DNA from: Sneathiella sp.
Lineage (GTDB): Bacteria; Pseudomonadota; Alphaproteobacteria; Sneathiellales; Sneathiellaceae
Direction of reading: 5' to 3'
Assembly: GCA_017643685.1 (NCBI GenBank)
Contig: JAEPMY010000007.1
Location: 1-55,346 of the forward strand
DNA length: 55,346 nt
Shown: positions 1 through 55,346 of the stretch, piece after piece
Layout of the letters: every line of letters begins with the position of its first letter
How positions within the stretch are numbered: the first letter of the stretch is position 1
Notes under the pieces: generated by a model
Databases searched by the model: none
The model's input: the letters and a program-made list of their open reading frames with translations, nothing else
Told to the model about the DNA's origin: nothing
Translations under genes and position numbers: made by a program

Positions 1-819
1 CATCCGATTCCCTTGGGCATGCATCATATCCAGGAATCGCTGCCGCGCCTGCTCATCCTTAGAAGCCGGACCTTGTAATGTTTCGATGGCACCGATCAGG
101 ATCGCCAATGGCGTTCTGAGCTCGTGACTTGCATTTGCTACAAAATCAACGCGCATCTGCTCGGTTCTTTTGGCGGCTGTCAGATCATGAACTGTTACAA
201 TAATCCTAAGATCTTCTCCGCCCTCTCCTTCAAGGTTTACAACATACGCAGCAACATGGCGGGAAACGGCGCCTGGGATCGCAAATTCAACGCGTGTGTT
301 TTCCGTATTTCCTTTAAGGGCCGCATCAACAGCTTTCAGCAAGTTGGGATGTCTTAAGTAAGATGTCACATCCCCTTCCATATGGCGGGAGTTGAAAAAC
401 TCCTGCGCAGCCTGATTGAAACGGCTGATCCGCCGCCGGCTATCCAGCACCAGAACCGGGTTCGGCATCATATTAAACAGCAGCATCGCATCCTGCTGAT
501 GGGACTTTGCATCCCTTAGAAGGCTTTGTAAAACCCGCTTATATTGCTGCATGGTCAGGATGAGATCATCAAATGGCAAAACACCGCCCCGGCTTAAGCT
601 GGAGAGCCCTTGTTGACGCAGAGGTGTTTCTGTTGCCTGCTCCATCCGCCGCGCAAGTGCCACTACTTCCCGCCGAATTCTGTTGAAAACCAGCAATGCC
701 GTAATCAGCACAGTCGCAAATATGACCGTTGCATGGTCCAGATCCACAGACCCTTCATAGAGCATATAGAAAAGCACTAATAAAACAGGTGTCGTCACAA
801 AACCAACAAATTTCAACAT
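1..819 (-). CDS. phoR: PhoR-type phosphate sensor histidine kinase, partial (N-terminal 273 residues)
   Basis: The reading frame opens at an ATG (position 819) and stays open to the window edge, so the C-terminal ATPase half is missing. Two hydrophobic segments at about residues 4-20 and 30-45 form an N-terminal membrane hairpin. A PAS-like domain follows (about 100-210, with MMPNPVLVLDSRRRI), then the HisKA dimerisation domain with the phospho-acceptor histidine H232 in FVANASHELRTPLA. The short membrane hairpin with almost no periplasmic loop, a cytoplasmic PAS domain and this H-box are typical of PhoR, the kinase/phosphatase that controls PhoB under phosphate limitation. The partner genes (phoB, pst) would lie beyond the left edge and cannot be checked. 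Another PAS-containing HisKA kinase is the main alternative. Confidence 0.78.
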   Translation of the reverse strand, partial: MLKFVGFVTTPVLLVLFYMLYEGSVDLDHATVIFATVLITALLVFNRIRREVVALARRMEQATETPLRQQGLSSLSRGGVLPFDDLILTMQQYKRVLQSLLRDAKSHQQDAMLLFNMMPNPVLVLDSRRRISRFNQAAQEFFNSRHMEGDVTSYLRHPNLLKAVDAALKGNTENTRVEFAIPGAVSRHVAAYVVNLEGEGGEDLRIIVTVHDLTAAKRTEQMRVDFVANASHELRTPLAILIGAIETLQGPASKDEQARQRFLDMMHAQGNRM

Positions 820-917
820 GGTAACTCAGTATCCCGGGGTTATGAGGCGGCATTCCTCAAAATATGACTATATTATGACAGTCTGTATTGCTGGCAGGCT
901 AATATGGCGATGCTGCA

Positions 918-1661
918 TTACACTTTTGTGACGGTCCGTAAAGTTTCCCCAATTTCAGAATTCAAGGTTAATGTGGCGTAATTATCGAGCGGTGTCGGCT
1001 CCCGATTGATGATCACCAATTTCGCCCCATGCTGGGCAGCAATAACGGGTATACCCGCCGCTGGATAAACCACCAAAGACGATCCCGCAACGATAAAGAG
1101 GTCGCTTTCAATCGCTTCCATTTCTGATCGCTGCATTTCCTCCTGCGGCATTGCTTGCCCAAATGAAATAGTCGCCGTTTTCACAATCCCGCCGCACTGG
1201 GAACAGGTGGGCAGCGTTTCATCCTTCGCAAAAATCTTTCGAACGGCTTCAAGGCTCATTTTCTTGGCGCAGGATAGACATTTTGCATAGGTGCCATTTC
1301 CGTGAATTTCGATAACATCATCTTCGGGCACCCCCGCCAACTGATGCAATCCATCAATATTCTGGGTAATCACCGCATTGACCTTGCCTGCCTGATAAAG
1401 GCTTGCAATAGCATGATGCCCATCGTTGGGTTTGGCATCTTTCATCACAGTCTGCATATTGAACTTTCGCCGCCAAGCTTCGCGCCGTGCCCGTTCCGAC
1501 CTTACAAATTCAGAAAATTCAATGGGCTGGTTCTTCTCCCACAGACCACCTGGGCTTCTGAAATCTGGGATACCGGATTCCGTGCTTATCCCTGCACCAG
1601 TGAAAAATACAATATTCTCACTTGCATCGATCAGCTTACTCAGTTGGTCCAGTTCGGTCAT
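918..1661 (-). CDS. cobB: NAD-dependent protein deacylase, sirtuin (Sir2/CobB family)
   Basis: The 247-residue protein has the usual length of a bacterial sirtuin. It would remove acyl groups from lysines, consuming NAD+ and giving O-acyl-ADP-ribose. Visible motifs are the NAD-binding GAGIST (22-27) and GIPDFR (30-35), TQNIDGLH (99-106), the catalytic histidine H120 in IHGN, a four-cysteine zinc site (C128, C131, C153, C156), and the GSSL and INRE nucleotide-binding motifs near the C terminus. No clear Tyr-x-x-Arg pair of class III desuccinylases is seen, so acyl preference is left open. It lies on the same strand as phoR and upstream of it, about 100 bp away. Confidence 0.93.
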   Translation of the reverse strand: MTELDQLSKLIDASENIVFFTGAGISTESGIPDFRSPGGLWEKNQPIEFSEFVRSERARREAWRRKFNMQTVMKDAKPNDGHHAIASLYQAGKVNAVITQNIDGLHQLAGVPEDDVIEIHGNGTYAKCLSCAKKMSLEAVRKIFAKDETLPTCSQCGGIVKTATISFGQAMPQEEMQRSEMEAIESDLFIVAGSSLVVYPAAGIPVIAAQHGAKLVIINREPTPLDNYATLTLNSEIGETLRTVTKV

Positions 1662-1742
1662 GACGTCCCCTCTTTTTCATCTAAGTATGCCTTATGTGAC
1701 CCTGTTTAAACAAGATAAGTCCACATTTTCACAAATGCGACG

Positions 1743-1760
1743 GACATACGTCTTTATGTC
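1743..1760. promoter_or_regulatory. Palindrome GACATA-N6-TATGTC upstream of the orphan gene at 1790
   Basis: Perfect 6-bp arms flank a 6-bp spacer, ending 29 bp before the start codon of the next gene, in the divergent interval between the sirtuin and that gene. It could be an operator or an mRNA hairpin. No regulator can be assigned. Confidence 0.3.
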
Positions 1761-1789
1761 AGACTTTAACGAGAAATGGGGAAACTCAG

Positions 1790-2281
1790 ATGACAGTTAA
1801 CCACGCAACCGCAAATGCAAATGCGAATAATATCGTCGCCAAGGAATTATCAGATGCCCTCGCCCGCTGTAAGCAAAAGGGCGTTGACGAGAGCAGCCTC
1901 AGAACCGGGCTGCTGACCATTACCATCGCCAATTTTGTCAATCGGATCGGATTACAAAACTCGATCGCCCTGTTTCAGGCGCTGCCCGATCAGATTGCAT
2001 CCGGCATTTTCGATAAATATGTAGATCCCAACACCAATACAAACCAGATGCCGCTGCAACAACCGGCGCCTTCAGCTGTACATCCGCCTACAGGGCAACC
2101 TCAGCCCACCATGGGATATCAGAACGGACATATGCCACAAAATTTTGTACCGCCTTCCCCAACGCCGGCGCCGATGCAATTCGAACACCCCCCTCAAGCG
2201 GGCATGCAAAACCCACTCAATAACTTCGGTCCGATGGATGGAAATATGGCCTATCCAGATAAACGACGACGCACCGATTAA
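1790..2281 (+). CDS. Hypothetical protein with Pro/Gln/Met-rich C-terminal tail
   Basis: This 163-residue protein belongs to no family I recognise. Residues 15-85 are compact and probably helical (AKELSDALARCKQKGVD, then TITIANFVNRIGLQNSIALF). The rest is low-complexity and rich in Pro, Gln, Asn and Met, ending in a basic RRRTD. There is no signal peptide or membrane segment. A GGGG-type ribosome binding site lies about 9 bp before the ATG. It stands alone, divergent from the sirtuin and upstream of a TPR/SPOR lipoprotein. Codon use is like its neighbours, so it is probably a real gene. Confidence 0.65.
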   Translation: MTVNHATANANANNIVAKELSDALARCKQKGVDESSLRTGLLTITIANFVNRIGLQNSIALFQALPDQIASGIFDKYVDPNTNTNQMPLQQPAPSAVHPPTGQPQPTMGYQNGHMPQNFVPPSPTPAPMQFEHPPQAGMQNPLNNFGPMDGNMAYPDKRRRTD

Positions 2282-2398
2282 TCCCGGGTTTTTGGCTAAA
2301 ATTTACTCCAAATATATTTGTTAAGATTAACGGTTTTTAAGGATGATACTGGTAACGTGTTTCACAATTGGATCCATGTATCTAAGGGAACCGGAACC

Positions 2399-4225
2399 GT
2401 GTTGAAATTTAATGACATTCTGAAAACCAACAAAGCGGCGCTGTTAATCGGCACAGCTTTGGTTATGACTGGCTGTGGCACACCATCAGACATGGGCGCG
2501 AACAAATCGGCAAATACCACTGTCGATCAAGCGATCGCCGCCCCGATTGAAAGTCACGATGGCACTGAATACACCAGTGAGGATCTCAACGCACAACGCT
2601 TGATGCGGATTGCGCAGAAGGCATGGCAGAAAGGCAACGCCGGTACAGCCATGCGCCTTTATGCAATGGCAGGTCAGAAGGATCCGAACAACCCTGACCC
2701 CGCTCTTGCTATGGCAAAAATCCTGCGCAAAACCCAAAAGCTGGATCAGGCATTTGACCTCTATAAGCGAATTTCCAAACGGTTCCCGGAAATCGCAGAG
2801 CCTCATGCCGGTATCGGTTACGTTCTTTTAGCACAGGACAAACCATATATGGCGGCCAAAGCCTTTGAGATGGCCGTTGAAATGGATTCAGAGAATGCGA
2901 AGTCTGTTGGCGGTCTCGCGCTTGCCCTTGATACAGCAGGTGAGCATGAGAAGGCACAAGGCTACTATCGCGTGGCCATTGAAAAAGCGCCGAACAACCT
3001 GACATATCAGAACAATCTGGCACTGTCGCTGGCACTGACGGGTCGCACTGATCAGGCCATTGCCATGTTGAAAGTTATTACAGGTCATCCAAATGCCACG
3101 GCGCAGCACCGCCAAAACCTGGCGCTTGTTTATGGCATGGCGGGTAAATCCGTCGAGGCAATGAAATATTCCCGCATGGATCTGAGCGAAACAGCCGCAC
3201 GCAACAACGCCATGTATTTTGAGGCACTAAACGGCACCAAAGAGACTGAGCAAAACGATCAGTCCTATGCCATGACCGCCCAAAAACAGGAGAGCCGAAA
3301 ATCTAAAACTGTTTCCGGGAGAGCAACAGAGCAGGAAACTGCAATAAACATTGGCGAAGCTTATCAGGAAATTTCCACAGAAGGCCCTGCCGCTAATCAA
3401 AGAACAGTAGCGGAGCGCCATGTAGACCGTAACCGCACCCGTATGGAAGTTGCCCGTGCGGATGCCGCGACATCAAATGTGAGGATGGTTGAGCCTGTGG
3501 TCGCCGCCGCACCAACACCAAGTGTCGCCATTGATGTTATGACGCCGCCAGCCGCAGCCGCCCCTGCCCCAGCCGCAAAAATTGAAGCCCCGAAAGAGGT
3601 AGAGGCGAAAGTTGTTCCAACTGCGGATCCCGCAAGTGACGAAGAGACATCTGTCGTGACTGTGGCCGAGGTTAAACAACCGACGGCACCCGCAGCTAGT
3701 GAGATGTTGGACGACACCCCAAAAGCAGAACCTGCCTCATATGTCATGCCTGATGCACCTGTCTTCACCCCGAAAGCCGTGAAACCGGAAATTGCAGCAC
3801 TGACAACTGATGAGCTTTATTTCATTCAACTCGCTTCTTTCAAAACGGAAGAGCGTGCCCATTATGCATGGGATCAGATGAGCAAATCTCATGGCGGACT
3901 TCTAACGCCTTATGAGCCCATTTTTGCAGAAACCGACCTTGGTGCAGATAAAGGGATTTTCTATCGCGTTCGCATCGGCAGCTTCCAAAGCAAGCAGCTT
4001 GCGGGTGCTCTATGCGAGAATTTGAAAGTCGCAGGCCAAGATTGTTATCTGACAATGGTCGAGTTGAATGACGAGGCCCCAGTCATCGCAGATAATCCAA
4101 GCGAAGATAAGGCTGAGACGACACGCGAACCATCAAAAAAGATGACTGAGGAAGCCGTCGCAAGTGCAGACGCGCCTCTTTATCCAGTAGAGAAATTCCG
4201 GACCACTGCCTCCATCGGTTATTAA
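2399..4225 (+). CDS. TPR and SPOR domain lipoprotein
   Basis: From a GTG at 2399 the protein has 608 residues and opens with a lipoprotein signal, LKTNKAALLIGTALVMTGC, with the lipid-accepting cysteine at about residue 26. An AAGGGA site lies about 10 bp upstream. A longer reading frame from 2318 would bury the signal, so GTG is preferred. TPR helices span about 55-250 (for example LYAMAGQKDPNNPDPALAMA). An Ala/Pro/Glu-rich linker follows (about 350-460), then a SPOR domain at about 465-545 (YFIQLASFKTEERAHYAWDQ). SPOR domains bind denuded septal peptidoglycan, so a role at the envelope or division site is likely. The gene converges on the HlyD gene and ends at a strong terminator. Confidence 0.82.
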   Translation: MLKFNDILKTNKAALLIGTALVMTGCGTPSDMGANKSANTTVDQAIAAPIESHDGTEYTSEDLNAQRLMRIAQKAWQKGNAGTAMRLYAMAGQKDPNNPDPALAMAKILRKTQKLDQAFDLYKRISKRFPEIAEPHAGIGYVLLAQDKPYMAAKAFEMAVEMDSENAKSVGGLALALDTAGEHEKAQGYYRVAIEKAPNNLTYQNNLALSLALTGRTDQAIAMLKVITGHPNATAQHRQNLALVYGMAGKSVEAMKYSRMDLSETAARNNAMYFEALNGTKETEQNDQSYAMTAQKQESRKSKTVSGRATEQETAINIGEAYQEISTEGPAANQRTVAERHVDRNRTRMEVARADAATSNVRMVEPVVAAAPTPSVAIDVMTPPAAAAPAPAAKIEAPKEVEAKVVPTADPASDEETSVVTVAEVKQPTAPAASEMLDDTPKAEPASYVMPDAPVFTPKAVKPEIAALTTDELYFIQLASFKTEERAHYAWDQMSKSHGGLLTPYEPIFAETDLGADKGIFYRVRIGSFQSKQLAGALCENLKVAGQDCYLTMVELNDEAPVIADNPSEDKAETTREPSKKMTEEAVASADAPLYPVEKFRTTASIGY

Positions 4226-4241
4226 TCCGGCTTTTGACCTG

Positions 4242-4275
4242 AAAGCCTGGCGTTACTTTTCCCGCCAGGCTTTTT
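4242..4275 (+). terminator. Rho-independent terminator of the TPR/SPOR gene
   Basis: An 11-bp stem (AAAGCCTGGCG / CGCCAGGCTTT) with a 10-nt loop is followed by a T run on the plus strand. It overlaps the last codons of the convergent HlyD gene. The T run on the minus side is weak. Confidence 0.8.
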
Positions 4276-5563
4276 CAGCTGTCTGTTTCAGTGGGCTGAT
4301 TAGATATTCAAGCGGCGTTGTATCCCCTGTCAAAATGAACACATCCGCGGGCATCCCAGGTTGCAGCATTTTGCCGTCAAGCCGAGCAACTTCTTCATCT
4401 GACACCTCTATCCGCGCCAGATAAATCGGCATTTTGCTGGCTTCATCAATCAGACTATCGGCAGAAACATAAATCACCTTGCCATGAAGTTTTGGCGTTG
4501 TTCGCTGCGAAAACGCAGAAAACTGGATATCTGCGGGCATATCAACCTGAACATCGTCAATATCGATCGGCTGAATTTTTGCCTCAACCACAAGATTGTC
4601 ATTTTCAGGCACAATCTCTAATAAGGTTTCACCGGGCTGCAGAACACCACCAACCGTATGTACGGAAAGGCCAACGACCACCCCTTGCGCGGTTGCGCGA
4701 ATTTCAGTTTGCGAGAGCATATATTCAGTGGCGTTCAGCCGTTCCTGCAAATCATATACTTCGCTTTCTTTGCGCTGCAATTCTGTCACGACATTTTCGG
4801 TAAAGGCCTTCTTCACCTGAATAATTTCCAGCTCAGCCTCACCAATTAATCGCTTTGACCTCGCGATCGAAGCAATATGCTCTCCAAGTTCCCCCTGAAG
4901 TTCCGCCCGCTCCCGTTTCAGGGCCAGAATACGGGTCAGCGGGGCATGGCCTTTACGGTGAAGCTCTTCCAAGCCTTTAAGCTCACTGCTGATCAGTTCG
5001 ATTTGCTCTCGCTTTGCGGCTTCCTGTGCGCGCAGTCCGATAATTTCCTCTTTCAACTGGGCGATCCGCTCTCTCACCATAGAGGTCTGGCCTTGCAGAG
5101 ATTGTAGCCGGGCATCAAAAAGTTTGTTTTGCCCCTCCAGAATTTCCAGCAGATCACTGTTAAGCGGATCAGAGATCAGATCGGCTGGATAATCAATTGC
5201 ATCCAACCCATCCCGCTCCGACCTAAGACGCGCGATGGTTGCTCGCGTTGTGTTCAAATTACCTTTGATAATGGCGTGAGTTGCGGCGGTCTGTGTCTGA
5301 TCCAAAGTGACAAGAATATCCCCAACCTTCACATGATCGCCATTTTGCACATTAAGTGTTTTCACCTCACCACCGCTCAAGGTTTGAACCTTCTTCCGGC
5401 TGGAATTTACCTTGACCGTGCCTTGCGAAATGATGGCACTGGACAAATCAGCAATCGCCGCCCATGCGCCAAAGCTCCCGATGCCGAGGAAAATAATCAC
5501 AAGCCCCGCAATAATGGATCCGGTTGCCCCCGTAGGAACTGATTTTGCTGGTTGATCACTCAT
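4253..5563 (-). CDS. HlyD-family type I secretion periplasmic adaptor
   Basis: The 436-residue protein has the membrane-fusion layout: a short cytoplasmic N terminus, one membrane segment (about 17-38), a lipoyl/barrel half (about 45-90, GEVKTLNVQNGDHVKVGDIL), a long alpha-helical hairpin (about 100-285), and the second barrel half (about 290-425, TAQGVVVGLSVHTVGGVLQP). It links the inner-membrane ABC exporter to an outer-membrane TolC-like channel. Its ATG overlaps the stop codon of the ABC gene by four bases (ATGA), so the two are translationally coupled. It is the PrtE/LapC-type adaptor of the island. No outer-membrane channel gene is in this window. Confidence 0.93.
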   Translation of the reverse strand: MSDQPAKSVPTGATGSIIAGLVIIFLGIGSFGAWAAIADLSSAIISQGTVKVNSSRKKVQTLSGGEVKTLNVQNGDHVKVGDILVTLDQTQTAATHAIIKGNLNTTRATIARLRSERDGLDAIDYPADLISDPLNSDLLEILEGQNKLFDARLQSLQGQTSMVRERIAQLKEEIIGLRAQEAAKREQIELISSELKGLEELHRKGHAPLTRILALKRERAELQGELGEHIASIARSKRLIGEAELEIIQVKKAFTENVVTELQRKESEVYDLQERLNATEYMLSQTEIRATAQGVVVGLSVHTVGGVLQPGETLLEIVPENDNLVVEAKIQPIDIDDVQVDMPADIQFSAFSQRTTPKLHGKVIYVSADSLIDEASKMPIYLARIEVSDEEVARLDGKMLQPGMPADVFILTGDTTPLEYLISPLKQTAEKAWREK

Positions 5564-7266
5564 TGTCCTGCCCCCGCATTGACAGATCTGATATTTGGGG
5601 ATTGCGCGGCCGTCATTCGGGCTAGCACCTCCTGCCGGGTTCCGAAATCTTCAATCATGCCATTTTTCAAGATCATGACATGATCAACCACGTTAATCAC
5701 CGCTGGCCGATGAGAAATAATGACCAAAGTCGCCCCGCGCTCTTTCACTTTTATCAACGTCGCTTTCAGGGCCTCTTCACCGTCACTATCCAGATTGGAA
5801 TTTGGCTCATCCAGCACAATGAAAGACGGGTCCCCATAAAGGGCACGGGCCAGACCAATCCGTTGCCGCTGACCACCGGATAAAACGCTGCCCATGGGGC
5901 CTATAATTGTTTCATAACCGTTTGGCAGGGCCAAAATCATCTCGTGAATACCGGCTGATTTGGCGGCCTCAATTACCAATGACGGCTCCCCTTCGCTAAA
6001 TCTGCTAATATTTTCAAGAACGGTTCCATCAAATAATTCAACATCTTGCGGCAAATAGCCAAGACTTGGCCCAAGCTCTTCATGATCCCATTTGCTGATC
6101 TCGACGCCATCAAGGCGCACCTTGCCACTTGTCGGGGCCCACACCCCTGTCAGCAATCTGGCGAGGGTGGATTTACCGGACGCACTTGGGCCAATAATGC
6201 CAACGCTGCTTCCGGCTGGAATGTTGAAAGAAACCCCTTTAATCACAGGAACTTCCGATTTGGGCGGTGCCCCTACGGCCCGCTCAACCGTGATTGTGCC
6301 TTGCGGTTTTGGCAGGTTGGCTTGCAACTTGACCCCTTCAAGGCCTGCATAAAACTCTTTCAAACGATCATAGGCACTTCGGGCGAGGACAAACCCTTTC
6401 CAGCTGCCAATCGCGCCTTGCACCGGCGCCAGAGCACGCCCCATTACGATGGAGCTTGCGATCATGACGCCCGGAGAAATTTCCTGATTTAGGGCAAGCC
6501 AAGCGCCCGTGCCAAGCATAGCAACCTGCAACACCGGACGAATGAATTTTGCAATCGCGTTCAGCATGCCCGACCGATCAGCCGCCAGAGCCTGCCCCGC
6601 ATGTCCCCCATCATATTTGTCGCGCCATTTGGCATACATACCCGGCAACATGCCAAGGGCCATCACGACCTCTCGGTTCAGCAGCGCCCCTTCCACAAAT
6701 CGGTTAGCAGCCCCGGTATCACTGGAGGATTTAAGCAGAATGCCCCGCGTTAAAAATTCCGTCAAAATCGCTATTGTGAACAGTAAAACAGCGCCTAAAG
6801 TCGCAATAAAACCCAAAATTGGATGAAATACGAAAATCAACGCGAGGAAAATCGGCGCCCAAGGCGCATCGAAAAACGTAACCAGACCATTCCCACTTAA
6901 AAAGCCACGCGTGGTTTCCAAATCTTTCAGGGGCTGACTATCCCGCCCACCGGATTTGAACAATCCCGAAAAAAGCGACTGACGAAGGCTTTTTTCAAGC
7001 CGTCCGTTCAGCCTGACCAGAATGCGACTGCGAAGCCATTCAAGGAGTGAACTCACCATCGTCAGACCAACCGCCGCAATGGTTAGAAAAATCAATGTTG
7101 GAATACTGCCAGAAGTCAGAACCCGATCATAAACCTGCAGCATGTAAAATGGCCCAACCAACATCAACAGGTTGATGAAGAAACTGAACAGCCCAACGAT
7201 CCAGAAGATACTCTTGCCGCCCGCCAATGCTTTTTGCAGCTCGGTTTGTTTTGATATGCCCGACAT
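5560..7266 (-). CDS. Type I secretion ABC transporter (permease-ATPase fusion)
   Basis: The start is set at the ATG at 7266 (MSGISKQTELQKAL). A longer frame would overlap the upstream RTX gene and cross a terminator. The 568-residue protein has a transmembrane half (about 20-300) and an ATPase half with Walker A GPSASGKST near 358, signature LSGGQRQRIGLARAL near 460, Walker B FIVLDEPN near 480 and the switch histidine in IISHRP. There is no N-terminal C39 or C39-like domain, so it is of the PrtD/AprD class that exports RTX proteins by an uncleaved C-terminal signal. It lies downstream of two RTX genes and overlaps the HlyD adaptor, so those two proteins are its likely cargo. Confidence 0.94.
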   Translation of the reverse strand: MSGISKQTELQKALAGGKSIFWIVGLFSFFINLLMLVGPFYMLQVYDRVLTSGSIPTLIFLTIAAVGLTMVSSLLEWLRSRILVRLNGRLEKSLRQSLFSGLFKSGGRDSQPLKDLETTRGFLSGNGLVTFFDAPWAPIFLALIFVFHPILGFIATLGAVLLFTIAILTEFLTRGILLKSSSDTGAANRFVEGALLNREVVMALGMLPGMYAKWRDKYDGGHAGQALAADRSGMLNAIAKFIRPVLQVAMLGTGAWLALNQEISPGVMIASSIVMGRALAPVQGAIGSWKGFVLARSAYDRLKEFYAGLEGVKLQANLPKPQGTITVERAVGAPPKSEVPVIKGVSFNIPAGSSVGIIGPSASGKSTLARLLTGVWAPTSGKVRLDGVEISKWDHEELGPSLGYLPQDVELFDGTVLENISRFSEGEPSLVIEAAKSAGIHEMILALPNGYETIIGPMGSVLSGGQRQRIGLARALYGDPSFIVLDEPNSNLDSDGEEALKATLIKVKERGATLVIISHRPAVINVVDHVMILKNGMIEDFGTRQEVLARMTAAQSPNIRSVNAGAGQ

Positions 7267-7280
7267 GAATTTGCCACCCC

Positions 7281-7315
7281 AAAAAAAGAAGGAAGCAGCT
7301 TTCACTACTTCCTTC
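7281..7315 (-). terminator. Terminator between the RTX phosphoesterase gene and its exporter
   Basis: On the minus strand GAAGGAAG, a 12-nt loop and CTTCCTTC are followed by seven Ts. It lies in the 70-bp gap before the ABC gene. Exporter transcription would depend on read-through or on another promoter. Confidence 0.72.
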
Positions 7316-7336
7316 CCTTTAATTAAGAAAACCAGA

Positions 7337-10300
7337 TTACACCATGATGACAAAGTCATCTTCACGGATGTCATCCAGATCCGTTTTCAGAAGTGTCAGG
7401 CTGTTATCGTCATCGAACGTAATGACGAGATGCTTGCCAACTTCTTCGGCGTGATCAATGGCATATTCAACTTCTGCGGCATCGAAACCATCGATTGTGA
7501 TCCGGTCCTGACCGGATTTGAAACCTTTGATTTCATCATGTCCGGCAGTGAAGACAAACATATCCGCGCCGTTGCCGCCGTGGAGATAGTCATCCCCCTC
7601 TCCGCCTTTCAAAACGTCGGAGCCGTTACCGCCTTGAAGAACGTCAGAGCCCGCACCGCCTTCAAGCAGGTCAGAGCCATTACCACCTTTTAGCAGATCA
7701 TCTCCGTCGCCGCCTTTCAGACGGTCAGAGCCGTTACCACCGATCAGGTAATCGTCGCCATCACCCCCATCCAGAAGATCAGAGCCGTTGCCGCCTTTGA
7801 CATAATCGTCGCCCTCATTGCCGGAGAGACCATCAGAGCCGTTACCGCCATTCAGTTCGTCATCGCCGTCATTGCCTTCGACATTGTCGGAACCATTACC
7901 GCCGTTCACAACATCATCACCCTCACCGCCTGAGATTTGATCAGCACCGCCTTTACCGTCGATGTAATCATCCTCATCGCTGCCCACGATAATGTCAGAA
8001 CCATTGGTCCCATCTGGCACTTCCACGACAGGATCAGAACTTTCCTCTGCCTGCAGCTCCCGCACCAGAATGTTATCGAAGCTCACACCCTCAGTACCCC
8101 AGGAGTACAAACCGACAGTGCCTTTCTCAATGCTCCGCTCTTCGATGGCCTCAGAAAACAGGGCCATGCCATTCAGGTATGCCTGAATTTTATTGTCCTG
8201 CACCTCAACCCGAAGTTTCTGAACCTCGTTCAGGTCAAAGCCATTTCTCGTCAGCATCAGAGACTGTTCAATGCCGTCAACCAACACGGTTAGCTGCACA
8301 AAACGATCATCTGAGTCGAGCTCCAGTTTGTAGTAGTTCTTGTCATCCTGATAATTGAACAGGATACCAACACCGCCGGCTTCAACCGCTGTAAACTCGG
8401 TTTCGACAACATAGGAAGACCAATTGTAAGCATCTGCATTGTCATAAAGGGCGTATGTGCCTTTGCGCAGAACATGCCAACCATCGCCATGTGGGCTCCA
8501 GTATTTTGTCCACACGCCGCCATCTTCCGAACCCGGTGCCAACTCCCGGCTATAGGTGTCTGCAGATTGTGTCAGGCTTCCATCCGCAACGGACCAATCA
8601 GCCGCATCACCTTTTTCGCCCTCATCCACAATTGCCCAATCACTTCCAAGACTGCTGTTAAAATCATCACTCAGCAGAACTTGTTCCTGATTGAACAAAT
8701 TCACTTTCACATGATCTACATGCTGCTCACCTTCACCGTCGGTAACGACTAGTTTGACATTGTGCGTACCCGTTGGCAGTTCCACCGTCAGTTCTTTGCC
8801 TTCGCCAAGAACGTCGCCGCCCAGCATCCAGGTGTAGGAAACAATCCCTTCCTTAGAGAATGAGTTTTCAGCATTCAAAGTCACTTCAGCTTTGTGATCG
8901 CCGTCGAAATCAACGATGTCCAGATCATTACCCGCGTTCGCATGGGTAACGGCCTTATTGACTGTGATATCATCAAAAATCGTCTGATACTGACCCGCAG
9001 ACAGAAGCGCAACAGTGCCATTTGTCAACGCGTTTTCGGCATCGGAAACAGGACCTTCAAACAACGCATGCCCATCAAGGGAGACAAAAATCTGATCGCC
9101 GACAACCGCGACTTTCAGTTCCATCTCGTCATTGAAGGGATAACCACCGGCTTCACTGGCAAGAACGGTCTCTACACCGTCTTTTACCTTGATCAGGTTC
9201 CGCTCGTTAGTTGTCACATCCAATGTGACACGATAATGGTTATCTTCATCCTGATAATAAACCGCCACACCAATGGTGTCGTCGTCTTGCGACAGAACGG
9301 TTGCTTCCATCACATAATCTGACCAATTGGCGGCTTCTTCGGCATTCCACACCATAACCGCATTGCCATCAGAATATTCGTAAAGGGCACCTTCTACTGC
9401 TGGCAGGTCCGGATCATCCTCATCCTCGCGGCTGGCAACCGACCCTTTTACTTTCCATGTGGCACGGGCGTCAGAAGTTGTCAGATCAATAACACCCAGC
9501 TCACCGCCACCGAATGTCGCTTCAAACCCGGTATCAAAATCGAACTGGATAGCGCGATCACCCGCTTCTTCTGCTGTCAGAATGCCATCGGGATCAACAC
9601 CGCCCAGCTCAGCGATTTTCTCTTCGCTTAATGTCTCTCCCGTGAAAAGGAAGCTGTTCATCAAGCCATTGAAAATTTCACCCCCATCATCGGTTAGGAT
9701 CAGGAAGCCGGTTTCAGGGTCGATACCAAAGCGCCCTGCATCCACATCCTGCTCACCCACTTTCACACCATCGATGAATTTCTTCATCAGCAGCTTGCCG
9801 CCTTCAACTTCTTCAAAGCTGAAAGCAACCCGGTGCCATGTGTCAAAGGAGAAATCACCTTCATACTGGCCGGAGATACCAATGCCATCGCCCACACGGA
9901 AGAAGGCGTCCGCATCGCTGACATTGTTGATATCTGTCTGGAAAAAGGCACCGTAGGAACCATCCTGAGCCGGGAACAGAATATCGAACATCATCGTGTA
10001 ATTCAGGAATTTGTCACCGCTTTCCGGCTCGAAATCCAGTTCTACATGATATCCCTGATTTTTAGTGGAACGCGGGAAGCTGACGACAACCGCATCACCG
10101 CCCGGAATTGCTGGCGCCTCAAAATCAGTTGGCAGACCCAACGCAATTTGCTCATCCAGCGGGGTTTCGGAAACCTGATTGCGATCTTGCCAACCGTCGA
10201 AATCACCATCATTAAAGTTATCGAGGAGCAACGTATCCTCGGTCTCCACAATGATGCGGATATCGTCGCTATTCTCCACACCGTTTACATCTGTTGTCAC

Positions 10301-12463
10301 CAGTTTCAGATCATGACGACCGCCTTCCAGCTCAACTGAAACGGTTTTACCCTCAGCGATCACATGACCATCGGCATCCACCCATTTGTAGGACACAATC
10401 TCGCTATTTGGATCGATACTTTTGGCACCGTCCAATGTCACAAGGGCAAATTTGTCACCTTCTTCTGCTTTAACAAACTGATCATCACCGGCTTTCGCCT
10501 TGGCGTAGAGTGTTGGCGCTTCGATATCCATATCTTCGAAGGTTTCTTCATGCTCGCGATATTTACCGGTCAGGCCATCCCGGTCATATTCTTCTTTTTC
10601 ACGGCTGCTGGTCAGGTATTCGTCATTTTCAACGAAATAGGTTTCTGTGGTAACCCGGTCATTGTCCGGATCAATCGTCACCAGACGAATGGCGCCGTTA
10701 CCGCCATTAACACCACGACCATCAACACCGTTTGATACGATTTCACCGGCAACACCGCCCTGATAGTTGACCACCATCTGATGAACCGGTGTTCCATAAT
10801 CGGTATAGCTCACCAGAGTTTCCGCACCATCACCAAAAACGTGACCGCTGAAAGTAAAGCTCACATTTGGATATTTGCTTAGCAGATCCTGCCAGACTTC
10901 CTCACCGTCGCTGGCCCCTTCCGGACTATTGACAATCCCGTAGTTATGACCTGTTCCTTCAGCAAATAACGGGCCGGAAAGTGGGTTACCTCGATCGTTG
11001 AAGTTCATATAAAAATGTTTATTCAGAATGACGCGGTGATCCAGATGATCTTCAATCACGCTTCCGGCCCAATCGATCACATCATCCCGCGTGCCAAACT
11101 CAAGGGAGAGGATCAACCATTTTGTTCCGTCCGGGGCTTCAACCGTGTGGTAGTTGTTCGCCATATTGTCCTTATAAACACCACCGAGCGTTCCGCCATT
11201 TTCCTTGGAGAATTTCTCAACCGGAAAATAGTCTGTAATTCTGCTGGTAAAATCAGAGGCACTCCCTCCGGGGCCCTGATCATGGTTACCCGCGAGAACA
11301 GAATAAGGCACGACGCCATCAAGGTTCTCATAGGCTTTCTGCGCGATTTCCCATTGAGCGGGCGTGTTGTTCTGCGTGACGTCGCCAACATGCATGACAA
11401 ATGACAGATTTTTTGCTTCTGCATTGTCCGCCAGCCATTGCGTCATATTACCAAACGTATCGCTAATGGAGCCGTTACTCGTATAATCTTGAGTATCTGG
11501 CAGCACCGCAAATGTATAGGCGTTAGGACCAGCAACGCGAGCGCGGAACCAATCGCTTTCTTCATTGCCGAGGTTATCTGTGGCCGTCACGATGATATCT
11601 GAATGGCCAAGAGCATCAAAATCCAGCTCCAGAATACCATTTTCGTTGGACACGATACTCACCACATCACCATCGCTGGTGGTGACAGAGTAAGTCAGGT
11701 TGTCGCCCTCAAACACATTGGAGAGATCGACAATCAGATTTTCTGTGTCTGGGGTTACCATCATATCCTTAATTGGATTAATGAGGGCAACTGGCTGATC
11801 CACAACATCAGGGTTAGCGCGGTCTTCCATCGTCGCTGGACCAAATGTAGGGCTCAGATCCTGACCATCAAAATCAAACTGGGTGGCAGAGACAACATCA
11901 AGCGGTGCAGAGAGAATGCCGCCTGTTGTCGCGCCGCCAAGTTCGGCAATCGTTCCCGCGTCCAGAACGTCTTTCACCAGAAGGAAGCTGTTCAGATATC
12001 CCGGGTTGGTTTCCCCGTCATTATCCGTCAGCAGGATCAACCCATTGTCAGCGTCAATTGTGAAACGGCCTGTATCTTCGGAAATTTCGTTGATTTTCTC
12101 GCCATTTGCGTAAGCCGTGAGAATAGAAGTGCCATCCCCTTGATCATCAACTGTGATCGCGACCCGATGCCAAGCATCTGTTGCAAGGTCGCCTTGATAC
12201 TGACTGCTGATGCCCAATCCAAATGAAGTTGGAGAGGACATTTTCATGAAGAAATCGGCATCGCTCCCGTTTGAAGGGTCCGTTTGAAAGAGCCCACCGT
12301 AACCGCTGCTGATTTGATCAGCGGCGTAATAAAGGTCGAAAACCAGTGTGTAGCTGGAAACGTCACCAGCCTCGTTCAGATCGACCCGGTAACCACCTGC
12401 GGACGTGTTCGCTGGAAACTCCAGAACACCGGCGCCGTTAACCGTATTGAATTGTGTAGACAT
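7337..12463 (-). CDS. Secreted RTX protein: LamG-like/PKD-like domains with calcineurin-like phosphoesterase
   Basis: This 1708-residue protein starts at the ATG at 12463. A TTG four codons upstream is possible but less likely. Order: LamG-like fold (about 5-190), an Ig/cadherin-like segment (230-310), a metallophosphoesterase (about 318-615), a PKD-like domain (655-740), a second LamG-like fold (741-955), a beta-rich domain (970-1170), a second PKD-like domain (1173-1255), a third LamG-like fold (1265-1470), RTX repeats (1485-1635) and a C-terminal tail. Phosphoesterase motifs are LPDTQDY (near 319), HVGDVTQ, LAGNHDQ and FSGHVFG. There is no Sec signal, which fits type I export. LamG and PKD modules often bind carbohydrate or surfaces, so a surface-associated or polymer-binding phosphoesterase is likely. 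The substrate cannot be told. Confidence 0.88.
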   Translation of the reverse strand: MSTQFNTVNGAGVLEFPANTSAGGYRVDLNEAGDVSSYTLVFDLYYAADQISSGYGGLFQTDPSNGSDADFFMKMSSPTSFGLGISSQYQGDLATDAWHRVAITVDDQGDGTSILTAYANGEKINEISEDTGRFTIDADNGLILLTDNDGETNPGYLNSFLLVKDVLDAGTIAELGGATTGGILSAPLDVVSATQFDFDGQDLSPTFGPATMEDRANPDVVDQPVALINPIKDMMVTPDTENLIVDLSNVFEGDNLTYSVTTSDGDVVSIVSNENGILELDFDALGHSDIIVTATDNLGNEESDWFRARVAGPNAYTFAVLPDTQDYTSNGSISDTFGNMTQWLADNAEAKNLSFVMHVGDVTQNNTPAQWEIAQKAYENLDGVVPYSVLAGNHDQGPGGSASDFTSRITDYFPVEKFSKENGGTLGGVYKDNMANNYHTVEAPDGTKWLILSLEFGTRDDVIDWAGSVIEDHLDHRVILNKHFYMNFNDRGNPLSGPLFAEGTGHNYGIVNSPEGASDGEEVWQDLLSKYPNVSFTFSGHVFGDGAETLVSYTDYGTPVHQMVVNYQGGVAGEIVSNGVDGRGVNGGNGAIRLVTIDPDNDRVTTETYFVENDEYLTSSREKEEYDRDGLTGKYREHEETFEDMDIEAPTLYAKAKAGDDQFVKAEEGDKFALVTLDGAKSIDPNSEIVSYKWVDADGHVIAEGKTVSVELEGGRHDLKLVTTDVNGVENSDDIRIIVETEDTLLLDNFNDGDFDGWQDRNQVSETPLDEQIALGLPTDFEAPAIPGGDAVVVSFPRSTKNQGYHVELDFEPESGDKFLNYTMMFDILFPAQDGSYGAFFQTDINNVSDADAFFRVGDGIGISGQYEGDFSFDTWHRVAFSFEEVEGGKLLMKKFIDGVKVGEQDVDAGRFGIDPETGFLILTDDGGEIFNGLMNSFLFTGETLSEEKIAELGGVDPDGILTAEEAGDRAIQFDFDTGFEATFGGGELGVIDLTTSDARATWKVKGSVASREDEDDPDLPAVEGALYEYSDGNAVMVWNAEEAANWSDYVMEATVLSQDDDTIGVAVYYQDEDNHYRVTLDVTTNERNLIKVKDGVETVLASEAGGYPFNDEMELKVAVVGDQIFVSLDGHALFEGPVSDAENALTNGTVALLSAGQYQTIFDDITVNKAVTHANAGNDLDIVDFDGDHKAEVTLNAENSFSKEGIVSYTWMLGGDVLGEGKELTVELPTGTHNVKLVVTDGEGEQHVDHVKVNLFNQEQVLLSDDFNSSLGSDWAIVDEGEKGDAADWSVADGSLTQSADTYSRELAPGSEDGGVWTKYWSPHGDGWHVLRKGTYALYDNADAYNWSSYVVETEFTAVEAGGVGILFNYQDDKNYYKLELDSDDRFVQLTVLVDGIEQSLMLTRNGFDLNEVQKLRVEVQDNKIQAYLNGMALFSEAIEERSIEKGTVGLYSWGTEGVSFDNILVRELQAEESSDPVVEVPDGTNGSDIIVGSDEDDYIDGKGGADQISGGEGDDVVNGGNGSDNVEGNDGDDELNGGNGSDGLSGNEGDDYVKGGNGSDLLDGGDGDDYLIGGNGSDRLKGGDGDDLLKGGNGSDLLEGGAGSDVLQGGNGSDVLKGGEGDDYLHGGNGADMFVFTAGHDEIKGFKSGQDRITIDGFDAAEVEYAIDHAEEVGKHLVITFDDDNSLTLLKTDLDDIREDDFVIMV
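7560..8005 (-). repeat. RTX calcium-binding repeats of the phosphoesterase, 18-residue period
   Basis: Nonapeptide repeats of the GGxGxDxUx type alternate strictly between GGNGSDxLx and GG(D/E)GDDxLx, giving a unit of 18 residues (54 bp). They fold as calcium-bound parallel beta rolls after export. The DNA repeat is visible as recurring CCGTTACCGCC blocks on the plus strand. Confidence 0.92.
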
Positions 12464-12684
12464 GAAATCACCCAAGATTTTGTTTGCGGAAAATGTGTTG
12501 GAACTTGGTACGTGAACAGGTGGTCATTAGGCGGGCGTTTCATGACGAGTTCGTGACTCTAAATTTAACATTATTTGAACATTTAATGACCAATTATGCG
12601 GATTTAATCCTCATAATATGTGGTTTATTTGTTGTTATTAGATATTATTCCTAAATTTTGTGTATTTTTGTTGCTTTCTGCGCA

Positions 12685-12712
12685 AAGAAAAAGGGCGACC
12701 AAATGGCCGCCC
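12685..12712 (-). terminator. Terminator of the giant nuclease/nucleotidase gene
   Basis: On the minus strand GGGCGGCC, an ATTT loop and GGTCGCCC are followed by a T-rich tract. It lies about 30 bp after the stop codon. The AT-rich stretch from there to 12464 probably holds a separate promoter for the next RTX gene. Confidence 0.85.
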
Positions 12713-12741
12713 TGATCCCTCATAAAATATGATTGATGATA

Positions 12742-15700
12742 TTATGCGATGAGTTGGAAATCATCCTCGTTCAGATCATCGGCATCTGTACGGTTGAAGG
12801 TGAGAATATCGCCGTTCACCTCATCCAAAGTGATGATCAGACGATTACCGTTTTCAACCGCATTATCGATCGCATGTTCAACGGTTGTTGCATCATAGCC
12901 TTTGATGGTGATCGTATCGATACCAGGCTGATAATCCCGGATCAGGTCCGAACCATCTCCCATATTGAAGATGAAATTATCTTCACCGGCACCACCGCGA
13001 AGGACATCATCTCCCTCACCGCCTTCAAGGACATCATCACCGAAGGAGCCGCGAAGGTCATCAGCCCCCTCACCACCCATCAGCATATCATCTCCGAAGC
13101 CACCGCGGATCAGATCATCACCAGCGCCACCATTCAGCATATCATCACCGAAACTACCGCGAAGGTGATCGTCACCATTGCCGCCATTGATGAGGTCATC
13201 CCCAAATCCGCCGTGAAGATCATCGTCACCTTCAGCGCCGTTCAGCAAATCGTCACCGAAGTTACCGCGAAGGTTATCATCACCCTCACCGCCTTCGATT
13301 TGATCATCACCACGACGACCTTTAATGTCATCATCACCGTCAAGGCCTTTGATCAGATCGTCATCTCTTGTGCCTTGGATGTTATCATCATCGTCAGTAC
13401 CTAAGATGGCGTCCTCATCTTCCAGCCCTTCCAGAACTGTATCATCACGATACATGACATTCTGAATGCGGGTGTCTTCTGATGGATCTGTTTCTTCCTC
13501 GTCAAAGGCTTCTTCAGAGTAGTTATCCAGAAGATACTCAGCCAGGGCATCCTGCTCGGAGCCGGCATCCGCAAATGTTGCGTCACCGTCATCCAGCAGT
13601 CCGTCATCTGTCAGGTCCACGCGGTTGGCAAAAGCCGGATCTGCATCGATGAAGTCTTGGAATGGATAACCATCCCCGCCACTCGCCAGGAAGTTCAGGG
13701 TTACAATCCGGATATTCCGGCCTGCATCAACCACATCCCCGTCCATGACCAGCGCCTCAGTCGGATTACCATCATCGTCGATCAGCGCCGCGCTCATAAT
13801 GCGAGAGCCAACTTCCTGTGATGGATCAAAGCTGAAGGAGATACCACCGAACTGACCAAACTGACCCGGTGTTGATCCAGGGGCCACACCGGCAACTGAA
13901 TGCTCAAGCACTTGCAGGAGCTGCTCAGATGTCAGTGTCAGAACGGTCAGACCATTGTTGAAGCGAAGCGAGTTTGCGATATCAAGCTGAGAGATATCCC
14001 CTGCTTCTTTGCCTGCCTCTTCATTGGCTTGCGGCGGCAGGAAGTTACCATCCTGATCCACTTCACCAATTGGGGCCCGAATACCACCACCGTTTTTGAT
14101 CGAAACCTCGACGGTGTTGTCATATTCCTGTGCGGCAGCAAGGTTCGCATCCGCAGACAGGTTACCAAAGTTGGTTTCCTCCGTGCGGACCTCTGTCCGG
14201 CGACCATCAAGGAAGACGTCTGTCTTACCAAAGACGTTACCGTCCTGCTCCAACACGATGCCGGAGACAACTTCAACCATATCCTCTACCAGATCACCTT
14301 TGGTGCCTTCTGCAAAAGCGTCTTCCTCACCCCAGAGCTCTTCAACAGTTTCGTCATCAGTTGCGAAGATACCGGAGACATCTTCGTCTGTTGCCTTACC
14401 ATTTTCATCCAGAATGATTTTGCCGTCTTCGTCAAAGTCTACGACCAGACGACCGACATAGGAATATTCCCCATCAGTAGACACAATCACAACCGGATCA
14501 CCGTCTGCGTTTGTGGTATGGATTGGATAATCAGCTGCTGGTGTATCCCCTGGGTTCAGCCCCCGATCAACATCTTCCTGATCTGCAAGGATGGTATCAG
14601 AACCACCTGCGATGATCACATCGACACCTTTCAGAAGGCCTGCCAGTTCCTGCTCCAGCGCAATTTGCTGAAGATGGCTTACCAGCATGATCTTATTAAT
14701 GCCGTTATTAAGCATCTGATCAATCACTGGCTGGAGAACCGCAGCAAGCGCAGACATGTTGTTGCTTGTCTCACCGACAACCTCTGTATCCCCTGGAGAG
14801 GAAATAGAAGCCAGAAGCGGTGTTGTTGCTCCAATAATACCAATCTGCTCACCGCCCTGCTCAACGATCGTCGCTGGCGCAATTTTCGGAATATTTCCAT
14901 CACCGGCGAGACTTTGTTCTGGGCCTGTCTGGAATTCTGTGTTGAGCAGAATATCACTGGTGTACAGGCTGCTGAGATCCGCATCATTGGAGAAATCCAG
15001 ATTTGCAGACAGATATGGGAACTGAGCCCCAATCCAGCGATCATCGGCAAGGCCGTCACCGCGGAAATCTTCCCCGATGACAGAGCTCAGGAAGTCTGTC
15101 CCCAGATCAAACTCATGGTTCCCCAGCGCAGACGCATCAAACCCGATCACATTCATGATCGAGATATCAAGACGTCCCCCACCTTCATGCAGTCCCGCAT
15201 AAGCGTCTTCCAGATCACCCGGCAGGCCGTAAAGTTCGTTGTAAACGTCGTTAAAGATACCTTCGTCGCGGAAGATACGGTCACTTGCCGCATTCAGGAA
15301 TGGACCCGGAAGATAGTTATCACCTGCAGACAGAACCAGTGTGTTCTCGTAAGTGTCTTCCAGAACATCAACAATCGCCGCAAAGTTTGGCGCACTGTCG
15401 ATGGCTTCCACACCGCCTTCAAGGTCAGAGGCATGTAGGATCTGCAATGTGAAGGCAGGTTCTTCACCTGTATTCCCATCATCATCCAGATCAATCTGCC
15501 ACAATGTTGTGGTGCCGCTTTCCTCGTTGGCGATGGCCAGCATTGGCTCCCCATTCGGGCTATCCTCTGCTGCGATAAAGGCAAGGCCTTCAGGCGCGAT
15601 ATCCTGAATGTTGCCGCTTACCTCACTACCGCCTACATTGCGCATATTTACATATGTCACAAATTCAGCATTTTGCGGGTCTGTGATGTTGTAGACCATG

Positions 15701-18700
15701 ACGCCGCCAACACGCTCCAACCCGATAAAGGCATATTTCTGACCTTCGATTTCACCGATTGCAACGCCTTCAGGCTCTGGCCCTTTGTCATCAGAACGGC
15801 TATCGAAGCTGTCAGCCTCTTCATCGTCATTGGCATTAAACAGCTCTGGCATCTGTTCAGCAACGATGCGTTCTATCTCATCACCGCTATCGAAGACCAG
15901 ATCACCGTTCTCATCCCAGATGGAGAACGACCGACCGCCATAAATGAAGAGCTGATCAATATCTCCGTCACCGTCTGTATCCCCATCCACGGAAGAGGCT
16001 TTCAGGCGGCCCAGAACTTCGTCCTGCTGCAGATATTCCCAATTTGGAAATGCCTCAGGATCAAGAACCAGATCTTTAATCCGCTCATCCTCATCACGCG
16101 CGTCACCTTCGTTAGCTGTGACGTAGAATGTCTGATCATTGGTCTCGTAGGCCGCAATACCATCTGGCATATACATCCCGAATACCTGGTAGTTATCCAG
16201 ATTGATGGCATCGTCCTTATCACTGGCATCCAAACGATAATCCTCTGAGTAGTCTTTAAGACCCAGCGGGATCAGTTCCTGAATGACACCGGCTTCCAGA
16301 TCCAGAAGCGCCAATGCGTTTGCTTCCTGAAGGGTAACCATCGCGGTTTTCCCATCTGGTGCGATAGCGATATATTCTGGCTCCAGATCTTCGGCAAGGG
16401 ATTTGCCTTCGAACAGACGAATACCTTTTTCGCGGTACTCCTCTTCACGGCCGTTAAAGGCTGTGAAATCCACATGCTTCACATCCAGATCATCAAGACC
16501 TTCAGATAGATCAATGATGGAAATGGAACCCTCTGGATCAACGTCACCGTCAGCTTCGCCTTCGTTGGCCACAACCAGCTTTGTCCCATCTGGAGAGAAT
16601 GTCAGCATATCTGGTAACGCGCCAACTTCTACAGTCTCCAAAAGGTTGCCATCGGTATCAAAGAACGCAACGATACCTTTCTCTGTCTTGTCCTGATCTT
16701 CCAGCGCAACAGCAACCAGGCCACCAAAGACAGCAACGCTGTTTGGACCACCTGTCAGACCCAGTGGGATCTGTTTGACCATAGAAGGATTTTCAGGATC
16801 AGTGATATCGAGGATATCAACAGTGTTTTCTTCGCTATTTGTCACGAACAGACGCTGTGTGTCTGGATCATGAGCAACGATTTCAGCGCCTTCCCCTTGG
16901 AATGTACCCAACTTGCTGAACTCAAGCTCTTGAGTGCCATCTGGTGCATCCGGGATTGCCGGTGCCAATGTGATACGGGCCAGAATAGGCTCGTGGTCAC
17001 TTGCGGCAGAACCATCACCGAAGTCAGTGTTCACATGAACGATATCAAACTCGGTTTTATCCACGAGGTTGCCGGATACCAGCAGGTGATCCAGAACCTG
17101 AGAGTTCCCTTCGAAGTTATAGGTGTAACGGCCGTCCAGCTCATCAACTGTTTTGATCTGGTCAAACAGCTCCTGACTGTCATCGCCGCCATTTTCGATC
17201 AATGCTTGTGCAGACGCAAATTCGAAATCGTTATGATCGCCCAGAACAACAATGTTGGCGTCCCCATCGTCATCCTGCAGGTTTTTAACAAATTCGTTAA
17301 TGGCTGTGGCTTGCTCTTCGCGCTCATCACGGCCCGCATCCACAAATGGTTGTGTATCCCCATATACCGGCGTTGATCCGAACTTGGAGGAGAAATGGTT
17401 GTTAATGGTGCTGACCACATTGCCATTAAATTCCCACTCAGCGTAAAGCGGAATACGGGAGCCATCGAAAGCATTTGGATTGGAAACCCCAGCGCCGTTC
17501 AAAACGTCTGGTGTCAGGGCTGTCAAGCTCTCTTCAACCAGAGAGACCCGCTCCGGGTTGTAGATATATGCATTGCGGATATTACCACCAGGCTGACCAC
17601 CTTGCTGGTTTTCAAACTCAGGATCGACATCCACGAATTTATATTCTGGGCCGCCTGCTTCTACAATCGCATCAATCAGCGCCTGCAATGTCACATCAGC
17701 AGATAGTTCGCCGGTATTTGTACCATTGTTATCCTGAATTTCCTGCAGCGCCAGAATATCTGGTGTCTTCAGGTTATTCACGATCTGCTCCGCCAGGCGG
17801 GCAAACTGGCCGGAGCCGACATCATCACTGCCGTCTGTTGCATCTGCTTCAAGGTTCAGAACGTTATAGCTGGCAATCGTCAACTGATCATCCGTTGGTG
17901 CCAGATCCGTCACGTCTTTTGTCTGACCGCCCGGTGTTACCGTGAATGTCTCAGTTGGTTTAATTTCAAAGTTACCAAAGCTGTAATCAACAACACCTGT
18001 TACATCGCCCAGATCATCACCCATATTCAAACCCGGTGCGAAACCATCCAGAATACCGCTATCGAACTGAATTTGTGCTTTTTCAGGATTGTTGTCACCG
18101 TCGGTTAGCTGAATACCACCGCGCGCGTGCATTCCAGTGGCATTATCGCCCTGATCAGCAACGGCCCATGTTTCACCATACTGGTTTGTCGCCCCAACAA
18201 CATGTGCGTCCTGAACGGTAACGCGCATGCCTTCCAGGCTTTCGTAGAAATCAATACCGTCTGTTTGCGGATCAAAAGAGCCAAAGGCGTCATCTTCAAT
18301 ATTTTCGGTTGGTGCAACACGTCCGCCCTGCCCCAGAATAACAGCAGATGGCAGTGGCAGATCAGATGCGGTCACCTGAACATCATCCGCCTCTACCTGT
18401 GTGACGGTCAGGTCGTTGGCGCGGCTACCCGGACGGTATTCGGAAACACCACCAGTTACAATCACACCATCGCCCACGCTAACCGTTGGGTTGCTGCCTG
18501 TGTAAACGAAGATACCGTCAGAAGTGGCGATATCGCCGTCACCAACAACGTCCTGAATGTAAAATCCGTTGCTGTCTACCGCTGTTACGACACCGGATGT
18601 GCGAACATCCTGCCCCTCAAAGGATGAGGTGTGGCCGGCCCCCTGAATGTCATAAACAGGCACAAATGGAACGTCGGTATTACCGCCGCCATTGTTACCA

Positions 18701-19296
18701 CCGTTATTGCCGCCATCTTCGCCATTAGCCGTACCCGGTGTATTGGCTGTCTCACCGTCATTTACCGCCCCGTTATTTCCGTCAATGCCGGAGAGGTTGA
18801 AATCGTTGCGAACCCAATCAGAGGCGCTGTCGGTGTCTGTGCCATCCGGAATACGGGATGCGCCGCCCACTGTAAACGCGCCGCCATCAAAACCAGAATT
18901 CAGGGTCACATTGGCGTAAGTCGCATCCGTTGCACCGCCATCATTCACGGCAACGCTGTCAACAACAGTGGTCCAAAGCGCATTATCAATTGTCCCATCG
19001 TCGTTCAGGTCAATATCATCGCCCTCTGCGCCAGTGAACCCTTCAACCAGCAGAAGGGATGTGGTGCCATTTTCAAACTCGTTTCCTAAGAAACCGGTTG
19101 TCCAGTAACCATCAGCATCTGTTGATCCTAACTGGATCGCGCTATCGATTACGCCTGTTGTGGAATTTCCATCACCTTCAATCTGAAGGATCCAGTAATT
19201 TGAAAGATCGGCGTTTGGATCGCCCATAATCTCTACAAATTCATTTGTATCGGAGCCTGTGTGATTAAACACAAACTCATTGATGATTGGTGTCAT
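12742..19296 (-). CDS. Giant secreted RTX protein: ExeM/NucH-type nuclease, choice-of-anchor I region and 5'-nucleotidase
   Basis: This 2184-residue protein has a strong GGAGAG site before its ATG. Order: lamin-tail-like domain (1-180), OB-fold-like region (about 210-450), endonuclease/exonuclease/phosphatase domain (about 468-772) with ASYNVLN, ALQEIQ, INNHFSS, GDHNDF and SDHEPI, a choice-of-anchor-I beta-propeller-like region (785-1275), a metallophosphatase domain (about 1284-1650), a 5'-nucleotidase C-terminal domain (about 1690-1890), RTX repeats (1968-2109) and a C-terminal tail. The nuclease residues look complete. The nucleotidase has DLEGG and GGSDT where DxHG and GGHSHT are usual, but keeps SAGDN and GNHEFD. 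Together these parts could take extracellular DNA to nucleosides and phosphate. No Sec signal; export by the downstream type I system is inferred. Confidence 0.9.
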   Translation of the reverse strand: MTPIINEFVFNHTGSDTNEFVEIMGDPNADLSNYWILQIEGDGNSTTGVIDSAIQLGSTDADGYWTTGFLGNEFENGTTSLLLVEGFTGAEGDDIDLNDDGTIDNALWTTVVDSVAVNDGGATDATYANVTLNSGFDGGAFTVGGASRIPDGTDTDSASDWVRNDFNLSGIDGNNGAVNDGETANTPGTANGEDGGNNGGNNGGGNTDVPFVPVYDIQGAGHTSSFEGQDVRTSGVVTAVDSNGFYIQDVVGDGDIATSDGIFVYTGSNPTVSVGDGVIVTGGVSEYRPGSRANDLTVTQVEADDVQVTASDLPLPSAVILGQGGRVAPTENIEDDAFGSFDPQTDGIDFYESLEGMRVTVQDAHVVGATNQYGETWAVADQGDNATGMHARGGIQLTDGDNNPEKAQIQFDSGILDGFAPGLNMGDDLGDVTGVVDYSFGNFEIKPTETFTVTPGGQTKDVTDLAPTDDQLTIASYNVLNLEADATDGSDDVGSGQFARLAEQIVNNLKTPDILALQEIQDNNGTNTGELSADVTLQALIDAIVEAGGPEYKFVDVDPEFENQQGGQPGGNIRNAYIYNPERVSLVEESLTALTPDVLNGAGVSNPNAFDGSRIPLYAEWEFNGNVVSTINNHFSSKFGSTPVYGDTQPFVDAGRDEREEQATAINEFVKNLQDDDGDANIVVLGDHNDFEFASAQALIENGGDDSQELFDQIKTVDELDGRYTYNFEGNSQVLDHLLVSGNLVDKTEFDIVHVNTDFGDGSAASDHEPILARITLAPAIPDAPDGTQELEFSKLGTFQGEGAEIVAHDPDTQRLFVTNSEENTVDILDITDPENPSMVKQIPLGLTGGPNSVAVFGGLVAVALEDQDKTEKGIVAFFDTDGNLLETVEVGALPDMLTFSPDGTKLVVANEGEADGDVDPEGSISIIDLSEGLDDLDVKHVDFTAFNGREEEYREKGIRLFEGKSLAEDLEPEYIAIAPDGKTAMVTLQEANALALLDLEAGVIQELIPLGLKDYSEDYRLDASDKDDAINLDNYQVFGMYMPDGIAAYETNDQTFYVTANEGDARDEDERIKDLVLDPEAFPNWEYLQQDEVLGRLKASSVDGDTDGDGDIDQLFIYGGRSFSIWDENGDLVFDSGDEIERIVAEQMPELFNANDDEEADSFDSRSDDKGPEPEGVAIGEIEGQKYAFIGLERVGGVMVYNITDPQNAEFVTYVNMRNVGGSEVSGNIQDIAPEGLAFIAAEDSPNGEPMLAIANEESGTTTLWQIDLDDDGNTGEEPAFTLQILHASDLEGGVEAIDSAPNFAAIVDVLEDTYENTLVLSAGDNYLPGPFLNAASDRIFRDEGIFNDVYNELYGLPGDLEDAYAGLHEGGGRLDISIMNVIGFDASALGNHEFDLGTDFLSSVIGEDFRGDGLADDRWIGAQFPYLSANLDFSNDADLSSLYTSDILLNTEFQTGPEQSLAGDGNIPKIAPATIVEQGGEQIGIIGATTPLLASISSPGDTEVVGETSNNMSALAAVLQPVIDQMLNNGINKIMLVSHLQQIALEQELAGLLKGVDVIIAGGSDTILADQEDVDRGLNPGDTPAADYPIHTTNADGDPVVIVSTDGEYSYVGRLVVDFDEDGKIILDENGKATDEDVSGIFATDDETVEELWGEEDAFAEGTKGDLVEDMVEVVSGIVLEQDGNVFGKTDVFLDGRRTEVRTEETNFGNLSADANLAAAQEYDNTVEVSIKNGGGIRAPIGEVDQDGNFLPPQANEEAGKEAGDISQLDIANSLRFNNGLTVLTLTSEQLLQVLEHSVAGVAPGSTPGQFGQFGGISFSFDPSQEVGSRIMSAALIDDDGNPTEALVMDGDVVDAGRNIRIVTLNFLASGGDGYPFQDFIDADPAFANRVDLTDDGLLDDGDATFADAGSEQDALAEYLLDNYSEEAFDEEETDPSEDTRIQNVMYRDDTVLEGLEDEDAILGTDDDDNIQGTRDDDLIKGLDGDDDIKGRRGDDQIEGGEGDDNLRGNFGDDLLNGAEGDDDLHGGFGDDLINGGNGDDHLRGSFGDDMLNGGAGDDLIRGGFGDDMLMGGEGADDLRGSFGDDVLEGGEGDDVLRGGAGEDNFIFNMGDGSDLIRDYQPGIDTITIKGYDATTVEHAIDNAVENGNRLIITLDEVNGDILTFNRTDADDLNEDDFQLIA
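12970..13395 (-). repeat. RTX repeats of the giant nuclease, alternating FGDD and GGxGDD units
   Basis: About fifteen nonapeptides alternate between G(N/S/G)FGDDxLx and GGxGDDxLx, again an 18-residue period. The phenylalanine in every second turn replaces the usual small residue of the GGxGxD consensus. Confidence 0.9.
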
Positions 19297-19753
19297 TGTT
19301 CTCTCCGTTAGTACCTGAGAACACTTCCCCGCTGGCTTTACTGACCGAACTTTTACTATCCCCGCGTAGAAAGCGTCGAAAACCCTTCGCTAATGGTTAA
19401 AAAAGCGTTAACGGACAGAATTGGTAAGGACGCTGTGTGACAGAAAATTTTCAATTAGGTTGAAGTGAAATTAAGCAAATATGACACGCGAATAAGTGGC
19501 GGAAAACATACAATTTTATGAAAACTCTTCTCACCACAACTGCGAAGATTAACCATATACGCTGCTATCTATTGGATTATCAGACCCGCTGCACTTCGCG
19601 TTGATATTAGTTAAACCCTAATTTTTCAGAATCATTGCCAACCTGCAGCGTAGTCATCCACTACACCTATGAATGAAAGCCTTTGCAGATGATCTCTCCC
19701 TTGCCTTATAAGGGGCATATCAAACAATTATCTCAGTAACGGTTGACACGGCT
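19297..19753. other. 457-bp divergent intergenic region
   Basis: It separates the giant secreted-enzyme gene (minus) from the aminotransferase gene (plus) and should hold both promoters. It is AT-rich around 19380-19560. Two CTGTC words occur on the minus strand near 19405-19445, but their spacing does not make a normal Pho box. A TTGACA word lies just before the aminotransferase start. I see no gene in it. Confidence 0.5.
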
Positions 19754-20929
19754 TTGACACTCCACAATCTGAACCCGCTTATCGAAAACCTATCCTTGCC
19801 CCCTATTCCGCTTGTGAAATCCTGGCTGAATAGCTATTCCGGTGCGCATGGTCCCGTGATTGATCTGTCCCAAGCGGTTCCCAATTACCCGCCCCATCAG
19901 CGGCTTCGGGATGAGCTGAGTGCCCTTGCCGGTGATATTGAGATTTATGGATATGGCCCAATTGAAGGGGAAGATGACCTTAGAACAGCCTATGCCGCGG
20001 ATTTAAGTGCCCGTTACAGTGCAGATATCTCTATGGGGCAAACGCTCGTCACTTCTGGCTGTAATCAGGCTTTTATTACGGCGATGATTACCGTTGCAAA
20101 AGCCGGTGATGAAGTGCTGCTCTCTAATCCCTTTTACTTCAACCATGAAACATCCCTCGATATGCTGGGGATTAAAGCAACGCGCTTTGACCTGTCCGCG
20201 GATAATGGGTTTGTTCCGGACCCCGCCGTTATTGAGGCCGCGATTACCCCGAAAACGCGGGCGGTAGCGCTTGTATCGCCGAATAATCCTACAGGTGCGG
20301 TTTATCCAGCTGATGTATTGGCCGATATCTTCAAACTTTGTCAGGCGCGCGGGATCTGGCTTATTCTGGATGAAACCTATCGGGACTTTCTGGAAGATGG
20401 CACATCCGCGCCACATTCCCTACTGACGCTGCCGGATTGGGATAAAACCCTGATCCAGCTCTATAGCTTCTCTAAATCTTTTTGCATTCCGGGTCTTCGC
20501 TTAGGCGCGGTGACAGCAGGCACGGCGGTCATTGATGGAATGGCCAAAGTCATGGATAACGTCCAGATTTGCGCCCCACGCCCGCCGCAAGTGGCGATCG
20601 CGCGGGCGATGACCGCGCTCAAAAACTGGCAGGAGGGGAACCGGCTTGAAATTCAGGACCGCGTTGCCACAATGAAAACCGTTATGGAAGACGCGCCGGG
20701 TTGGGATGTCATGGCCATTGGCGCCTATTTCTGTTACGTCCGTCATCCGTTTCAAGACCTCAACTCCGTTGCCGTTGCTGAACGCCTTGCAAAGGAATGT
20801 GGGCTTCTGACCATACCCGGTGATTTCTTTGGCGCGGGCCAGCAAAGCTATCTGAGATTTGCTTTCGCCAATGAAACATCGGAGACAATTTCGCAAATCG
20901 CCAATCGCTTGAAACTTTTGGCAATTTAG
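19754..20929 (+). CDS. PLP-dependent class I/II aminotransferase
   Basis: The 391-residue fold-type I aminotransferase has the cofactor aspartate region LILDETYRDF, the substrate-side motif SPNNPTGAVY and the Schiff-base lysine K241 in YSFSKSFCIPGLRLG. The start is a TTG; no ATG lies early enough, and the first residues (LNPLIENLSLPPIPLVKSWL) resemble the N terminus of the family. The amino-donor specificity cannot be read. It is followed by a RidA protein and a permease. RidA proteins hydrolyse reactive enamine/imine by-products of PLP enzymes, so this is a sensible pair. Confidence 0.88.
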   Translation: MTLHNLNPLIENLSLPPIPLVKSWLNSYSGAHGPVIDLSQAVPNYPPHQRLRDELSALAGDIEIYGYGPIEGEDDLRTAYAADLSARYSADISMGQTLVTSGCNQAFITAMITVAKAGDEVLLSNPFYFNHETSLDMLGIKATRFDLSADNGFVPDPAVIEAAITPKTRAVALVSPNNPTGAVYPADVLADIFKLCQARGIWLILDETYRDFLEDGTSAPHSLLTLPDWDKTLIQLYSFSKSFCIPGLRLGAVTAGTAVIDGMAKVMDNVQICAPRPPQVAIARAMTALKNWQEGNRLEIQDRVATMKTVMEDAPGWDVMAIGAYFCYVRHPFQDLNSVAVAERLAKECGLLTIPGDFFGAGQQSYLRFAFANETSETISQIANRLKLLAI

Positions 20930-20992
20930 CATTGAGCCAGATCCGCCAATAATGCTATGGGTTGGATCCAATTTAAACTTGAAGGTGATAAA

Positions 20993-21343
20993 ATGACCGA
21001 AATTACCCGCCTGGATAAAGGCCCACGTATGAGCCAGTCCGTGATTTACAATGGTACCGTATTTCTTGCCGGCCAGGTCGGTACACCGGGCACCAGCGTC
21101 GCAGAGCAGACAAAGCAGATCCTGTCGCAGATCGAAGACCTGCTGGAGCGTTCCGGCTCTGACAAATCCCGCATCTTGCAAGCGACAATCTGGCTCGCTT
21201 CCATGGATGATTTTGCTGAAATGAACGGCGTTTGGGATGCATGGGTAGACCCAGACAACACACCAGCCCGTGCTTGCGGCGAAAGCAAACTGGCGACACC
21301 AGAATATACGGTTGAGATCATCGTAACTGCTGCGCAGAAGTAA
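20993..21343 (+). CDS. RidA/YjgF-family enamine/imine deaminase
   Basis: The start is the ATG at 20993, preceded by GAAGGTGA; a longer in-frame opening at 20957 lacks support. The 116-residue protein has the family's usual length, with the strand AGQVGTPG and the conserved arginine in TPARACGESKLA that binds the substrate carboxylate. RidA proteins release ammonia from 2-aminoacrylate and similar imines. It follows the aminotransferase by 63 bp in the same direction and ends at a hairpin. Confidence 0.92.
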   Translation: MTEITRLDKGPRMSQSVIYNGTVFLAGQVGTPGTSVAEQTKQILSQIEDLLERSGSDKSRILQATIWLASMDDFAEMNGVWDAWVDPDNTPARACGESKLATPEYTVEIIVTAAQK

Positions 21344-21354
21344 TTTCCAAGATC

Positions 21355-21381
21355 AAGGCCGCTTGAAAAAGCGGCCTTCTC
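21355..21381 (+). terminator. Hairpin after ridA
   Basis: AAGGCCGC, an 8-nt loop and GCGGCCTT form a perfect 8-bp stem followed by TCTCT. The poor T run makes this a weaker terminator or a partial attenuator before the permease gene. Confidence 0.6.
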
Positions 21382-21430
21382 TGCAAATGTCGCAAGCTGA
21401 TACAAAAACAACAAAACAGGCGATAAGGCA

Positions 21431-22648
21431 TTGCAAATACTAGACTATTCCCTTCTCATATTTGCTGTATTCATTGTCGGGCTGCTGTTTATCCGTCCGG
21501 TGAGAGAGAATGTCTTTTGGCGCGCAACCGTCACGCCGCTTGCCTCCATCATCGGGAGTGGCTTTTTAATCGCAGCCCCTGTCCTTGGCGAAGCAATGGG
21601 CCCCTGGACGCCAGCGGCCATGATCGGGATTATCCTGCTGGCCTATCTGATTGGCGGCGTTATCAGATATAATATTCGCTACGCTGAGCCTCTGCTCGCG
21701 CAAAAGGGACCAAAGACACGGCTTATTCGAAGTGTGGAATTTGTCTCTAATCTGGCTGTCTTTTCCGCCTATCTGATTTCGGTGGCGTTTTATCTTCGGG
21801 TGATGTCGGCCTTTATCCTCCGTAGCTTCGACATGGATACCGAATTTAACGCCAATATAATGACGACGGTTGTCCTTGGCGCTATCGCGATTATTGGGAT
21901 GTTTCGCGGCCTTAAAACCCTGGAGGTTCTGGAAGAATATTCTGTCAGCATCAAACTTGCCATCATCGCCGCCGCCTGCTTAGGGCTGGGCTGGCACATG
22001 TTTGAAAATGGAGATCAGGTCCCTGCGGTTCAGGATGTGGCCCTTAATATGGGGAGTATTCAGCTTCTGGCGGGAATGCTGTTGATGGTGCAAGGGTTTG
22101 AAACGTCCCGATATCTAGGGGATGAATATGACGCTGACACCCGCATCAAAAGCATGCGCATCGCCCAAATATTGGCTGGTGTCATATATGCGGGATTTGT
22201 CTTTCTTTTCATGCCATTACTAGGACTTGTTCAAGGGCAATCTGTCAATGAAACAGCTATCATCGGTATCCTGGAGCATGTCTCCTTTATTCTGCCATTC
22301 ATGATGATCGTTGCCGCCGCCTTCAGCCAGTTCAGCGCCGCCGTCGCAGATACCTTAAGCGGCGGTGGCATTGTCCGCGAAGAAAGCCAGAACCAACTCC
22401 CGGCTCGGGCCGGTTATGGGGTGATCACTCTTGGGGCGTTGATCCTCATCTGGCAAATCAATATTTTTGAGATCATCGCCTACGCATCCCGCACGTTTGC
22501 GTTTTATTACCTGTCACAAACAATGGTGGCCCTATTGGTTGCCCACAAAACCGATCAAGGCAGCAGCAAACTCTTCCGCCTAAGCGGCTACTCAGCGCTC
22601 GCCCTCATCCTCCTCTGGATCACCATCTACGCCATCCCTGTGGAATAG
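21431..22648 (+). CDS. APC-like multi-pass membrane protein (putative transporter)
   Basis: The 405-residue protein has about 11-12 hydrophobic helices. It opens with a TTG start after AAGG, and its first membrane pair holds TPLASIIGSGFLIAAPVLGE, reminiscent of the glycine-rich broken helix 1 of amino acid/polyamine/organocation (APC) carriers. No substrate can be assigned. Its place after an aminotransferase and RidA suggests an amino-acid-like substrate, which is inference only. Confidence 0.7.
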   Translation: MQILDYSLLIFAVFIVGLLFIRPVRENVFWRATVTPLASIIGSGFLIAAPVLGEAMGPWTPAAMIGIILLAYLIGGVIRYNIRYAEPLLAQKGPKTRLIRSVEFVSNLAVFSAYLISVAFYLRVMSAFILRSFDMDTEFNANIMTTVVLGAIAIIGMFRGLKTLEVLEEYSVSIKLAIIAAACLGLGWHMFENGDQVPAVQDVALNMGSIQLLAGMLLMVQGFETSRYLGDEYDADTRIKSMRIAQILAGVIYAGFVFLFMPLLGLVQGQSVNETAIIGILEHVSFILPFMMIVAAAFSQFSAAVADTLSGGGIVREESQNQLPARAGYGVITLGALILIWQINIFEIIAYASRTFAFYYLSQTMVALLVAHKTDQGSSKLFRLSGYSALALILLWITIYAIPVE

Positions 22649-22712
22649 AGACAGGTAAATCAGCGCATTACGCCAATACGAAGAATTCATTTTATTGATT
22701 GGGGGAGATGGA

Positions 22713-22799
22713 TGGTGCCCGCACCCGGACTTGAACCGGGAAGCGCATACGCGCGGCAGATTTTAAGTCTACTGTGTTTACCAATTTCACCATGCGGGC
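22713..22799 (-). tRNA. tRNA-Leu (anticodon UAA)
   Basis: On the minus strand GCCCGCA pairs with TGCGGGC to give the 7-bp acceptor stem, followed by discriminator A and an encoded CCA. The D arm (TGGTGAAATTGGTAAACAC), anticodon loop CTTAAAA with TAA at 34-36, a long class II variable arm (CGCGCGTATGCGC region) and a T arm with GGTTCAAGTCC are all visible. The gene is 87 nt long. No integrase or attachment repeat is seen beside it. Confidence 0.96.
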
Positions 22800-22926
22800 A
22801 ACGGGGCCTAACCTACTCAGACTTCCCCCGACAGACAAGTGTGAAAATCACCTCTGAATAAAAATAATTTGCGGGGCTTCTCAGGTTCTTTAATATCTCC
22901 CCACAAATCACGTTTGAGAATTCATA

Positions 22927-23808
22927 ATGAACCTGAAGCAGTTAGAGACTTTTGTCTGGGTTGCGACCCTTGGCAGCTTTCGCAAAGCGGCGAAAAAACT
23001 AAACGCCAGCCAACCGGCGATTTCCTCGCGCATTGTCGCGCTGGAGGAGACCTTGGGTGTTGAGCTTTTTATCCGCCACGCGGGTTCATTTCACATCACG
23101 GCCAAGGGAACAGAACTTCTCCCCCAGGCACAAAAGCTGATCCTGCAAGCAGAAAGATTTCGGGAAAATGCCTGCGAAAGCAATGCATTATCTGGCATTC
23201 TTCGCCTTGGTGCATCCGAGACAATTGTTCATACATGGCTGTCCACTTTCCTGACGGAAGCCCATAAACAGTTTCCAAAAGTGGATATTGAGGTAACGGT
23301 GGATGTGACCACCAATATGCGAAATGAGCTGGTCTCCCGCTCCCTTGATCTGGCGTTTTTGATGGGTCCCGTTTCTGAATATTCCATTCATAATATGGAT
23401 TTGAACGCGTTTGAGCTCAATTGGGTCTGCAACGCAGATTTCCCGATTGCCGAAGAAGCCCCGATTGAGGAAGTGCTCTCTAATCCGATCATGACATATG
23501 CGCGCAACACCCGTCCCTTCCTTGAGGTTCAGACATACGCGCGGGATCTGGATATTGACGAGCTACGCCTGTTCCCGTCCACCTCCCTTGCGGCGAGCAT
23601 GAAGATGACCCTTGATGGGCTGGGTATCGCCATGCTGCCGGAGAGTATGATCCGTGAAGAGCTGAAATCGGGGCGCCTTCGGATCATTAAAAGTAATTGG
23701 CAGCCGCCCAACCTTGTGTTCACAGCGTCCTTCTCGCGGGAGCCGTTTAACCCGATTGTGGAGAAAATGGCCGAACTGGCGGTTAAGACGGCACAGGAAA
23801 CCTCATAA
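22927..23808 (+). CDS. LysR-family transcriptional regulator
   Basis: The 293-residue protein has the LysR winged helix-turn-helix at residues 1-60 (LKQLETFVWVATLGSFRKAA, ASQPAISSRIVALEE) and a periplasmic-binding-protein-like effector domain (about 90-290). It lies 137 bp upstream of the DUF1445-pxpBCA genes on the same strand, so it is their probable regulator. The effector is not known; 5-oxoproline or a related metabolite is a guess from context. Confidence 0.93.
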   Translation: MNLKQLETFVWVATLGSFRKAAKKLNASQPAISSRIVALEETLGVELFIRHAGSFHITAKGTELLPQAQKLILQAERFRENACESNALSGILRLGASETIVHTWLSTFLTEAHKQFPKVDIEVTVDVTTNMRNELVSRSLDLAFLMGPVSEYSIHNMDLNAFELNWVCNADFPIAEEAPIEEVLSNPIMTYARNTRPFLEVQTYARDLDIDELRLFPSTSLAASMKMTLDGLGIAMLPESMIREELKSGRLRIIKSNWQPPNLVFTASFSREPFNPIVEKMAELAVKTAQETS

Positions 23809-23945
23809 CGTCCTAAGCCGATAAATTTTCCTTTTCATTAGCGCAAGAAACAATCAGTTCGCCTTTATCACTAAAGCATGTAATCGTTCTCGAAATAACA
23901 AAGGCCTCCACGGCCCTTAAGAATTTGAGTTAGTGAGATAGCCGA

Positions 23946-24758
23946 ATGACCACACGGGAAGAATTACAAAAACTGTCACCTGCTGATGTCCGCTCCGCCA
24001 TTCGGCATGGCGTTTATCAATATGATACAGCGGGTCTTGCAGGCGGTTATATTCAAGGCAATCTCGCTATTATGCCCGCAGAATACGCAACGGATTTCCT
24101 CCGCTTCTGTCAGCGCAACCCAAAGCCGTGCCCGCTGGTCGGTGTCTCGGATACGGGTGATCCGTACCTTCCGACATTGGGCAACGACATCGACATTCGC
24201 ACAGACGTTCCCAAATATAAAATCTTCCGAAATGGTGAGTTTCAGGATCTTGTCACTGACATTAAAGATGTCTGGCAGGACGATTTTGTCACCTTTGTTC
24301 TGGGCTGCTCCTTCTCTTTTGAAGAGGCCCTTCTGGAAGATGGTATTGAAGTGCGGCACATCACCAAAGGCACAACGGTTCCGATGTTCCGCACAAATCT
24401 GCAAGCCACACCGGCAGGCCCTTTTAGCGGTGAATATGTAGTTTCCATGCGCCCGATGAAGGTTAAAGACGCCATTCGCGCCATTGAAATCACGAGCCGC
24501 TTCCCGGAAGCGCACGGAACCCCTGTTCATCTGGGTGATCCCCTGCAAATCGGTATTCGCGATGTGACCACCCCGGATTTTGGGGACCCGATTGAGATTA
24601 AAGCAGATGAAATCCCGGTTTTCTGGGCATGTGGCGTCACACCACAAGTCGCCATCAGCAATGCCAAACCGTCTATTTGCATTACCCATGCCCCGGGGCA
24701 TATGCTGATCACCGATATCCCAAGCGCGAATGTGGGCCGCGGGCCGGACAAGTTCTGA
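23946..24758 (+). CDS. DUF1445 (YcsI-type) putative hydro-lyase
   Basis: The 270-residue protein has the family length and signatures: [20 protein letters not shown] at the N terminus, [12 protein letters not shown] in the middle, and [12 protein letters not shown] and [11 protein letters not shown] near the C terminus. Some relatives act as D-glutamate cyclases that make 5-oxo-D-proline, so the protein could feed the 5-oxoprolinase encoded next to it. The same association is seen in the Bacillus ycsF-ycsI-kip region. The exact reaction is not certain. Confidence 0.87.
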
Positions 24759-24851
24759 TCAACTATCAGCGATTGTTGGCATTTCCTCTTTAAATGAGGC
24801 GGTTATTCAATTACGTGCTTGCTATAACGACTGATTAAAAACGGAAAATAG

Positions 24852-25589
24852 ATGAAATCGCGTTTCCTGATGCTGGGGGATTCAGCTTTTACAGTTGAAT
24901 TTCCAACTTTGAGCGGTGTGGACGGGGCTCGCCATGTGCGCGCGCTCCGCTCCCGGATCGAAGATAAGATGACCGCCGGTGAAATCACGGGTGTTCTGGA
25001 TCTTGTCTCGGCTTCCCGCTCTCTCACCATGGTTCTAGATGTGTTCAGTGCTGACTTTGATCAAGTGCTTGAAACCGTGAAGTCCCTGACCGATGGCACC
25101 AGCGACACCGAGGAGACAGCCGGACGTCTTTGGACATTGCCCGTTTGTTATGAAGGCGATTACGCCCCTGACCTATCAGAAGTTGCCGAAAATGCCGGAA
25201 TGACCACTGACGATGTGATCAAAATCCATTCAGACACCATTTATGATGTTCTATTGATCGGCTTCCAGCCGGGTTTTCCCTTCCTGGCGGAGGTCGATCC
25301 AAAGCTACGGTTCCCGCGGCGCACATCCCCTCGGATTAAAGTGCCTGCGGGATCCGTCGCCATTGCCAATAATCAAACAGCTATCTACCCGTGGGAGAGC
25401 CCCGGCGGATGGCACCTTCTGGGGCGCTGCCCTGTTCCGCTATTTGATGCGAACCGGAACACACCTGCGCTGATCGGCCCCGGCGACCGGGTAAAGTTCA
25501 CACCTGTCTCTACTGCTGACTATGAAAAACTCCTGCAAGATTTTGATGCCGGTAAATTGGACGCCACGACCTATGGGGAGGATGCGTAA
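24852..25589 (+). CDS. pxpB: 5-oxoprolinase subunit PxpB (KipI family)
   Basis: The 245-residue protein shows the KipI-family C-terminal motifs IGFQPGFPFLAEVDPKLRFP, KVPAGSVAIANNQTAIYP and SPGGWHLLGRCP. With PxpC and PxpA it makes the ATP-dependent 5-oxoprolinase that opens 5-oxoproline to glutamate. Its stop codon abuts the start of pxpC with no gap, so they are translationally coupled. Confidence 0.94.
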   Translation: MKSRFLMLGDSAFTVEFPTLSGVDGARHVRALRSRIEDKMTAGEITGVLDLVSASRSLTMVLDVFSADFDQVLETVKSLTDGTSDTEETAGRLWTLPVCYEGDYAPDLSEVAENAGMTTDDVIKIHSDTIYDVLLIGFQPGFPFLAEVDPKLRFPRRTSPRIKVPAGSVAIANNQTAIYPWESPGGWHLLGRCPVPLFDANRNTPALIGPGDRVKFTPVSTADYEKLLQDFDAGKLDATTYGEDA

Positions 25590-26663
25590 ATGACAACATC
25601 GCTTGAAATCCTCTCCCCCGGTTTGATAAGCACCTTGCAGGATAAAGGCCGGTTTGGCATGGCTAGTTCTGGCGTGCCGAGGGCGGGAGCGGTTGATCCC
25701 GTATCCTTACAAATCGGCAACGCCCTTGTGGGTAACGATGCCTACACGGCCGCGATTGAGTTTCGCTTTATGGGGCCGAAAATCAAAGCCCATGGCGGCC
25801 CTATCCGTCTTGGACTTGCTGCGGAGACAACGGCTATCTTGACCCGTGCCGACGCGGATGAAGACGATGTAGAGATTACCCCTTGGCGATCCTTTTTGAT
25901 GCATGAGGGGGATACCCTTGCTATCAAGCCCCTGAAAGGGTCCGCAACTGGATATCTGACCATTGGTGGCGGCGCAGATGTTGCCCCTGTGCTTGGCAGT
26001 ATTTCGACATATGCCCGTGCTGGCCTTGGCGGGCTGGATGGGGCGCCGCTGAAAGAAGGGGATCACATCCCTACCCACGCTGCGCGGGCAACGGAAATCG
26101 ACCGAGTGGTCACCAAGCCTTGCCCCTTGGAGGCAACCCCAATTCGGGTCATTGCAGGGCCGCAGGATGATTACTTCAGCACTGACACCCTCACCCGTTT
26201 CACAGCGCAACCCTTTACCGTCAGCAAAGATGTGGATCGCATGGGCATCCGCCTTGAGGGGGATGAAATTAACGCCCTTCCCGAAAAAGGGCATGACCTG
26301 ATTTCTGATGGATCTGTTCCGGGCGCTATTCAGGTTCCCGGTAGCGGCCAGCCGATTATCCTGTTTACGGATTGTCAGACCGTCGGCGGCTATCCGAAAA
26401 TTGGTGGCGTGATCGCGGCTGATATGCACCGCCTTGGACAATTGTTGCCCGGCGCTGAAATTCAGTTTGAGTTTGTAGATCTGAAAACGGCACAAGCTAT
26501 TTTGAAACAACAGCAGGAACAGATTGAAAAATCCATCGCCTCTATCGCAGAATATGTGGAAGTTGGCGTGATTAATCAAAATGCGCTTTATACCCAGAAT
26601 TTGATCGATGGCATCGTGGATGCAGACCGGCCTGACCATTTCGCCGGACAGTTGGAGGCATAA
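25590..26663 (+). CDS. pxpC: 5-oxoprolinase subunit PxpC (biotin-dependent carboxyltransferase-like, KipA family)
   Basis: The 357-residue protein has the family N terminus LEILSPGLISTLQDKGRFG and the conserved SGVPRAGAVDP. Towards the C terminus it has DRMGIRLEG, SDGSVPGAIQVPGSGQP and TVGGYPKIGGVI. It pairs with PxpB in the 5-oxoprolinase complex. GGGGAGGATG lies just before its start, and its stop codon directly abuts pxpA. The C-terminal extension (about 300-357) is helical and variable. Confidence 0.94.
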   Translation: MTTSLEILSPGLISTLQDKGRFGMASSGVPRAGAVDPVSLQIGNALVGNDAYTAAIEFRFMGPKIKAHGGPIRLGLAAETTAILTRADADEDDVEITPWRSFLMHEGDTLAIKPLKGSATGYLTIGGGADVAPVLGSISTYARAGLGGLDGAPLKEGDHIPTHAARATEIDRVVTKPCPLEATPIRVIAGPQDDYFSTDTLTRFTAQPFTVSKDVDRMGIRLEGDEINALPEKGHDLISDGSVPGAIQVPGSGQPIILFTDCQTVGGYPKIGGVIAADMHRLGQLLPGAEIQFEFVDLKTAQAILKQQQEQIEKSIASIAEYVEVGVINQNALYTQNLIDGIVDADRPDHFAGQLEA

Positions 26664-27437
26664 ATGACAAAACAGGTAAATCTGAACGCTGATCTTGGCG
26701 AGAGCTATGGCATGTATAGCATCGGCAATGACGAAGCGATGCTGAAAACGGTCAACTCTGCGAATATCGCCTGCGGTTATCACGCGGGTGATCCGCTTGT
26801 CATGCGCGACACCATCGCGGAGGCAAAAGCAAATGGCGTCAGCATTGGCGCCCATCCATCATTCCCCGATCTACAAGGATTTGGCCGCCGGAAAATGGTC
26901 CTCTCAAATGATGAGCTGGAAACCATGACAGCCTATCAAATTGGGGCATTGATGGCGATGGCCGCCATGAATGACACGGCCGTAACCCACGTTAAACCGC
27001 ATGGTGCCATGAATAATATGGCCTCCGTCGATCAGGATATGGCCGATGCCATTGTTCGCGGGATGAAAGCGGTTGATCCAAAACTGATCCTTCTGGCAAC
27101 GGCGGGGTCCTGCCTGTTCAAGGCCGGTATTAAAGCGGGCATCCCAACCGCTGGCGAAATTTTCGCAGACCGTACTTATGATGAAGAAGGTAATCTTGCA
27201 CCGCGGTCACAGCCCGGCGCCATCATTCATGATGCAGATCAGGCTGCGGATCAGGTTTTATCCTTCCTTGAGAGCGGAAAAATCCTGACGCCTGAGGGTA
27301 AAGGCATCGACGCAGATATTCACAGCATCTGTGTTCATGGCGATAAACCAGCTGCCCTTGCCATTGCCACCGGTGTCAAAGATCGCCTGATCAAAGACGG
27401 TTATGCCCTGACCCCACTTCCGGCGATGTTTACCTAA
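26664..27437 (+). CDS. pxpA: 5-oxoprolinase subunit PxpA (LamB/YcsF family)
   Basis: The 257-residue protein has the full LamB/YcsF signature: VNLNADLGESYG at 5-16, SANIACGYHAGDP at 32-44, GAHPSFPDLQGFGRR, HVKPHGAMNN and ICVHGDKPAAL. The conserved Asp, Glu and His residues line the catalytic pocket. It is the last gene of the operon and ends 4 bp before the convergent acyl-CoA synthetase stop, with no clear terminator between them. Confidence 0.96.
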   Translation: MTKQVNLNADLGESYGMYSIGNDEAMLKTVNSANIACGYHAGDPLVMRDTIAEAKANGVSIGAHPSFPDLQGFGRRKMVLSNDELETMTAYQIGALMAMAAMNDTAVTHVKPHGAMNNMASVDQDMADAIVRGMKAVDPKLILLATAGSCLFKAGIKAGIPTAGEIFADRTYDEEGNLAPRSQPGAIIHDADQAADQVLSFLESGKILTPEGKGIDADIHSICVHGDKPAALAIATGVKDRLIKDGYALTPLPAMFT

Positions 27438-27440
27438 ACC

Positions 27441-29036
27441 TTATAGCTTTCGCGTGGTGACCAACGCCTCCGCCATCTGGCGGAGCTTGGCGCGCTGAAC
27501 CTTAATGCCATTCGCACTTTCCGTCGTTGGAAAGGCGGTGACCGCTTCGACAATGATGGGCACCTTAAAACCGGCAAGCTGATCTTTGCAATGCTGGATC
27601 ACAGCAGCCTCATCCAAGACCTCACCCGCATTTAAAATAACAAATGCAACGGCGCGGCTTCCCGTATCTGTGGTTGCGGCAACAACCTGCGCCTGATGAA
27701 TAGACGGAAAACACCCAAGACAGTCTTCGATTTCGACCGGATCCGTCAAAAAACCGCCAAGCCTCAGCACATCCCCCATCCGCGCAAGGAAAACAAACGA
27801 TCTATCATCTTCCATCACACAAAGATCACCCGTTTTGACAAACCCATCTGGGGTGATGGTCTTGGTCGTCGCTTCCTCATTATCCAGATAACAGGCCATC
27901 TGACTTGGGGTGTTAATCTCCAGCTCCCCCTCTTGCCCAAGGGGAAGAACGCGACCATTTTCCGGATCTGTAATGCGAATAACTGCATCTGGTGAAATAA
28001 GGCGCCCCCCTGCCCGTTTTCGAATTTCGGCGGTGGCGGCCGGGTCTTGATGGGTTACATAAGCTTGCACTTCACTCATCCCCCAAAGACCCATCATACG
28101 AAGCTTTTTCTTCTCCGCTTGCTCCACCAGATCACCAAGGGTTGGATTAAACGCAGCAAAGCCTGCATTGCAAACGCGGGTAAAGTCATGATCTGCGGAC
28201 GTGTTTTTCAAGATCATGTGATACATATCATCTGATCCGTTAAGGTCCGTGATCTCCGCTTTCTGCAGCAAATCAGCCGCCGCTTTTCCGTCGAAGACTG
28301 GCACGCAGTAAACAGCAGCCCCGCTAATCAGACCCGCGAGGGCTTGCGTCAGACCAAAGGTGCCGCAAAGCGGGTTCACCTGAAGCAATCGGCATGGCCG
28401 GGCATTAAACCCAAAATGGGTAGCGACCTGTTCTGCGTGGATGGCAATGCTGTACTGACTATGCAGAACGAATTTTGGCTTTCCTGTTGTTCCGCTGGTT
28501 GTGAAAACCACCAGACCATCCTCTTCTGTTACCGCCTGTCCCTCCCAAGACATCCCCTCAAACTGGGCGAGAGCCACATGCTTTGTATGGGCAAGGCATG
28601 ACGGCAGCTCAGGCGCTCTCTCCCCCTCATCATATGTCACAACGGTTTGAAGATTTTCGAGGGCACCGTCCGGCACCTCACTCAAAATGTCCAAAAAAGG
28701 AATATTCTTAAAGCTTGGCCAAAGGATCAACGCCTTACAGCGGGAGCGGCCGACAATATCCGCCATCTCATGGGATTTGAATTTCGTGTTTACCGAAATA
28801 ACGATCGCGCCCAGTTTCGCCGCCGCCAGAAAACACTCCAGGTAAGCCGCGATGTTCGGCAACCAAATAGCAACACGATCTCCGCGCCCGATACCTTCCG
28901 CTTTCAGCCCCGCGGCAATGGCATCGGATCGCTGATCCAACGCTTGATAAGTGGTCTGTCGTTCCCGATCGACAATAGCCACTTGATCGGGATGGGCCTT
29001 TGCAATTGTATTAAAAAGGACAGGTAGTGTTTTCAT
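27441..29036 (-). CDS. AMP-binding acyl-CoA synthetase
   Basis: The 531-residue ANL-superfamily enzyme has the P-loop VVFTTSGTTGKPKF, the adenine motif LWGMSEVQAYVT, the hinge region TGDLCVMEDDRSFVFLARMG and a C-terminal catalytic lysine in ANGIKVQRAKLR. It should activate a carboxylic acid through an acyl-AMP to a CoA thioester. The acid is not evident. It shares a strand with the cinA-like gene upstream (36-bp gap), which may be chance. Confidence 0.87.
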   Translation of the reverse strand: MKTLPVLFNTIAKAHPDQVAIVDRERQTTYQALDQRSDAIAAGLKAEGIGRGDRVAIWLPNIAAYLECFLAAAKLGAIVISVNTKFKSHEMADIVGRSRCKALILWPSFKNIPFLDILSEVPDGALENLQTVVTYDEGERAPELPSCLAHTKHVALAQFEGMSWEGQAVTEEDGLVVFTTSGTTGKPKFVLHSQYSIAIHAEQVATHFGFNARPCRLLQVNPLCGTFGLTQALAGLISGAAVYCVPVFDGKAAADLLQKAEITDLNGSDDMYHMILKNTSADHDFTRVCNAGFAAFNPTLGDLVEQAEKKKLRMMGLWGMSEVQAYVTHQDPAATAEIRKRAGGRLISPDAVIRITDPENGRVLPLGQEGELEINTPSQMACYLDNEEATTKTITPDGFVKTGDLCVMEDDRSFVFLARMGDVLRLGGFLTDPVEIEDCLGCFPSIHQAQVVAATTDTGSRAVAFVILNAGEVLDEAAVIQHCKDQLAGFKVPIIVEAVTAFPTTESANGIKVQRAKLRQMAEALVTTRKL

Positions 29037-29072
29037 TATTGTTATCCCCTTATCCTGCAGGATTTTCAGATT

Positions 29073-29840
29073 TTACTGAATGTTGTATTCAGCCTCCTGC
29101 GCATCCAGAACCGTAATCAATTCATCCCGCGCGGCATCCAAATCGTCGCCAATAACGGACCGGAGAACAAGCACTGTTCCGACAACCCCAGCTCTGAAAT
29201 ATGGGTAAGAACCCATTGAAACATCAGGGTATTTCTTTTGCAGCTCGCCCAAATCTTTGGCAACAATTCCCTCAGGCAAGGACACCTGAATGCTGACATT
29301 CTGCATCTTCGCACCGCCTTCAAGTTGCGGCAGAATGCTAACCATCATGGCCTGCATTACCGCGGGCACACCGGCCATTGTGAAGACATTCTCCATCCGG
29401 AAACCCGGCGCCTTGCTAACCGGATTGTCGATCAATTCACCTCCTTCTGGAACACGGGCCATTCTTTTACGCGCTTCGTTAAATTCAATACCCGCCTGCT
29501 CATAATGCTGCGTCAAAATCTCATAGGCTTCTGGGTGATAGCCGATGCCCACCCCAAATGCTGCGGCAATGGAGTCTGCGGTAATGTCATCATGGGTTGG
29601 ACCAATGCCGCCGCTGGTGAAGACATAATCGTATTTTTCGCGGCAATAATTCACCGCATCCACGATTTCCTGCTCGATATCCGGGATAATCCGCACTTCC
29701 CGCATCTGAATGCCGATTTCACCGATAGCTGTCGCCACATAGGCGATATTTTTGTCCTGTGTCCGACCGGACAGGATTTCATCACCAATGACAACCATTG
29801 CTGCGGTTTTAATCACGGGGGTGTCTTTTGTCTCTGACAT
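29073..29840 (-). CDS. CinA N-terminal-like molybdopterin-binding domain protein
   Basis: The 255-residue protein has the MoaB/Mog-like fold of the CinA N-terminal domain: VIGDEILSGRTQDKN, FTSGGIGPTHDD and NPVSKAPGFRMEN, plus a C-terminal alpha/beta part with PDVSMGSYPYF. The CinA nicotinamide-nucleotide amidase domain is absent, so this is the short form widespread in alphaproteobacteria. Its function is not settled; it may act as a pyrophosphatase on a nucleotide. It is divergent from sfsA. Confidence 0.85.
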   Translation of the reverse strand: MSETKDTPVIKTAAMVVIGDEILSGRTQDKNIAYVATAIGEIGIQMREVRIIPDIEQEIVDAVNYCREKYDYVFTSGGIGPTHDDITADSIAAAFGVGIGYHPEAYEILTQHYEQAGIEFNEARKRMARVPEGGELIDNPVSKAPGFRMENVFTMAGVPAVMQAMMVSILPQLEGGAKMQNVSIQVSLPEGIVAKDLGELQKKYPDVSMGSYPYFRAGVVGTVLVLRSVIGDDLDAARDELITVLDAQEAEYNIQ

Positions 29841-29957
29841 TTGATTTTTCCAGCTATATGCCTATTCTGATTTTCTTTTTGGGCATTTTGACGGGATTGG
29901 CGCAAATTTCAAACTCATTTCCGGAAAATCAGGCAAATTAAACAGGAAATCTAATAT

Positions 29958-30665
29958 ATGAAATTTACAACGCCCCTCCTCCGCGGGACTTTGGTCAAAC
30001 GCTACAAACGCTTTCTGTCTGACATCACCCTCGAAAATGGTGAGGAGGTAACAGCCCACTGCGCCAACTCAGGCTCCATGATGGGACTGAAAGAACCGGG
30101 CTATGGTGTGTGGCTATCCCAATCGGACAATCCAAAAAGAAAATTGAAATACTCGTGGGAGCTGGTAGATACCGGCTCCGCCCTTGTGGGGATCAATACA
30201 TCCCATCCCAACAAAATCGTCGCCGAAGCCATCCAGAATGGCGAGATCGACGCTCTCAAAGGCTACGACACCCTCCGCCCAGAAGTGAAATATGGGGAAA
30301 ACAGCCGGATTGATATTCTTCTGCAATCCGATGGTAAAGCTGATTGCTATGTGGAAGTGAAAAATGTCACCCTCTCCCGCGAGGAAGGGATCGCAGAATT
30401 TCCGGATGCTGTGACGGCCCGCGGCACAAAGCACCTGAAAGAACTGGCGAACATGGTTGCAAATGGGGCCCGCGCCACCATGTTTTATCTGGTTCAACGA
30501 GACGACTGTCACAAATTCAGACTGGCAAAGGACATTGATCCAGCCTATAGAGAGGCGTATCTTGAGGCCCGTGCCGCAGGCGTTGAGGTGCTTTGTTATG
30601 ATTGCACCCTGTCGCCTGAAGAAATCAGAGTGAACCGGGCCATCCCGGTGGTTGAAGAAGAATAG
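29958..30665 (+). CDS. sfsA: SfsA family protein (sugar fermentation stimulation protein)
   Basis: The 235-residue protein has the SfsA signatures: LLRGTLVKRYKRFLSD, TAHCANSGSMMGL, NPKRKLKYSWELV and CYVEVKNVTLSREEG. The N-terminal half is OB-like and the C-terminal half resembles a restriction-endonuclease fold (E-x-K in VEVKN). The biochemical role is not established. It heads an apparent sfsA-map-radC run on the plus strand. Confidence 0.95.
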   Translation: MKFTTPLLRGTLVKRYKRFLSDITLENGEEVTAHCANSGSMMGLKEPGYGVWLSQSDNPKRKLKYSWELVDTGSALVGINTSHPNKIVAEAIQNGEIDALKGYDTLRPEVKYGENSRIDILLQSDGKADCYVEVKNVTLSREEGIAEFPDAVTARGTKHLKELANMVANGARATMFYLVQRDDCHKFRLAKDIDPAYREAYLEARAAGVEVLCYDCTLSPEEIRVNRAIPVVEEE

Positions 30666-30722
30666 TTTCAACTTCACTTATTAAGAGAATTCAGTATATT
30701 ACTAAACAAAGAAACCGAACCG

Positions 30723-31547
30723 ATGAAATATATCAGCAGCAACGAAACACCCATCGAAAATACAGGCGTTGTCAAACTTCATGGCCCTGAAGGCTTTGAG
30801 GGGATGCGTAAAGCCGGTCAATTGGGTGCTGAGACGCTGGACATGATCGCGGAACATATTGTTCCGGGCATCACAACAGAGGAAATTAACACGCTCTGTG
30901 CTGATTTTATTGCTGAACGTGGTGGCACCTGCGCGCCGCTTGGGTATCGGGGTTTCCCAAAATCCGTATGCACTTCCGTCAATCATGTGGTTTGTCATGG
31001 TATTCCGGGCAATAAAAAGCTGAAAAACGGCGATATTATCAATATCGACGTGACGCCCATTGTGGATGGCTGGCATGGAGATACAAGCCGCATGTTTATC
31101 GCTGGCAAACCGAATGTCAAAGCGCGCCGCTTGATCGAAGTGACTTATGAATGCCTGATGCGGGGCATCGAAGTCGTCAAGCCGGGGGCGACGACGGGTG
31201 ATATCGGCCACGCCATTCAAACTTTCGCGGAAAAGAACCGCTGCTCTGTGGTTCGGGACTTCTGCGGTCATGGCCTCGGTCAGGTCTTCCACGACGTTCC
31301 AAATATTGTTCATTATGGGGAGCCTGGCGAAGGCGTTGAGCTGCGCGAGGGCATGATTTTCACGATTGAGCCAATGATTAACCTTGGCACATGGCAGGTG
31401 AAAGTGTTGGAAGATGGCTGGACCGCGGTGACCCGCGACAAGTCCCTGTCAGCGCAGTTTGAACATTCCCTCGGTGTGACCGCCGATGGATATGAGATTT
31501 TCACAAAATCACCAAAAGGGCGGGATCACCCTCCATATGACGTCTGA
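30723..31547 (+). CDS. map: Type I methionine aminopeptidase
   Basis: The 274-residue enzyme removes N-terminal methionine from new proteins. The dinuclear metal ligands are all present: D109 and D120 (NIDVTPIVDGWHGDTSR), H183 (CGHGLGQVFHD), E216 (FTIEPM) and E247 (QFEHSLG). H92 in VVCHGIPG is the substrate-binding histidine. The 3' end overlaps the radC start by 11 bp, so radC expression is coupled to map. Confidence 0.97.
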   Translation: MKYISSNETPIENTGVVKLHGPEGFEGMRKAGQLGAETLDMIAEHIVPGITTEEINTLCADFIAERGGTCAPLGYRGFPKSVCTSVNHVVCHGIPGNKKLKNGDIINIDVTPIVDGWHGDTSRMFIAGKPNVKARRLIEVTYECLMRGIEVVKPGATTGDIGHAIQTFAEKNRCSVVRDFCGHGLGQVFHDVPNIVHYGEPGEGVELREGMIFTIEPMINLGTWQVKVLEDGWTAVTRDKSLSAQFEHSLGVTADGYEIFTKSPKGRDHPPYDV

Positions 31548-32354
31548 CGATCTTCCAGAAAATTCAGGATTGGAAGAGGCCGCCCTCGGAGATTTACTCA
31601 GCGGCCAAGACAAAACACCCCCCTCCCAAAAAAATATTACTTATCAGGAAAATGAAAAAGCTGTGCCCGGCGTCCTTGCCGATGGCACAGCCCCTCGAAA
31701 AGACCACCGCCTTGGTCACAGAAAGTCCTGAACAACGGCGTAGAGGCGCTGGCCGATTATGAGCTTCTGGAAATGCTGCTATTTGCAGCCGCGCCGCGCG
31801 GCGATACCAGACCCCTCGCGAAAACACTAATTGACCGTTTTAAAAGTCTGAGCGGTGTGATGAGCGCCTCAAACACGGACCTTCGAAAAATGGAGGGGAT
31901 GAGTGATGCGGGCATCGTGACCATCAGAATTGCGGAAAAGCTTGGGGAGAAGCTCCTAAAAGCCGAAGTTGAAAAAAAGAATATTCTCTCCTCTTGGCAG
32001 GCTTTACAGGAATATTGTCAGGCCATAATGGGCCGCAAGGATGTGGAACATTTTCGCATCCTGTTCCTTAACAATAAAAACCATCTCATCGCTGATGAGC
32101 TGCAACAAAAAGGAACCGTTAATCACACCGCAGTCTACCCGCGTGAAGTTGTAAAACGGGCACTGGAACTTGGGGCCGTATCCCTCATTCTCGTCCACAA
32201 CCATCCATCCGGGGACACCACTCCCTCCCACGCCGATATCCAGATGACGGAACAAATCGTCAAGGCGGCAGCGGCTCTCAACATACAGGTTCACGACCAT
32301 CTGATTGTAAGCCGAACCGAAAGTACCAGCTTCAAATCTCGCGGTCTTATGTAG
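31537..32354 (+). pseudogene. radC: RadC-family JAB/MPN protein, split by a frameshift
   Basis: The frame from the ATG at 31537 reads MTSDDLPENSG to DHRLGHRK and then meets a TGA at 31729-31731. The rest of RadC (NNGVEALADYELLEMLLF to KSRGLM) continues in another frame from about 31725 to 32354. Adding one base in the AAA run at 31722-31724 would join HRK to VLNNGVEAL, exactly where RadC proteins have their N-terminal helix-hairpin-helix region. The JAMM metal motif VHNHPSGD is intact. This is either a real one-base deletion or a sequencing error. If no correction occurs, only a fragment starting near 31773 could be made. Confidence 0.85.
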
Positions 32355-32447
32355 CTTAAAGCTTCTTTAAGCAATGATGGATACAGTTTTGCCACTTTTT
32401 GCGTATAAGTACCTACGTTAGAGAAACTCTGAATGACTGGGAGGTTT

Positions 32448-32462
32448 ATGGGTAATCCATGA
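32448..32462 (+). promoter_or_regulatory. Four-codon mini-ORF (MGNP) overlapping the XRE start
   Basis: ATG GGT AAT CCA TGA follows a GGGAGG site, and its TGA overlaps the ATG of the XRE gene (ATGA). GGGAGG is 3 nt from the mini-ORF start and 14 nt from the XRE start, so neither spacing is ideal. Translational coupling is possible but unproven. Confidence 0.4.
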
Positions 32463-32881
32463 CAAGTTCAGGGAAGAAGGATGCAGGGCTAGCTGAAAAT
32501 CCAGGACCTGAAGAAATTGATGTTTATGTAGGTAACAGGCTCCGGAAACGTCGCACCTTAATGGGACTTAGCCAGACTGAATTGGCTGAAAAGGTGGGCG
32601 TGACTTTTCAACAGCTTCAAAAATATGAACAAGGTCTCAACCGTATCGGTTCGAGCCGCCTGTTCACTATTGCGCTCGCCCTTGATACCGACATTACTTA
32701 TTTTTTCGAGGGCATACGGGATCAAGAAAACCCTGATCCGCCGTCAGAAAACCCTAAATTTGACCCTACCATGACCCGCGAAACACTGGAGCTTGTCCGC
32801 GCGTTTGAGCGGATCAAGGACAAAAGCACCCGCAGCATGATCATGGAAATGATCAAGTCAATTCTAAATACTCAAGATTAA
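32459..32881 (+). CDS. XRE-family helix-turn-helix regulator (PraR-like)
   Basis: The 140-residue protein has one Cro/CI helix-turn-helix at about 22-76 (VGNRLRKRRTLMGLSQTELA, VTFQQLQKYEQGLNRIGSSR) and a helical C-terminal extension with RETLELVRAFERI. The layout and the motif FQQLQKYEQGLNRI match the PraR-type regulators common in rhizobia and relatives, which control attachment and quorum-related genes. Whether it has that role here is unknown. A strong GGGAGG lies upstream, together with a mini-ORF. Confidence 0.9.
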   Translation: MTSSGKKDAGLAENPGPEEIDVYVGNRLRKRRTLMGLSQTELAEKVGVTFQQLQKYEQGLNRIGSSRLFTIALALDTDITYFFEGIRDQENPDPPSENPKFDPTMTRETLELVRAFERIKDKSTRSMIMEMIKSILNTQD

Positions 32882-32890
32882 CCGGCTGAC

Positions 32891-33436
32891 TTAAAACGCT
32901 TTTTGCGGCGCAACCCCGTACATAAATGTATGCCATGCGATTTGCAGTGCATCCCGCTCCGCCACAACGCCGCGATATCTCGTATTCGCCGCGGTAATGA
33001 TAATATAATCAAAAAAACTTGCGACCCAGCCAGAAGGTAAATCCGCCTTCACCTCTCCGCGCTCTTGTGCCTTCACAACTAACTGCTCGACCTTATCCAG
33101 CTGCTTTAAGAACGCTTTGCGGTTCTGATCCTCTTCGTCGATCATAGTTCGCATCCAGAAATAATAGTGATGCCGAACGCGATAATACTCTCGCATAATC
33201 TTGAAAAACTTATCCATCGGCGGCTTTTTTCCGCTCATGGCCCGGCGGATAATATGGCCAAAGATCTTCAGGCTATGACGTGCGGCAGCCTCTTTCAGCT
33301 TCTGCTTACCACCGAATTTTCTATTAATGGTGATACGTGTAACGCCAGCACGGTCCGCGATGTCTTCCATCGTTGCCTCCGGCTTGTACGCCAGAACAAA
33401 TATTGTCGCTTCCAGAATTTCTGTGTCCGTTACCAA
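32891..33436 (-). CDS. TetR-family transcriptional regulator with repeat-disrupted start
   Basis: From a TTG at 33436 the protein has 181 residues: a TetR helix-turn-helix at about 5-50 (MEDIADRAGVTRITINRKFG) and a helical ligand/dimer domain. The natural start seems to be the ATG at 33493, which would give MVTDTEILEAT in a single-copy allele. Four perfect 19-bp repeats now lie between that ATG and the body of the gene; ATG-initiated translation meets TAA at 33451-33449 after 14 codons. Each repeat carries TTG followed by VTDTE, so initiation at the TTG of the last repeat would give the same N terminus. Expression is probably weak. No ligand or target is known. Confidence 0.82.
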   Translation of the reverse strand: MVTDTEILEATIFVLAYKPEATMEDIADRAGVTRITINRKFGGKQKLKEAAARHSLKIFGHIIRRAMSGKKPPMDKFFKIMREYYRVRHHYYFWMRTMIDEEDQNRKAFLKQLDKVEQLVVKAQERGEVKADLPSGWVASFFDYIIITAANTRYRGVVAERDALQIAWHTFMYGVAPQKAF

Positions 33437-33491
33437 TTTCTGTGTCCGTTACCAATTTCTGTGTCCGTTACCAATTTCTGTGTCCGTTACC
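33416..33491. repeat. Four perfect 19-bp tandem repeats over the TetR start
   Basis: The unit AATTTCTGTGTCCGTTACC occurs at 33416-33434, 33435-33453, 33454-33472 and 33473-33491 without a mismatch. The unit length is not a multiple of three, and the array abuts the likely ancestral ATG of the TetR gene. Confidence 0.97.
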
Positions 33492-33752
33492 ATATGGTTT
33501 AATGTCGCTACTCATTATTGCCTTAGGGATATTATAAACCAAAATATTCAACCAATACTCACATTATCATTATTAAATAAGTGGAAGACTTATCCCTATT
33601 CGGCTTATTGACTAGACAGAAACTATTGTGATTTTGCCCGCTGTCTGCTAGTGAACGCGCATCATTTATCTGCTGACGCGCTTCTGACCGTTTCGGCAGC
33701 TCCATTTCGTCGCGCAAATACGCTTTGTCGCACAGATTATAGGTGAAAGACC

Positions 33753-35048
33753 ATGATACCCCGTTATGCCCGCCCCGAGATGACTGCGATTTGGGAACCA
33801 GAAAGCAAATTTAAAATCTGGTTTGAAATTGAGGCGCACGCCTGCGACGCACAAGCTGAGCTCGGTGTTATTCCAAAAGAAGCTGCAAAAGCTGTTTGGG
33901 AGCGGGGAAATTTTGAAATTGACCGTATCGACGAAATTGAGCGCGAAACCAAACATGACGTCATCGCCTTCCTGACAAACCTGCAGGAATATGTCGGTGA
34001 TGAAGCCCGTTTCGTTCATCAGGGCATGACATCCTCTGACGTTCTTGACACATGCTTGAATGTTCAGCTGACCAAAGCTGCGGATATCCTCCTGAAAGAT
34101 ATGGATGATCTGCTGGCAGCATTGAAGAAAAAAGCACATGAGCACAAAGATGACGTCTGTGTCGGTCGCTCCCACGGTATTCACGCTGAGCCTGTGACAT
34201 TTGGCCTGAAAATGGCGCAAGCCTATGCCGAGTTTGACCGGAACCGTAAACGCCTTGAAATGGCCCGTGAAGAAATTGCAACCTGCGCCATCTCTGGCGC
34301 GGTTGGTACCTTTGCCAATATCGACCCGTATGTAGAAGAGCATGTGGCAAAAGCCCTTGGTCTGCAGGCTGAGACAATTTCCACCCAGGTGATCCCACGT
34401 GACCGTCACGCAATGTTCTTTGCTGTACTTGGTGTGATCGCAAGCTCTATTGAGCGCATCGCGGTTGAAATTCGCCATCTACAACGGACAGAGGTTCTGG
34501 AAGCTGAAGAGTATTTCTCTCCAGGTCAGAAGGGCTCCTCCGCAATGCCACATAAACGGAACCCTGTTTTGACAGAAAACCTCACAGGTCTTGCCCGTCT
34601 GGTCCGTATGGCAGTGACACCAGCGATGGAAAATGTCGCCCTTTGGCATGAACGGGATATCTCCCATTCCTCCGTTGAGCGCGGCATTGGCCCGGATGCA
34701 ACCATTACACTTGATTTTGCCTTGGCCCGCCTGACCGGTGTTATTGAAAAGCTGGTTGTTTATCCGCAAAACATGCTCGACAACATGAACAAGCTGGGTG
34801 GTCTGATCCATTCACAGCGGGTTCTACTGGCTCTCACACAGGCGGGTGTTAGCCGTGAAGACGCCTATCGTCTGGTTCAGCGAAACGCCATGGTGGTCTG
34901 GAGAGAGCGTGAAGATTTCATGACGCTTCTGAAAAATGATGAGGAAGTCTCCGCGGCGCTCTCTGATGAGCAGATTGAGAGCGTGTTTGATCTAGAATAC
35001 CACACCAAACATGTGGACACTCTGTTCAAACGGGTCTTCGGCGAATAA
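33753..35048 (+). CDS. purB: Adenylosuccinate lyase
   Basis: The 431-residue enzyme has the fumarase/aspartase-superfamily signature GSSAMPHKRNPVLTENL with the mobile catalytic loop. Upstream it has TSSDVLDTCLNVQ and GRSHGIHAEP. It removes fumarate from SAICAR and from adenylosuccinate. The start is preceded by AGGTGAAAG. It stands alone with its own terminator, separate from the purC-SQL genes about 4 kb away. Confidence 0.97.
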   Translation: MIPRYARPEMTAIWEPESKFKIWFEIEAHACDAQAELGVIPKEAAKAVWERGNFEIDRIDEIERETKHDVIAFLTNLQEYVGDEARFVHQGMTSSDVLDTCLNVQLTKAADILLKDMDDLLAALKKKAHEHKDDVCVGRSHGIHAEPVTFGLKMAQAYAEFDRNRKRLEMAREEIATCAISGAVGTFANIDPYVEEHVAKALGLQAETISTQVIPRDRHAMFFAVLGVIASSIERIAVEIRHLQRTEVLEAEEYFSPGQKGSSAMPHKRNPVLTENLTGLARLVRMAVTPAMENVALWHERDISHSSVERGIGPDATITLDFALARLTGVIEKLVVYPQNMLDNMNKLGGLIHSQRVLLALTQAGVSREDAYRLVQRNAMVVWREREDFMTLLKNDEEVSAALSDEQIESVFDLEYHTKHVDTLFKRVFGE

Positions 35049-35070
35049 GCCTGACTTATAGAATTTTGAG

Positions 35071-35098
35071 ATGCCCGGCCATTCGTCGGGCATTTTTT
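35071..35098 (+). terminator. Rho-independent terminator of purB
   Basis: ATGCCCG, a 9-nt loop and CGGGCAT form a 7-bp stem followed by six Ts. It ends 13 bp before the acetyltransferase start. Confidence 0.85.
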
Positions 35099-35111
35099 AT
35101 TGGAGGGGAAA

Positions 35112-35648
35112 ATGTCTGAATTCAAAATTGAAACTGAACGCCTGATCCTAAGACGTTTTCAGGAAAGCGACTTTGCCCCTTTTGCGAAGCTGAACGGCAA
35201 CGCAGAGGTTATGCAGTATTTTCCATCACCTCTCACACCAGATCAAAGTGATGAACTTGCCAAAGAAATAAATCGCCGAATAGATACCAACGGCTATGGC
35301 TTTTGGGCCGCTATCCGTAAAGAAGATGATCAGTTCATTGGATTTATTGGCCTGAATAAAACACGGGATAATATGCCCTTTCCGCCGGCCGTCGAAATTG
35401 GCTGGCGCCTTGATGCCCCTTATTGGGGGGCGGGCTACGCAACAGAAGGCGCAAAGGCCGCGCTCGATTTTGCCTTCTCGGAATTGCAGGTTCCAGAAGT
35501 CATCTCATTTACTGCGGTTTCCAACAAACCTTCTCAAAAAGTGATGCAACGGATCGGGATGCTGCACGATGGAGAGTATTTCGACCACCCTGCCTTAGAG
35601 GACAGACATTGTTTGAAGCGCCACATTCTCTATCGTATTGGTAAATAG
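35112..35648 (+). CDS. GNAT-family N-acetyltransferase (RimJ/RimL-like)
   Basis: The ATG at 35112 with GGAGGGG upstream is preferred over a TTG at 35100. The 178-residue protein starts ETERLILRRFQESDFAPFAK, has VEIGWRLDAPYWGAGYATEG (the acetyl-CoA pyrophosphate loop) and SFTAVSNKPSQKVMQRIGM, all typical of GNAT proteins of the RimJ/RimL group. The substrate is unknown. Confidence 0.91.
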   Translation: MSEFKIETERLILRRFQESDFAPFAKLNGNAEVMQYFPSPLTPDQSDELAKEINRRIDTNGYGFWAAIRKEDDQFIGFIGLNKTRDNMPFPPAVEIGWRLDAPYWGAGYATEGAKAALDFAFSELQVPEVISFTAVSNKPSQKVMQRIGMLHDGEYFDHPALEDRHCLKRHILYRIGK

Positions 35649-35802
35649 ACTAAAGTCTTATGCCCCCTACGGAAATGCTATTTAATTAGCACTGTGATTA
35701 ACTATTAATTAAGCCCTGCCGAGATATTCTTTACTCACAATACCCCAAAACCAAGTGGCGATATTTCCGCAACTACTCGCCTCTCAATAATTTGGAACCG
35801 AT

Positions 35803-36417
35803 ATGTGTGTAAAATCCTCTTTGGCAGCGCTAAGCCTTGCGGCTGGTCTGTCTCTTGCCACTTCTTCTGATGTTATGGCTCAGCCCCCTGCCCCGAGTAC
35901 TGACTTGATCAACAAGGCCGTTATTGGGGATCTCTACAAGGCTTTTGACAAGCCAGTCGTCAAAATTTCAGTACTCTCGCAAAACAAGAAGCACGCCAAT
36001 ATTGGTCAGGCTGAAATTGACAGCCTCGACAAACAATGGCGGGAAGAGCGCAAAAAAGAAGATCAGCCTTTGATCGCCTCGACGCTCACAAATCCGCTCT
36101 CCAGCTATTTGACGCAAATTCAATCTGCATCGCTGGGTCTATACACGGAGATTTTCGTGATGGACTCAAAAGGATTGAACGTTGGCCAAAGCGCGATCTC
36201 TTCAGATTATTGGCAGGGTGATGAAGCCAAGTTTCAACAAACCTTCCCCAAAGGATCCGGCGTCTTCTTCATTGATGAGCCGGAGTTTGATGAAGATCGT
36301 CAGATCTGGCGAGTACAGCTAAACGCAACTGTGTCCGACGGTAAGGAAAACCCCATTGGTGCCATTACAGTTGAATTTAATCTGACAGAACTGGCCCGTC
36401 GGGCGGCTCAATCCTAA
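35803..36417 (+). CDS. Secreted stand-alone Cache-like (PDC) sensor domain protein
   Basis: The 204-residue protein begins with a Sec signal peptide (about 1-26, ending DVMAQ). An amphipathic helix and a mixed alpha/beta region follow, with [20 protein letters not shown] and [20 protein letters not shown]. This matches the single-Cache/PDC fold normally found as the extracellular part of chemoreceptors and kinases. Here it has no membrane anchor or signalling domain. It ends 23 bp before a chemoreceptor gene on the same strand, so it may be a periplasmic ligand-binding partner of that receptor. That role is inference. Confidence 0.78.
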
Positions 36418-36440
36418 CTGCAGAAAAAGCGACTAGAACA

Positions 36441-38210
36441 ATGAATATAATGCAAAATCTCAAGATCGCATCAAAACTGACAGTCAGTTTTTCTGTTTTG
36501 ATTGCCATCGCCATTGCTATGGTTATCGCGGCTTTTTTGTCTATTGCAGACATCAAATCCGCTGACAGCACCAGCCAGCAAGCGCAAGCAACCGCAACCA
36601 TTAACAATCACTATCAGCGGAGCTTCCAGATCGAGGCCAGCAGCTTATCCTCATACCTGCTGACCGGCGACCGCAGCTATGTGGACACATACGATAGCAA
36701 TGCCGCAAAAGCGGAAGGCCTCTACAAGGAATTGACAAGCTCAACTGCTGATACGCAAATTCTGGAAATTGCGGCAAAGCTTGAGAGCATTCGCCAGGAC
36801 TGGCAAACAAATATCGCAAAACAGCAATTGATGCTGATGCGCAACCACCTGACCGTCAACGAAGCTCGCGCGATCGAGGTATCGGGTGAGCCAAAAGCAA
36901 AGCTGGATGAGTTCTTTAACACAGCTGCAGAGCTGAACAATGCGGTTCAGACAATCGTTGTCCAAACCATCGCCCAGAAAGAAAGCGCAACCCAGAATTT
37001 CACCTATGTAATTATGGGGTCTGTTCTGGTTTTGGTTCTCATCTCCATCACGCTTGGGATTATTTTGACCAAATCCATCGCGGGTCCAGTATCCAGCATG
37101 ACAAAAACCATGGGCGAGCTTGCCAACGGCAATCTGGATATCGATTTGGACGTTTCTGATCGTAAAGATGAAATTGGGGATATGGTCCGCTCTGTAGTTG
37201 TCTTCCGAGACGGCGCCATTGAACAGAACCGCCTTCGCGAAGAAACTGAGCGCCGCGAAAAAGAAGAGATGGAGCAGCGCCGTAAAGCACGCGAAATTGA
37301 AGAAGCCCGCGCCGCCCAAGAGCGGGAGCGTGAAGCTAAAGAAGCAGCTGAGAAATCAGCTCGCGCAGAACGCCTGACCGAAATTGTTCACAATTTCGAA
37401 AGCCGTGTCTCTTCTCAGATGTCCCGGATGGAAGGTTCTGCCGGTGAGCTGAAACTAACTGCTGAGCAAATGGTCTCCACCGCGGACAGTTCAAAAGAGA
37501 TTGCAACAGTAGTGGCAAGTGCCGCTCGTGAAGCCTCTGGCAACACTCAGACAGTTGCGGCGGCAGCGGAAGAACTTTCCGCTTCCATCGCTGAGATTAA
37601 CCGTCAGGTGTCACAAGCCACACGCGTCTCTGAGGAGGCCGTTGAAGAAGCCGAGAACTCCAGTACTTCCGTCGGCTCTCTTGCCTCCTCTACCAAGAAA
37701 ATTGGGGAGATTGTCGGGATCATTAACGACATTGCCTCTCAGACGAACCTGCTGGCACTGAACGCCACCATTGAGGCGGCCCGCGCAGGTGAAGCTGGTA
37801 AAGGCTTCGCCGTTGTGGCGAGCGAGGTAAAATCGCTTGCAAACCAAACCGCGCGTGCAACCGAAGAAATCGCCGCACAGATCAGCGAGATGCAAAACGC
37901 CTCCGATGGCACCGTTGAAGCGATTGATAAAATCGGCAAGGTCATTCAATCCATTCGGGAAGCCAATGTGGGTATCTCTTCTGCTATTGAAGAGCAGACA
38001 GCCGCAACTGGTGAGATTTCTCGCAATGTGCAGGAAGCCTCCCGCGGGACAGATCAGGTTTCCTCTAACATCGAAGAGGTTTCTCGCAAAGCGCAGGAGA
38101 CACGCGATTCTTCCAGTAACGTCCTGAACGCCTCCAACGGCCTCAGCTCGCTTTCAGATGAGCTGCAGCAGGATATCTCAACCTTCCTTGAGGATGTTCG
38201 CGCTGTTTAG
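36441..38210 (+). CDS. Methyl-accepting chemotaxis protein
   Basis: The 589-residue receptor has TM1 (about 13-38), a helical periplasmic domain (about 39-190, four-helix/CHASE3-like), TM2 (about 193-215), HAMP (about 216-270), a charged Glu/Arg-rich coiled coil (270-310) and the MA signalling domain (about 330-589). Its hairpin tip is near [20 protein letters not shown]. There is no C-terminal CheR-tethering pentapeptide. Its own periplasmic domain is not of the Cache type, while the preceding gene encodes a free Cache-like protein. Confidence 0.95.
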
Positions 38211-38227
38211 GGCGAAAAAATTCCAAC

Positions 38228-38257
38228 AAAAAAGCCGGCTGAAAAGCCGGCTTTTTT
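38228..38257. terminator. Bidirectional terminator between the chemoreceptor and zeta subunit genes
   Basis: AAAAAAGCCGGCT, a GAAA tetraloop and AGCCGGCTTTTTT form a long stem with T runs on both strands. It lies between convergent genes and can serve both. Confidence 0.93.
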
Positions 38258-38274
38258 AATGCGTACAGTATAAC

Positions 38275-38598
38275 TTACTGGCCAGCGTGGATCTGTTCCC
38301 GCGCTTTTACCAGCAATTCTTCCATTTCACGGCGAATGCGGTGATCGGACATTTCAACGCTTTTGGCATCAAGATCGCCCCGAACTTTACGGAAGACATC
38401 GTCGTCGCCTTTTTCTTCAAAGTCAGCAACAACAACTTCTTTGGCATAGGCGTCAGCTGCCTCTCCTTCCAGACCCATCAGATCTGCGGCCCAAAGGCCC
38501 AGCAGTTTGTTACGGCGCGCAACCGCTTTAAATTCCTGCTCTTCGTTCAAAGCAAATTTGCCTTCGTGAGCTTTTCCGAGATCATCAATACCTGACAT
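38275..38598 (-). CDS. F1-ATPase inhibitor zeta subunit (DUF1476)
   Basis: The 107-residue protein matches the alphaproteobacterial zeta subunit first described in Paracoccus: an N-terminal inhibitory segment (DDLGKAHEGKFALNEEQEF) and a four-helix body with ARRNKLLGLWAADLMGLEG and DDDVFRKVRGDL. It enters the F1 head and blocks ATP hydrolysis without stopping synthesis. AGAAGGACC lies before the ATG. It stands alone, as is usual for this gene. Confidence 0.93.
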   Translation of the reverse strand: MSGIDDLGKAHEGKFALNEEQEFKAVARRNKLLGLWAADLMGLEGEAADAYAKEVVVADFEEKGDDDVFRKVRGDLDAKSVEMSDHRIRREMEELLVKAREQIHAGQ

Positions 38599-38913
38599 CT
38601 TCTGGTCCTTCTGAATTTCCCTAATAGTTCCGGGTCCAAGCCTTTGCCCCGTTTTTCATTTCTCTATATACATCAAAGACGGATAAACACCATAGGTGAC
38701 TTGGAATTTTTTCCGATTTTCTATGTCAAAACTGTTACGAGTTGTTGTGTTCAGTGCATAACTGAACTAAGGTCCGCTCAGATTCGACGATATCGCTGGA
38801 TCACTTAACATGTACGGCTCTTTCGGATCCTTGGTGATCTCTTTGAAATCGGGGCCGTTTTGTATTTTTCCGCTCGGCCATTAAGCTTTGGCCCCTATGT
38901 TGGAGTGGCGCAA
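38599..38913. other. Leader/promoter region of purC with palindrome and hairpin
   Basis: This 315-bp gap holds the promoters of the zeta gene (minus) and purC (plus). At 38749-38767 lies the inverted repeat GTTCAG-N7-CTGAAC. At 38876-38893, just before the purC ribosome binding site, GGCCA and TGGCC can form a small hairpin. I do not recognise a purine riboswitch or PurR box, and I see no gene. Confidence 0.45.
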
Positions 38914-39678
38914 ATGACCCGCCGTAGACGTGTCTACGAAGGAAAAGCCAAAGTCCTTTTTGAAGGACCAGAACCTGGCACCCTTGTTCAATATTTCAAA
39001 GATGACGCAACCGCCTTCAACGGCGAAAAAAAATCTACCGTAACCGGTAAAGGCGTCCTCAATAACCGCATCTCTGAGCATCTGATGAACCGCCTTGGCG
39101 AAATCGGCATTCAGAACCACTTTATCCGCCGCCTGAACATGCGCGAGCAGTTGATTAAAGAGGTTGAGATCATCCCGGTTGAGGTGATCATCCGCAACGT
39201 GGCTGCAGGTTCCATCTGCACACGTCTGGGCCTTAAAGAAGGTCAGCCACTGCCCCGCGCCCTTGTGGAATTCTGCTATAAATCTGACGATCTAAACGAT
39301 CCATTAATCGCGGAAGAGCATATCACAACATTCGGTTGGGCCACCCCACAGGAAATCGACGACATTATGAATATGTCCCTTCGGGTGAATGATTTCCTTT
39401 GTGGCCTGTTCACCGGCATCGGCATTCGCCTGATCGACTTCAAGTTGGAGTTTGGCCGCTATTTCAATGGGGATGAGATGCAAGTCATCCTCGCTGATGA
39501 GATTAGCCCGGACAACTGCCGCCTTTGGGATATGGCAACCAACGAAAAACTCGACAAAGACAGGTTCCGTAGGGATCTGGGCGGTGTTGAAGACGCATAT
39601 CAGGAAGTGGCAAGGCGCCTCGGCATTATGCCGGAAAGCGGCCCGGGGGACCTCAAAGGGTCTGACGCAATCCAATAA
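38914..39678 (+). CDS. purC: Phosphoribosylaminoimidazole-succinocarboxamide synthase (SAICAR synthetase)
   Basis: The start is the ATG at 38914 after TGGAGTGG; an upstream in-frame opening at 38860 is not supported. The 254-residue enzyme has the N-terminal [27 protein letters not shown] (the family's RN-x-A motif), FKLEFGRY and [14 protein letters not shown]. It joins aspartate to CAIR in purine synthesis. It is followed by a terminator-like hairpin and then purS. Confidence 0.97.
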
Positions 39679-39682
39679 ATTC

Positions 39683-39709
39683 AAAGGCGCAATAATTGCG
39701 CCTTTTTTC
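39683..39709 (+). terminator. Terminator-like hairpin between purC and purS
   Basis: AAAGGCGCAA, a 3-nt TAA loop and TTGCGCCTTT form a strong stem followed by a T run. It lies inside what would otherwise be one pur operon, so it may attenuate purSQL transcription. Confidence 0.85.
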
Positions 39710-39737
39710 TTTGCTTCAAATGACAAGGTTTGAATAG

Positions 39738-39980
39738 ATGAAGGCTCGTGTAACTATCTCACTTAAGAACGGTGTGCTGGATCCACAGGGTAAAGCCATT
39801 GAACATGCGCTGCATGGACTGGGTTTTGAAGGCGTCGGTGACGTCCGTCAGGGTAAAGTAATTGAACTGGATCTGGGCGATATTTCCAAAGAAGACGCCC
39901 CTGCCACGGTTGACAAAATGTGCACACAGCTGCTCGCCAATACCGTGATTGAAAATTACGCCATCGAACTTCTCGACTAA
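39738..39980 (+). CDS. purS: FGAM synthase subunit PurS
   Basis: The 80-residue protein has the PurS pattern: KARVTISLKNGVLDPQGKAI, a GL-GFEGVGDVRQGKVIEL strand and an NTVIENYAIEL end. It bridges PurQ and the small-type PurL so that ammonia can pass between them. The order purS-purQ-purL is the usual one. Confidence 0.96.
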   Translation: MKARVTISLKNGVLDPQGKAIEHALHGLGFEGVGDVRQGKVIELDLGDISKEDAPATVDKMCTQLLANTVIENYAIELLD

Positions 39981-40007
39981 GACACCTATTCAAGGAGACT
40001 GAGCCCG

Positions 40008-40697
40008 ATGAAGGCCGCAGTTATCGTATTTCCAGGGTCCAATTGTGACCGCGACATGAAAGTCGCCATTGAACAGTCCATGGGCAGCACCCCTGCCATG
40101 GTCTGGCATGGCGATAGCGAACTCCCAGAAACGGATCTGATCGCCATTCCTGGTGGTTTTTCCTACGGCGACTATCTGCGTTGCGGCGCAATCGCTGGCA
40201 ACTCCCCGATTATGCGGGAAGTTGTGAAAAAAGCATCTGAAGGTGTTCCTGTTCTTGCCGTTTGTAACGGTTTCCAGATCGCGACAGAAACCGGTATGTT
40301 GCCGGGTGCGCTTCTGCGCAACGCCAACCAGAAATTCATCTGTAAAGATGTTGATCTGCAGGTTGTTGGCCGGAATGAGCGTTTCGTCGGTGAGTTTGAA
40401 AACGGTCAGATCGTGCGCTTCCCCGTCGCCCATCACGATGGCAACTTTTATGCCGATGATGAAACACTGGCCCGCCTTGAAGGTGAAGGTCAGGTGGCAT
40501 TCCGTTACGCCGATAGCGACGGAAATGTCAATGATGCCACCAACATCAATGGCTCTCGCAATAACATTGCCGGGATCTATAACGAGGCTGGCAACATTCT
40601 TGGCCTGATGCCCCATCCGGAGCGCCTGATCAGCGAACAGCTGGGCGGCACCGATGGTAAAATCTTCTTCGACAACCTGATCAATTCCCTGAGCTGA
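40008..40697 (+). CDS. purQ: FGAM synthase glutaminase subunit PurQ
   Basis: The 229-residue class I glutamine amidotransferase has the nucleophilic cysteine in [23 protein letters not shown], and the His-Glu pair in LMPHPERL. It frees ammonia from glutamine for PurL. A GGAGA site lies before its ATG. Confidence 0.97.
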
Positions 40698-40705
40698 GTA
40701 GCACC

Positions 40706-42913
40706 ATGACGGAAATTACTAAAGAAATCGTCGCTGAACACGGCCTGTCGGAAAGCGAATATGAACTGGCCCTCGAAATTCTGGGTCGCACACCAAACCT
40801 GACAGAGCTGGGTATCTTCTCTGTGATGTGGAGTGAGCATTGCTCCTACAAATCATCAAAGAAATGGCTGAAAACTCTGCCAACAGAAGCCCCTTGGGTC
40901 ATCTGCGGTCCGGGTGAAAACGCCGGTGTGATCGATATTGGTGATGGCCAAGCCGCCATTTTTAAAATGGAAAGCCATAACCACCCTTCTTATATCGAGC
41001 CCTATCAAGGCGCCGCCACAGGTGTGGGCGGTATCCTTAGGGACGTCTTCACCATGGGTGCCCGCCCGATCGCTAACATGAACGCGCTGCGGTTTGGTCG
41101 TCCGGACCATCCAAAAACACGGCATCTAGTTTCCGGTGTGGTTGCAGGTATCGGCGGTTATGGTAACTGCATGGGTATTCCAACAGTGGGCGGTGAAACC
41201 AACTTCCACGAGTCATATGACGGCAATATCCTCGTCAACGCCATGACCGTTGGTCTGGCGGATACGGACAACATTTTCTACTCCGCTGCGGCGGGTGTCG
41301 GAAACCCGGTTGTTTACGTTGGCTCCAAAACCGGCCGCGACGGTATTCACGGCGCGACAATGGCCTCCGCTGAGTTTGATGATGACAGTGAAGAGAAACG
41401 CCCAACAGTTCAGGTTGGTGACCCGTTCACTGAAAAACTCCTGCTGGAAGCCTGTCTGGAACTGATGGCCACTGACGCCATCGTCGCTATTCAGGACATG
41501 GGCGCTGCGGGTCTCACCTCCTCCTCCTTCGAGATGGCGGATAAAGGCGGCGTTGGCATTCAGCTTGATCTGGATAACGTTCCAATGCGCGAAGAAGGCA
41601 TGACCCCATATGAGATCATGCTTTCTGAAAGTCAGGAACGGATGCTGATGATCCTGAAACCAGGCCGCGAGGAAGAAGCCCGCGCGATTTTCCACAAATG
41701 GGAACTGGATTTCGCCATCATCGGTAAAGTAACTGATACCGGCCGCATGGTCCTTACCATGCATGGTGATACAGTGGCTGATCTGCCGGTGGCACCGCTT
41801 GCGGATAGTGCCCCTGAATATGATCGTCCTTGGGTTCCGACAGAGCGCCCTGCTCCGCTGGGTGCGGATGATGTTGCAGCCCCTGCTGATCTCGGCGCCA
41901 CGCTGGTTCAGATGATGGGTTCTGCAAATATCGCAAGTCGCAAATGGATTTGGGAGCAGTATGACCACATGGTCATGGGTGACACCATTCAGCGCCCCGG
42001 CGGTGATGCAGGTGTTGTTCGGATCCACGGCACAGACAAAGCGCTGGCCGTGACCACCGACTGTACCCCTCGGTATTGCTATGCTCACCCGGAAACGGGC
42101 GGTGCGCAGGCCGTTGTGGAAACATGGCGGAACCTGACCGCAACAGGTGCAAAACCACTTGCGATCACAGACTGCATGAACTTTGGCAACCCACAGCGCC
42201 CTGAAATCATGGGTCAGTTTGTTGGCTGTATCAATGGCATGCGAGAAGCTTGTGTGGCCCTCGATTACCCGGTCGTCTCCGGTAACGTGTCTTTGTATAA
42301 CGAAACAAACGGCACAGGTATTTTCCCAACACCGGCCATTGGTGGTGTGGGTCTGCTTGAAAAATCCGAACAGATGATGACCCTCGCCTTTAAGGGCGCA
42401 GGTGAGACCATCATGGTTGTCGGTGAGACAACGGGTGAAATGGGTCAGACCATTTACCTGAAAGAAATCGAAGGTCGCGAAGAAGGCGCACCACCTGCCA
42501 TTGACCTTGCAAAAGAGCGCCTCAATGGTGATTTTGTGCGAAGCCTGATCCATGGCGGTGACGTGACAGCTTGTCATGATATTGCCGACGGCGGTCTTCT
42601 GGTGGCGATCTCTGAAATGGCACTGGCGGGTAACGTCGGCGCGGATCTGGACCTTGGGGAGGCATTGCCTGCTCATGTAGCGGCTTTTGCCGAAGATCAG
42701 GCCCGTTACGTGATCACCGTGTCTGCTGATAATGTAGAGGCCGTCACCGAAAAGGCGAAAAATGCAAATGTGCCTCTTCAAATTGTTGGAACGACCGGTC
42801 ATAATGAGATCAAGGTTGGAAAATCCGCGTCGGTATCCCTACATGATATCAGAAGCGCGCATACAAACTGGCTTCCTGGCCTGATGGCCGCGCCAGGAAG
42901 TGATAAGGAGTAA
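40706..42913 (+). CDS. purL: FGAM synthase subunit PurL (small type)
   Basis: The 735-residue enzyme is of the short PurL type that needs PurS and PurQ. Visible are [15 protein letters not shown] near the N terminus, [34 protein letters not shown], and in the second half [19 protein letters not shown] and [16 protein letters not shown]. It uses ATP and ammonia to convert FGAR to FGAM. It starts 9 bp after purQ. Confidence 0.97.
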
Positions 42914-42918
42914 TTTGC

Positions 42919-43155
42919 ATGGCTATGGACGCAAGTGAAATCGAACGGCTGATTATGGAAAGCCTGCCGGATGCGAAAGTGGAAATTACAGACCTGCGGG
43001 GTGATGGTGATCATTACGCAGCTCATGTGGTCTCCGCAGCGTTTGAAGGTCTTCCACGTGTGAAACAGCACCAGCTTGTCTATCAGGCATTGAAAGGCAA
43101 AATGGGTGGTGATCTTCACGCGCTGGCACTTCAAACATCTGCACCCAATAGCTAA
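42919..43155 (+). CDS. BolA/IbaG family protein
   Basis: The 78-residue protein has the BolA core: a class II KH-like fold with DHYAAHVVSAAFEGL and the signature RVKQHQLVYQALKGKMGGDL. BolA proteins bind monothiol glutaredoxins through a shared [2Fe-2S] cluster. The next gene is just such a glutaredoxin, so the pair very likely works in iron-sulfur trafficking or iron sensing. Confidence 0.95.
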   Translation: MAMDASEIERLIMESLPDAKVEITDLRGDGDHYAAHVVSAAFEGLPRVKQHQLVYQALKGKMGGDLHALALQTSAPNS

Positions 43156-43184
43156 CGCGAACAAGGTTTAGAAAGGAATTCTAC

Positions 43185-43520
43185 ATGCTTGACCAAGCAA
43201 CAGAAGAACGCATTAAACAGGAAGTCGGCGGCAGTGACGTCGTCCTGTTCATGAAAGGCTCAGCCGTCTTCCCACAGTGCGGTTTCTCCGCGACTGCGGT
43301 ACAGATCCTCGCACATCTGAATGTGAAATTCAGCACGATCGACGTGCTGCAGGATCCAAGCATCCGCGAAGGCATCAAAGAGTTCAGCCAGTGGCCAACA
43401 ATCCCACAACTCTACGTTAAAGGCGAGTTTGTAGGCGGCTGTGACATCATGCGTGAAATGTTTGAAACTGGTGAAATGCAAACCATGTTCAACGAAAAGC
43501 AGGTTGCACTGGCAAGCTAA
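43185..43520 (+). CDS. grxD: Monothiol glutaredoxin (Grx4/GrxD type)
   Basis: The 111-residue protein has the CGFS active site with C32 in FPQCGFSATAV, the lysine in LFMKG, the WPTIPQLYV cis-proline motif and GGCDIM for glutathione binding. CGFS glutaredoxins hold and pass on [2Fe-2S] clusters. It lies 29 bp after bolA and ends the pur-bolA-grxD run at a strong terminator. Confidence 0.97.
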   Translation: MLDQATEERIKQEVGGSDVVLFMKGSAVFPQCGFSATAVQILAHLNVKFSTIDVLQDPSIREGIKEFSQWPTIPQLYVKGEFVGGCDIMREMFETGEMQTMFNEKQVALAS

Positions 43521-43541
43521 GACTTCCAGATACCTAAATCC

Positions 43542-43573
43542 AAAACGGCGCCTTAAACAGGCGCCGTTTTTTA
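43542..43573 (+). terminator. Rho-independent terminator of grxD
   Basis: AAAACGGCGCC, a 7-nt loop and GGCGCCGTTTT form an 11-bp stem followed by Ts. It closes the purS-purQ-purL-bolA-grxD unit. Confidence 0.93.
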
Positions 43574-43646
43574 TTGCACTAACCCCCTCCATATAGTTGA
43601 ATGACCCGACTGAATAACTAACGCTGATTTTGTATTTGGGGGGCTG

Positions 43647-44174
43647 ATGCAATCACCAGCAATGGACATAAAGATCAGAGGTCGCAAAGGCATTCCGGAA
43701 ATCATCTTTCCGATCAGCCGATTTTGGCGTCTTGCGAGATCTGTAGGGAAAGACGCGCTCCTCCTTTATGTCTCCGCCTTTTTCCTCCTTCAACTCACCG
43801 GCCATAAAATTCAGGCAATAGCGTCTGAAAGCTCGTTCGAACTCTATCAGAACTCGACCCTTTGGATGCTCGGAATGGTCTTGATCATTGCGTTTCTGCT
43901 TTACGGCAATCTTTCTCGAAATATGGAACGACTGCTCTTAAACCGCCCTGACATGACAGCCACAGTGCGCGTTGCGGAAACCGGTGAAGTGACCACAGTT
44001 TCATTTACAACTGAAGACATGCAGCAGTTGGAATTAAAGGAAGGGTCTGACGGGACATCTAACCCAATGATCATTGCCCAGTCCAACAACAAAGCTTATG
44101 AGCTCGGCCAAGCCCTTAACCCAGAAGAGAAAAGATGGCTTTTTCAAACCCTAGAAGCCGCCTACAGGCACTAA
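43647..44174 (+). CDS. Hypothetical two-helix membrane protein, single-module type
   Basis: The 175-residue protein is of no family I know. A short strand (GRKGIPEIIFPIS) is followed by two membrane helices (about 38-55 and 70-90) and a soluble tail that ends ALNPEEKRWLFQTLEAAYR. The same plan occurs in the next gene. The C-terminal pattern of Leu, acidic, basic, Trp resembles tails of short bacterial membrane proteins, but I cannot name the domain. The two genes nearly abut, so they form an operon. Confidence 0.72.
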   Translation: MQSPAMDIKIRGRKGIPEIIFPISRFWRLARSVGKDALLLYVSAFFLLQLTGHKIQAIASESSFELYQNSTLWMLGMVLIIAFLLYGNLSRNMERLLLNRPDMTATVRVAETGEVTTVSFTTEDMQQLELKEGSDGTSNPMIIAQSNNKAYELGQALNPEEKRWLFQTLEAAYRH

Positions 44175-44204
44175 AAATTGAGCGCATGCTTCGGGCGTTT
44201 AATC

Positions 44205-45440
44205 ATGAAGAGAAAGTATTCTCTCGTGGCTAAGCATCCTTTCGCCTCTTTCACAACACAGCGAACTCCAGATGGTCTGTGGATTGTCTTTCCAAGTTCA
44301 GGAGTTGTCCGAAAAATCCGATTGGTTGGGCATATAATCACCTTCGTTTACGTGGGAACAACGTTTTTAATTATTTTCCTAAAGCTGGATGTACCATCAA
44401 TATCAAATCTAATATTTGGCGCTTGGACCCAACCAGCATTTATTTTAGCAATTCTTGGCACCACAATCTTAGGAACCGGTTGGTTCAAAAAAAGTATTAT
44501 TATAACCCGCTACGCAACTGAGCTTAACGCTTTAGACGATGAACCAGAGTTAGAAGACATCAAAACTATACCTCCAAGGGTTAGATTCTACGTCACTGAA
44601 GAAGAAGCTGCCAAAGCTCAATTATACCGCAATTACCTCTCTGTCAAAAACAGCACCGGTGAGTTTGTCGTAGGAAATGAATTAAGTGAGATAGATCGAG
44701 AGAAACTGCTGGGGCTTCTGCAAGAGCAAGCAATAGTTTTAAAACCGATCCCTCGAAAAAATATCCACAAGATCCCCGAAGAAGATCACACTCCTCTGCT
44801 CGAAAGAATGCGAAAGCTCGAACAAGATAAGGAAATACAAGAAAATGACAAACAGCTTCCAAACGTCCCTAAGACCAAAGCTATCAAACCACCAGGCGGC
44901 AGTGCTATTGAAGTATTGAAAACTAGGCGTGGGAATATGTTGCGCTATAGCGTTACCTCCGACAAGACGAGCTTCATAAAAAGGTATTTTGCCATAGGTC
45001 TCTCTATACTCTCCTGTGTTCTCCTTTATCGAATTTCAGATCAATTAACCCTGCTCTGGAAATTATATGGCGTTATTGGGCAGGAGGAGTTTCTTACCCA
45101 TGAACGCGTTCAAGGTTTACTTCTTGAGATTGCTCCAACTTTCGGTGCTATCTTTGTAATACTTTGCGTAATCCCTGTTTTAGTATGGCCAAAACGAAAG
45201 GAGAAAATTCACATAGAAGGCTTAGAGGTAATTGTTGAAAAAGGCGGGAGCCGAAATCCTTTACAACGAAAAAGACAGCTCTCACTGCTTCTGAGTGATT
45301 TGAAAAACCTAAATCTCTCAGGTGACCGGATCATCTTCAAACGAGGTAGAGATATTATTTCTTTTGCCGAAGGTTTGAATGAAGAAGATCGCAGTTGGAT
45401 AATAGACACCCTAAAAGCTAACAACAAATACGTCACTTAA
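44205..45440 (+). CDS. Hypothetical four-helix membrane protein, tandem-module type
   Basis: From the ATG at 44205 the protein has 411 residues; a TTG at 44178 is also possible. It holds two copies of the module of the preceding gene. Copy one has GLWIVFPSSGVVRKIRLVG, two membrane helices, and the tail VVGNELSEIDREKLLGLLQ. A charged linker follows. Copy two has RGNMLRYSVTSDKTSFIKRY, two membrane helices, and the tail AEGLNEEDRSWIIDTLK. The DNA is visibly AT-richer than its neighbours: 22 of 60 bases are G or C at 44401-44460, against 30 of 60 in a purL line. This suggests later arrival. Function unknown. Confidence 0.7.
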   Translation: MKRKYSLVAKHPFASFTTQRTPDGLWIVFPSSGVVRKIRLVGHIITFVYVGTTFLIIFLKLDVPSISNLIFGAWTQPAFILAILGTTILGTGWFKKSIIITRYATELNALDDEPELEDIKTIPPRVRFYVTEEEAAKAQLYRNYLSVKNSTGEFVVGNELSEIDREKLLGLLQEQAIVLKPIPRKNIHKIPEEDHTPLLERMRKLEQDKEIQENDKQLPNVPKTKAIKPPGGSAIEVLKTRRGNMLRYSVTSDKTSFIKRYFAIGLSILSCVLLYRISDQLTLLWKLYGVIGQEEFLTHERVQGLLLEIAPTFGAIFVILCVIPVLVWPKRKEKIHIEGLEVIVEKGGSRNPLQRKRQLSLLLSDLKNLNLSGDRIIFKRGRDIISFAEGLNEEDRSWIIDTLKANNKYVT

Positions 45441-45492
45441 TTCTTTGACGGGTTTTGCGGAAAAGATCATATTGACGCCTGAGAATTAAGAG

Positions 45493-46539
45493 ATGGGGGA
45501 TGTGATGAATCAGGCAAAGCTGGCGGAGATTTTGTGCAAAATTCCGGAGGGTGTGTTTAACATTCTTTATGTGGGGCGGCGCATCCGCAAAGATGGTCAG
45601 CAGCTGAACGCCAAGGCGCAGTTTCTGTGCAAAATTGTCGATAAACAAACCCAGCCAATTGATCAGGAAACGGTGCAAAATGCGCGTGACCAGATTGACA
45701 ATCTCGGGGTTCTATTTAGCGGTGACTTTATCGACCTTCCCCATGTAGAAGATTTCGGCATTCCGGGCCCTGCGAGCGATATCCCCGTCCGTCTATACAA
45801 ACCGGCCAAAAGCGATGAGAGTAATCCCCTGCCCGTTCTTGTGGGTTATCACGGAGGTGGTTTTATTCGCGGATCGTTAAAATCCCATGATGGATTTTTC
45901 CGTCGCCTTGCTAAATTTGGCGGCTTTGCGGTCCTCGCAGTTGATTACCGTCTTGCGCCAGAAAATAAATTTCCAGCCGCTGTCGATGATGCGTATGCAG
46001 CCCTTCGATGGGTTCAAGAACATGGCCTTGAAAAAGGATTGGACCCCGCAAAAGTTGCCGTTGGCGGCGATAGTTCAGGCGGAAATTTGGCCGCCGTTGC
46101 CGCGCAGGATGCAAAGCGTCATGGCACCCCGCAGCCGCTGTTTCAGTTACTGGTCTACCCGACAACCGATGCCCATTTCACCGCTCCCAGCCATGAACTG
46201 TTCGCCAATGGATTTTTCCTGACCGAAGAGCGGATGCACTGGTACCGGGATAATTATCTGACCAATCCTGCGGATATGGATGATCCAAGATCATCTCCCA
46301 ACATGGAAACGGATTTGAGCGGCCTTGCCCCGACCCTCATCATCACGGCGGGTTTTGATCCCCTCCGCGATGAAGCAGAGGCATATGCCAAGATGTTGAA
46401 AGCGGCAAATGTACCTGTTGGCGTCATCCGCTATGAAGGTATGGTGCATGGCTTCATGTCCTTAAGTGGTCTCTTTACGGATGCGGATAAAGCCCTTAAA
46501 ACAGCTGCAACCTCTGTTGCTGCTGCATTTAACGGCTGA
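45493..46539 (+). CDS. Alpha/beta hydrolase, hormone-sensitive-lipase family
   Basis: The 348-residue esterase has the oxyanion motif GYHGGGFIRG, the nucleophile serine in VGGDSSGGNLAA, the acid in AGFDPLRDEA and the histidine in GMVHGFMS. An in-frame ATG at 45505 has a closer GGGGG site and may be the true start. It is coupled to the next membrane protein gene by a 9-bp gap. The substrate is an unknown ester. Confidence 0.92.
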   Translation: MGDVMNQAKLAEILCKIPEGVFNILYVGRRIRKDGQQLNAKAQFLCKIVDKQTQPIDQETVQNARDQIDNLGVLFSGDFIDLPHVEDFGIPGPASDIPVRLYKPAKSDESNPLPVLVGYHGGGFIRGSLKSHDGFFRRLAKFGGFAVLAVDYRLAPENKFPAAVDDAYAALRWVQEHGLEKGLDPAKVAVGGDSSGGNLAAVAAQDAKRHGTPQPLFQLLVYPTTDAHFTAPSHELFANGFFLTEERMHWYRDNYLTNPADMDDPRSSPNMETDLSGLAPTLIITAGFDPLRDEAEAYAKMLKAANVPVGVIRYEGMVHGFMSLSGLFTDADKALKTAATSVAAAFNG

Positions 46540-46548
46540 CCCACCTCT

Positions 46549-47535
46549 ATGACCAAATTTTTCGATTTCACCAAAAACATTGCCAAGGAATCCGTGGCTG
46601 TCTATTGGGCCCTGATCAAAATCATTATCCCCGTAATGATCGTTGTGGAAATTGGCATCCGCTATGGCCTTGTGGATGTTTTGAGCGATTGGAGCGCCCC
46701 TTTTATGGCGGTCTTTGGCCTGCCGGCCGAAGCCTCTCTTATTCTGGTCACGACGATCCTTGTGGGGCTATACCCGGCGGCGGCCGTCTTGATCACACTT
46801 GCGCCGGAAGTCGCCTTTACAACAGCGGATATGACCATTCTTGGCGGTATGATGCTGTTTGCGCATGTGCTGCCCGTTGAGCAGATGATCGTCAAGAAAA
46901 CCGGTGTTTCGATCGTTTTCTCAACCTTTATCCGTTTGCTCGCCATGGTGATTTACGGATGGCTCTCTTATCTTATTCTGGACGCCTTTGTCCTGTTTAA
47001 GGAGCCCGCGAATATCCTGATTTCAATGGATGCCGGATCGGGTGAGCCGAAGACCTGGGGCGAATGGGCGCTGTCCTCAGTGCAGGGGCTTGCCATGATT
47101 TTCGTGATCCTTGTGGGGCTTATTCTGCTGATCAAGCTGCTGGATATCAGTGGCATTACCAAGCGATTGATTAAGTGGCTGACGCCCGTTCTACGATTGA
47201 TTGGCATTGGTCCAAACGCCGCCCCACTTGCAATGGTCGGTATTCTGCTGGGCCTATCCTTTGGCGGTGGCCTGATCATTCGGGAAGTGGAGAAAGGGCA
47301 ACTTCAGCCAAAGAGTGTGTTCCTCTCCATGATCTTTATCTGCCTTGGTCACAGCCTGATTGAGGATACGCTGATCATCCTCGCTTGCGGTGGCCATTGG
47401 AGCGGCATATTCGTTGGCCGTATCCTGCTTAGCTTCGCGATGATCATTCCAATTGCGCTGATGATCAAACCAATGCCCGATAAAATCTTCTATCGCTTCT
47501 TCTATAAAATGAAAAAACCGGCCCCTGCTATTTAG
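46549..47535 (+). CDS. Nucleoside recognition (Gate) domain membrane protein
   Basis: The 328-residue protein has about eight to nine membrane helices in two similar halves. Motifs such as VYWALIKIIIPVMIVVEIG, LTPVLRLIGIGPNAAPLAMV and CLGHSLIEDTLIILACGGHW resemble Gate-domain proteins of the nucleoside-transporter and spore-maturation group. Transport of a solute is likely but the solute is not known. Its stop codon lies within the loop of a terminator. Confidence 0.8.
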   Translation: MTKFFDFTKNIAKESVAVYWALIKIIIPVMIVVEIGIRYGLVDVLSDWSAPFMAVFGLPAEASLILVTTILVGLYPAAAVLITLAPEVAFTTADMTILGGMMLFAHVLPVEQMIVKKTGVSIVFSTFIRLLAMVIYGWLSYLILDAFVLFKEPANILISMDAGSGEPKTWGEWALSSVQGLAMIFVILVGLILLIKLLDISGITKRLIKWLTPVLRLIGIGPNAAPLAMVGILLGLSFGGGLIIREVEKGQLQPKSVFLSMIFICLGHSLIEDTLIILACGGHWSGIFVGRILLSFAMIIPIALMIKPMPDKIFYRFFYKMKKPAPAI

Positions 47536-47546
47536 GGACCGGTTTT
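47514..47546. terminator. Terminator at the end of the Gate-domain gene
   Basis: AAAACCGGCCCCT pairs with AGGGACCGGTTTT (one C-A mismatch) and overlaps the stop codon. A T run follows on the plus strand and an A-rich stretch precedes, so it can also serve prfB on the minus strand. Confidence 0.8.
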
Positions 47547-47570
47547 AATTAATCAGGTAACGACCAGCGG

Positions 47571-48687
47571 TTATTCCTCGTCGTTATCCTCGCCCACCCG
47601 CTGGGACAGGGCCGCGGCCAGATAATCGTCAAGATCTCCGTCCAGAACCCCTTGGGCATTGCCTTTTTCCACCCCGGTCCGGAGGTCTTTGACCATCTGA
47701 TAGGGATGCAGAACGTAAGAGCGGATCTGATGCCCCCAACCGATATCGGTCTGGGTGCCACGCGCTTCGGCCGCGGCCTCTTCGCGTTTTTGCAGCTCCA
47801 GCTCATAAAGGCGGGATTTCAACATTTTCATCGCCGCCGCTTTGTTCTTATGCTGCGAGCGGTCATTCTGACACTGCACCACCACATTGGTTGGAATATG
47901 GGTAATACGGATCGCAGATTCTGTCCGGTTCACGTGCTGACCACCGGCACCTGAGGCGCGGTAGGTATCAATACGCAGATCCTTCTCCTCGATATCGATA
48001 TCAATATCGTCATCAATGGAAGGATACACTCCAACGGAAGAGAAGCTTGTGTGACGGCGCGCATTGGAATCAAACGGTGAAATTCGCACCAGACGGTGCA
48101 CACCGGATTCTGTCTTCATCCAGCCATAGGCATTTTCACCAGACACCTCAATCGTCACGGATTTAAGGCCAGCTTCCTCACCGGGGCTTTCTTCCAGCAC
48201 CTTGGTTTTATAGCCATGCTGATCCGCCCACCGCATATACATACGCAGCAAAATCTGGGTCCAGTCCTGACTTTCCGTTCCGCCGGCGCCCGCATGAATT
48301 TCGAGGAAGCAGTCATTTCCGTCCACCTCGCCAGAGAGCATGCTCTCCAGCCGGCGCTTATCGACTTCCACACGAAGTTCTTTCAGGGCCTCTTCGGCCT
48401 CATTCAAGGTGTCTTCGTCTTCTTCCATCTCGGCGAGTTCAATCAACTCGATGGTATCTTCAAGATCCTGCGCGATCCGCTTATAGGCGTTAATGGCGGT
48501 GTCCAGATTTGTCCGCTCCCGCATCAGGCTTTGGGCCTTGGATGCGTTATTCCACAGATCTGGGTCTTCAACCAGGGCGTTCAGCTCTTCCAATCTTCTG
48601 ACAGCTGTATCCCAGTTAAAGATGCCTCCTCAGCAGGTCCATGGCCCGCTTGATTTCATCTACGACAACCTGATGCTCGGCGCGCAT
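47571..48687 (-). CDS. prfB: Peptide chain release factor 2, with programmed +1 frameshift
   Basis: A 23-codon first frame starts at the ATG at 48687 (MRAEHQVVVDEIKRAMDLL) and stops at TAA 48618-48616. Skipping one base gives NWDTAVRRLEELNALVEDPD and the rest of RF2, about 371 residues in all. The main frame has the codon-recognition motif SPF (RISPFDSN) and the catalytic GGQ (GAGGQHVNR). RF2 ends translation at UGA and UAA. A GGAG site precedes the ATG. It is the last gene of an amiC-mrcA-prfB run. The in-frame stop at the shift site is UAA, not the usual UGA. Confidence 0.95.
48615..48630 (-). promoter_or_regulatory. prfB +1 frameshift site AGGAGG-CAT-CTT-TAA-C
   Basis: An internal Shine-Dalgarno AGGAGG lies three bases before the slippery CTT, as in the classic RF2 site (AGG GGG TAT CTT TGA C). 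Peptidyl-tRNA-Leu can slip from CTT to TTT. The stop is UAA. Confidence 0.92.
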
Positions 48688-48746
48688 TGTTACTCCAATT
48701 CGTTCAATCGATTAAGTCTGGCGAGAAAATAGAGACTTCACTGCGA

Positions 48747-51185
48747 TCAGTAAAGCCCACCTGTGCCAAAAGTGACGGGGTTTTTCGGTCCCTGTAATTC
48801 AACACCACCGGCACCCCCAAGATCGGAGCCATCCAGAACACTCCCTGCCCGGTCAATCCGGTCCGTTGTTTTAAACGCTTCCCAGATCACACCCCGATCC
48901 CCAGGCCGCGCGATTTCACCGGTTGAGGCAACCACACGAACAAGGCGGATCCCTTCTGGGACACGAAACGGAATAGCCGGACTGTCTTTCAGGGCGTCCT
49001 TCATGAAGTCACGGAACACAGGTGACGCGACCCCTGCCCCCCCTTCACGGGGGCCAAGGCTACGCGGCTGGTCAAAGCCCACATACACCCCAACAGCCAA
49101 GTCAGGTGAGAAACCAACGAACCACGCGTCATTACTGTCATTGGTCGTTCCAGTTTTACCGGCAAGCGGTTTACCAACCTCCAGAACTTTACGGCCTGTA
49201 CCCCGCTGAACCACACCTTCCAACATGGACACCACCTGATAGGCAGTCGCGGGATCAATGACCTGTTCACGATTATCAACAATTTCCGGCGCGGCCTGAT
49301 CATGCCAGGAGGCCGCACGGCAGCCCTGACAGTCGCGGGTATCATGCTGATAAATGGCAATGCCCCGGCGGTTCTGCACCCGGTCAATCAAGGTAGGTAC
49401 AACTTCCTTACCGCCATTGACCAATTCCGCATAGGCAGTTGTCATTTTCAGCAGCGTTGTCTCCATCGCCCCAAGCGACATAGCGAGCGTTTCCTGCAAA
49501 TTCTGATGGATGCCAAAACGCGCGGTATAATCCGCAACCACATCCATACCCAAAGAGCGAGCCAGACGCACCGTCATCAGATTTCGGGATTTTTCCAGCC
49601 CCAGACGCAGCGTGCTTGGGCCATAGAATTTTTTCGTGTAGTTGGCAGGTTTCCAGCGATCACCGTTTTCCTGTGTCAGAACAAATGGACCATCCAGAAC
49701 CTTACTCACCGGTGTGAAACCGTTATCAAGCGCGGCGGCATAAACAAAAGGCTTGAAGGCTGAACCCGGCTGGCGATTGGCCTGCACCGCCCGGTTAAAT
49801 TCTGAAATTTCATGGCTCCAGCCACCTGCCATAGCAAGAACACGGCCCGTATGGGGATCCATCGCAACCAATGCACCAGATACATTTGGAATTTGCTCAA
49901 GCTGATAAAGACCCAGCTTCGCCCGCTCACCCTCTACCGGGGTTACGGCAACCACGTCACCTTTTTCAAGCACATCAGATGGCTTACCGGGGCTGCGGCC
50001 AACTTTCTGACCTTTGATCCACGGGCGCGCCCATTTCATATCCTCAAAGGGAATGCGGGCCTTATCCCCATTTTTCAAACCAATTTCGGCACCTTCTTTA
50101 GAAAGGTCCAGAACAACTGCCAACTCCCAAGGGGTCAGACCTTTTGGATCGGCCACCTTATTCAAAGCATCAACCCAATTATCGTCCAGCTTCACATTGG
50201 TAAACGGTCCGCGCCATCCATGACGGCGATCATACCGGCGAAGACCTGCCCGAAGGGCATCTTCCGCATAATGCTGCAATTGGCTGTTCATGGTGGTTCG
50301 AACAGAAAGGCCGCCGTCATATAGCCCTTCAACACCGTAAAGGTCATAAAGCTCCCGGCGCACCTCTTCCACGAACCATTTCGCCTGAATTACCTCCGCA
50401 TCGCGGCCGCGCTTCACGATCAGATCGCTGTTTGTCGCCTCTTCCGCTTCTGCCGGTGTGATGTAGCCATCTTCCAGCATCCGGCCAATCACGTAATTTC
50501 GGCGCGTGATGGCCCGCTCTTTATTGCGGAAAGGGTCATAGTTGTTTGGCGCTTTTGGAAGACCGGCAATATAGGCAACCTCGGCAACGGTCAGTTCATT
50601 CAGTGGCTTGTCAAAGTAATAAAGCCCCGCCGCCGCAACACCATAAGCCCGATAGCCTAAATAAATTTCATTGAGATACAGCTCAAGAATACGTTCCTTG
50701 GACAGGCTCCGATCCAGACGGATCGCAAGGATCGCTTCTTTTGCTTTACGGGTATAGGATACCTCGTTCGTCAGCAGCATGTTTTTTGCCACCTGCTGCG
50801 TAATTGTGGACGCACCGATCAGACGTCGCCCCGTTCCGATGTTAGACACGTTTTTGAACGCCGCCTTGAAAATACCAACAGGATCAATCCCAAAGTGGTG
50901 ATAGTAGTTTTGATCCTCTGCCGCGATAAAGGCTTGCTTCACCTTTTTCGGGATCGCAGTTGCCGGCACAAACAAACGCCGCTGGCGCGCATATTCCGCA
51001 ATCAGGCTGCCGTCACCAGCATGCACGCGGGTCATTACGGGTGGTTCATAATTGGCAAGCTGCTCGTAATCCGGCAGGCCTTTGCCAAAGTGCCAAAACG
51101 CATAAAAAATACCGCCAGTGGCCACCATGCCCCCCAATACGGCCAGGCAGACCAAAACCAACAAGACTTTTAATAGGCGTTTCAT
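48747..51185 (-). CDS. mrcA: Class A penicillin-binding protein 1A
   Basis: The 812-residue protein has a membrane anchor (about 5-30), a GT51 glycosyltransferase domain (about 55-230: AEDQNYYHHFG, GASTITQQVAKN, RILELYLNEIYLG), an OB-like insert (about 320-430) and a transpeptidase domain with the serine in GSAFKPF, the SRN triad and KTGTTND. It polymerises and cross-links peptidoglycan. It follows amiC on the same strand, so two peptidoglycan enzymes lie side by side. Confidence 0.96.
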   Translation of the reverse strand: MKRLLKVLLVLVCLAVLGGMVATGGIFYAFWHFGKGLPDYEQLANYEPPVMTRVHAGDGSLIAEYARQRRLFVPATAIPKKVKQAFIAAEDQNYYHHFGIDPVGIFKAAFKNVSNIGTGRRLIGASTITQQVAKNMLLTNEVSYTRKAKEAILAIRLDRSLSKERILELYLNEIYLGYRAYGVAAAGLYYFDKPLNELTVAEVAYIAGLPKAPNNYDPFRNKERAITRRNYVIGRMLEDGYITPAEAEEATNSDLIVKRGRDAEVIQAKWFVEEVRRELYDLYGVEGLYDGGLSVRTTMNSQLQHYAEDALRAGLRRYDRRHGWRGPFTNVKLDDNWVDALNKVADPKGLTPWELAVVLDLSKEGAEIGLKNGDKARIPFEDMKWARPWIKGQKVGRSPGKPSDVLEKGDVVAVTPVEGERAKLGLYQLEQIPNVSGALVAMDPHTGRVLAMAGGWSHEISEFNRAVQANRQPGSAFKPFVYAAALDNGFTPVSKVLDGPFVLTQENGDRWKPANYTKKFYGPSTLRLGLEKSRNLMTVRLARSLGMDVVADYTARFGIHQNLQETLAMSLGAMETTLLKMTTAYAELVNGGKEVVPTLIDRVQNRRGIAIYQHDTRDCQGCRAASWHDQAAPEIVDNREQVIDPATAYQVVSMLEGVVQRGTGRKVLEVGKPLAGKTGTTNDSNDAWFVGFSPDLAVGVYVGFDQPRSLGPREGGAGVASPVFRDFMKDALKDSPAIPFRVPEGIRLVRVVASTGEIARPGDRGVIWEAFKTTDRIDRAGSVLDGSDLGGAGGVELQGPKNPVTFGTGGLY

Positions 51186-51266
51186 AACGTTGCTAACTCA
51201 AACTTTGATTTTTTCAGGTGCCAGACTAATCAGAACTTCTTAATGTATTGCCAATAAAAGGCATCA

Positions 51267-52472
51267 TTAAGACTCTATCTCGGCGAAGTATTTATCAATG
51301 GCGTTAGAAATAGACTGCGCCAATTTCCGCTGACCACTTTTGGATTTCAGGATCTTTTCGTCAGATCGGTTCGACAAATATCCAAGCTCCACCAAAACAG
51401 ACGGTACATCCGGCGCCTTTAGAACGCGGAAACCTGCAAATCGGTGGGAGCGACTGCCAACTTTCATACCAGAGCGTGAAATCTCAGGCAGCAAAAGCTT
51501 GGCAAACTTGACCGAGAAATTCATTGTCTCCCGCTGGGCAAGGTCAATCAGAATACCCTGCACCGTGTCATCCTGCTCTTCCAGATCGACCCCGGCAATC
51601 ACGTCGGATTTATTGTTCATATGGGCCAGTGCATCCGCCTCTTTATCAGATGCGTTTTCAGACAGGGTATAAACGGTGGAACCCCGTATGTCAGAGCGCC
51701 CAATTGAATCAGCATGGACAGAGACAAAAAGGTCCCCCTTTGATTTACGGGCAACCTGCACCCGCTCCCGCAGGGAAAGGAACGTGTCATCATCCCGCGT
51801 CATGACAACTTTATAGTCCGGGTTTTTCTTTAAAATATCGCGGAGTTTCAGCGCCACCTGCAGGGTAAGCTGCTTTTCATAAACACCGCTTTGCCCAATT
51901 GCGCCCGGATCAATGCCGCCATGTCCTGCATCGACCACAACGGTCCAGCGTTTCTTGGTATTCTTCACATCCGGCGAGATTGTAATGGGTTTGCGATTAG
52001 CCACTTGCTGTTTACGGCTTTCAACAACCAGCCCCGCAAATTCCGCTGTACTGGTCGGCGCAATATCAATGAAGAAGCGATAAGGCTTGCCCTCTGCTGG
52101 GGGCAAAATTACCTGCCGCAGGATTTTAACCGGCTGCTTCAGATCCAGAACAATTCGGCTGGTTCCCTGACGAAACAGGCCATAGCGGTAATTGGAAATG
52201 AATCCCCTTTTGCGGTTTTTCGTATTCGCCTTATCCCAATTCAGCTCCTGCATATCGATGACGATACGGTTCGGGTTCTGCAAATAGAAAATCCGGTATT
52301 CGGGCTTATCAGCCAGCTCAACCACAAATCGGGTCTTGTCAGGGTGGATCCCCATGCGGACCGCCTCGACCTCTGTCGCAGCACGAACAGAGAGAGTAAT
52401 GCCCGAAAACACCAGCAAAAACGCCACCATGAAGGTGATCAGTTGACTTATATTGACCCGAAAAGGTTTCAT
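51267..52472 (-). CDS. amiC: N-acetylmuramoyl-L-alanine amidase with AMIN domain
   Basis: The 401-residue protein has a signal peptide (about 1-31, ending SVRA), an AMIN domain (about 35-130) for localisation, and a zinc amidase_3 domain (about 176-395). Zinc ligands are seen in VVDAGHGGIDPGA (His), GVYEKQL (Glu) and FVSVHADSIG (His); the catalytic Glu is in LVELGYLSN. It cuts the amide bond between peptide stems and glycan in the periplasm, as in daughter-cell separation. It is divergent from rne. Confidence 0.95.
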   Translation of the reverse strand: MKPFRVNISQLITFMVAFLLVFSGITLSVRAATEVEAVRMGIHPDKTRFVVELADKPEYRIFYLQNPNRIVIDMQELNWDKANTKNRKRGFISNYRYGLFRQGTSRIVLDLKQPVKILRQVILPPAEGKPYRFFIDIAPTSTAEFAGLVVESRKQQVANRKPITISPDVKNTKKRWTVVVDAGHGGIDPGAIGQSGVYEKQLTLQVALKLRDILKKNPDYKVVMTRDDDTFLSLRERVQVARKSKGDLFVSVHADSIGRSDIRGSTVYTLSENASDKEADALAHMNNKSDVIAGVDLEEQDDTVQGILIDLAQRETMNFSVKFAKLLLPEISRSGMKVGSRSHRFAGFRVLKAPDVPSVLVELGYLSNRSDEKILKSKSGQRKLAQSISNAIDKYFAEIES

Positions 52473-52970
52473 AATGGCTTACATCTACCTTGATTTTTGC
52501 TTTGTCAGATTTTCGCTGGAAATCTTGAAGAATTCAAGGCATTCCCTGATAACGCCTCTCCGGTCAAAAGTTTTTTTGCATCAAGGCAATAATTCATTTG
52601 GCATGTTGCCCACAAGTAACTATCATCCCCGTGTGAGATTTTGTGGTCAGTCCCACTTGAACCCTATCGATACCAATAAGTACCAATAGAGAGGTCAAAT
52701 GGGCGGCGCCGTTTTACGACAGCCTGTGTTGGCATCTGGTTATGATCCCCTCAGGCGTCTGTAGACAGTGCTTAAGACAATGCAAAAGAATAGTTAGAAA
52801 CTGAAGTCGTTCCGCGCATAGTAATGTATAGCGGGTCCGGCAGCCGATAAAACCCTGTAATGTCTGGATAATCCAGCAAGAGTAAACGGGACCGGCGCCA
52901 GCGACTTCCACATAGAAATAGGCGGTCTTTCGTCGTCTCACAGATGAACCGGCCGCTACGGAGCTTGTGA
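52473..52970. other. Divergent amiC/rne interval with long rne leader
   Basis: This 498-bp gap should hold the amiC promoter (minus) and the rne promoter and 5' leader (plus). The direct repeat TACCAATA occurs at 52671-52678 and 52681-52688, one helical turn apart. Downstream, about 52700-52960 is GC-richer with several short self-complementary blocks (GGCGGCGCCG, ACCGGCGCCAGCG), as expected of a structured leader. RNase E controls its own mRNA through the leader in enterobacteria; the same here is inference. No open gene is credible. Confidence 0.5.
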
Positions 52971-55346
52971 ATGGCTACGCGTATGCTAGTTGACGCGTCT
53001 CACGATGAAGAGACGCGAGTAGTTATCGTAAAAGGTACTCGACTTGAAGAATTCGATTATGAGACTTCTTCAAAAAAACAATTAAAGGGGAACATATACC
53101 TCGCAAAGGTGACACGGGTTGAACCCTCGCTTCAAGCGGCCTTTGTTGAATATGGTGGCAATCGCCACGGTTTCCTTCCTTTCTCTGAAATCCACCCTGA
53201 TTATTATCAAATTCCTGTCTCAGACCGTGAAGAACTGATTGAACAGGAAAGCCTAGCTGAAAAAGAAGCTTCTGAAGCTGAAGAGCCACAAGAAGAAACA
53301 GCAACTGCCGAAGCTGAAACAAAAGCAGAGTCAGATAAAGGCGATGAACTGGTTGCAGAACCGGTTAGCGACGATGATGAAGAAGGTGTGGTCGACGATG
53401 AAGACGACACACTGGGCGGCCTAGAGACCGTTGATAGCGAAGATCAAGACGTTGTTGAAAATCTGGGCGGTGATGACGAAAGCGAAATCACCCACAAAGC
53501 CAACGTCAAACGTCATTATAAAATTCAGGAAGTCATCAAACGCCGTCAGATCCTGCTGGTTCAGGTGGTGAAGGAAGAGCGCGGCAACAAAGGCGCTGCG
53601 CTGACAACCTACATTTCCCTGCCAGGCCGGTATAGCGTTCTGATGCCAAATACAGGTCGCGGCGGCGGGATTAGCCGGAAAATTGCAAACCCAAGTGACC
53701 GTAAGCGTCTGAAAAAAATCGCATCCGAGCTGGAGGTTCCAGAAGGCGTTGGTGTGATCATTCGGACCGCTGGCCTGAACCGCACCAAAGTTGAAATCCG
53801 CCGAGATTATGAATTCCTGCTGCGGATGTGGGACGACATTCGGGAGCTGACCCTCAAATCCATGGCGCCTTGCTGCGTCTATGAAGAGGCGAACCTGATC
53901 AAGCGATCCATCCGGGATCTTTACAACAAAGATATCAATGAAATCCTTGTTGAGGGTGACAATGGCTATCGCGTGGCGAAAGACTTCATGCGCAAGTTGA
54001 TGCCAAGTCATGCGAAGAAGGTACAGCCATATCGGGATCGGATACCCCTCTTCCATCGGTTCCAAGTGGAGCAGCAATTTGCCTCCATGTATAACCCGGA
54101 AGTGACGCTGAAATCTGGTGGTTATATCGTGATCAACCCGACGGAAGCTTTGGTTTCCATCGACGTGAACTCCGGTAAAGCGACAAAAGAACGCAGCATC
54201 GAAGAGACCGCGGTTAAAACCAATTTGGAAGCGGCCGAGGAAATCTCCCGTCAGCTTCGCCTGCGCGATCTGGCTGGTTTGATCGTGATCGATTTCATCG
54301 ACATGGACGACAACCGCAACAACAAAGCGGTTGAGCGGAAACTGAAAGACTGTCTGAAATCTGATCGTGCCCGTATTCAGGTTGGCCGGATCAGTCCGTT
54401 TGGTCTTTTGGAAATGTCCCGTCAACGTCTGCGCCCTTCCTTCCTGGAAACAAGTACAAATGTCTGTCCGACATGCGGCGGCTCTGGCTTTGTTCGCTCC
54501 ACTGAATCAACAGCATTGTTGATCATCCGCGCCCTCGAAGAAGAAGGTGTTCGGGGCCGGAGTGCCAAGATCACGGTTACGGTTCACACCGATGTTGCCA
54601 TCTATCTGCTGAACCAGAAACGGTCTGTTATTCAGGATCTGGAAGCTAACTATGGCCTGACGATCCTGATCCTTGCCGATCCAACCATGAACATGAACGA
54701 TCACAAAATTGATCGTGAAAAAGGTGTTCGCAATGCCCCGGTTCCAACATCCGACAATATGATGGAACCTGCACAGCCGGAAGCGGTTCAGGGCGGCGCG
54801 GTGGAAGAAGAGATCGAAGACACTCAGGAGACTGAAGACACCGAAGAGCGTGAAAGCAGTTCAGCCAAACGTCGCCGTCGTCGTCGTCGCCGGAAACCGC
54901 GGGATGAAGCCGATCGGGATAATGCCGTTGAGGCTGATAGTGACAGCAATGAGGAAACCGCTGACGGCGAAACTCAGGGCGAAAATGGTGATGAAGAGCC
55001 ACGCAAACGCCGCCGCGGAAAACGGGGTGGACGTCGTCGCTCTCGCGGTCGGGATAATGCCGGCAACGAGACAGAGGATAGAGGTTCTGAAGCAGCTGCC
55101 GCAGCAACCGATATTGAACCGGAAATCGTCATCATTCCGATTAATGGTGCCGACGATGAAGGCGAGAAAGCTGCAAGCTTCGAAGCCAAATCTGTAGAGA
55201 ATACTGAAGACGGCGATGACGCCAAATCAGAAGAGAAGAAACCCGCTCGCCGGGGTCGTCGCCGCAAGAAAGTGGAAGACGAGAGCTCCTCTGAGGAGGG
55301 GTCAACAGACGCAACACCGGATGCTGGTGACGAAGATGCGGAGAGC
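52971..55346 (+). CDS. rne: Ribonuclease E, partial (first 792 residues)
   Basis: The frame is open from the ATG at 52971 to the right edge. It starts MATRMLVDASHDEETRVVIV. The S1 domain is split by an acidic insertion of about 80-90 residues (about 85-175), common in alphaproteobacteria. Next come the RNase H-like and 5'-sensor regions (GVGVIIRTAGLNRTKVEIRR), the catalytic DNase I-like part with ALVSIDVNSGKATKERS and LIVIDFIDMDD, and the zinc link CPTCGGSG. A basic stretch of nine arginines and an acidic/basic tail (about 620 on) follow, the usual scaffold for degradosome partners. It is the main mRNA-decay and rRNA-processing endonuclease. Confidence 0.96.
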   Translation, partial: MATRMLVDASHDEETRVVIVKGTRLEEFDYETSSKKQLKGNIYLAKVTRVEPSLQAAFVEYGGNRHGFLPFSEIHPDYYQIPVSDREELIEQESLAEKEASEAEEPQEETATAEAETKAESDKGDELVAEPVSDDDEEGVVDDEDDTLGGLETVDSEDQDVVENLGGDDESEITHKANVKRHYKIQEVIKRRQILLVQVVKEERGNKGAALTTYISLPGRYSVLMPNTGRGGGISRKIANPSDRKRLKKIASELEVPEGVGVIIRTAGLNRTKVEIRRDYEFLLRMWDDIRELTLKSMAPCCVYEEANLIKRSIRDLYNKDINEILVEGDNGYRVAKDFMRKLMPSHAKKVQPYRDRIPLFHRFQVEQQFASMYNPEVTLKSGGYIVINPTEALVSIDVNSGKATKERSIEETAVKTNLEAAEEISRQLRLRDLAGLIVIDFIDMDDNRNNKAVERKLKDCLKSDRARIQVGRISPFGLLEMSRQRLRPSFLETSTNVCPTCGGSGFVRSTESTALLIIRALEEEGVRGRSAKITVTVHTDVAIYLLNQKRSVIQDLEANYGLTILILADPTMNMNDHKIDREKGVRNAPVPTSDNMMEPAQPEAVQGGAVEEEIEDTQETEDTEERESSSAKRRRRRRRRKPRDEADRDNAVEADSDSNEETADGETQGENGDEEPRKRRRGKRGGRRRSRGRDNAGNETEDRGSEAAAAATDIEPEIVIIPINGADDEGEKAASFEAKSVENTEDGDDAKSEEKKPARRGRRRKKVEDESSSEEGSTDATPDAGDEDAES

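Follow-up and report, generated by a model that had tools for sequence, protein, structure and literature searches.

The start of a TetR-family regulator gene in this Sneathiella genome has been rebuilt by a tandem array of four perfect 19-bp repeats, each a copy of the gene's own first codons. The analysis covers a stretch of 55,346 nucleotides, referred to here as the window, and the array occupies 77 bp on its minus strand (33416..33492). An expansion from one copy to four has probably moved the working start of the gene from its ancestral ATG to TTG 33436 in the last unit; the same protein would then be made at a lower or retuned level, and slippage would tune its amount. Judged from the sequence, the array is best labeled a recent tandem expansion across the start codon, one that leaves the protein as it was and probably alters its dose.

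The anatomy of the array is simple. TRF reports a period of 19, 4.1 copies, 100% matches and 0 indels for 33416-33492, and the sequence resolves this tract into four head-to-tail units plus one base. Read on the minus strand, the first unit opens inside the ATG at 33493-33491 and includes its TG. A T precedes each unit junction, and each added copy remakes an NTG start codon with the same codons after it. An array produced by chance can be regarded as excluded, with 57 further bases matching exactly. No other array with a unit longer than 6 bp and at least three perfect copies was found by TRF in 41 stretches of the assembly, a survey of 575,011 bases that includes the window and amounts to ~17% of the 3,432,384-base assembly. 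A search of the same genome for the unit, with up to three mismatches allowed, returned the four sites in the window and three scattered sites, all at three mismatches; the reversed control at the same threshold also gave three. A phage or other mobile element as the source of the unit was considered and set aside, given that near copies in the genome are found at control level only and that the unit plus GG has no exact match in viral contigs.

The consequences of copy number were followed by scripting the reading frames for one to seven copies of the unit. With a single copy, the ATG opens the 181-aa TetR protein; with two, it opens a 43-codon ORF that is out of frame; and with three or more, up to the seven counted, it opens an ORF of 14 codons. 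The start codon of the last unit opens an identical 181-aa frame at every copy number from one to seven. With the four copies found in the window, the ATG (33491..33493, minus strand) now heads an ORF of 14 codons, stopped by TAA 33451-33449 at 12 nt before TTG 33436. The TTG of unit 2 (33472..33474, minus strand) opens another 14-codon ORF, which ends at TAA 33432-33430 and overlaps the frame of the last TTG by 7 nt, and the TTG of unit 3 (33453..33455, minus strand) opens a 43-codon ORF running out of frame into the gene body. Only the TTG of unit 4 (33434..33436, minus strand) among the four array starts gives the full 181-aa TetR protein, and it is the predicted present start. A possible extra decoy ORF of 15 codons begins upstream at ATG 33515 (33468..33515, minus strand), with AAGG ahead of it, and enters the array in another frame. 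An N-terminal extension of the protein across the array was considered and rejected: frames opened at the first two starts are closed by a TAA before the array ends, and that of the third start does not match the frame of the gene.

None of the copy numbers counted alters the encoded protein, because every junction recreates an NTG followed by the same codons. Extra copies by themselves would not remove the TetR protein, since the TTG of the last unit is always in frame. By this frame count, all that should vary with copy number is the start codon, TTG in place of ATG, and the set of short decoy frames ahead of it. A preliminary description of the locus had placed four perfect 19-bp copies between the ATG and the gene body, as TRF and the sequence bear out. 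It had also reasoned that one copy leaves the ATG in frame, two shift the frame and three or four bring in a TAA, with the 14-codon ATG frame ending 12 nt upstream of the last TTG; the frame count reproduces the first part and the sequence the second. Its suggestion that the last TTG could start an identical protein holds as well, the same 181-aa frame being recovered there.

Comparison with relatives gives the array a direction. Full relatives of the protein are found in seven of the 23 other genomes of the genus, 15 have no match at an E value of 0.001, and one (G004) has only the C-terminal 62 aa, cut off by the end of a contig; this piece was left out of the orthologue count with its N terminus out of view; a second match in G004 is weak. 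A search of 25 genomes of the order, including the window's own, returned the same set of holders. More distant matches (G028, G036, G038, G046 and G051; 25-47% identity, covering the query in part or in full) were left out, and two weak Cryobacterium matches from a scan of a wider genome collection, which may omit near records, were set aside. The seven orthologues are 48-74% identical to the TetR protein of the window in the genome search and 49-73% in a second comparison, with G015 the closest (74% in the search). All seven have a readable start, none carries the array, and TRF found no comparable array in their start regions. In each, the homologous codons occur just once, immediately ahead of the helix-turn-helix and before a conserved I-[LI]-E-A. 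The N termini read MVTDTEILEAT in the window, MVTERDILEAT in G015, MVTDNEIIEAV in G009 and MVTDEDIIEAT in G012, and a start of the form M[VAI][TS] is found in six of the seven. An ATG stands at the position of the window's ATG in the same number, six of seven; in G005 the likely ATG is two codons earlier.

By parsimony, one copy is the ancestral state. The expansion from one to four copies appears to be recent, dating from after the split from G015, rather than ancestral, because the seven orthologues each hold a single copy and also because all copies in the window are perfectly identical. Both the native status of ATG 33493, which the preliminary description had called likely and its shared position makes very likely, and the recent expansion it had proposed are thus upheld. 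An orthologue with an N terminus encoded across the repeats, which would speak against that description, was looked for and not found: the N termini of the orthologues are encoded by a single copy. Two small similarities were seen among the relatives. In G005 (L006 ~1459-1477), an imperfect 10-bp near-doubling with two ATGs lies across the start (1.9 copies, 88%, score 31); it falls short of what would qualify as an array and is near chance level. In G015 (L003), TTGGTAACGG lies ~100 nt upstream of the ATG and shares ten bases with the repeat junction, which may be chance.

Behind the array, the 181-aa frame of the gene (32891..33436, minus strand) is intact, as supported by Pfam and the orthologues, and the N-terminal TetR helix-turn-helix is recognized by PF00440 at 30.5 bits against a cut-off of 24. 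The C-terminal TetR_C models score 13.6-13.7 bits, below their cut-off of 27. Codon-position counts were used to gauge divergence because the NG86 synonymous distance is saturated for five of six pairs, among which G005 is not included. Over 174 codons, the gene body differs from that of G015 at 42, 22 and 115 first, second and third codon positions, respectively, so that the divergence falls mostly on third positions. That the gene body is intact says little about use of the gene after the expansion, because the array is so young.

How well the protein is made from its predicted new start would depend on initiation. Anti-Shine-Dalgarno pairing is weak, at -2.2 kcal/mol for the ATG and -3.2 for the three TTGs, by a crude measure that assumes a canonical 16S tail. 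The same pairing in six relatives (without G005) lies between +0.9 and -0.9 in five and reaches -6.2 in G019. Since none of these four codons pairs well, TTG 33436 is at no disadvantage to the ATG on this count. Translation generally starts less efficiently at TTG than at ATG, and from this weakness a lower expression than in the one-copy form would be expected; expression may even be close to nil.

The four-copy array also places upstream stops where they overlap or lie very near a downstream start (the 7-nt overlap and the 12-nt gap). In this it is like termination–reinitiation coupling, in which the stop codon overlaps or just precedes the downstream start (PMC10666635). It is unlike such coupling in that the upstream ORFs are 14-codon decoys made by the repeat, and any coupling between them and TetR would be putative. 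The E. coli reporter results of PMC10666635 describe reinitiation as strongly distance-dependent: even a +2-nt distance lowers it by 5, 20 and 70% in three gene pairs, it is almost abolished at ~20 nt, and at 38 nt the loss is 80-90% or complete. Because reinitiation falls so steeply with distance in E. coli, the 7-nt overlap of the ORF from TTG 33474 would on paper serve reinitiation better than the 12-nt gap, and the gap may support little of it. The earlier proposal that the last TTG is reached by reinitiation is possible from the spacing of stop and start; the on/off switch under which it was presented is not supported as a switch of frame.

Taken together, the favored mechanism begins with tandem expansion of the first codons, from one to four copies, in a lineage-restricted TetR-family gene. 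The working start would have shifted from ATG 33493 to TTG 33436, with short decoy frames now preceding it. TetR would still be produced, with TTG 33436 as its main start, whether ribosomes initiate there directly or reinitiate once they have left the short frames, and its amount would be reduced or retuned relative to the one-copy form. Further slippage would change the copy number and in this way tune the amount, with no switching of the frame. A more ambitious extension, offered tentatively and rather improbable as it stands, is a self-restoring start array: a unit that brings its own start codon, so that copy number would set the decoy starts and stops ahead of the true start and tune expression stepwise. 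Among the matches listed for exact terms in the open-licence literature, there was no self-restoring repeat carrying its own start codon in bacteria, which is weak evidence. If copy number varies, the array would offer a simple, reversible tuning of regulator dose with the protein unchanged, and would clearly test what decoy starts and the distance for reinitiation do to expression. More generally, a gene can survive a tandem duplication that begins within an NTG codon, which surveys counting only the frame of the first ATG would miss.

The surroundings of the gene show how it is distributed. The divergent neighbor that anchors synteny (33753..35048, plus strand) is taken to be purB, encoding adenylosuccinate lyase; the names radC and xre used below are likewise assumed from the look of the proteins. 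The tetR gene lies divergently beside purB, with radC on its other side, in all seven orthologue loci, and an xre-like gene lies between, as in the window, in three of them (G015, G006 and G017). A match to the start of purB was found in 21 of 24 genus genomes, and among these 21 loci tetR adjoins purB in eight, the window's included, and is absent from 13. In 12 of the 13 loci without tetR, radC adjoins purB; in the remaining one (G011; L031 1-1191), a long glycine-rich frame is divergent from purB. Holders of tetR cluster on a tree of the purB protein, with three label changes, where shuffling gave a mean of 6.6 and three of 500 shuffles went as low. The tree has strong support on just one of its 18 inner branches, and a single gain or loss does not follow from it.

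This distribution bears on an unlikely but credible alternative, in which a chance expansion lowered or ended expression of the regulator in this strain and copy number has no regulatory role. In its favor, members of the genus can do without the gene, which is lacking next to purB at 13 of the 21 loci, and one genome alone shows the array (none of seven orthologues). Such a loss sits poorly with a frame that is intact from TTG 33436. The eight clustering genomes have, moreover, kept tetR beside purB despite strong protein divergence, which suggests that it is useful there.

A phase-variable switch is doubtful. It would be ON through the ATG with one copy and OFF with more, the TTGs being too weak, and slippage or recombination would restore the single copy. 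The arithmetic of the ATG frame agrees with this, and perfect repeat copies are good substrates for contraction. The anatomy is also that of contingency loci in Haemophilus, Neisseria and Campylobacter: TRF finds a perfect tandem repeat in the coding region, it sits on the gene start, its unit is not divisible by three, and the frame of the ATG changes with copy number. The array differs from those loci in having a 19-bp unit in four copies, whereas contingency-locus units are usually 1-5 nt and rarely 6-9 nt (PMC4692102). The start codon also lies inside the unit, so that the protein frame is restored. Compared at the sequence level, the array appears to resemble contingency loci in anatomy without two of their features. 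The product does not go in and out of frame with copy number, only the ATG-read frame being lost across one to seven copies, while the last TTG stays in frame throughout. Retention of the tract in orthologues, which is usual for contingency loci although not strictly defining, is seen in none of seven; the array is not a conserved switch for that reason, nor does anything point to a switch being maintained. On/off control or tuning by copy number, as the preliminary description had it, thus survives as possible tuning of initiation and is not supported as a frame switch. The PenA beta-lactamase provides a further parallel for reversal, as a short tandem duplication inside a coding region that is reversible in principle; PMC4169377 describes de novo tandem duplications in a beta-lactamase gene that revert under selection. 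The PenA duplication changes the protein and was shown by selection (PMC4169377), whereas the window array leaves the protein unchanged and is at most a candidate for reversion.

An assembly error, with a true copy number other than four or no array at all, is very unlikely. The assembly is a draft of 186 contigs, and short tandem arrays can be miscounted, but the 77 bp are shorter than a usual short read, the sequence is clean in every copy and on either side of the array, and the unit corresponds to the N terminus of the gene itself. A DNA element such as an iteron-like binding array or autoregulatory operator, suggested by the ability of spacerless direct 19-mer repeats to bind proteins and by the position of the array over the gene start, can scarcely be entertained for a unit that is the gene's own coding sequence, has a single homologue in orthologues, is no commoner in near copies elsewhere in the genome than its control and, with two added bases, lacks an exact match in viral contigs.

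A scan of 32850-33800 for promoters and terminators called none. Upstream of purB, a GACTAGCAGAGA...AAATCTCAAC element (minus-strand reading, with close forms) lies at 33626-33654 of the plus strand. It is spaced like a promoter, with TTGTGA and TAGTGA separated by 17 nt, although the second hexamer is poor and the scan did not call it. The element is recognizable by eye in all 21 printed purB loci of the genus, with or without tetR. Its candidacy as a TetR operator was rejected on these grounds, and it is no evidence for TetR control of purB because it is also present in loci that lack tetR.

TRF also showed other repeats. Imperfect 27/54/108-bp tandem repeats lie at 7568-7789 and 12991-13363 of the window and are, by their look, presumably glycine/aspartate-rich calcium-binding repeats of the RTX type. 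At the very end of a contig (G000 contig C30; L077 1-127), ~21 copies of AGCCAG match at 98%; this may be a variable hexamer tract at which the assembly was interrupted.
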